From a virus: 30,597 bases of DNA. The position numbers were made by a program, and so were the translations under genes. The stretch covers positions 1 through 30,597 of IMG/VR virus record IMGVR_UViG_3300024343_000074; one strand, given 5' to 3'. Each line of letters opens with the position of its first letter. The stretch's first letter is position 1. The notes beneath the pieces are model-generated. The model was not told the origin of the DNA and did no database searches. It saw only the letters and a list, made by a program, of their open reading frames with translations. Shown here in pieces: positions 1 through 30,597 of the stretch.

Positions 1-1422
1 AACTAAGGACAATGTTGGAGCAGACGATGTTGATTCGTTAGTAATACTCTCTACCCCTACATTAGGGACGTTTAAGTGGTTATAACTTACTGTAGGTGCC
101 TTTTCGGTAGGTGCAACAAAGGTAGGATTAATCGGTAATACGATACCATTAACTTCGCCTTGTTTGAACGTTAGAGATTTTTGTTTCTCTAGATCTACGG
201 AAACATTTAACTCCTCTAAAAGAGAGAAGTCGTTTATTGGGACATTACCGGGAGATACTACAGGATTTTCTCCGTACAGAGTAGGAACCTTTACATAAAC
301 CTCGATCTGTTTTTTTCTTTTATCAATTCCAAAATTATGCTTAGATGCAGCAGTAATTATAGACTCTCTGTGGTTTTTAGTTATCTGAGAATCATCACCG
401 TAAGACTGCTGAAATTCTACTAGTACTCCGGATAAGTCTGAAAGTTGTTTATCTCTTTGTTGTATTAGGATCTGGAGAGGTGTGTCTCCGTTGTAGAATT
501 TCTGTAATCCTGCACTATCATCAATAATGTTAATATCAAAGATATTGTCCTTAAATACTTCTAACGCTCTTAGGCTAACGGAATCTCCTCGCCCACCTAA
601 GTTTGGATCGTAGTCGTACTTCCACACATCTCCGGGAGCTACAGTGCCAGAAATGGCTAAGTTAATAGGGTCTAATCCACTTGTTTGTGAGTCGTAGTAC
701 AAGCCATCACTAGTTAGAGTGTATTGACCTCTCTGAGACAAAGGAGGACCATACACAAGCCTAAACACTTCCTCATCTAATCCGGGATCGTCAGACCCTA
801 GTGTCGGCTCTAAGCTAGGATCTAGTCTCCTCTCCTCTAAAATATCGTTAATATCTGACAGAGAATCATCAATAGCGGCTAATAACTCTCTATGGAGATC
901 TGCTCTAGCGTTCATCGCTGGGCTAAAGGAAGCTCTTATGCTTTCCTCGGAAAGAGAAGATTTCGGTGGATTTAAAGAATCATGAAAGTCTTTTATACAC
1001 TTTAAAGCATCCGAAACATCGTCGGCTAAATCGCTTACCGCATCAAAGGCACCAGCTAGATCTGACAAGCTCGCCCCGAATCCGGGAAGATCTAACTCTA
1101 ACCAAGAGGTCCCCTGTTCTGTTGGAGTTTCAAAAAAACCACCCACATTAGCTACCCAAGCAGTGAATCTTTGTAACCAGTTTTGAGACTTCTCTGAACC
1201 ACCTATCATAGAAGCAGAGATTCCTCCTAGTATGGAGCTTGACAATTTACTTAATACTTGCTTACCTAGCTTTAACAGACACGGAGGTATTCCGTGCTGT
1301 TCTGCTAATGCTCCTACTGGGTCGCTAATAGTTTTAGATGCATCGTCTAGGAAATCACTAGCACCATCAATACCATCAACTGCTTTTCCTAAATCTCCAG
1401 AAATGCTTTCACTGCTTGCCAT
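1..1422 (-). CDS. Large virion/baseplate structural protein, C-terminus beyond window
   Basis: An open frame runs from an ATG at 1422 to the window edge, giving 474 codons without a stop, so the gene is truncated here by the window. A good ribosome site (GGAG, then ATTTAAAAA) precedes the ATG, and only 3 bases separate it from the spike gene stop. The protein starts MASSESISGDLG. Residues about 35-100 are helical and weakly hydrophobic, with the segment LGGISASMIGG. It then becomes acidic and charged (about 185-215, with LEERRLDP), followed by a part rich in G, Y and D with a YDPNLGGRGDS motif near residue 270. I do not recognise a family. Its place as last gene of the tape measure-hub-spike operon argues for a baseplate or wedge component. 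This is inference from position only. Confidence 0.75.
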   Translation of the reverse strand, partial: MASSESISGDLGKAVDGIDGASDFLDDASKTISDPVGALAEQHGIPPCLLKLGKQVLSKLSSSILGGISASMIGGSEKSQNWLQRFTAWVANVGGFFETPTEQGTSWLELDLPGFGASLSDLAGAFDAVSDLADDVSDALKCIKDFHDSLNPPKSSLSEESIRASFSPAMNARADLHRELLAAIDDSLSDINDILEERRLDPSLEPTLGSDDPGLDEEVFRLVYGPPLSQRGQYTLTSDGLYYDSQTSGLDPINLAISGTVAPGDVWKYDYDPNLGGRGDSVSLRALEVFKDNIFDINIIDDSAGLQKFYNGDTPLQILIQQRDKQLSDLSGVLVEFQQSYGDDSQITKNHRESIITAASKHNFGIDKRKKQIEVYVKVPTLYGENPVVSPGNVPINDFSLLEELNVSVDLEKQKSLTFKQGEVNGIVLPINPTFVAPTEKAPTVSYNHLNVPNVGVESITNESTSSAPTLSLV

Positions 1423-1425
1423 TTT

Positions 1426-2424
1426 TTAAATCTCCACACCTAAGTTTAAGTAGTTGTCTATCTCAGGTTTGCTTATTATAGGTAAAGAGTTTAGGTGTAT
1501 TTGAGTACCTTGAATATTTACGTTACCTGTAGCTTTTATATTTAGGTCCCCCATAGCTTCTAGGTCTAAATTACCACCAGACTTGATGCTTATCCTAGAA
1601 CCAAGACCTGCGGTTTCAAGATCTATAAGGTTTAGTACTCCCGTAGCTTTGTTTAAGCACTTAATGAATATTCTTCCTTGTGGACCTTTAGCAAATAGGT
1701 TAATATCATTAACTTCTGTCTGTAGGTTGATATTACCCTTTTGGGGATCGTAAGTAGTAACTCCTAGTATTGTCGGATTTCCTCCATTGTTAACTATGTT
1801 TATGTTATCTGCGTTGGGAAGATTTTCAATATGAATTCTACCTTCGTCGCTAAGAATATCAATATCATACTTCATTCTAAGAACAAAAGACCTGACTTTT
1901 CCAATAAGACTATTTATTGGCTTTGCCATCATCTTTAAGTAATCACCCAACCCGTTAGTTATAGCTACACCATCAATCTGAGGGGAGTCATTTAGTGTTA
2001 CCTTCTTCCCTGTAGCTGATTTAAGTTGGACTCCTATGTTTTGATAGTCTTTAGAAAACTCATCATTGATCACAAGTCCTGATCCCCTCTCACCCATGAA
2101 TGTCTTTTTCATAGGTACTCCCGAAGCTCTTCTTAGGTTTTTGTCTGTTCTACTTAATGAGGCATTGTCTACTACAGACTGTAGGTAGTAGTAAGTTCCT
2201 GACCCTCGAACCTTACAAATCAAAATTTCTGTACCAACTTGAGGAAAGGATACCATACCTCCTTCATTCCCAGTCCAATAAGGTGATGTGTACGTTACTG
2301 GAAAAGTCTCTCCTCGTAGTTGCATCTCACCTGTTTCTGGGTTTAGCTCTTTAAATCTAACATTTAAGGAAGTAGGCATACCTCCTTTACTATAAGGTAC
2401 TACTTCTGCTAATAATATATCCAT
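1426..2424 (-). CDS. Baseplate spike protein (gp5/gpV/VgrG-like, no lysozyme)
   Basis: A 332-residue protein whose N-terminal about 90 residues look like the OB-fold of phage spike proteins, with YWTGNEGGMVSFPQVGTEIL typical of the strand-turn region where the spike binds the hub. The C-terminal third is a run of short alternating repeats (GRIHIENL, NINLQTEV, GGNLDLEAMGDLNIKAT, GNVNIQGTQIHLN). These are the hallmark of the trimeric beta-prism needle in T4 gp5, P2 gpV and VgrG. No lysozyme domain lies between them, unlike T4 gp5. The start overlaps the end of the hub gene (TTTAAATG), which fits coupled translation of interacting partners. The protein should sit at the tip of the tail and pierce the outer membrane. 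The family is clear from the repeats. The exact subfamily is not. Confidence 0.8.
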   Translation of the reverse strand: MDILLAEVVPYSKGGMPTSLNVRFKELNPETGEMQLRGETFPVTYTSPYWTGNEGGMVSFPQVGTEILICKVRGSGTYYYLQSVVDNASLSRTDKNLRRASGVPMKKTFMGERGSGLVINDEFSKDYQNIGVQLKSATGKKVTLNDSPQIDGVAITNGLGDYLKMMAKPINSLIGKVRSFVLRMKYDIDILSDEGRIHIENLPNADNINIVNNGGNPTILGVTTYDPQKGNINLQTEVNDINLFAKGPQGRIFIKCLNKATGVLNLIDLETAGLGSRISIKSGGNLDLEAMGDLNIKATGNVNIQGTQIHLNSLPIISKPEIDNYLNLGVEI

Positions 2425-4500
2425 TTAAAAAAGACCGGGGTTAACTATGTTTTTCTGCTCTTCGCCTAAAACACCAAAAACATTTTCTGGTGTTATGATG
2501 TTCGGATTCTTAAGTATCTCTGTCTTAAGGTAGTCATTAAATATATTATATAGCCTCTCCTTGTCGGCATCACCGAATACTGACTCGTCTTCTAAGATAG
2601 CTTCAACATCCTCCTTATCGAGAATAGACATTAAAGTAAACGTTGATGTTAGTTCTTTTGAACTAATATTATGGCTATATCCTAATATTTGATAAGTGCC
2701 AGAATAAAAGGATGAGGCTAGCTTTTCTCCTTTACTTCTAAATATAGGAACCTCATTAAAGTTAAACTTTACTTTTTGTTCCAGTAACTTGTACCCACTA
2801 TATTGAAATAATGGCAAAGTTTCTACTGTAGCGTTTACATGCAATCTTTTAAACTTATCTAGTATTGCTGGAGTTAGCAAGTCTGAGGTTATCTCGTCTG
2901 AAGTTACTAATATTCTCTTGAGTCTTGTTTCCTCATCAGCTACAAAACCAGAAACTAATCCTTTGAGTACGTCCTTGACCGATCTCGATGACCCCTCACT
3001 AGTCTCTGTATTAATAAGTTCTAATATAGATTCTGGTCTTGTAGGATTAGACTTCTTTTCAAATTTATTTTTACGCAGATTACTTAATATACTTTCCTGA
3101 GCATCTCTAAGCATTGTCAAATAAGATTCATTACTAGTTATATCAAGTTTTGTTATAACGGAATCTGTAGCACCAAAAGAAAAAGACATCGTTTCCGGAA
3201 GATCTCTACCATTAACAAGTAAAGCTTTCCTAACTAGTTTGTTGTTTTTGTAATCTGATCCAAGATATTTTTCTACTACGGGACTTAAGGTGTGCTTTTT
3301 AGGTGCGCCTTGTTTTAGATATAAATGCCTAGCAATTAACTCACGGTCCCCTATAACTATGGTTGGCAGTATCTGTTTTGTTTCTTCATTAACCCTTAGT
3401 CTTTGGATGGGACCATACCCCTCCGGAGCGTCTTTGAACGCATCTTGCCAAGCTAGAAGTAAACTTTGATCTGTCTCCTCGAAAAAAACAATATCGGAAT
3501 CTTTATCTCCTAACTGCCTATACACACGATAAGCATGTACTCTTTCTTGTTCTGACTGACCCCCCAAAGGTGTATGTAAGGAATAAGTTACTAATTCCTC
3601 ACTAGAGGACTCGGTAGCGAAACCTTCTCTGTTTAACTCTATCTCAAACGCTAAGGGTTTGGTAAATTCTAATTCCAAAGTATCTATACTATGGCTAAAA
3701 TAAACTCCAAGATTAGCCAAAGACTCAACACCTGTTTCAAACTGACCTATAAGTTCTCGTTGTTTAGCAAAAACTTCATTAGAATTGTATAAGTTTATAT
3801 CCTGTGTACTATAAAATATTTCATCCCCAGTTAGGTCTGGTAAACCATTTAATTCATTTGGGAGAAATATATAATTTCTCCCAGAAGATGCCACCTTCTC
3901 TTGTTTTATGAAAGCATCTGCTATCATAATTTCAGAAAGAGTCTTCGACCCCGGATCACTCCCCTCAGCACTAATTAAAGAGGACCTATCTATCGACTTA
4001 ACACATGCTTTACTATCGAAATCCCAACCTATAACCTCCTTGTTATTGAAAGTTCTAAAAGCATTAATTTCCATACCTGATTCAAACGTTAACTTAAAAA
4101 CCCTACCTTCTGTAGGATTAAAATTAATTTCTGTTAAAGTAAGGAAGTTCGATCCAGACCAACCTTTTTGGTCGTAACCTACACCATACGCCAATAAGTA
4201 CCCGTCCCCTACAAAATCATCATAATTTGTTGATATTCCTTTAGCTAATGTTTGCTTAAAGGACCTAAGTTCAAACTCCTGATCAGGGTCTATAAATTCC
4301 AAGGATATTATAAACTTACCAGAGGACCCAACATCTCTAGTCTCGGAAAAACTAATTAGGTTCGACCCCGGACCATTTGAGAATACAAAGGTTTCTCCTG
4401 TATTATCACTTTTTAACTTACCCAGAGAGTATCTTCCAGAAAAGAAGTCCTCCATAGTTTTAGGGTTTTTAGTTAGTATTACGTTTGCGGTCGGTATCAT
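2425..4500 (-). CDS. Baseplate hub protein (gp27/gpD-like), large
   Basis: A 691-residue protein directly upstream of the spike gene, which is where hub proteins normally lie. The N-terminus has a beta-rich segment with ISLEFIDPDQEFE near residue 65-80, resembling the tube-like domains of hub proteins. Near the C-terminus (about residues 605-635) the stretch GTYQILGYSHNIS followed by a TSTFTLMSIL strand matches the signature of gpD/gp27-type hubs (H, small residue, then a T-rich strand). The protein is longer than P2 gpD or T4 gp27, so extra domains are likely in the middle. Its ATG overlaps the stop of the upstream gp53-like gene as ATGA. I infer a trimeric hub joining the tail tube to the spike. 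The family call rests on weak motifs plus gene order. Confidence 0.65.
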   Translation of the reverse strand: MIPTANVILTKNPKTMEDFFSGRYSLGKLKSDNTGETFVFSNGPGSNLISFSETRDVGSSGKFIISLEFIDPDQEFELRSFKQTLAKGISTNYDDFVGDGYLLAYGVGYDQKGWSGSNFLTLTEINFNPTEGRVFKLTFESGMEINAFRTFNNKEVIGWDFDSKACVKSIDRSSLISAEGSDPGSKTLSEIMIADAFIKQEKVASSGRNYIFLPNELNGLPDLTGDEIFYSTQDINLYNSNEVFAKQRELIGQFETGVESLANLGVYFSHSIDTLELEFTKPLAFEIELNREGFATESSSEELVTYSLHTPLGGQSEQERVHAYRVYRQLGDKDSDIVFFEETDQSLLLAWQDAFKDAPEGYGPIQRLRVNEETKQILPTIVIGDRELIARHLYLKQGAPKKHTLSPVVEKYLGSDYKNNKLVRKALLVNGRDLPETMSFSFGATDSVITKLDITSNESYLTMLRDAQESILSNLRKNKFEKKSNPTRPESILELINTETSEGSSRSVKDVLKGLVSGFVADEETRLKRILVTSDEITSDLLTPAILDKFKRLHVNATVETLPLFQYSGYKLLEQKVKFNFNEVPIFRSKGEKLASSFYSGTYQILGYSHNISSKELTSTFTLMSILDKEDVEAILEDESVFGDADKERLYNIFNDYLKTEILKNPNIITPENVFGVLGEEQKNIVNPGLF

Positions 4501-4793
4501 GAGATCTTAGGTATTTTTATCTTTCTATTTAAATAAAACCCTTCAAAAGGGTCTGTGATTCCGTTAGCATACATAAGAAGCCACATTAGATCAGAGGTGC
4601 CGTAGTAGACATTAGAGATTAGATCGGGTCTACCTTCGTATCCGTTAGGGATATACCCTATTTCATATTCGTAGTCTTCCGATAGTTTTTTAATTAGAGA
4701 AACAATAGACTCTTTATGTAAAGAGCTTGCGACTACTTTGTTATTATGTACAGAGGTTTTCTGAGTGTCTAAGTACTTATAGTTATTAGGCAT
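4497..4793 (-). CDS. Baseplate wedge protein, gp53-like
   Basis: A 98-residue protein ending in a compact module, GYEGRPDLISNVYYGTSDL followed by MWLLMYANGITDPFEGFYL. The pattern of R-P-D-L, a YYG turn, an aromatic/hydrophobic strand, then N-x-I-x-D-P-F is widespread in small phage baseplate proteins of the T4 gp53 / LysM-like type, which bridge wedge and hub. It lies between the tube/baseplate junction gene and the hub gene, with a 3-base gap upstream and an ATGA overlap downstream, so it is surely cotranslated with them. The N-terminal 35 residues are polar and variable. The ribosome site is weak (AAGTAAGAT). The fold assignment is by motif and context. A generic LysM-type tail protein is the alternative. 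Confidence 0.6.
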   Translation of the reverse strand: MPNNYKYLDTQKTSVHNNKVVASSLHKESIVSLIKKLSEDYEYEIGYIPNGYEGRPDLISNVYYGTSDLMWLLMYANGITDPFEGFYLNRKIKIPKIS

Positions 4794-4796
4794 ATC

Positions 4797-5615
4797 TTAC
4801 TTCAGTCCCCTAGGATCTGTAGACCCTGTTTTTATTACAGCTTCCCACCCAGCTAAGTTATCTCTTGTTGTGGCCTCACCTGCGGCGTAATCTCCTAGAT
4901 CTCCCATTCTGAATTCCTCTAAAGACATAGTTACATCTATCTTCCTAGGTAAGAGATTCTTCTTATCATAGCCAGCAAGGGGGTCACTAGTTATATTAAC
5001 GGAGGTTGCTATGCACGGTACGTCTTGAAACATAACTCCATGTGTCAATCTAATTATAGGAGGACCTAAGGATGGATCTTTAGCATTATTTGATACACAA
5101 GTTCTAATAGTATTTACCCAAAACATTACTGTATTTTGAACTGATAGATCTCTTGCTGTATCTGCTATTGAACTAAGTGCAGCAATACTTAAGTCTAATA
5201 AACTAAACGAATCAGTCTCGACATTAACTGCCTTAGCCGAATCGAGAAAACTAGGCGAATCAGGAGTATCTGTTGGGTCTGGAGGTGCTTTAGAGAATTC
5301 TTCTTTAGGATCTTCAATTTGTAAGTCTTTATAGTTTGTCCAACCAACATCATCAATGAGAGACTGTATATGGGGAAGGGTCATGGAAAAAGACAGACTT
5401 AACTTCCTAGAGTCTGCCCCTAAGTAAGCGTATAAGTCTGAAGATCTAGACACTACATTATACTTCTTCCATCTAGCGGACTTAGATTCATCTACTTTTA
5501 TATTCTCAAAAAAAGGAAGTCTTGAAATAGATATATTTCCACCACCTTTGTCGTAATGGAAAGATAATTTAGATCTATTATGTAAGTCTCTATTGTCTTC
5601 TGCTATAGTTTTCAT
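4797..5615 (-). CDS. Tail tube/baseplate junction protein
   Basis: A 272-residue protein. I place the start at the ATG at 5615, which forms a TAATG stop-start overlap with the tape-measure gene. A TTG 15 bases upstream would add five residues and is less likely. Residues about 40-85 (KVDESKSARWKKYNV, then RSSDLYAYLGADSRKLSLSF) match a pattern common in contractile-tail phages: an E-S-x-S-A-x-W segment, a small turn, then an R-x-L-x-L-S-F strand. The C-terminal part (RLTHGVMFQDVPCIATSV, then VTMSLEEFRMGDLGDY) is the second conserved block of that group. Such proteins cap the tube or start tube assembly on the baseplate and may carry LysM-like parts. The family is recognised only by pattern. 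Position between tape measure and gp53-like supports it. Confidence 0.55.
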   Translation of the reverse strand: MKTIAEDNRDLHNRSKLSFHYDKGGGNISISRLPFFENIKVDESKSARWKKYNVVSRSSDLYAYLGADSRKLSLSFSMTLPHIQSLIDDVGWTNYKDLQIEDPKEEFSKAPPDPTDTPDSPSFLDSAKAVNVETDSFSLLDLSIAALSSIADTARDLSVQNTVMFWVNTIRTCVSNNAKDPSLGPPIIRLTHGVMFQDVPCIATSVNITSDPLAGYDKKNLLPRKIDVTMSLEEFRMGDLGDYAAGEATTRDNLAGWEAVIKTGSTDPRGLK

Positions 5616-6877
5616 TATCTCATTACCCAATTAGTTCTAGGTGAGCTTAAGGCTTTAATATTTTGTTTAATATTATTAAAGTTATTATTACTAGTACCGT
5701 TCTCTGTTAACTGGTTAGTTTTATTTACACCATCAGCTATGTCTCTAAGAATTGAAGTATTAGGGTCTGTTTGATTTTTTTGAGGATTTAATTCTCTTTC
5801 GATTGTCACAGCAACCATAGATTTTGATTGAGTTCCTGTTTGAGTTCCTGTTTGAGTTCCTGCTTGAGTTCCTGCTTTCCCTTCTGGGTTAGTGATTGAT
5901 ACGTAGGTAGGATCCCCCGCATGGCCTCCAGTCATACTCTTAGCAAGTCCGTCACCAAAACGTGTAAGATCAAACGTCTCAGCTAGTTTATTACTCAGAG
6001 TGTTTCTTGAGTCTATCTCCTCTGTATTTATCTGTCTGGGTTTAGCCATTGCTATCTCAATAACCTTAGCTACTTCAGTAAGCTCCTTACTTCCAATTGA
6101 CGCAGAGATACCTGATCGTCCATAACCTGCTAAACCCTCCATGTTAAAACTATCGTAAAAGGATCCCCCTTTTTCAACTAGCCTCATTAATGTTTTTTGT
6201 GTTTCTTGTATAGACATATCCCCAGAAAACATCGCATTCACATCGTCAACCATACCTAACGCTGTTAATTGTTTAAGAGTATCGGCATCACTCTTGAATA
6301 ATTTGTTAACAAACTGGTTAACCATTCCTTTATCTTGGGCTCCCATGCCAGCAGTTATCTTTCCAACAGCCGCCACTAGGTTTCCATTAGTTTTTGCTCC
6401 AGAGGCTAAGAGTATAGGAAAACTTTCCTTTAGACCATCAAGACTACTAACCATCTTTTCCATAGAGACTCCATACCTCCTTGAAGTATCAAGCAAAGTA
6501 CTATCCAAACTTCCGATTTCTTGTGAATTCATCCCTAAAGAAAAACCTAAAGATTGGTTTAACTTATGTAGACCTTTTGTATCCTGCCCCAGTAGCTTCA
6601 TCTGGTTGACGACATGAGACATTTCTTCTATGTTGCCTTGGAAACCAGCGTCTAAGATCTCAAACCCTCCAGATAGCTTATCCTTGATAGTTCCTCCAAG
6701 ACCATCCATGCTACTTCCAAGCCTGTCCGTAGCAGTTGAGTAATTCATACCCAACGTCAAAGATGCCTTCTGAGCGTCATCATAGAAAGCTACGGACTCT
6801 GTAACAGCTTCAGTTAACTTACCCATCGCTCCTATACTCGCTTCAATAGCTAATGCTGCTACCATTGGTGCTACCAT
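5615..6877 (-). CDS. Tape-measure-like tail protein
   Basis: A 420-residue, mostly helical protein rich in A, G, S and T, with the scattered pattern seen in tape measures (AAVGKITAGMGAQDKGM, LKQLTALGMVDDVNAMFSG). The N-terminus is hydrophobic and small-residue rich (MVAPMVAALAIEASIGAMG), which may form a membrane-active segment. The C-terminal quarter is low complexity and polar: a GTQ tandem repeat around residues 335-348, then an N/Q/T-rich tail ending TNWVMR. If it is the tape measure, 420 residues at about 1.5 angstrom each implies a short tail near 60 nm. The gene has one of the strongest ribosome sites in the window (AGGGAGGAATAATT before ATG), fitting high expression. It is followed by the tube junction and baseplate genes, the usual order. 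Confidence 0.65.
   Translation of the reverse strand: MVAPMVAALAIEASIGAMGKLTEAVTESVAFYDDAQKASLTLGMNYSTATDRLGSSMDGLGGTIKDKLSGGFEILDAGFQGNIEEMSHVVNQMKLLGQDTKGLHKLNQSLGFSLGMNSQEIGSLDSTLLDTSRRYGVSMEKMVSSLDGLKESFPILLASGAKTNGNLVAAVGKITAGMGAQDKGMVNQFVNKLFKSDADTLKQLTALGMVDDVNAMFSGDMSIQETQKTLMRLVEKGGSFYDSFNMEGLAGYGRSGISASIGSKELTEVAKVIEIAMAKPRQINTEEIDSRNTLSNKLAETFDLTRFGDGLAKSMTGGHAGDPTYVSITNPEGKAGTQAGTQTGTQTGTQSKSMVAVTIERELNPQKNQTDPNTSILRDIADGVNKTNQLTENGTSNNNFNNIKQNIKALSSPRTNWVMR
5828..5875 (-). repeat. Four 12-bp tandem repeats coding GTQ-x
   Basis: Four head-to-tail copies of a 12-base unit (plus-strand TTGAGTTCCTG plus T or C) fill this stretch with only T/C changes. They encode G-T-Q with T or A in the fourth position, inside the tape-measure-like gene. 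Copy number of such an in-frame repeat can change by slippage without breaking the frame. Confidence 0.9.
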
Positions 6878-6879
6878 AA

Positions 6880-7266
6880 TTATTCCTCCCTATCCCTTGT
6901 ATCTACTTTGTAAATATTTCCTAAAACTTTAGACAGTATGTAAGTCCTGTACGAGTCCGTCTTAGTGTTGACTACATCTTTATATAGGTCCTCTAGTGTA
7001 GCTGGTGATAAACTGCCTGTTAGGGCAACTTTTGCAACCGTTAAGAGGAGATTTCCTGATCTACCGTCTCTTATGACTGGTTTTACTACTACGGCTAATT
7101 TCTGGCCCATATAATACTTTTTTCTATTATCTGGACGATAAGTGAAGATAAGTAGATCACCAACAAAGATACTACCCATACTCTTAGGGACTGGTGTAAC
7201 GTCAACTATTCGGTCTTTACCAACGGTGGCTAAAATATTTTTAACATTTTTTGAGAGAATGCTCAT
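6880..7266 (-). CDS. Small SH3-like tail-operon protein, first gene of unit
   Basis: A 128-residue protein. The part from residue 28 (KSMGSIFVGDLLIFTYRP, then YYMGQKLAVVVKPV) reads as a small beta-barrel: a G-D-L-hydrophobic-F-x-Y strand, a proline turn, and a second strand leading into a G-rich loop (RDGRSGNLLL). Similar short proteins precede the tape measure or baseplate genes in many T4-like phages, but no function is established that I can cite. The C-terminus (SYRTYILSKVLGNIYKVD) is probably a helix plus strand. It is first in the tail operon. A TATAATAG box lies only 8 bases before the ATG and there is no Shine-Dalgarno, so its mRNA is probably leaderless. The barrel reading is an inference. 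Confidence 0.6.
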   Translation of the reverse strand: MSILSKNVKNILATVGKDRIVDVTPVPKSMGSIFVGDLLIFTYRPDNRKKYYMGQKLAVVVKPVIRDGRSGNLLLTVAKVALTGSLSPATLEDLYKDVVNTKTDSYRTYILSKVLGNIYKVDTRDREE

Positions 7267-7460
7267 GGAAAAATCTATTATATAATAATTATTAGAGTAT
7301 GTTAGAAAATTCTTAATCTTCTCCTTAATAAGAAGTTAAGATATAAAGTAGAGTGTTTAGTCTTTACTTGTATTTAGTGTAGAGGGTAATAAATACTAAG
7401 TTAGTACTTAGTCTAATCTTTGCTAAGGATTCTATCTTCTCTTTTCTTTAGAAGAAATAT
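7267..7460. promoter_or_regulatory. Divergent intergenic region with promoter box and palindromes
   Basis: This 194-base AT-rich region is the longest gene-free stretch and separates the tail operon from a plus-strand small gene. I see a TATAATAG box on the minus strand (7275-7282), an imperfect hairpin CTTAA-CTTCT / AGAAG-TTAAG (7312-7340, 8-base loop, one bulge), a perfect palindrome ACTAAGT-TAGT-ACTTAGT (7395-7412) about 50 bases before the plus gene, and a TCTTCT/AGAAGA hairpin (7435-7455) that would cover the only Shine-Dalgarno-like bases of the plus gene. None has a clear U tract, so I read them as regulatory candidates and not terminators. Confidence 0.5.
7275..7282 (-). promoter_or_regulatory. 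TATAATAG promoter box for tail operon
   Basis: TATAATAG on the minus strand, ending 8 bases before the ATG of the first tail gene. The same octamer heads the gp26-like and terminase units. No TTGACA-like hexamer lies about 17 bases upstream, so a phage-specific late promoter, or an extended -10 type, is more likely than a standard host promoter. A start about 7 bases after the box would give an almost leaderless mRNA. Confidence 0.5.
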
Positions 7461-7748
7461 ATGTCAGACGGTACAAGTAGTGAGGTTATGGAGTTCATGG
7501 AACTATTAGACTTCACCTTCAGTAAGCAATTTATAGAGAAGTGGAGACACAGATATAGCGAAAAGATCCTGAAGCATTTTCAGGACAAGATGTTCCAGTC
7601 TGTAAGTAAACAGAAGCCTCTCAAACTGAAAGTACTCTTCAACCATCTTACTAAAAAGTGTAAGTATAGCGAAGAGTACGTTAGTAGTTTACTGCTAGCC
7701 ATAGACATTGATGTCTATAGACCGTTTATTGTTGGGACTATTTCTTAG
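7461..7748 (+). CDS. Small hypothetical protein
   Basis: A 95-residue protein, helical and basic in its middle (EKWRHRYSEKILKHFQDKM), with a C-terminal block KLKVLFNHLTKKCKYSEEYV followed by LLLAIDIDVYRPFIVG. The arrangement of a K-rich helix, then I-D-I-D-x-Y-R-P-F-I, recalls short uncharacterised proteins of T4-like phages, but I cannot name it. One cysteine only, no membrane segment. It stands alone on the plus strand and its last 11 bases overlap the 3' end of the convergent nuclease gene. Translation may be modest: the only upstream Shine-Dalgarno-like bases (AGAAGA) can pair with TCTTCT upstream. Its clean frame and dedicated upstream region support a real gene. Confidence 0.6.
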   Translation: MSDGTSSEVMEFMELLDFTFSKQFIEKWRHRYSEKILKHFQDKMFQSVSKQKPLKLKVLFNHLTKKCKYSEEYVSSLLLAIDIDVYRPFIVGTIS

Positions 7749-8553
7749 ATTTAGTCTCCTTCTCTGCCTTCCTCTTCTGGTCTTTCTCCTCTTTTAGGAG
7801 CTTAAGACTCTCGACTTCCTTACAAACTTCGTCAGGGGAAGCAAACTGAGGGCAAGCCTTCTTGAATTGGCACCAGTTGCAATATTGATTTCTCATTGGA
7901 GTTAGATCCTCCTTCTTAGACTTGCGGATCCTCCACACTTCAGATACTGTCTTCCTGACATATCCAGCTATTTGACCCTTAGAGTACTTTACAGTTACGA
8001 AGTTATTCGTAAGTGGGTAGTAATGGGCTGCTGTGATCTTCTCTACAGGAACGTTCATCATCTTGCTGAGTGCAAAGACGTAACCCATTAGTTGTGGGTC
8101 TTGGTATAGGTCAACTTTGGTCTTCTCCCGTTTAGACGTTTTGTAGTCGATAACGAGTAATCCTCCAGCCTCCCCTGCGATAACACGGTCAATAATACCG
8201 TTACCTAGGATACCATCAGAAAGTTCTACTTCATAACGAAGCTCTTCTCCTACTGATTTTCCAAGCTGAGAGTTGAACTTTAGGAAGTTCTCAAAACACT
8301 TGATATCCTTACCTTCGTAGTCCTTGTGGATTTTATAGTTTCCTTTTACATTCTCAGAATGGCGCACCATCTCCTCTAATGTAGTAGCTTCAACGCCATC
8401 CTCTAAGACTTGGTGAATATAGGAGCCGAAGTGGAGAGCCTTAGTGTTATCTCCATCGGGTTCTGGAAAGTAGTCCACGTACTTATACTTGTACTTCAAC
8501 CTACATTCCTTCCAAACATTGAACTTTGAATTCGAAATTTTATTAATAAACAT
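7738..8553 (-). CDS. Cas4/RecB-like PD-(D/E)XK nuclease with Fe-S cluster motif
   Basis: A 271-residue nuclease with all landmarks of the Cas4/RecB-nuclease family in order: Cys17 (WKEC), a G-x3-H motif (GSYIH, His47), acidic residues E108/E110, D122 in GIIDR, the core D136-Y-K138 (VIDYKTSK), and Q154-x3-Y158 (QLMGY). A C-terminal cluster follows, C225-x2-C228-x5-C234 (CNWCQFKKAC). Cys17 plus these three is the four-cysteine 4Fe-4S arrangement of Cas4 and AddB. The known activity of the family is metal-dependent ssDNA exonuclease cutting. No Cas1 or Cas2 is nearby, so a role in phage recombination, repair or host DNA breakdown is more likely than spacer acquisition. The tail is Lys/Glu-rich. 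It diverges from the primase with touching start codons. Confidence 0.88.
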   Translation of the reverse strand: MFINKISNSKFNVWKECRLKYKYKYVDYFPEPDGDNTKALHFGSYIHQVLEDGVEATTLEEMVRHSENVKGNYKIHKDYEGKDIKCFENFLKFNSQLGKSVGEELRYEVELSDGILGNGIIDRVIAGEAGGLLVIDYKTSKREKTKVDLYQDPQLMGYVFALSKMMNVPVEKITAAHYYPLTNNFVTVKYSKGQIAGYVRKTVSEVWRIRKSKKEDLTPMRNQYCNWCQFKKACPQFASPDEVCKEVESLKLLKEEKDQKRKAEKETKSKK

Positions 8554-9558
8554 ATGAGTTTTTTTGACACAGTAGTCAGTCCTGACTTTATTATAGACTT
8601 CCTAGACCGTGAATTTGGGAACTCAGGCAAAGTTACTTCTAGTGGTGAATACACCATGCCCTCCCCATTTTTAGAGGATGATTGGAAGAATAAGTTCAGC
8701 ATGAATGTTTACACGGGTCTTTGGCAGGATTTTCGTACACACCAGAGCGGAGACTTTGTTAAGTTTTATGCACTCTATTTAGATATCCCTTACTATCTAG
8801 CCAAGCACCGACTCCTTGTACTAAACTTCGGACACTTAGGACTAGAAGATCCAAAAGCCCCTGAAATCGAAGTTTCTGAGGTTGATCCTTTAGCATTAGA
8901 CTGGAGCAAGCTTATTGAGATCCCAGAACTACCAGACTATCTAGAAGGTAAGATGTTGGAGGCGTGGAGTTACCTTTACAGTAGAAAACTAATACTAGGT
9001 AAAGACAAGTATTATTTCTGCACGGAAGGTAGGTTTAAAGACCGTATCATAATCCCCTACTCATACGGGGATAACAACTACTACTTTCAAGCACGATGCC
9101 TTCCTAAGTCAGAGATGTTTCCGAAGTACCTAAACCCCGCTGCTAGTTCTGGAGTTAAATCAAGCCAAGTCCTATACCCTTATGATGAAAGTGCAGACCA
9201 CCTTCTTGTTGTAGAGGGTCCTATTGACGCTAGAACCTTACAGCTACAAGGAGTAAATGCTACTTGCACCCAAGGATCTTATGTATCCAATACACAGATG
9301 CAAGAACTAGCCAACTTTAAAGGTAAGCTTATTATTGGCTATGACAACGACGATGCAGGATGGAAAGGCATAAAGCAGTTTGATTTTCTCCGTAAGAGAC
9401 TAAATCTCCCTACTACGTATATTTGTCACGCCCCTAAGGAATACAACGATTGGAACGATGCTCACTGCGATTTCTTAGACCTAAAAAAATACGTCGAAGA
9501 GAACAGTAATCTCTTCGACGATTTCTATACAATGAAGCGTGAGTTTAACTTACTATAA
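8554..9558 (+). CDS. DNA primase, TOPRIM type (gp61-like)
   Basis: A 334-residue protein, close to the length of T4 gp61 (342). The TOPRIM domain is clear: LLVVEGPID with E221 and a second acidic motif YDNDDAGW (D264, D266, D267) that binds the catalytic metals. Residues about 30-75 align in pattern with the CHC2 zinc ribbon of DnaG-type primases (PSPF, then a strand, then GLWQDF and HQSGDFVKF), but every zinc-binding cysteine and histidine pair is absent, so this domain probably holds its shape without zinc. The protein should make RNA primers for the phage replisome next to a helicase. The ATG directly abuts the ATG of the divergent nuclease (CATATG), and no Shine-Dalgarno precedes it. Its 3' end holds a terminator for opposing transcripts. 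Confidence 0.85.
   Translation: MSFFDTVVSPDFIIDFLDREFGNSGKVTSSGEYTMPSPFLEDDWKNKFSMNVYTGLWQDFRTHQSGDFVKFYALYLDIPYYLAKHRLLVLNFGHLGLEDPKAPEIEVSEVDPLALDWSKLIEIPELPDYLEGKMLEAWSYLYSRKLILGKDKYYFCTEGRFKDRIIIPYSYGDNNYYFQARCLPKSEMFPKYLNPAASSGVKSSQVLYPYDESADHLLVVEGPIDARTLQLQGVNATCTQGSYVSNTQMQELANFKGKLIIGYDNDDAGWKGIKQFDFLRKRLNLPTTYICHAPKEYNDWNDAHCDFLDLKKYVEENSNLFDDFYTMKREFNLL
8588..8595 (-). promoter_or_regulatory. Candidate -10 box (TATAATAA) for nuclease gene
   Basis: On the minus strand TATAATAA ends 34 bases before the nuclease ATG, inside the coding sequence of the primase. It resembles the TATAATAG boxes heading other minus units. No -35-like element is obvious. The two divergent starts touch, so any promoter for one gene must lie inside the other. 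Confidence 0.35.
9483..9520 (-). terminator. Intrinsic terminator for leftward transcripts, inside primase gene
   Basis: A perfect 11-bp stem (CGTCGAAGAGA at 9492-9502 with TCTCTTCGACG at 9510-9520) and 7-base loop. Read on the minus strand it is followed by UA then seven U (9489-9483), the classic intrinsic form. It lies 25 bases past the stop of the leftward structural gene and codes for part of the primase C-terminus on the other strand. Read on the plus strand there is no U tract. Confidence 0.85.
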
Positions 9559-10489
9559 AGTAAAACGGCTTTGTAATGATTGTTTCATTAACCAAGTTAT
9601 ACTTAGCAGTTAATCTATAGGTTCCCACGACCCCACCAAAATCTGCGATGTTAGCGTGTGTAGCTAGTTGGGTGGAATCAAACAACATAGACATTGTGTT
9701 ATCTGAAGTTATCTCAATTAGAGAAGACGTATCGGAATAACCAGAAACTTCAACCTTGGCAGGAAGCGACACGGCATCTTCATTGATTTTTTCAATCTTG
9801 TACATACCAGACACGATTGCTGAATCTTTGAAGATGTTTTTCGTGGCTTCGTCAATATCCTTGTTCTCTATCGTTACATTAGTGGTTACTTTCATATTAA
9901 CTTTAGAGTCCAAAGTAACATGCTTAGTCGTTAATTGATTAGTAGCCGTTACAAGGAAAGGTTGTGTTGTCATAATGACAGTATCACTATACAGGTGAAA
10001 CTTATCAATCATAGACTGAGGAGAAGAGTTAGAGAACATTTGTACAGTCCAAATATCCGTGTAATCTAGTACTCCTGAAGCACCATTCTCGATCTCAAGA
10101 GAACTTCCGTAAAGATTATAAACACCACTTGTGTCTGGTTCTAAAACAGCTACGTACTTACCTACACCCGTTCGATAAACACCACTAGGGGATGCATCGT
10201 CAGAAGGTACGTACTTAGATTCATCTATAGCTCCTCCAGCCTCAACAGCAGAAGGAGCAAAGTGCATTAGGATAAGGTCAGTATCTACATTAGGAGAGAT
10301 AAGACCTGTATCTGTATCCAACACTGAGGAAGGAGACATATTAGACGTAGCTGCAAATACCGTAACCCCGCTGATTGCATAAGGGTCAAAGTACTCACCG
10401 TTGTTAGTAAAGTACGCTCTTAAGCCTACTCTTTGTAGAGTTGATGGTCTGTTATGACGATCCGTAAATTCAGTTCCATTAAGTTGCAT
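9545..10489 (-). CDS. Virion structural protein, beta-rich, unknown
   Basis: A 314-residue protein rich in S, T, V and D with no cysteine. N-terminal residues 1-60 include RVGLRAYFTNNGEYFDPYAI, a pattern that looks like the start of a beta-sandwich. The middle has short strands separated by G/S turns. The last about 75 residues (VEVSGYSDTSSLIEI, then GTYRLTAKYNLV, FYFIVS) read like an Ig-like fold. It follows the gp26-like gene: its ATG lies within the last bases of the frameshifted extension, with a GGAG ribosome site, so the two are cotranslated. I do not recognise the family. Position suggests a baseplate, neck or decoration component. The gene ends 14 bases inside the convergent primase gene and is followed by a strong terminator. 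Confidence 0.7.
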   Translation of the reverse strand: MQLNGTEFTDRHNRPSTLQRVGLRAYFTNNGEYFDPYAISGVTVFAATSNMSPSSVLDTDTGLISPNVDTDLILMHFAPSAVEAGGAIDESKYVPSDDASPSGVYRTGVGKYVAVLEPDTSGVYNLYGSSLEIENGASGVLDYTDIWTVQMFSNSSPQSMIDKFHLYSDTVIMTTQPFLVTATNQLTTKHVTLDSKVNMKVTTNVTIENKDIDEATKNIFKDSAIVSGMYKIEKINEDAVSLPAKVEVSGYSDTSSLIEITSDNTMSMLFDSTQLATHANIADFGGVVGTYRLTAKYNLVNETIITKPFYFIVS

Positions 10490-10649
10490 TGTTGCGCTCC
10501 GTTTCTTCGTTAAGTAGTTTGAGGAATGTAGTCCTCTCAGTCCTCGTCATGCTCCTAACATCGGAATATGAGAAATTAACCTTACTTACAAGTATATAGG
10601 CTTCATGTAATAAAGAATCTACATCTAGTATCTCCTCTAGTTCACGCCA
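10479..10649 (-). CDS. C-terminal extension of gp26-like protein reached by -1 frameshift
   Basis: A frame of 56 codons continues past the gp26-like stop in the -1 frame and has no ATG, GTG or TTG before its middle. The first in-frame ATG would leave only about 23 residues. The predicted peptide starts WRELEEILDVDSLLHEAY and ends LLNEETERNNAT. It is helical, with an M-x3-E-R motif (MTRTER) like that in helical chaperone-type extensions of other phage tail proteins. A slip on G-TTT-TTT (10655-10649) would fuse it to residue 241 of the zero-frame protein and give 297 residues. Its stop overlaps the start of the next gene by 11 bases, filling a 147-base gap. A sequencing indel in the T run is the main alternative. 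Confidence 0.65.
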   Translation of the reverse strand, partial: WRELEEILDVDSLLHEAYILVSKVNFSYSDVRSMTRTERTTFLKLLNEETERNNAT

Positions 10650-11371
10650 AAAAACCCTGAATCAATCGGAAGTTCGATGACGCTAGTTTTAGAGCACTCT
10701 GGGCAGTTAAATTGGATCTTAGTCTCTACACCATAATCGAGTGCCATAGCATTAATTAAGGTTTTAGAATCTCTAATAGGTATACCTTTGATGAAACCAC
10801 TCTTGACGATAGTGTCTGTATGTCCATCAACTGACACTACAAACCTCCAAAGATTGGAGTAGATATCCTTGAGGTACTTATCGTCCTTAACTCTAGGGAT
10901 ACGAATAACTACAGTCCTTTTAGATACAGGAAGATCTACTGTTACAGTATCTGTGAAATCGTCTGGGACAGGATTTACGACTAGATCTGAGATATTAAAT
11001 ACAGACTTAGTTTCAGCACCACAATGGTTACAAGCTATAGTTGGGTGGTAATCTGCTCCATAAGAGATTTCTCTGACCTTAAGAAGTAAGAAAATTTTGT
11101 CCATTGATAAAAGATTACCAATCTGAACATTAGGAACACATCTCTCTAAAAGCAAGTTTGACCCATCTTCCCCCCTAGTTGAGGCAATAAGCTTCTCGTC
11201 TTCAAAGGTAACTGGTCTAATAGTTACAGGTTCGTCTGTTGGGAGGTCTGGGTAGACTCTACACTCGGAGGGGAGGTCTACCTTTATTGAAGTATCTTGA
11301 GGAAGATTACTTAGAAGCTCATCAATAATCTCTTGTTTAGCGAGGTTAGCCGCACTGTTGTTTTCTAGCAT
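10637..11371 (-). CDS. Baseplate hub subunit, gp26-like (T4_baseplate family)
   Basis: A 244-residue protein with the features of the T4 gp26-type baseplate family: an N-terminal LPSECRVYPDLP strand, a central helical part (LLSMDKIFLLLKVREISYG, residues about 87-105), and a zinc-ribbon made of C114-x2-C117 (CNHC) and C223-x2-C226 (CPEC). It ends in a strand leading to DSGFF just before the stop. In T4 this protein takes part in hub assembly. The zero frame ends GVN-stop immediately after a run of six T, and the -1 frame continues for 56 codons, so a frameshift product is likely. It is the first gene of a short leftward unit. A TATAATAG box lies 26 bases upstream and there is no Shine-Dalgarno. 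Confidence 0.82.
   Translation of the reverse strand: MLENNSAANLAKQEIIDELLSNLPQDTSIKVDLPSECRVYPDLPTDEPVTIRPVTFEDEKLIASTRGEDGSNLLLERCVPNVQIGNLLSMDKIFLLLKVREISYGADYHPTIACNHCGAETKSVFNISDLVVNPVPDDFTDTVTVDLPVSKRTVVIRIPRVKDDKYLKDIYSNLWRFVVSVDGHTDTIVKSGFIKGIPIRDSKTLINAMALDYGVETKIQFNCPECSKTSVIELPIDSGFFGVN
10649..10655 (-). promoter_or_regulatory. Putative -1 ribosomal frameshift site (G TTT TTT)
   Basis: On the coding strand the zero frame reads GGG-TTT-TTT-GGC-GTG-AAC-TAG. The A-site tRNA could re-pair perfectly after a one-base backward slip on the six-T run, while the P-site tRNA would re-pair with one mismatch. The slip leads into the 56-codon -1 frame. AGGG lies just upstream and GAGGAG lies downstream of the stop, but I see no strong pseudoknot by eye. 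Confidence 0.5.
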
Positions 11372-11393
11372 AATTTTTAGTTAGTTTTGTGGT

Positions 11394-11405
11394 TAGACTA
11401 TTATA
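11394..11405. promoter_or_regulatory. Shared 12-mer TAGACTATTATA, bidirectional -10 box
   Basis: The 12-mer is identical to the one at 28596-28607. Read rightward it gives TATTAT, ending 5 bases before the GTG of the helicase. Read leftward it gives TATAATAG, 26 bases before the ATG of the gp26-like gene. The whole intergenic region is 38 bases. No -35 element is visible in either direction. Confidence 0.6.
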
Positions 11406-11409
11406 GTAT

Positions 11410-12789
11410 GTGGAAATTATAGTACAGACTCAAAAATCTAAGATTGTAACCGATAATCCAAAGCTACTAAAAGCCTTGTGTGACTTATATACGTTCAAAG
11501 TACAAGGTGCCTCTTTTTCTCCTTCCTACAGGAGAGGACACTGGGATGGTAAAAAAAGGTTTATTACAAAGAAAGGGTCATTCAGGTCAGGACTTCTACC
11601 TAGAATACTCAAAGATCTAGGAAAGATTGAATGTTATCCAAAAATAACGTACACGGATAAAGCTAACACCCCTCCAGACCTAGATACTATAGAAGGTTTT
11701 ACTTACTACGACTACCAAGAAGTTTTAATTAACCGAGCTTTGGAGTCAGGCAGAGGAGTGATAAAGTCTCCAACAGGGTCTGGAAAAACCCTAATCATGG
11801 CTGGGCTAATCAAATCCTTGATTGGTCGAAAGATGGTTATATTATTCAATGCAAAACAACTACTAACACAGACTTATGATTTTCTTACTGAAACTTGCGG
11901 GATGGATAACGTTGGTCTTTGTTATGGTGAGGGTTATATTGATGGGGATATTATGCTTTGTACTGTCCAAAGTATTGAAAAAATCCTAGACAAGTACTTA
12001 GACACTGCTGAAGTACTTATGGTTGATGAATGTCATGAGTTCTGTTCTGGGAAAATAACTCTCCCAGCCATACAAGCATTTACTAACGCAACTTATAGGT
12101 TTGGTTTTACCGCAACAACCCCTTCTGAACCAGAAAAGCTCTATGCTTTAGAGGGAGCATTAGGGGAAATCATAGAAGAGTTCACCACCAAAGATCTTAT
12201 TGAACAAGGAACACTAACAAAACCTTATGTTAGACTTATAGAAAGAGAGTATTCCGCAGACGGAAGAGACGAGGATCTAGGGTATATGGGGGTATACGAT
12301 GATTACATTGTACAAAACTTAGAACGCAATCAGATAATAAAGGAAGTAGTAGATGATATCAGATCAAAAAACAAAAAAGCAAGAATCCTTATCCTTACAA
12401 AAAGCCTTTCCCACGGAAGACTTATACAAGAATCACTCGGAGGTGGGGTTGAGTACTTGGAAGGCGCAAACTCATTGGGAGAGCGATACGAGTCTATTGA
12501 TAAGTTTAAACAGGCTGACGGAAACTCAGTTCTTATTGGTACGAAGATACTTCAGACTGGTGTAAATATCCAAGAAATCACACACTTTATTAACGCTAGA
12601 GGGATGAAGTCCGAAGTTGCGACTATCCAAGCGTTAGGACGAGCCTTGCGTAAACACGAAACAAAAACAGAGGTTATTGTATACGACTTCTTAGACAAGG
12701 AGAAGTACTTAAAAAGCCACTCTAACCTAAGAAAAAAACACTACAAAAGTGAAGGACACGATATAGAAATAATCAAATGGAAAAATTAA
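11410..12789 (+). CDS. uvsW: UvsW-like superfamily 2 DNA helicase
   Basis: A 459-residue SF2 helicase with motifs in order: a Q-like motif YDYQ (Q103), Walker A SPTGSGKT (120-127), DECH (206-209), TAT (234-236), and motif VI QALGRALRK (407-415). The N-terminus (FSPSYRRGHWDGKKRF, about 36-51) matches the small DNA-binding domain that precedes the helicase core in T4 UvsW (503 residues). UvsW unwinds R-loops and branched DNA and regresses forks, shutting off origin-dependent replication late in T4 infection. The same role is inferred here. The start is GTG at 11410: the ATG two bases earlier meets a stop at once. No Shine-Dalgarno exists, and the promoter-like TATTAT ends 5 bases upstream. The last 13 bases overlap a UvsW.1-like gene. 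Confidence 0.9.
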   Translation: MEIIVQTQKSKIVTDNPKLLKALCDLYTFKVQGASFSPSYRRGHWDGKKRFITKKGSFRSGLLPRILKDLGKIECYPKITYTDKANTPPDLDTIEGFTYYDYQEVLINRALESGRGVIKSPTGSGKTLIMAGLIKSLIGRKMVILFNAKQLLTQTYDFLTETCGMDNVGLCYGEGYIDGDIMLCTVQSIEKILDKYLDTAEVLMVDECHEFCSGKITLPAIQAFTNATYRFGFTATTPSEPEKLYALEGALGEIIEEFTTKDLIEQGTLTKPYVRLIEREYSADGRDEDLGYMGVYDDYIVQNLERNQIIKEVVDDIRSKNKKARILILTKSLSHGRLIQESLGGGVEYLEGANSLGERYESIDKFKQADGNSVLIGTKILQTGVNIQEITHFINARGMKSEVATIQALGRALRKHETKTEVIVYDFLDKEKYLKSHSNLRKKHYKSEGHDIEIIKWKN

Positions 12790-12980
12790 CTAAAAAAGAT
12801 TCAGAGAAAAAGACTATAGATTCTATCCTATTAGAACTAGAGATGTTGTCAAGAAGAAACGAAGTGGACGAAACTACTTTACAAAGCCTAAACAATGTAA
12901 TCTCTACTTTAACCGCAATTAAAGAGAATTATTATTGGAGATTACTTCGTAGTTTTAAGAGAGACTTTATCGATGGATAA
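12777..12980 (+). CDS. UvsW.1-like small helical protein
   Basis: A 67-residue, highly charged protein predicted to be nearly all helix (MEKLTKKDSEKKTIDSILLE, then a second helix TTLQSLNNVISTLTAI and a basic end RLLRSFKRDF). The start lies inside the 3' end of the helicase gene, 13 bases overlapping in another frame. T4 has a 76-residue protein, UvsW.1, at the same place, and its size and helical nature fit. The link is therefore by position and character, not by residue identity. It is probably translated by coupling with the helicase, since no Shine-Dalgarno is seen. Its last 14 bases overlap the end of the convergent membrane protein gene. The function is unknown. Confidence 0.6.
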   Translation: MEKLTKKDSEKKTIDSILLELEMLSRRNEVDETTLQSLNNVISTLTAIKENYYWRLLRSFKRDFIDG

Positions 12981-13317
12981 AGGACCACATAGCTTCACCA
13001 GATAAGAAAGCTACTATAGGGAATATGACAAACTTAAGAAACTTCCCAAACAGACCCATAGAGTGATCAATTGTTATAACTGTTTCGTGTAAGGTATTTA
13101 CAGTCTTGTTCATCGTGTCTGTAGTTTTTGCTAATTGCAGCATAACCTCTTCTCCTCGAACTAAATCGACTCGATTTCTTTGAGATAAATCCTCTAAACG
13201 GGACAGGTCTTCTTCTATATGTACCAATCTAGCTTCTTGTGTGGTTATGTGGTTTGCGTGATTATGAGACTTAGCTCTTAGTCTGTCTACTTCTTTTTTT
13301 ACATCTTGGAGAGTCAT
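12967..13317 (-). CDS. Coiled-coil protein with C-terminal membrane anchor, possible lysis accessory
   Basis: A 116-residue protein. Residues 1-85 are a continuous charged helix with heptad-like spacing (VKKEVDRLRAK, IEEDLSRLEDL, VNTLHETVITID), a coiled coil. Residues about 92-114 are a single hydrophobic span (FLKFVIFPIVAFLSGEAMWSF) leaving two residues after it. A soluble coiled coil with a C-terminal anchor is the layout of XhlA-type proteins that accompany holins, and also of some inner-membrane exclusion proteins. I see no holin or endolysin in the window to confirm lysis. It is the last gene of the long head/fibre operon, 18 bases after the lipoprotein gene, and has no clear ribosome site. 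Confidence 0.6.
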   Translation of the reverse strand: MTLQDVKKEVDRLRAKSHNHANHITTQEARLVHIEEDLSRLEDLSQRNRVDLVRGEEVMLQLAKTTDTMNKTVNTLHETVITIDHSMGLFGKFLKFVIFPIVAFLSGEAMWSFIHR

Positions 13318-13335
13318 TGAGGGAGTATTTTATTA

Positions 13336-13731
13336 TTAATCTAGTAGGATTTCTTTATTCTTAGGTGTAGCTCTTCTCTTTAGAAGTTTGAACGGTATTA
13401 ATAGCCACCTAGGATTAACTAAAGCCAATACTATAGTTAGTATTATTGCCCAAACTTTAAACTTATTCCAAAATAATGACAACGTAGGTTCTAAAATAGT
13501 TTCTTGGGTTACAACTTTAATTACGTGATCTTCTATAAACTCGTCCTTGTTTGTATTGTCAACTAAAAGGTACGTTGTTAGTCCTGCCCCTGCTGCCCCT
13601 ACAGGACCTCCTAGAAGTGCTCCTGCTCCAGAAGCTAGTCCTACAGTTCCCGCATCTTTACTTGATTCCCACAGAGTGGTACAGCTAGTAAAGAATAGGA
13701 GTAAAGTTATTGATATTATTAGATTCTTCAT
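13336..13731 (-). CDS. Small lipoprotein with glycine zipper and C-terminal membrane span
   Basis: A 131-residue protein with a lipoprotein signal: K at 2, hydrophobic core IISITLLLFF, and lipobox FTSC with Cys17 as the lipidation site (F at -3 is unusual but allowed). Residues 29-50 are a glycine zipper (GLASGAGALLGGPVGAAGAG), often membrane-inserting. A second hydrophobic span (about 93-114, KVWAIILTIVLALVNPRWLL) precedes a basic tail. This mixture of lipid anchor and membrane span is unusual for a phage. With the neighbouring coiled-coil membrane protein it could form an envelope complex for lysis (spanin-like) or superinfection exclusion. Both are inferences. The start is one base after the stop of the fibre accessory gene, with no strong ribosome site. 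Confidence 0.65.
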   Translation of the reverse strand: MKNLIISITLLLFFTSCTTLWESSKDAGTVGLASGAGALLGGPVGAAGAGLTTYLLVDNTNKDEFIEDHVIKVVTQETILEPTLSLFWNKFKVWAIILTIVLALVNPRWLLIPFKLLKRRATPKNKEILLD

Positions 13732-13732
13732 T

Positions 13733-14782
13733 TTATAAATGTCCTATGAATGTAGTATTTGCTACGTTATTAATTAGACTAAAATCGCAAATAGACAAAG
13801 CTCCCTCTCCCGCTTGACCAGTATAACTTCTTTTAGATCTAATTGTAGTGCTGTTTAAAACTTGAGTATTCCAAGCATTTCTTCCAAATGCTGCACCTGT
13901 TCCGTTACAGGAGTTTGTAAACCAGACGATTGTTGCTCCTGTATCCATGACTAAAGAGGGTGTTGTATCTTTTACGCTATCTGTATTTGCCATAACTGGA
14001 GTTCTCTGCTCACAACAATCTTCAGGAAATGTTACTAACTGCCAAGCAATATCTGACACATAAGCGTTTGTTTGATCATACCTTTTTAGAAGAATGTCAG
14101 TACTATCAAATCTAACTCTCATAGAACATTGCTCTAAGCCATTAGACGAGTGACGAGCTTGACTAAAACACCACGTGTTAGTTGTTGTTATACCAGTTAC
14201 TCCGTGAGAAAAAGACAATTCGCTGGCTGCTCCTACAGTAACGGAGGCTGTACCTTTTTCAACAGTCACACCACTCTCTAGACTCCACTCAATAGCCTCC
14301 CAAAAAACGTAAGTACGTGTGGTTGAGGTTGCGTTTCTAGTTCCTGTAAGTAAAACAGAAGTAGTATATTCAAGTGTAGCAAAACCAAGGTTAGAAGATC
14401 CTGTACCGAAATTACCTCTGCTTCCATAAATAAGCATAGTTCTGTTGGGGTCACTTTCTGCAACATCGGATGTACCTGTAGTACTTCCAGTAGAGATAGT
14501 AGTTGTTCCTCGACCTACAACTAAAAATTCTGACTGATCACAAGTAACAACAGTCCAAGTTACTTGGGCATCCGCAACGCCTCCGTCTCGCTGAATAGTT
14601 AAGGTAGTACTATCTGTCAGCTTTCCGTGAACGCCCCAAGACTGATACCCAGAACTACCCGTTGCAGTATTCGTACTAGAATCAATAATAACGAAGGATC
14701 TATTTAGATCTACCTCGGTTATTGTAATAGTGTCTGAATCAGATGATAGTACAGCCTCACCTTTCTGAACTGAAATAGCCAT
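13733..14782 (-). CDS. Fibre-associated structural protein with internal duplication
   Basis: A 349-residue S/T-rich beta protein. The N-terminus (VQKGEAVLSSDSDTITI) and a point near residue 175 (VEKGTASVTVGAAS) start similarly and are each followed by strands ending in W- or C-containing turns, suggesting two related domains. The second half has several cysteines (TWCFSQARH, EQCSMRV, EDCCEQRT, TNSCNGT, SICDF), rare in this phage, which may bind metal or form disulfides on the finished particle. The ATG overlaps the stop of the 1268-residue fibre gene as TAATG, so the two are coupled and probably interact at the fibre tip or adhesin. No family is recognised. Tail fibre tip, adhesin or fibre chaperone are the options; the beta-rich composition disfavours a chaperone. 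Confidence 0.65.
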   Translation of the reverse strand: MAISVQKGEAVLSSDSDTITITEVDLNRSFVIIDSSTNTATGSSGYQSWGVHGKLTDSTTLTIQRDGGVADAQVTWTVVTCDQSEFLVVGRGTTTISTGSTTGTSDVAESDPNRTMLIYGSRGNFGTGSSNLGFATLEYTTSVLLTGTRNATSTTRTYVFWEAIEWSLESGVTVEKGTASVTVGAASELSFSHGVTGITTTNTWCFSQARHSSNGLEQCSMRVRFDSTDILLKRYDQTNAYVSDIAWQLVTFPEDCCEQRTPVMANTDSVKDTTPSLVMDTGATIVWFTNSCNGTGAAFGRNAWNTQVLNSTTIRSKRSYTGQAGEGALSICDFSLINNVANTTFIGHL

Positions 14783-17700
14783 TATCCCATTGCGGGTCCA
14801 AAGCCGCCCTGATACGTAGTACCATTCCAGTAGAACGTGTGTAGATCGTTTGCATCAGCTACTGTGCTGTAGGTAGGTGACCCACTTCTAGGGTACTCTA
14901 TTGAGGGTAGAGTTAGTGCTCTCCCTCCTGTTGCGTCCTGTTTTACATTTAATACCAACATAGCAGTCCCTTGGGTAGGAGCAGTAAATGTTAACGTAAT
15001 AGCTGCTGCACCAAGTGTAATCTCTTGGTGATTACCGTCATTCCAGTCAATAGTAGTTGCTCCTGTAACCGTACCTTTGTTTACTAGAGCGTCGGTCCCT
15101 ACAGACTTAGTAGCTAATTTCTCTCCTACAAGCAATGCTAAAATCTCAGCAGCAGTTTGGTCTGCTGTAGCACTATCCTCCATGAGAGCAACCCTTCCGA
15201 GTGCAGTCAAAATAACATTGTACTGAGCGGCTGCTAAAACACCTGCTAATGATCCAGTAACTGCGGGTATCTCGGTGTTTGTTCCTGTACTACTTTCTAT
15301 AGTAACCGTAGATGCACCTACAGTTTTAGAGAGATCCGTATCTACATTAACTTCTGCTGCTGCTTCGATACCATCTAACTTAGCTTTATCAGCACCAGTC
15401 AATAATCCTGCCGCAGTTGTAGCTATAGCAGCAGGTATAGTAGCATTCGTACCTGTGTTGGAGTTTACGTCTACGGTTGTAGTTGTAGTAGTACCTATTG
15501 ATAGGTTAGTAGTTCCTCCACCACCACCCCAAGAAGCAGAGTTATCAAATACAGTAGAAGATACTCCTTCTGCTAGACCTTGATTTGTAGTTACTAAAGA
15601 ACTTAGAGCAAGGTTTGTAGCACTTAAAGTGTATTGGGGGTGATCATCACCTCCAAGACCTCCTATAGAACCGTGATCAATAGACGCTTCAGTAAAGTGA
15701 AGAGTTGAGTCAGCTATGTGGCTATCAATAGCTGTATGAGAATTACTGCCAATGTTAGATAGTGCCGTATGGTCAGTAGTATCTGTATCGGTATAATTTC
15801 CTGAATGTATATTGGTTGCACCTTGATCGACAGTCCAGTCGATATGTTCATCAGCTACAAATCCAGTTAAGTCATCGTGAGTAAAATCTGAACTAACGTA
15901 AGTAGTATCTGTGTTATTATCAACATAGTTAGAAGCATGAATTGTACCAGCACCCGCCTGTGTCCAATCGATATGTTCATCAGCTACAAATCCAGTAAGA
16001 TCATCGTGAGTAAAATCAGAACTTACATAAGTAGTGTTTGTATCTGTGTAGTTTCCTGCATGAATATTAGTAGCACCTTGGTCTTGTGTCCAGTCAATAT
16101 GCTCATCAGCTACAAAACCAGTTAAGTCATCGTGAGTAAAATCACTGGAGACATAAGTAGTGTTTGTATCTGTGTAGTTTCCTGCATGAATATTAGTAGA
16201 CCCTTGATCAACAGTCCAATCGATATGCTCGTCAGCTACAAAGTTTGTTAAAGAATCATGATCGAAATCACTAGAAACATAAGTAGTGTCTGTGTTGTTG
16301 TCAACATAGTTTGAAGCATGGATAGTACCAGCACCTGCTTGTGTCCAGTCAATATGCTCATCAGCTACAAAACCAGTTAAGTCATCGTGAGTAAAATCAC
16401 TGGAGACATAAGTAGTGTTTGTATCTGTAGCCCAAGAAGCAGAGTTGTCAAATACTGTAGAGGATACTCCTTCTGCTAGACCTTGGTTCGTAGTTACTAA
16501 AGAACTAAGAGCTAGGTTGGTAGCACTTAAAGTGTACTGAGGATGGTCATTATCAGATAGTCCCGTTAGTCCTCCGTGGTCTGAACTTCCTGAACCTAAA
16601 TCAGCAATACTTTGAGCAGTTACTGTTTTTATCTTGTTTGAATCATCTGCATCTTGAATAACAACTTTATCCCCCGTAGCTACAGTAGCAGAGTCTAAAC
16701 TAGCTCCGTCAAGAGCGGATACTACGTTCGCTTCATTAGCAGTAACTTTGGCAGTGTTAGCTGCTACATTAGTATTATTGCTTACTTCGGTGTCAAAGTC
16801 ACTAATAGTTGATGTAGTTTGTGTTCCTGTATGATTTCCCCTTGCTAAGAGTGTTGCGTCGGAAGAGTTAGCCGTTGAACCATCCTCCACGTTAATCAAG
16901 GAGCGAACATCAGAATCACTCAACCCTTCTATCTGCGTTCCTCCAGAAGAAAGTCTTCCTAAGATCTCGTTTGTTCCTAAAGAAACCATAGTTGGAGATC
17001 CCGTACCACTCTGTTGAACTAAAAGTCCGTGGGCTGGGGTAAAGTCAGATTCCATAACCGCACCAGCAGAACCCCAAGAAGCAGAGTTATCAAATACAGT
17101 AGAGGATACTCCCTCACTTAGACCCTGATTCGTAGTTACTAAAGAACTAAGAGCTAGGTTGGTAGCACTTAAAGTGTACTGAGGGTGATCATCATCCGCT
17201 AATCCAGTAAAAGCTCCGTGGTCTGTTGTGTTTGTATCAATAGACCAAGTGCTTGAGTTATCAAATACTGTAGAGGATACTGTTGTCCAAGGTCCTGTAC
17301 CTGTAACAGATACGTCACCGTCTACCTCTAATCCTGTACCGTTAATAAGTTTAAGATCCGTACTTGTTAGTCTGGCTACAATAGTTTGTGAACCATCTTT
17401 TTGGTTAGCAAACTCAAGAAGTCCGTCTTCAGTTGAGTTTGTAACATCGGAAGTTTTAGCAGTAACTTTAGAGTAAGTTACTTCACCTCCTGTAGAGTTC
17501 TTCCCTTTAAATTTTATTTGACCAAGATAGTCTCCATCTGCTGGACTATCGGAGTCCCTATCAAGAGATAACACAGGACCTGCAAGTGAACTATCAACAT
17601 CAGTATTTAGGGTTAGAACATTTCCTGTATTTGTGTCAACGTCTCTAGAGATAGTTACCCCACCCGTAACATCTCCTCCAGAAAGAGGTAAGTAGTCGCC

Positions 17701-18588
17701 CTCTGACCAAGATCCAGAGTTGTCAAAGACTGTAGAAGATACTGCTTCCGTTAAACCTTGGTTAGTAGTTACTAAGGAACTAAGAGTTAAGTTAGTTGCG
17801 CTAAGAACATACTGAGGATGATCGTCATCCGCTAATCCAGTAAAAGCTCCATGATCAGTTGTGTTAGTGTCTGTAGCCCAAGTTGAGGAGTTGTCGAATA
17901 CTGTTGAAGATACTCCCTCACTTAAGCCTTGATTTGTAGTTACTAAAGAACTTAAAGCAAGGTTAGTAGAACTTAAAGTATATTGAGGATGGTCGTTATC
18001 TCCTAAGCCACCAATAGAACCATGATCAATAGATGCTTCAGTAAAGTGAAGGGTTGAGTCAGCTATGTGGCTATCAATATCTGTATGCGTGTTACTACCA
18101 ATGTTTGATAGTGCCGTATGGTCAGTAGTGTTTGTATCCGTAGACCAAGTACTTGAGTTATCGAATACTGTAGAAGAGACTCCTTCTACAAGACCTTGAT
18201 TTGTAGTTACTAGTGAGCTAAGAGTTAAATTAGTTGCGCTAAGAACATACTGAGGATGATCATCATCCGCTAAACCAGTTAAAGTTCCGTGATCGGAAGT
18301 CCCTGCTCCCCAAGAACTAGAGTTGTCGAATAATGTTGAGGACACATCCTCTACAATGCCTTGGTTCGTAGTTACTAAAGAACTTAAAGCTAAATTAGTA
18401 GAACTAAGAACATATTGAGGATGGTCATTATCAGCTAATCCAGTTAGAGTTCCGTGATCAGAAGTCCCTCCCCCTCCACCAGTCTCGTTTGCAGGAATCC
18501 ACTCATTAGCAGAAGAATCGTACTTTACAATTTGTCCATCAGTAGCTCCACTCTGATGGATCATGTTTAATTTTGATTTACTAGGCAT
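14782..18588 (-). CDS. Long repetitive tail fibre protein
   Basis: A 1268-residue fibre built of repeats. An N-terminal segment (residues 1-40) leads to a GGGGG linker and then seven copies of a unit of about 50 residues with DHPQY, LSSLVTTNQG and VSSTVFDNS. The H-x-x-L-x-x-L-x-x-D-D-H-P-Q-Y pattern is well known in phage tail fibres. Between copies 6 and 7 are five tandem units of about 42 residues marked by TTYVSSDF and ADEHIDWT. The C-terminal part has TGADKAKLDGIEA, another common fibre motif, and ends in a compact beta domain (NVKQDATGGRALTL, then TFYWNGTTYQGGFGPAMG) likely to bind the receptor or cap the trimer. It is probably the long tail fibre shaft. No self-cleaving chaperone domain is seen. 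Confidence 0.85.
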   Translation of the reverse strand: MPSKSKLNMIHQSGATDGQIVKYDSSANEWIPANETGGGGGTSDHGTLTGLADNDHPQYVLSSTNLALSSLVTTNQGIVEDVSSTLFDNSSSWGAGTSDHGTLTGLADDDHPQYVLSATNLTLSSLVTTNQGLVEGVSSTVFDNSSTWSTDTNTTDHTALSNIGSNTHTDIDSHIADSTLHFTEASIDHGSIGGLGDNDHPQYTLSSTNLALSSLVTTNQGLSEGVSSTVFDNSSTWATDTNTTDHGAFTGLADDDHPQYVLSATNLTLSSLVTTNQGLTEAVSSTVFDNSGSWSEGDYLPLSGGDVTGGVTISRDVDTNTGNVLTLNTDVDSSLAGPVLSLDRDSDSPADGDYLGQIKFKGKNSTGGEVTYSKVTAKTSDVTNSTEDGLLEFANQKDGSQTIVARLTSTDLKLINGTGLEVDGDVSVTGTGPWTTVSSTVFDNSSTWSIDTNTTDHGAFTGLADDDHPQYTLSATNLALSSLVTTNQGLSEGVSSTVFDNSASWGSAGAVMESDFTPAHGLLVQQSGTGSPTMVSLGTNEILGRLSSGGTQIEGLSDSDVRSLINVEDGSTANSSDATLLARGNHTGTQTTSTISDFDTEVSNNTNVAANTAKVTANEANVVSALDGASLDSATVATGDKVVIQDADDSNKIKTVTAQSIADLGSGSSDHGGLTGLSDNDHPQYTLSATNLALSSLVTTNQGLAEGVSSTVFDNSASWATDTNTTYVSSDFTHDDLTGFVADEHIDWTQAGAGTIHASNYVDNNTDTTYVSSDFDHDSLTNFVADEHIDWTVDQGSTNIHAGNYTDTNTTYVSSDFTHDDLTGFVADEHIDWTQDQGATNIHAGNYTDTNTTYVSSDFTHDDLTGFVADEHIDWTQAGAGTIHASNYVDNNTDTTYVSSDFTHDDLTGFVADEHIDWTVDQGATNIHSGNYTDTDTTDHTALSNIGSNSHTAIDSHIADSTLHFTEASIDHGSIGGLGGDDHPQYTLSATNLALSSLVTTNQGLAEGVSSTVFDNSASWGGGGGTTNLSIGTTTTTTVDVNSNTGTNATIPAAIATTAAGLLTGADKAKLDGIEAAAEVNVDTDLSKTVGASTVTIESSTGTNTEIPAVTGSLAGVLAAAQYNVILTALGRVALMEDSATADQTAAEILALLVGEKLATKSVGTDALVNKGTVTGATTIDWNDGNHQEITLGAAAITLTFTAPTQGTAMLVLNVKQDATGGRALTLPSIEYPRSGSPTYSTVADANDLHTFYWNGTTYQGGFGPAMG
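15530..18475 (-). repeat. Seven dispersed DHPQY repeats in the fibre gene
   Basis: Seven units of about 150 bases encode DHG, a G-L turn, DHPQY, then LSSLVTTNQG and VSSTVFDNS. Spacers differ between units. One extra VSSTVFDNS half-unit lies near 17250, and an eighth DHPQY block occurs in the next fibre gene upstream (near 23420-23500). Stretches of more than 50 identical bases occur, for example near 16490 and 17131. Confidence 0.85.
15780..16425 (-). repeat. Five tandem about 126-129 bp repeats in the fibre gene
   Basis: Five consecutive units, each coding TTYVSSDF, ADEHIDWT and then one of two endings: AGAGTIHASNYVDNN or a DQG-containing TNIHAGNY type. Unit edges fall near 15900, 16028, 16155, 16280 and 16410. 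The stretches 16083-16173 and 16338-16428 are identical over 91 bases, which points to recent duplication or gene conversion. Confidence 0.85.
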
Positions 18589-18619
18589 AATATCTTTTTA
18601 AGTTGAGGAGTGAGTTGTT

Positions 18620-21600
18620 TTAAGTAAGACCGGGAAGGGTTACGTTTTCAATATCGTTAGACTGCATGTTAGTGAACTGCATCTTGGTCCAGTTTTGGTC
18701 AGCAGGGTAAATGTAGTTTCTGATGCCGTTAGAGTAAGAGTCACTAGTACCGTCACCCATCAACCAGATTTGAGTAGCTTTGTAGGCACTAGAAGAGTTT
18801 GATCCCCAAGAAGAGGTGGAACCGCTAGTAGGTAAACGGAAATCCTCACCAGACTTGAAGTTAGCATACCACTTCACTGGGTCTGTGATCATCTTATCAA
18901 CCTCGTTAGTAGTAGGCAGAGTCTGAGCTTGTCTAAGCGTAGTAACAAGACAGCTAGCAACCTTACCATAGAAGTTGAGGTTTGAACTTCGTCCACCAAC
19001 AGTGAAGTCTCCATCAAAAGTCCTATCCATTCTGTTTCCAGTGGTTATCCAGTTAGATGTTGTAGATAAGTTGTTACCTACTGAAACGAAAGAGTCTGCA
19101 CTACTCATTAAACGAATGTCAAAGCAGTCAGCTAAGTTAGCTGCGGAAGCGTTATTACCTCCTAAGCGTTCACCAGAGTGAGCAATATAAACACCATACC
19201 AGTTAGAGGATGAGATAGTCTGGTTAGCAAATCTACACTCGTTGTATCCCACACCTTCACGACCCCATCCGAACATCAAACTGCCAACAGAAGTTAGTCT
19301 TAGATAGATATTATCGTTGTTACTTGAAGATCCTTCTCCTTGGTTCCAGATAATCTGGTTACTGCTGCTACCATCGGATTTAAATACAACAGCAGTAGCC
19401 CAAGGTCTAGAACTACTTGAGTTAGATGTATCACCCTGAGTAGATGTGCCCATACCAACTTGATTGGCAAGACCCTGCATCTGAATAGGTTGGTAGTACA
19501 TGCTGTTACTAACTTGCTTTGTGTACTCGTTTCCGCCAGTGAAGTCAAGAGCTTTAGTCCAAGGCGTATCATTTGCAGCTACGTTGTTAGTAGGATCATC
19601 AGTAATGGTTAGGCTAATCGTGCCTGTATCACTTCCAAACGCATTAGCTTTAGTTACATTTAAAGTATAGGAAACATCTACACCGTCAGTAATAGTTTCA
19701 GCGGTTCCGACAATAGCATAACCAGTGTCTGCATAGCCTGTAGGAATGTTAGTTACGTTATAAGTATCCGTATCACCTGCTGGCTTGTATACAAGGTTAA
19801 CTGCACTCTGCTCTTGAATTGTGTAGGTAAGGTCATTAAAGGTAGGTACATAGTTAGAATCTACGTCAGTGTTCTGAATGTTCCAAACAACATTTTCAGA
19901 GGTTCCATAAACACCATGAACAGGAGCAGCAGAAGCACTTGTAACACCTAAAGTAGTAGGTTTATACCAAGTTATACCTTCTAGATCGTCTACATACGTG
20001 TGCTGGGTACTAGTTCCAGATCCACCGTTAGCTGTATCAAAGTCATTAGCTTCTGATTCATCTTTAAACAAGGGGTAATGGAACTCAGTGTCAGGTGACT
20101 CAATGTAGTAGAAAGCAGCAGTAGTTGTTGTTGCACCACCAGAAACACCTATGTCAGACTCTAAGAACTGCTTATATTCTATTAAATCCATGTTAAATGC
20201 ACCATTAAGAGAGTCATTCATCGTGGACAGGTTAGATCCAGCCACAACTCCGTTAACGTAAACGTTGCCTAAAGTGCAGTCTCTAAGCTGGATTTTATCA
20301 CTAGCCTTCTGGATAATGTCTACAGAGTTAGTTTTAAGTACTGACTGTAGCTCGTTAACACCATAAACATTAATAACATTACCTCCGACTCCTTCTCTAA
20401 GAGAGATCGTCTGCTTTAAAGTATCTACAACTACATCAACCTCAGGAACTTCCATTACGTGGTTAGAGAACGGTAGCTCACTGTAGTTTCCTAGTAGAGG
20501 AGCTTTAACAGCACTCTCACCTATAGTCATATAGGAGTTGTCACCTAAAGCAACACGTAAGTTAGTTAATTCTACCTCACTGAAGTCGATAGCGTAATCT
20601 TGACCGATAAAGCCAACGTCATCAACCTTAATAATATTTTTATCGTTGTCAGGTAATCCTCCAACATTAGAAGTAATCAAGAATCCTATCCTGTCTGTGT
20701 TGGAACCAAGACCTGTGTAGTGTACTTGAGTGTCTAGAATCTCTGCGATGAATCTAGCATCAGAGTTTAGAGTAATCGTAGTACCTAGTAGGTTGTAGTT
20801 TTCGTTGATCTGTATAGATGCTTTAGCGTCACCTGTGTTTCCAATACCATTGTACACAGATCGGTTGTTATCATATAAACCACAATCTCTTAAAGTAGCA
20901 TTTGCTGATCCCCAAGCACAAAATCCAGCGTTCCAATTACCATTAACTTCATTCTGGCTGAACTTGTTATTGATACCACCAATACAAAGAAGACCATTAT
21001 TAGCGTTATAAGAGGTTACGTTCATGGTAGTCGTAATGTTATGAGAACCAAGTAAACTGCCAGCAGCAATATAAATACCAGATTCGATGTTCTTAGTTGA
21101 AACGTTACGAGTAATAAACCCTGCTCCACCAATACCACAATCCTGAATACGTAGTCCACGTAGGTTCTCAAGAGCTACATTACCAATCACACGGATGTTC
21201 GTAATGTTCTCGATACGCATAGCTCCACCGTTAGAAGCATTAGCTCCTGCATAAAATGCTTGCAAAGTAGAAGCACTTGAGTCATAGCCAGCGATACCCG
21301 TAGTAGCCGTAGGTAAGACAGTATCTAATCCTGTACCATTCCACCCGTTATGTGTAAACGTACAATCTGTGATATTAATATATGCAGCTTGGACAATCTT
21401 GAGAGCGTACTCACCAGCGTTGCTAAAAGCTATATTTTTGAAGGTAAATGACTGTGTATTAGCCGATCCAGTGAACTTTAGTATATTACCATTAGCTGCG
21501 TCATAAGTAGAGTAACGGATCTCAGAACCATCGATTCCGTAGAAACTGAGGGAATGAGGTAGGACGATTTCTGCTGTTACATTATTAACTCCTTTAACGA

Positions 21601-22693
21601 AGATCTTGTTCCCCGATGAGGAGGCGTTGACAGCTTCTAAGATAGTAGTGTAAGGAGCAAGGTTAGTTCCTGCTCCAGTACCAGCAAACGTAGGGTCAAC
21701 ATATAAGTCGTAGAATCCAACTACGTCAATACTATCTAAATCCTCAGTGAAAGCAATATTCTTATCTTCATAGCTTCGGTTAGCCACGGTAGTCTGATAA
21801 CGATTAGTTCCGTCATCACCTTCGCATACAAGAAGTAGACCAACATCAGTACCGTCTGCTGCTACTTTAGTAATAGAAGCGTGGTTAGTAGATCCACCAT
21901 TAACGTCTAGAGGGTGATCAAAGGTCCATGAGAGAGGTTGATTAACTGATAGACCACTGTGCTCTAAGAATTGTTGATATACTGGAGTACCGTCAACGGA
22001 TAGCTCGTACCTAAGCATTACATTAGAAGCAACTATTTCAGCTACAACTGTCGTAATACCCATTCCTGAGATGTTAGCAGGAAAGTAGTTATCACCATCA
22101 TAAGCAATAGAAGTTCCCGTAACAGGATTTCCACCAAGAGATAATACACCGTAAGCACCGAACACTCTTCCTGTGGGGTTATAAACACCACTCATGTCTT
22201 GGTTAGCTGATAAGGACTGATCCTTAATACCACCCCAAGCAGGATACCAATTAACCTCTGTAGTGAGGTTAGTAAAGTAAATATTCTCAGAACCAGAACT
22301 CATCTTATGTTGGTCACCAAGATATAATGAGTTTAGTGTTGTCTCAAAGGGCTTATCTGCCTGAATTCTACCTGTAATACTGTTGTATACGAAGTGTTCC
22401 CATGTATCAGCCCTAGACATATCATTGGCCGCAACATTAATATAATCTACACAAGAAGATACATCCGTAAAAGAACCCCCACTTACGTCAACAAAGTCTG
22501 TAAAAGGAATCTGAAATAGTTCGTACTTGTCAGACCCTGAAGATTCTGTTGTTATAGTGTTAATTATGTTTACAGTATTGGTAACTGAAGTATCTGGAAT
22601 AGCACTTACAGTAGTATTTGGGTAAGAAGGACGCTCTGCTCCATGTAGGACTATACAGTTGCCTGCAACACTATGCTCAATTCTAATAGACAT
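18620..22693 (-). CDS. Large tail protein: beta-helix, Ig-like and lectin-like domains (putative receptor binding)
   Basis: A 1357-residue protein, the largest here. Residues about 340-760 show the pattern of a right-handed beta-helix: VDPTFAGTGAGTNLAPYTTI, the usual entry strand, then repeated short N/G-rich turns (KNIAFSNAGEYALKI, INITDCTFTHNG, IRVIGNVALENLRG). About residues 980-1070 resemble a bacterial Ig/cadherin-like module (YTLNVTKANAFGSDTGTISL). The C-terminal part (about 1090-1300) has the run of strands typical of LamG/concanavalin-like domains (WATAVVFKSDG, LMFGWGREG, WYGVYIAHSG), which bind sugars. The order stalk, hinge, lectin suggests a tailspike or adhesin that recognises host polysaccharide. 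No catalytic residues for depolymerase activity can be assigned by eye. An AGGAG site lies 13 bases before the ATG. Confidence 0.8.
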   Translation of the reverse strand: MSIRIEHSVAGNCIVLHGAERPSYPNTTVSAIPDTSVTNTVNIINTITTESSGSDKYELFQIPFTDFVDVSGGSFTDVSSCVDYINVAANDMSRADTWEHFVYNSITGRIQADKPFETTLNSLYLGDQHKMSSGSENIYFTNLTTEVNWYPAWGGIKDQSLSANQDMSGVYNPTGRVFGAYGVLSLGGNPVTGTSIAYDGDNYFPANISGMGITTVVAEIVASNVMLRYELSVDGTPVYQQFLEHSGLSVNQPLSWTFDHPLDVNGGSTNHASITKVAADGTDVGLLLVCEGDDGTNRYQTTVANRSYEDKNIAFTEDLDSIDVVGFYDLYVDPTFAGTGAGTNLAPYTTILEAVNASSSGNKIFVKGVNNVTAEIVLPHSLSFYGIDGSEIRYSTYDAANGNILKFTGSANTQSFTFKNIAFSNAGEYALKIVQAAYINITDCTFTHNGWNGTGLDTVLPTATTGIAGYDSSASTLQAFYAGANASNGGAMRIENITNIRVIGNVALENLRGLRIQDCGIGGAGFITRNVSTKNIESGIYIAAGSLLGSHNITTTMNVTSYNANNGLLCIGGINNKFSQNEVNGNWNAGFCAWGSANATLRDCGLYDNNRSVYNGIGNTGDAKASIQINENYNLLGTTITLNSDARFIAEILDTQVHYTGLGSNTDRIGFLITSNVGGLPDNDKNIIKVDDVGFIGQDYAIDFSEVELTNLRVALGDNSYMTIGESAVKAPLLGNYSELPFSNHVMEVPEVDVVVDTLKQTISLREGVGGNVINVYGVNELQSVLKTNSVDIIQKASDKIQLRDCTLGNVYVNGVVAGSNLSTMNDSLNGAFNMDLIEYKQFLESDIGVSGGATTTTAAFYYIESPDTEFHYPLFKDESEANDFDTANGGSGTSTQHTYVDDLEGITWYKPTTLGVTSASAAPVHGVYGTSENVVWNIQNTDVDSNYVPTFNDLTYTIQEQSAVNLVYKPAGDTDTYNVTNIPTGYADTGYAIVGTAETITDGVDVSYTLNVTKANAFGSDTGTISLTITDDPTNNVAANDTPWTKALDFTGGNEYTKQVSNSMYYQPIQMQGLANQVGMGTSTQGDTSNSSSSRPWATAVVFKSDGSSSNQIIWNQGEGSSSNNDNIYLRLTSVGSLMFGWGREGVGYNECRFANQTISSSNWYGVYIAHSGERLGGNNASAANLADCFDIRLMSSADSFVSVGNNLSTTSNWITTGNRMDRTFDGDFTVGGRSSNLNFYGKVASCLVTTLRQAQTLPTTNEVDKMITDPVKWYANFKSGEDFRLPTSGSTSSWGSNSSSAYKATQIWLMGDGTSDSYSNGIRNYIYPADQNWTKMQFTNMQSNDIENVTLPGLT

Positions 22694-22700
22694 TTATACA

Positions 22701-23654
22701 CTATCTCCTAAGAAGGGTTATTTTTGTTCCTCCGTTAATTAGTGTGGATGCACTACTACACTTAACTTGAAGGGCTATGGGGTTGTTTATAGTATTGGTA
22801 TCTCCTAAGCATATATTATCACAAGAAATATGTCTGTAACCAATACCCGCTCCATTACCTAAATATGCAACGTTTGTATCTAAGTTATATAGAGATCCTC
22901 CAGATCCTAGCTGATAACGAAACTCTAAAGTAGAATTATTCATACTTGGCACAACAGTGTAGTCGTTTCTAATAAGCAACTCATCACCGAGTGTAGTCTG
23001 AGAGCAATCGATGTACCCAGTAGTCGTATCTAGTAAGGTAGTAACTCCGTCTGGTTTGTATGTGGAGTTAGACCCTGTACCTAAACCATCGTTTGGAAGA
23101 GTAACCCACGTAGACGCAGGAAGAATTAAAGAACTTGTGGTAGTAGAAGAATCTTTATAGTCGATCCAACCACTCTTCTGGGATGCTGTGACTTGGTAAT
23201 TTTGCAACCAAAGAATCTTTACATCATCCCCTACAGTAGCTCCTGTACTTAGTACAACATCATTACCTACATAAGAATACTCTTGAGGTTCTTGAGCCAA
23301 CCCATTAATCCACACTAATGCCATAGAAGGCGTAGAAGTTAAAGAGAAATTAGTCTGACTTGCTGTAGCTACAAACACCATCTCAGAAGGCGTGTTTGTG
23401 TTGGCAACTACTTGTGCGCTTAGAGCTAAGTTAGTAGAACTAAGAACATACTGGGGATGGTCATTATGTGATAGTCCGTCTAAAGAACCGTGATCCTCTA
23501 CAGGGACAAAGATAGAACTGAGGTCCGAGAGGGAAGAAACTCCCGTACCTCCATCAATAACACCAATAACGTCAGTACTCTTAAACTCTACGAGAGAGCT
23601 TGGATCACTGGTTACAGGATCTCTTCCTAGGTAAAGTGGCTTACGATCCGTCAT
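22701..23654 (-). CDS. Short tail fibre / collar protein with DHPQY module
   Basis: A 317-residue fibre. The N-terminus has the attachment-type sequence VIGVIDGGTGVSSLSDL, where GGTG is frequent in fibre N-termini, followed by a single DHPQYVLSSTNLALS block shared almost exactly with the long fibre gene. Residues about 105-150 (FSLTSTPSMALVWINGLAQ, then a Y-x-YVG strand and DDVKILW) match a small beta domain very common in phage fibres. The C-terminal half (DEL-LIRNDYTVVP, then LEFRYQLGSG) is a jelly-roll-like receptor-type domain ending TLINGGTKITLLRR. It lies between the head protein and the large adhesin. GGGAG is present upstream of the ATG. It may be a second, shorter fibre or the baseplate attachment part for the long one. 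Confidence 0.75.
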   Translation of the reverse strand: MTDRKPLYLGRDPVTSDPSSLVEFKSTDVIGVIDGGTGVSSLSDLSSIFVPVEDHGSLDGLSHNDHPQYVLSSTNLALSAQVVANTNTPSEMVFVATASQTNFSLTSTPSMALVWINGLAQEPQEYSYVGNDVVLSTGATVGDDVKILWLQNYQVTASQKSGWIDYKDSSTTTSSLILPASTWVTLPNDGLGTGSNSTYKPDGVTTLLDTTTGYIDCSQTTLGDELLIRNDYTVVPSMNNSTLEFRYQLGSGGSLYNLDTNVAYLGNGAGIGYRHISCDNICLGDTNTINNPIALQVKCSSASTLINGGTKITLLRR

Positions 23655-23676
23655 AAAAGGAAAACTCCCTTACTAA

Positions 23677-25275
23677 CTACTTAGACTCTTTTTCTTCTTC
23701 TTTTTCTTCCTCAGAATCAGAGGTTATCTTCTTTAGGATATCATCTAAATCGGATAGATCGTCAATAGCTTCGTCTTCTGTCTTAGGTGCGCCAGACTCT
23801 TCTAGCTCTTCTTCAGGCTTGTCTTCAGGCTTGTCTTCAGGCTTGTCTTCTTTTTTAGCCTTCTTCTTCTCCTCTTCCTCACCCTTCTCTAACTCTTCAT
23901 CACTTAGAGTTTCATCTGTAGGGTAAATAGAATCCTTAGTAGCAGCATCTTTACTGACTTTCTCATTTACGGAATCAGAGAGAGCGGACTCGTCTAAAGT
24001 ATCTTTCGTAACACGCCTAAGACTAAGGCTTGCAAGACTTCCCTTATTAAAAGATTCTTCTAGAACTGCTGAGTACCCAGCCTCTCTAAAGACTTCACTG
24101 ATGTAGTCGTTTACATCAATGCATTCTACTCCAGACTTACCTTTGAGCATTTCGGAAAGCTCACCAATAGTTTTCTTAAGGATACTTCCTTTAGGAGCTA
24201 AACGTGAGATTGCTTCAAAGATTACTACCTGAGTGTTTGCTAGACTCTTGAAAGTAACACTTTCCTGCAAGTTTGCAATGTTGATTCCGTAACGACTGTT
24301 AATGTTCTCGGTTAATGCAGACCTTACATCCTTCTTAAGTTCAAATACCTTAGAGGATAACTTTTGAATGTCTGACTCTGAAATGACTTCGTTATCTAAA
24401 CCAAGGCACTTAGTAAATACCTGAGTTAGGGACTTCTTAGAAGCCATAGCTAAGTAAGGAACATCCTTAAGACTTTCTACAAGAGCTTGTGCGATGACTA
24501 CATCGTCTTTCTCGTAGACTAGTCCTGCGAGATTCTTGATTGTGGAGTTTGATGCCCATACAGAATCAAATTCTTTCTTGGACTCTAGAAGCTCTCGCTT
24601 AATAAGCTCCTGTCTACAAATCATGTCGTAGATTGAGTCGGAAGTTCCCTCTTTTAGAGTGTAAGATCCTCCCTCACTCAACTCGGCAAAGCTTAACTTA
24701 GGGAAGTCGAATGCTTCGGAGACAGTGTTTGAAAGGTTTATTGCGTTTCTGATCTCAGGAACAAGACTGACCTTCTCAAAATTCTCTTGAAGGAAGGTTA
24801 CTAGCTGAGGAGTTACTTCGTTAAGGTTCTGGAACTCTTCAGTGTAAAGAATAGACTCCTTCTCGGCTAACTGGTTCTTCTTATCTTGAAGTTTGTCTTG
24901 GAGAGTGTCAATCTGTAGTCTGTTCTCCCAAAGTCCAAAGATATCAGACAAAGTACTGTCTGCTGAGGTGTAGTTTGTGCTACAAATGTTAGAAACTAAA
25001 GAAGAAACCTTATCGGATACAAGAGAATCAAATTTGTCTACATCTTTGTAGACATCTGACTCCTGAATAGAGATTCGGCTTAGAGTAATGTCTCCAGCTA
25101 AGGAATACTCTCCTGTAATAACTTTACCAGACTCGGTAAGGTACGTTACAGTATCATTTTCAGACTCAATAGAGAAAATTACTACGTTCTCTCTGATGGA
25201 TCTTCCAATACAATCACCTAACTTGGTTAGGTGGGTAATCTTTTTGTCTCTGTGGTCAAATAGTTTTGAAAACAT
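23677..25275 (-). CDS. Head-operon protein with acidic tail (scaffold or internal head candidate)
   Basis: A 532-residue protein in the slot after the portal where T4-like phages encode prohead core, protease or scaffold functions. The first about 90 residues form a beta-rich domain (VVIFSIESENDTVTYL, GKVITGEYSLAG). Residues 95-430 are helical with coiled-coil character (IDTLQDKLQDKKNQLAEKES). The last 90 residues are extremely acidic and lysine-rich, including a KPED tandem repeat and DLSDLDDILKKI. Acidic, helical proteins with charged tails are typical of scaffolds and internal head proteins, but no protease triad is visible and I do not recognise a family. A ribosome site (AGAGGA) lies 7 bases before the ATG. 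Function is an inference from position. Confidence 0.65.
   Translation of the reverse strand: MFSKLFDHRDKKITHLTKLGDCIGRSIRENVVIFSIESENDTVTYLTESGKVITGEYSLAGDITLSRISIQESDVYKDVDKFDSLVSDKVSSLVSNICSTNYTSADSTLSDIFGLWENRLQIDTLQDKLQDKKNQLAEKESILYTEEFQNLNEVTPQLVTFLQENFEKVSLVPEIRNAINLSNTVSEAFDFPKLSFAELSEGGSYTLKEGTSDSIYDMICRQELIKRELLESKKEFDSVWASNSTIKNLAGLVYEKDDVVIAQALVESLKDVPYLAMASKKSLTQVFTKCLGLDNEVISESDIQKLSSKVFELKKDVRSALTENINSRYGINIANLQESVTFKSLANTQVVIFEAISRLAPKGSILKKTIGELSEMLKGKSGVECIDVNDYISEVFREAGYSAVLEESFNKGSLASLSLRRVTKDTLDESALSDSVNEKVSKDAATKDSIYPTDETLSDEELEKGEEEEKKKAKKEDKPEDKPEDKPEEELEESGAPKTEDEAIDDLSDLDDILKKITSDSEEEKEEEKESK
23811..23850 (-). repeat. 12-bp tandem repeats coding KPED
   Basis: Three full 12-base copies (plus strand CTTCAGGCTTGT) and a partial fourth encode successive K-P-E-D units in the acidic tail of the head-operon protein. 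The copies are identical in bases, so recent slippage is likely. Confidence 0.85.
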
Positions 25276-25309
25276 AATAAATCCTCTCGGTTACTCTTAT
25301 ATACCTTAC

Positions 25310-27058
25310 CTAATCAGTAAAGGGTTCAACTTTCCTTTGTTGCTTCTCTAAAATTCTAGCAAATATAGTTGATTCTTCTTCAGAAGCTCCATTTTTATGG
25401 ATTAACTTCTCTAAGTTTGTTAAAGTGGGCTCTTTTTCTTCGTCTAGTACAACCTTAGTCTCTTCTGCAATAGGCGCAGTCTGGGGAGCAACATTTCCTG
25501 CTCCTCCTGTAGAACCTGCTGCGGCAGCGGATGCTTGGTCGAACTTCATCTGTTCTTCTTTTTCTTCTTTAATAGCAGCCTTCATGCGTTTGACCTCATC
25601 GTCTTTATAGTTGAAGTACTCTTTGTAGATAGCGTCTTGTGACATTAAGCCTAGACCTTGAGCAGCTTGTATTACACGAAGCTTCATGTCATCAAGTTCT
25701 AATTTTCTCTTGACGGAAACATCTGAAGGCTCTGGTAGGTTAATTTCAATGTCTCTAACTATAGAAGAAGGAAATCCTCTAAGGGTTAGGTGTCTTTTGG
25801 CGAGACTTTCTAGTCCTTTTTCGACTGATTGTTGGACTCTCTGGATAGTTCTAGAGAATTTAACGTCTAACTGCGACAGGTTTGCTTTACGTTCAGGAGA
25901 CTTGTCTTTCTCTACGATATAATCCTTAGGAATCTTAAGAGAAGCCATTAATTTGTCCCTATAGTAGCGAACATCTTCGATTTGGTCTAGGTTTTGGGCT
26001 CCGGGAAGGGTGTCAATCTTAGTTCCAACACCATTTTTAGTAGGAATGAAGTAATCTTCGTCCATACTCATAGGGTTAAACCTTGAATCTACAGTACCTT
26101 TCTGTGAGTTATAGAATTTCTCCTTCTTAAACTTCTGCTTTAGACGCTCCATGAACATTTCAGACTTACTTGTAGGAAGATTTCCCGTATCAACATAAAA
26201 AATACGTCTTTCGGGGGCTCTAGTTAGTCGATAAATCATCATAGCGTCTTCCATCATCTTTAAAGACCTATAAATACGATGAGATCCCGCAGCAATAGAT
26301 TTGCCATAAGGGTAAAACATAGGATTTGAGGTGTGAAGGCGAAAATGGACAATCTGATTCTTGTCTAAGTCGATATACTTTTGAGGTTTTTGTTCTGCAC
26401 CGTGTCCGTAGGCTAAAGCGTTCTCATTAGGAACCTCTTGCATAAACTTTTTAAGATATCCAAACGCATCCTCTGATCTAATCATGTAGTTTGGGTTAAG
26501 GATCTTAATTTTTCTAATTCCTAACTTAGGACGGTTAACATCAACAATAGCTTCCACGAAGTTGTCACCATACTTAATCGTATTTCTGGAAATATCCCAT
26601 AGGACTGTCTTAAGGTCGATAGTTTTAAACAATCTTTCAACCTCATCGTGAGCTAAGTCATCGTCTGTATTGATAGTCCAACGCTCGTTCTTACTTCCTC
26701 TCTGTGTACACTCATCAGCATAAATATCAAAGGCGGCACCAATCTCAGGGTACTCGTCCATGTTTTCATACTCATCGTATCTCTTTTTTCTATTAAGTTC
26801 TTGTTGAGGTAGAAGTACTGTTCTAGAAATACTTCCTGCCGCAGCGTCCTTAACTACTTGGTCAGTTATAATGGTATCTCCAGAGTGTTCTGTAGGTAAA
26901 CCACTATCGATAGCCTTTACAGCTTCCTTCTGAGCAGTAGTAGCAAAGAACTTAGAGAAGAATTGACCAATCTTACCTATAGGGGCTAAGTAAGACCCTT
27001 GGCGATTAAACTTACTACCAAACTCTGTGTAACTTTCGTCTATTTGTCCATTATCCAT
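25310..27058 (-). CDS. Portal protein, gp20-like
   Basis: A 582-residue portal of the T4 gp20 family. The conserved centre is unmistakable: RLTRAPERRIFYVDTGNLP at about residues 275-295, then MDEDYFIPTKNG and TKIDTLPGAQNLDQIEDVRY, followed by KLMASLKIPKDYI. The N-terminal part (YDEYENMDEYPEIGAAFDIYADE) is the other family block. The C-terminal 80 residues are a low-complexity A/G/P linker and a short acidic-basic helix, an extension beyond the T4 protein (524 residues). Twelve copies form the portal vertex through which DNA is packaged and ejected. The start overlaps the terminase gene by 19 bases, with GAGGA six bases before the ATG, so the two motor parts are translated together. Confidence 0.93.
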   Translation of the reverse strand: MDNGQIDESYTEFGSKFNRQGSYLAPIGKIGQFFSKFFATTAQKEAVKAIDSGLPTEHSGDTIITDQVVKDAAAGSISRTVLLPQQELNRKKRYDEYENMDEYPEIGAAFDIYADECTQRGSKNERWTINTDDDLAHDEVERLFKTIDLKTVLWDISRNTIKYGDNFVEAIVDVNRPKLGIRKIKILNPNYMIRSEDAFGYLKKFMQEVPNENALAYGHGAEQKPQKYIDLDKNQIVHFRLHTSNPMFYPYGKSIAAGSHRIYRSLKMMEDAMMIYRLTRAPERRIFYVDTGNLPTSKSEMFMERLKQKFKKEKFYNSQKGTVDSRFNPMSMDEDYFIPTKNGVGTKIDTLPGAQNLDQIEDVRYYRDKLMASLKIPKDYIVEKDKSPERKANLSQLDVKFSRTIQRVQQSVEKGLESLAKRHLTLRGFPSSIVRDIEINLPEPSDVSVKRKLELDDMKLRVIQAAQGLGLMSQDAIYKEYFNYKDDEVKRMKAAIKEEKEEQMKFDQASAAAAGSTGGAGNVAPQTAPIAEETKVVLDEEKEPTLTNLEKLIHKNGASEEESTIFARILEKQQRKVEPFTD

Positions 27059-28590
27059 GTGTAATCCTCGTTAACTATCCCGTTACCCGCTCCTAAACCT
27101 ACTCGGTACTGCTTAGACGGCATAGGTGGAACTTCTTTATGTGGTATTTTAGATACGAAGTCAATATGTCCCGAATCTCTAATATCTTTCATTCCTAGAT
27201 TTCCGAGAGCCAGACTCATTACTAAGTCATCATGCTTTCCTTTATCTGCTGCTACTCTTCCTCCCGGAAGAAGGATAAAAGTATTCAACTCGATAAGAGT
27301 TCTTTCCGAGTTAATTTTAATTTCGTTCATCCTAATTGCTTCTTCCATGTTTGCTAGTAAAATATCTCTATTCTTTGTAGCAGTCTGAAATCCGATTTCC
27401 CCTTTATCATCCAACCATAAGTTATCGTACTCTAAAATATTATAGAGCCAATCAATAAGGTTGTTTCCTATTGTATTACGTTCTGGAATAACATGGGCTA
27501 CGTTATATAGCATAGCTTCGTCTCTAACTATTACAGCAAATTCATTAATAGGGGTTTTATTGGAGTAAAACTCCGCTGCTTGATTGCCTGTGTTGGCATT
27601 TATAATCTGAAATGCTGAATTATCCCTACCTCTACCCAGAGAACAATCCACAGCAAGTATGTAGGTACAATCGTCTAGGGGCTCTTCCCAAACCCTCATC
27701 TTATTGTTGTACTTAATAAAGAAATCTTTGTTAATACTAGCTGTTATCTCTTTAAGGATCTCTCCTTCAATATAAGTATCACCTGAACCTAGGAAGGACG
27801 CTTCGTACTCTTGAAGCCATTTTTTAACAGGCATGTTAGATCTGGTAGTCTTTTCCCAATCGTCTACATTAATCCCTTTAGCCTCTAATTCTTTATAAAG
27901 CCAATCAAACCCTTCTTTCTGTCTTTTGTATTCAGGGTGTTGTTGCCAGTGGATATCCATTGCGTTGAAACTATTTTCACCGTTAGTAGCTTCTGTATAA
28001 GTCTCTTGATACCAATTACCTAAACCATTAACCGTAGACAGCACGAATACTCGTCCACCCGTACTAATGATTGGATAGACAGCAGCCCAAATAGTATCAA
28101 TGTTTTCGATGAAAGCCGCCTCGTCAATCATAAGGAAGGATCCTGCTAGAGAACGACCAGACTGTTTTCCTGAAGCACGGGACTTAATGACGGACCCAGT
28201 GTTTAGTCTTAATGTGTGTTTGTTGTCTTCCTTAATTCCGGGTTTTAGGAAATCTGGAAGCTCGTCGTACATTAGTTTGATTCTCTCTAGAACCTCTGTA
28301 GCCTCAGTGTCTCCCATTGACAATATAACTATGGATTGGTGATTCTCAAAGAGAGCTTTGTGTAGGCAGTAACCAGAACCCGCTGTAGTGCATCCCGCCT
28401 GTCTGAACTTTCTGAGGATGTTAAATCTATGCTCTTGCAAATCTCTTACAATCTGCTCTTGGAAAGGATACATTTTAAAACTAACTAATCCTCTTAGAGG
28501 GTGGATAACTTTAATGTAATTTGACATAAAGTACACAGGGTCTTCCTTGCACTTTAAAAATTCTTCTTGTTGTTCTTGTGTGATTTCCAT
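27040..28590 (-). CDS. Large terminase subunit, gp17-like ATPase-nuclease
   Basis: A 516-residue terminase. The ATPase domain has a deviant Walker A, K61-F-R-Q-A-G-C-T-T69: the position of the canonical P-loop lysine is a cysteine, and the lysine lies before RQ, as in many K-x-RQ-x-G-x-T/S-T terminases. Walker B is FLMIDEAAF (D156, E157). A coupling motif LSTVNG lies near residue 190. The nuclease domain has AVDCSLGRGRDNS (first catalytic Asp) and a C-terminal KHDDLVMSLAL (paired Asp). The enzyme cuts concatemers and pumps DNA through the portal. It is first in the long leftward head/fibre operon. The upstream TATAATAG box ends 9 bases before the ATG and no Shine-Dalgarno exists. The small subunit is not in the window. 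Confidence 0.93.
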   Translation of the reverse strand: MEITQEQQEEFLKCKEDPVYFMSNYIKVIHPLRGLVSFKMYPFQEQIVRDLQEHRFNILRKFRQAGCTTAGSGYCLHKALFENHQSIVILSMGDTEATEVLERIKLMYDELPDFLKPGIKEDNKHTLRLNTGSVIKSRASGKQSGRSLAGSFLMIDEAAFIENIDTIWAAVYPIISTGGRVFVLSTVNGLGNWYQETYTEATNGENSFNAMDIHWQQHPEYKRQKEGFDWLYKELEAKGINVDDWEKTTRSNMPVKKWLQEYEASFLGSGDTYIEGEILKEITASINKDFFIKYNNKMRVWEEPLDDCTYILAVDCSLGRGRDNSAFQIINANTGNQAAEFYSNKTPINEFAVIVRDEAMLYNVAHVIPERNTIGNNLIDWLYNILEYDNLWLDDKGEIGFQTATKNRDILLANMEEAIRMNEIKINSERTLIELNTFILLPGGRVAADKGKHDDLVMSLALGNLGMKDIRDSGHIDFVSKIPHKEVPPMPSKQYRVGLGAGNGIVNEDYTWIMDK

Positions 28591-28595
28591 AGTAG

Positions 28596-28607
28596 TAGAC
28601 TATTATA
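28596..28607. promoter_or_regulatory. Shared 12-mer TAGACTATTATA, bidirectional -10 box
   Basis: Identical to the 12-mer at 11394-11405. Rightward TATTAT ends 5 bases before the glycosyltransferase ATG, the same spacing as at the helicase. Leftward TATAATAG ends 9 bases before the terminase ATG. The whole intergenic region is 21 bases, so both mRNAs would have leaders of only a few bases or none. Confidence 0.6.
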
Positions 28608-28611
28608 TTCT

Positions 28612-29322
28612 ATGAGTATATATGCTATTATTCCGACAAGGGACACAGAAAATCTTACACACACTACAAAAGACCTCTTAGAGTTTTTTGAAAAGTGTTC
28701 AATCCAAGCAGTTTTAGTTAAGGGTGGAGACTCTATCTTCGAGACTTACGAGACTGAATTTAACAAGTTAGAGTTAAAAGACACAGATGTTTGTATCTTC
28801 TGTCATGATGATATTCACATATTAGATACGCCAAGTGCTTTCGTTTGGAACCTAAAAACTGCATTTATGGGAGAGGATGTAGGTTTTGTTGGTGCGGCTG
28901 GAACAAAGTACTTAGGAGAAACTGCTATCTGGTGGGACATGGAACTCTGGAAAATGGGTATGCATAGTGGTCGAGTAAAGCATATCGACCCCGAAGGAAA
29001 GACTTACATTACAGACTACGGACCTCCTATGAATGTAGCTGTTTTAGACGGTTTATTCCTCGCTGCTACGGCTAACACGATTAGAGATGTTGGTCTATCA
29101 AAACCTGATTGGCTAACGGGAGCGTGGGATTTTTACGACATTTATTACACTTCTAAAGCTCTCATGCAAGGCAAGGTAAATAAAGTTATGAAAGTAGACA
29201 TTCTCCATAGATCTAGAGGAGAGTTAGTAGGAAGAATGTCTTGGCATGAAAACCGACAAGCTTTTATTAACAATGTCAAACTTCCTCTGATTAGTGAAGA
29301 TAAAGTAGTGGAGGAAGTTTAG
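28612..29322 (+). CDS. StrF-like GT-A glycosyltransferase
   Basis: A 236-residue protein. The start is the ATG at 28612 (MSIYAIIPTRD). An earlier TTG at 28567 lies inside the terminase gene and is unlikely. The N-terminus IYAIIPTRD is the first strand of a nucleotide-sugar binding fold. CHDDIHIL (D66, D67) is the metal-binding acidic motif. DGLFLAA (D146) plus WDFYDIYY (D173, D176) and LHRSRG (H199) follow the order seen in the StrF-like subgroup of family 2 glycosyltransferases. It probably moves a sugar to phage DNA, a virion protein or host surface polymer. Which one cannot be told. It stands alone with a zinc-ribbon gene beside the terminase, so it is likely expressed separately from the head genes. 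No Shine-Dalgarno is present. Confidence 0.82.
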   Translation: MSIYAIIPTRDTENLTHTTKDLLEFFEKCSIQAVLVKGGDSIFETYETEFNKLELKDTDVCIFCHDDIHILDTPSAFVWNLKTAFMGEDVGFVGAAGTKYLGETAIWWDMELWKMGMHSGRVKHIDPEGKTYITDYGPPMNVAVLDGLFLAATANTIRDVGLSKPDWLTGAWDFYDIYYTSKALMQGKVNKVMKVDILHRSRGELVGRMSWHENRQAFINNVKLPLISEDKVVEEV

Positions 29323-29471
29323 TGAATAGGGATTGGTCAGAAGATTGTGATGTAAAGAATGGTAACTTCTATAACAACTGTGCTAAGTGTGAACATGCTT
29401 TTAAAGGACACAAAACTAGAGTACAGTGTAAGTTGTGTGGTACTAAAGTTGAAGAAGAGACAGAAGATTAA
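29322..29471 (+). CDS. 49-residue zinc-ribbon protein
   Basis: A short frame with a GTG start that shares its first G with the stop of the glycosyltransferase (TAGTG). A strong Shine-Dalgarno, GGAGG, lies 8 bases upstream, which decides the start. The protein (MNRDWSEDCDVKNGNFYNNC and on) has C-A-K-C, then a GHKTRVQ linker and C-K-L-C-G, a typical C-x2-C ... C-x2-C zinc ribbon of the kind found in tiny phage DNA- or RNA-binding proteins. It ends in an acidic tail, EEETED. The role is unknown; nucleic-acid binding or host RNA polymerase interaction are guesses. It is coupled to the glycosyltransferase and followed by a strong hairpin. Confidence 0.8.
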   Translation: MNRDWSEDCDVKNGNFYNNCAKCEHAFKGHKTRVQCKLCGTKVEEETED

Positions 29472-29497
29472 TCTTTAGTGTAAGATAGTATTAAAAC

Positions 29498-29541
29498 AGA
29501 AGACGGGGTTGCAGTATTAAAAACCTGCAACCCCGTCTTCT
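29498..29541. terminator. Perfect 17-bp hairpin, likely bidirectional terminator
   Basis: AGAAGACGGGGTTGCAG (29498-29514) pairs perfectly with 29525-29541 around a 10-base AT-rich loop. It lies between two convergent units, 26 bases after the zinc-ribbon stop and 21 bases after the minus gene stop. The leftward transcript is followed by GUUUUAA and the rightward by AUUCUU, so the U tracts are short, but the GC-rich stem is strong. Confidence 0.8.
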
Positions 29542-29562
29542 ATTCTTGGTTCTCTGTCTAAC

Positions 29563-29838
29563 CTACTTCTCCTCTTCCGCTCTGATCTCTTTAGACCTAG
29601 AAGCCATACCAGCGCTTACGCTAGCGAAACCAGCTTTCTTCAACCTCGCCCTACGAGCTTTGTGCTTCGGGGCGGACTTGGGATTCGCTTTCTCTTTATC
29701 TGCCATAGTTTGACCAACCTTATAAGCTCTACGAGTGGTTGATATAGGCTTTCCTTCAGAATCATACCTACCTAAGCCTAGTGCTTCTGCGATAATACGG
29801 GCAATTGGTAAATTGCTAAACTTCTTATTACTCTTCAT
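29563..29838 (-). CDS. Small basic protein, unknown
   Basis: A 91-residue, strongly basic protein. Residues 5-30 form a short folded start (KFSNLPIARIIAEALGLGRY). The rest is polar and rich in K, R, A and S, with SAPKHKARRARLKKAG and a helical charged end MASRSKEIRAEEEK. The start overlaps the end of the upstream gene by 11 bases in another frame. It is the last gene of a leftward unit ending at the 17-bp hairpin. Basic composition suggests binding to DNA, RNA or an acidic protein, for example an internal head or scaffold partner. No family is recognised. Confidence 0.7.
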   Translation of the reverse strand: MKSNKKFSNLPIARIIAEALGLGRYDSEGKPISTTRRAYKVGQTMADKEKANPKSAPKHKARRARLKKAGFASVSAGMASRSKEIRAEEEK

Positions 29839-30061
29839 TTTTAACTACCACCTTTTTCTTCTTTTTTACAGTCTTGGCCTTGGCCTTAACTTTAGGCTCT
29901 TCTTTTGCCTTTACTGGTTCAGCTTTAACTTCTTTAACCTTTCTGGCTTCTAGAAGTTCTACTACTGATTCAAGGGTAACCCCTGCTCTGGTACATTCGG
30001 CTCTTGCGGCTCTCTTAGAGGTTACAAGAAGACCTTCTACTAAGTCTAAATTTACTTTCAT
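29828..30061 (-). CDS. Small protein with lysine/alanine/valine-rich histone-H1-like tail
   Basis: A 77-residue protein in two halves. Residues 1-42 make a compact helical part (NLDLVEGLLVTSKRAARAEC, VTLESVVELLEARK). Residues 43-77 are low complexity, built from K with V, A, E and P (VKAKEEPKVKAKAK, TVKKKKKVVV), resembling the tails of histone H1-like or Lsr2-like DNA binders. Its ribosome site is the best in the window: AAGGAGG at 30071-30077, nine bases before the ATG, so strong expression is expected. It lies between two other basic proteins in one leftward unit. I infer nucleic-acid condensation or virion packaging. A disordered linker protein is the alternative. Confidence 0.75.
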   Translation of the reverse strand: MKVNLDLVEGLLVTSKRAARAECTRAGVTLESVVELLEARKVKEVKAEPVKAKEEPKVKAKAKTVKKKKKVVVKNEE

Positions 30062-30062
30062 A

Positions 30063-30597
30063 TTACTTATCCTCCTTTGGAGTTTGTGCGTTTACCGCTA
30101 CAGATCTCAACGCTTTTCTTTTCTTACTAGCACTTTCTGTTCTTTTTCTTGCAAGTCTGTTCTTTGCGGTTACAGTAGGTTTTACATCTCTAGGTGCTCT
30201 AGAAGCTGCTCTGTTCTCCTCTTTCTCCGCTGTTGGGAGGTGTTCTGCGCCAGTGGGGGTTCTTCTTGCCGCATCTTGCCGCGCTTTAGTTCCCGTAGCC
30301 CTTTGCGGACCAGTGAAAGGATTTCCTGCTTCTAAAAAGATCTGACCGAGGTGGAAGTATACGTCAGAGTTTTTCATTGATTCTCTACCGTCCATTTTCT
30401 CAGCTTTTGCTGCTTTTGCTGCTTTAGCTTTGGCTTTGGCTATAAGGTCATCTGCCCTCTCTCTAGCCTGTTTGCCACCCCCTGTAGCTATTTCGGACCT
30501 ATCTGATGTACTAGCAACTTCACCTTGACCTGAGCCTCTGTCGCCGTTCCTAAGTTTTCGGTTCTTATCTTGTGTTGCAATAGGGTGAGATTCTGAG
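30063..30597 (-). CDS. Basic, disordered protein, start beyond window
   Basis: The frame is open from the right window edge to a stop at 30063, giving 177 codons. An internal ATG at 30395 looks like a start, but the same frame continues upstream without a stop and codes a similar basic, low-complexity sequence (GGGKQARERADDLIAKAKA, then KAAKAAKAEK). The gene therefore probably begins outside the window. The part after 30395 holds the only likely folded segment (KNSDVYFHLGQIFLEAGNPF), then an Arg/Lys/Thr-rich tail (KNRLARKRTESASKKRKAL). A KAKAKAAKAAKAEK block resembles H1-like tails and is shared in style with the next gene. Function is unknown. An internal head protein or nucleic-acid binding protein is plausible. 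Confidence 0.75.
   Translation of the reverse strand, partial: SESHPIATQDKNRKLRNGDRGSGQGEVASTSDRSEIATGGGKQARERADDLIAKAKAKAAKAAKAEKMDGRESMKNSDVYFHLGQIFLEAGNPFTGPQRATGTKARQDAARRTPTGAEHLPTAEKEENRAASRAPRDVKPTVTAKNRLARKRTESASKKRKALRSVAVNAQTPKEDK

Follow-up and report, generated by a model that had tools for sequence, protein, structure and literature searches.

A probable tail assembly chaperone pair encoded in two reading frames by a gp26-like gene of a viral contig

Layout of the locus

We analysed a stretch of viral DNA of 30,597 nt (IMG/VR record IMGVR_UViG_3300024343_000074), the whole of which is referred to as the window. The locus considered here is on its minus strand and consists of a gene for a protein similar to gp26 of phage T4 and of a second open frame that continues past the stop of this gene (Table 1). 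The 244-residue protein ends in ...LPIDSGFFGVN, encoded by GAT TCA GGG TTT TTT GGC GTG AAC TAG. The preliminary description of this DNA had placed the end of the gp26-like frame three codons after GGG-TTT-TTT, which the sequence GGC GTG AAC TAG bears out.

Precisely, the -1 frame runs from a TGA (10664-10662) through TTC AGG GTT TTT TGG CGT GAA CTA ... to a TAA (10481-10479), and it is open across both the T run and the zero-frame stop. Counted from TGG (10649), it contains 56 sense codons, corresponding to the residues WRELEEILDVDSLLHEAYILVSKVNFSYSDVRSMTRTERTTFLKLLNEETERNNAT, and ATG, GTG and TTG are absent from it until an ATG that is 23 codons from its end. The ATG of the next gene (10489) is inside the last codons of the extension, and a similar MQLNG... 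start overlaps, or comes after, the end of the extension in most of the relatives. The coordinates and the description given beforehand for this frame (no usable start, 56 codons, overlap with the next gene) hold, with one trivial correction: the TGA, which had been put 11 bases upstream of the heptamer, is really 6 bases before its G (10655).

Table 1. Features of the locus, with positions in the window
Feature	Position	Strand	Basis or remark
Predicted TAC-N, zero-frame protein of 244 aa, gp26-like, with two CxxC pairs	10637..11371	-	PF12322, PHROG 150, 64 other distinct relatives
Candidate slippery site G TTT TTT (zero-frame GGG TTT TTT GGC)	10649..10655	-	sequence; T run in 65/65 distinct sequences
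Zero-frame stop TAG, end of the short form	10637..10639	-	sequence
Predicted TAC-C, extension in the -1 frame (56 codons, then TAA), homologue of short 'gp51' in T4-like phages	10479..10649	-	open frame, pN/pS, profiles
TGA shortly before the slippery site, closing the -1 frame	10662..10664	-	sequence
Possible but weak stem-loop shortly after the site	10611..10639	-	z scores, alignment pairing
Next gene, 314 aa, no family match	9545..10489	-	start overlaps extension end by 11 nt

As regards the wider window, nuclease-like (-), primase-like (+) and helicase-like (+) genes, named by reading of the sequence alone, are found at 7738-9558 and 11410-12789. The nuclease-like and the primase-like genes sit between the putative chaperone region and the baseplate genes, and the helicase-like gene is upstream of the chaperone gene; the tail genes are therefore interrupted by replication genes. 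Two very long genes of 1268 and 1357 aa on the minus strand occupy 14782-22693, the first with repeated DHGTLTGLADDDHPQYVLS-type units, and they are probably tail fibre genes.

Conservation of the T run and of the extension

Relatives of the gene were collected from viral contigs by a protein search (n = 40) and by a profile search (n = 80). The profile-search set, together with the window, represented 65 distinct genes, i.e. 64 distinct relatives other than the window. The 64 relatives share ancestry and are not 64 independent events, yet they are widely divergent, with an identity to the window of about 40-52%.

A run of at least six Ts just before the stop was present in 65/65 distinct sequences, and in the same 65/65 the -1 frame was open for about 50-63 codons past the stop. 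The phase of the run was T TTT TTC or T TTT TTT in 64/64 other relatives, and in the window alone it was one base later (G TTT TTT). Likewise, the canonical X XXY YYZ heptamer was present in 64/64 other relatives and absent in the window, in which X is G. As a control, we considered the Phe-Phe dipeptides elsewhere in the same loci, and just 9/107 of them were coded by NNT TTT TTY. The exact pattern GGNTTTTTTGGNGTNANYTAG, which has the phase of the window, had 5 matches in viral contigs, with no gp26 relative among them, and a blastn search of 9500-11500 against phages returned no match.

For the extension, the median pN/pS was 0.31 when it was read in the -1 frame vs 0.96 and 1.63 in the other two frames, and for the pairs that include the window the value in the -1 frame was 0.38. 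The differences between the window and its relatives in the extension were distributed as 1034 at third, 572 at first and 353 at second codon positions. In the zero frame, the synonymous codon identity was about 0.37-0.50 along the gene and rose to 0.62 and then 0.96 over the final two blocks, in which the two frames overlap. The -1 extension is under purifying selection, and the occurrence of the T run together with the -1 extension is confirmed as far beyond chance.

The preliminary description had proposed to look in each homologue for the T run, the -1 frame and a conserved extension, and all of these were found in 64/64 other distinct relatives. It had also named the observations that would speak against it, i.e. 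an extension in the zero frame with no T run, or an extension without conservation; the first was found in no relative of the group of the window, and the second is at odds with the low pN/pS of the -1 frame. Its claim of a programmed -1 frameshift leading into a 56-residue extension with a charged tail is thus strongly supported by the comparison with the relatives. An assembly indel in the window was also considered, and it is excluded because no relative of the group carries the extension in the zero frame; run length and out-of-frame extension are the same in the relatives.

Protein families and proposed decoding

The 244-residue protein belongs to PF12322 T4_baseplate (E = 3.6e-16, 60 bits vs a cut-off of 24.5, residues 43-236) and matches PHROG 150 (E = 1e-19), a family that is named 'baseplate hub' in the databases after T4 gp26. 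An AlphaFold2 model of this N part had a pLDDT of 73 and a pTM of 0.43. Foldseek found no meaningful match of the model in the PDB, a PDB sequence search with the family profile found no match, and in the solved structures gp27 was found and neither T4 gp26 nor T4 gp51 was.

For the extension, 21/22 members of the family matched PHROG 634 ('baseplate hub assembly catalyst' in the database) at E <= 1, the best at 2.4e-4, and the extension profile matched a profile of the gp51 C-domains from twelve T4-like phages with E = 1.9e-8. The window's own extension had no match to PHROG 634; it retains the conserved residues E-L, AYILV, F-Y-DV and MTR-ER. When the extension HMM was run against the six-frame ORFs of the reference loci, gp51 of S-PM2 was at the top (E = 0.0066), and the link to T4 rests on the PHROG profiles because T4 gp51 obtained just E = 1.3. 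In fact, the match of T4 gp51 (locus L047, 5480-6229) to PHROG 150 spans the whole protein and the match to PHROG 634 lies at its C end, so that T4 has the long form as a fused gene beside gp26; judged by these alignments, gp51 is a gp26 paralogue that carries the C-domain as a fusion.

The preliminary description had seen here a baseplate protein made in two forms, outside the textbook case. This reading is not supported, since gp26 and gp51 are listed as hub assembly chaperones by Leiman et al. 2010 (PMC3004832), where gp51 is absent from the particle and the evidence for gp26 in the hub is conflicting; the arrangement is rather the textbook G/GT case. The accompanying remark, that the extension was in the style of the frameshifted tail-assembly chaperones, was right more literally than claimed, the extension being a gp51-like C-domain. 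Like genes of the G/GT type, the window gene has a conserved out-of-frame C-terminal extension, with its entry point close to where the first frame ends. We consider it very probable that the gene at 10637-11371 and its extension encode a TAC-N/TAC-NC pair of tail assembly chaperones (TAC) via -1 frameshifting, and we infer a chaperone role in this phage. The two-form gp26/gp51 chaperone is of an already known kind, under a misleading database name.

TAC genes usually lie between the tail tube and the tape measure genes, and the gp26-like gene of LIS04 and SP-15 is in this place. In S-PM2, a large unnamed gene is directly after gp51. In the window, the gene after the putative chaperone gene has no family match (Table 1) and no recognisable tape measure gene is directly downstream; a candidate tape measure gene (5615-6877), itself with no convincing family match, is several genes away.

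In the mechanism that we propose, most ribosomes would stop at the TAG (10637) and produce the TAC-N, and some would move one base back on the six-T run and read 56 more codons to the TAA (10479), producing a TAC-NC of roughly 297 residues with a gp51-like C-domain at its end and the junction ...S-G-F-F-W-R-E-L... By analogy with lambda gpG/gpGT, the tape measure protein would be the target of both forms in tail assembly, and both would leave before maturation. The relatives would use ordinary two-tRNA slippage at T TTT TTC. In the window, where the run appears to have moved by one base to G TTT TTT, slippage would more likely depend on the re-pairing of a single Phe tRNA. Two kinds of slip are conceivable: that of two tRNAs, in which the P-site Phe tRNA would re-pair with GTT, and that of a lone tRNA, which would go from the second TTT to TTT while the A site holds GGC; the protein would be identical in either case. 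GGC is the rarest Gly codon in the genes of the window (36/579), and a rare codon next to the T run could favour the slip of a lone tRNA. From the sequence, its conservation, the selection and the homology to gp26 and gp51, all of which are shown, we infer the slippage itself, its ratio and the tRNA detail.

A possible stem is located about 8 nt downstream of the site in most relatives (CTAGAAGAAG...CTTCTTCTAG), with z down to about -4 and a median of -1.8; in the window it is weak (z = -1.36). It was 82.9% paired in the alignment vs at most 57.6% when slid. No covariation beyond that of shuffles was found in the relatives, and RNAalifold, with 21 sequences, returned no consensus structure; pairing without covariation may therefore partly reflect coding constraint.

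The same two proteins could be produced if RNA polymerase, and not the ribosome, slipped on the T run. A homopolymer run is indeed present, and a polymerase would be indifferent to the changed phase of the window, but the phase T TTT TTY is kept in 64/65 sequences, a regularity that is accounted for by a ribosomal mechanism but not by polymerase slippage, and six Ts are short for the latter; we regard it as improbable. It is a little less probable still that the frameshift is weak or lost in this phage, with G TTT TTT as a degraded heptamer and the extension as a relic. The window is the sole sequence with its phase among the 65 and its stem is weak, but its extension is still open and keeps the conserved residues listed above, its differences from the relatives are mainly at third positions, and GTTTTT motifs are reported at the TAC sites of other phages (PMC12846349). 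Least probable of all is that the extension is a separate small gene with its own start, as in the cyanophage 'gp51' annotation, and that the T run is incidental: databases do list the C-part as a gene, and a -1 frame ATG is at or just after the zero-frame stop in S-PM2, P-RSM4, Ps15, K571 and K444, but no ATG, GTG or TTG precedes the conserved core in 49/65 distinct sequences (window included), the starts of the remaining 16/65 are scattered and unconserved, with a Shine-Dalgarno-like site in just 4/16, the T run is conserved, as is its phase, and T4 gp51 is a natural N-C fusion.

Comparison with known systems

Ribosomal -1 frameshifting, as preferred here for the window, has its nearest parallel in the gp26/gp51 pair of cyanophages and other T4-like phages (PF12322/PHROG 150 + PHROG 634), which has, like the window, a gp26-like protein, a six-T run before the stop and, in the -1 frame, a C-domain whose core is F/Y-S...M-x-x-x-ER. 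In S-PM2, gp26 ends in CAG TCT TTT TTC GCA TAA, and the -1 frame that directly follows is annotated as gp51, with 57 residues. S-PM2 differs from the window in its T TTT TTC site, its strong stem (z = -4.36) and its annotatable ATG; in the window the site is G TTT TTT, the stem is weak and a usable start is absent. The series gp26, T run (T TTT TTC or T TTT TTT) and -1 'gp51' is also found in S-RIM4, Melnitz-1, VmeM-32, ACP17, Ps15, Aeromonas phage 65, K571, OLIVR5 and P-RSM4, and in K444 the -1 C-domain comes after a run of only five Ts. In Ps15, K571 and K444 the ATG of the -1 C-domain overlaps the zero-frame stop (TAATG or TGATG type). Because of this overlap, and of the five Ts of K444, a separate coupled initiation may replace or accompany frameshifting in these three phages.

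T4 gp26 and gp51 have the N domain of the window protein and gp51 ends in the same C-domain; the difference is that the short and long forms come from two separate genes. In SP-15/LIS04/GXN1-like phages, 29/29 loci with a complete end have a gp51-like C-domain after gp26 that is read in the +1 (or -2) frame. The shift region of these loci is around GAR TTT TTT CGT CCN or GAA TTA TTY AAT CCC AGT, and the candidate shift site TTT C fits most of the loci, not all. The case is about evenly balanced for a single family with at least three routes to the long form (-1 at T TTT TTY, +1/-2 in the SP-15-like phages, fused genes in T4), in which the site of the window has moved to G TTT TTT, where a two-tRNA slip is impossible without a mismatch. 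The fused gene of T4 and the -1 and +1 solutions, in one family, would offer a natural series on the gain, move and loss of frameshifting.

Frameshifting in tail-assembly chaperones is already well known, and we consider the finding a good annotation correction, not a surprise. It corrects widespread misleading names ('baseplate hub' for gp26 and 'hub assembly catalyst' for gp51, with the C-part either unannotated or given as a separate gene), and it supports the view that many uncultured T4-like phages have a two-form chaperone. The remaining interest is in the moved slippery site of the window and in the sister group with the +1 frame.

The slippery sequence of lambda is G GGA AAG, different from that of the window. 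Like the window as we read it, lambda gpG/gpGT and other TAC frameshift pairs have a short form and a frameshifted long form of a tail assembly gene (Xu et al. 2004, as cited through PMC10885494). Vladimirov, Gautam and Davidson 2022 are reported to have identified the TACs of T4-like phages. According to PRFect (PMC10885494), which cites them, some T4-like phages do without frameshifting and have a short gene plus a long fused one. Poly-T slippery sites in T4-like TAC-N genes are attributed to Vladimirov et al. 2022 through PMC12846349. The TAC locus of Pseudomonas phage Adele and other Vandenendeviridae (PMC12846349) is from a different phage family; it has, like the window, a conserved -1 frame and a GTTTTT motif ending TAC-N, and the same motif is reported at TAC sites in both Vandenendeviridae and Andersonviridae.
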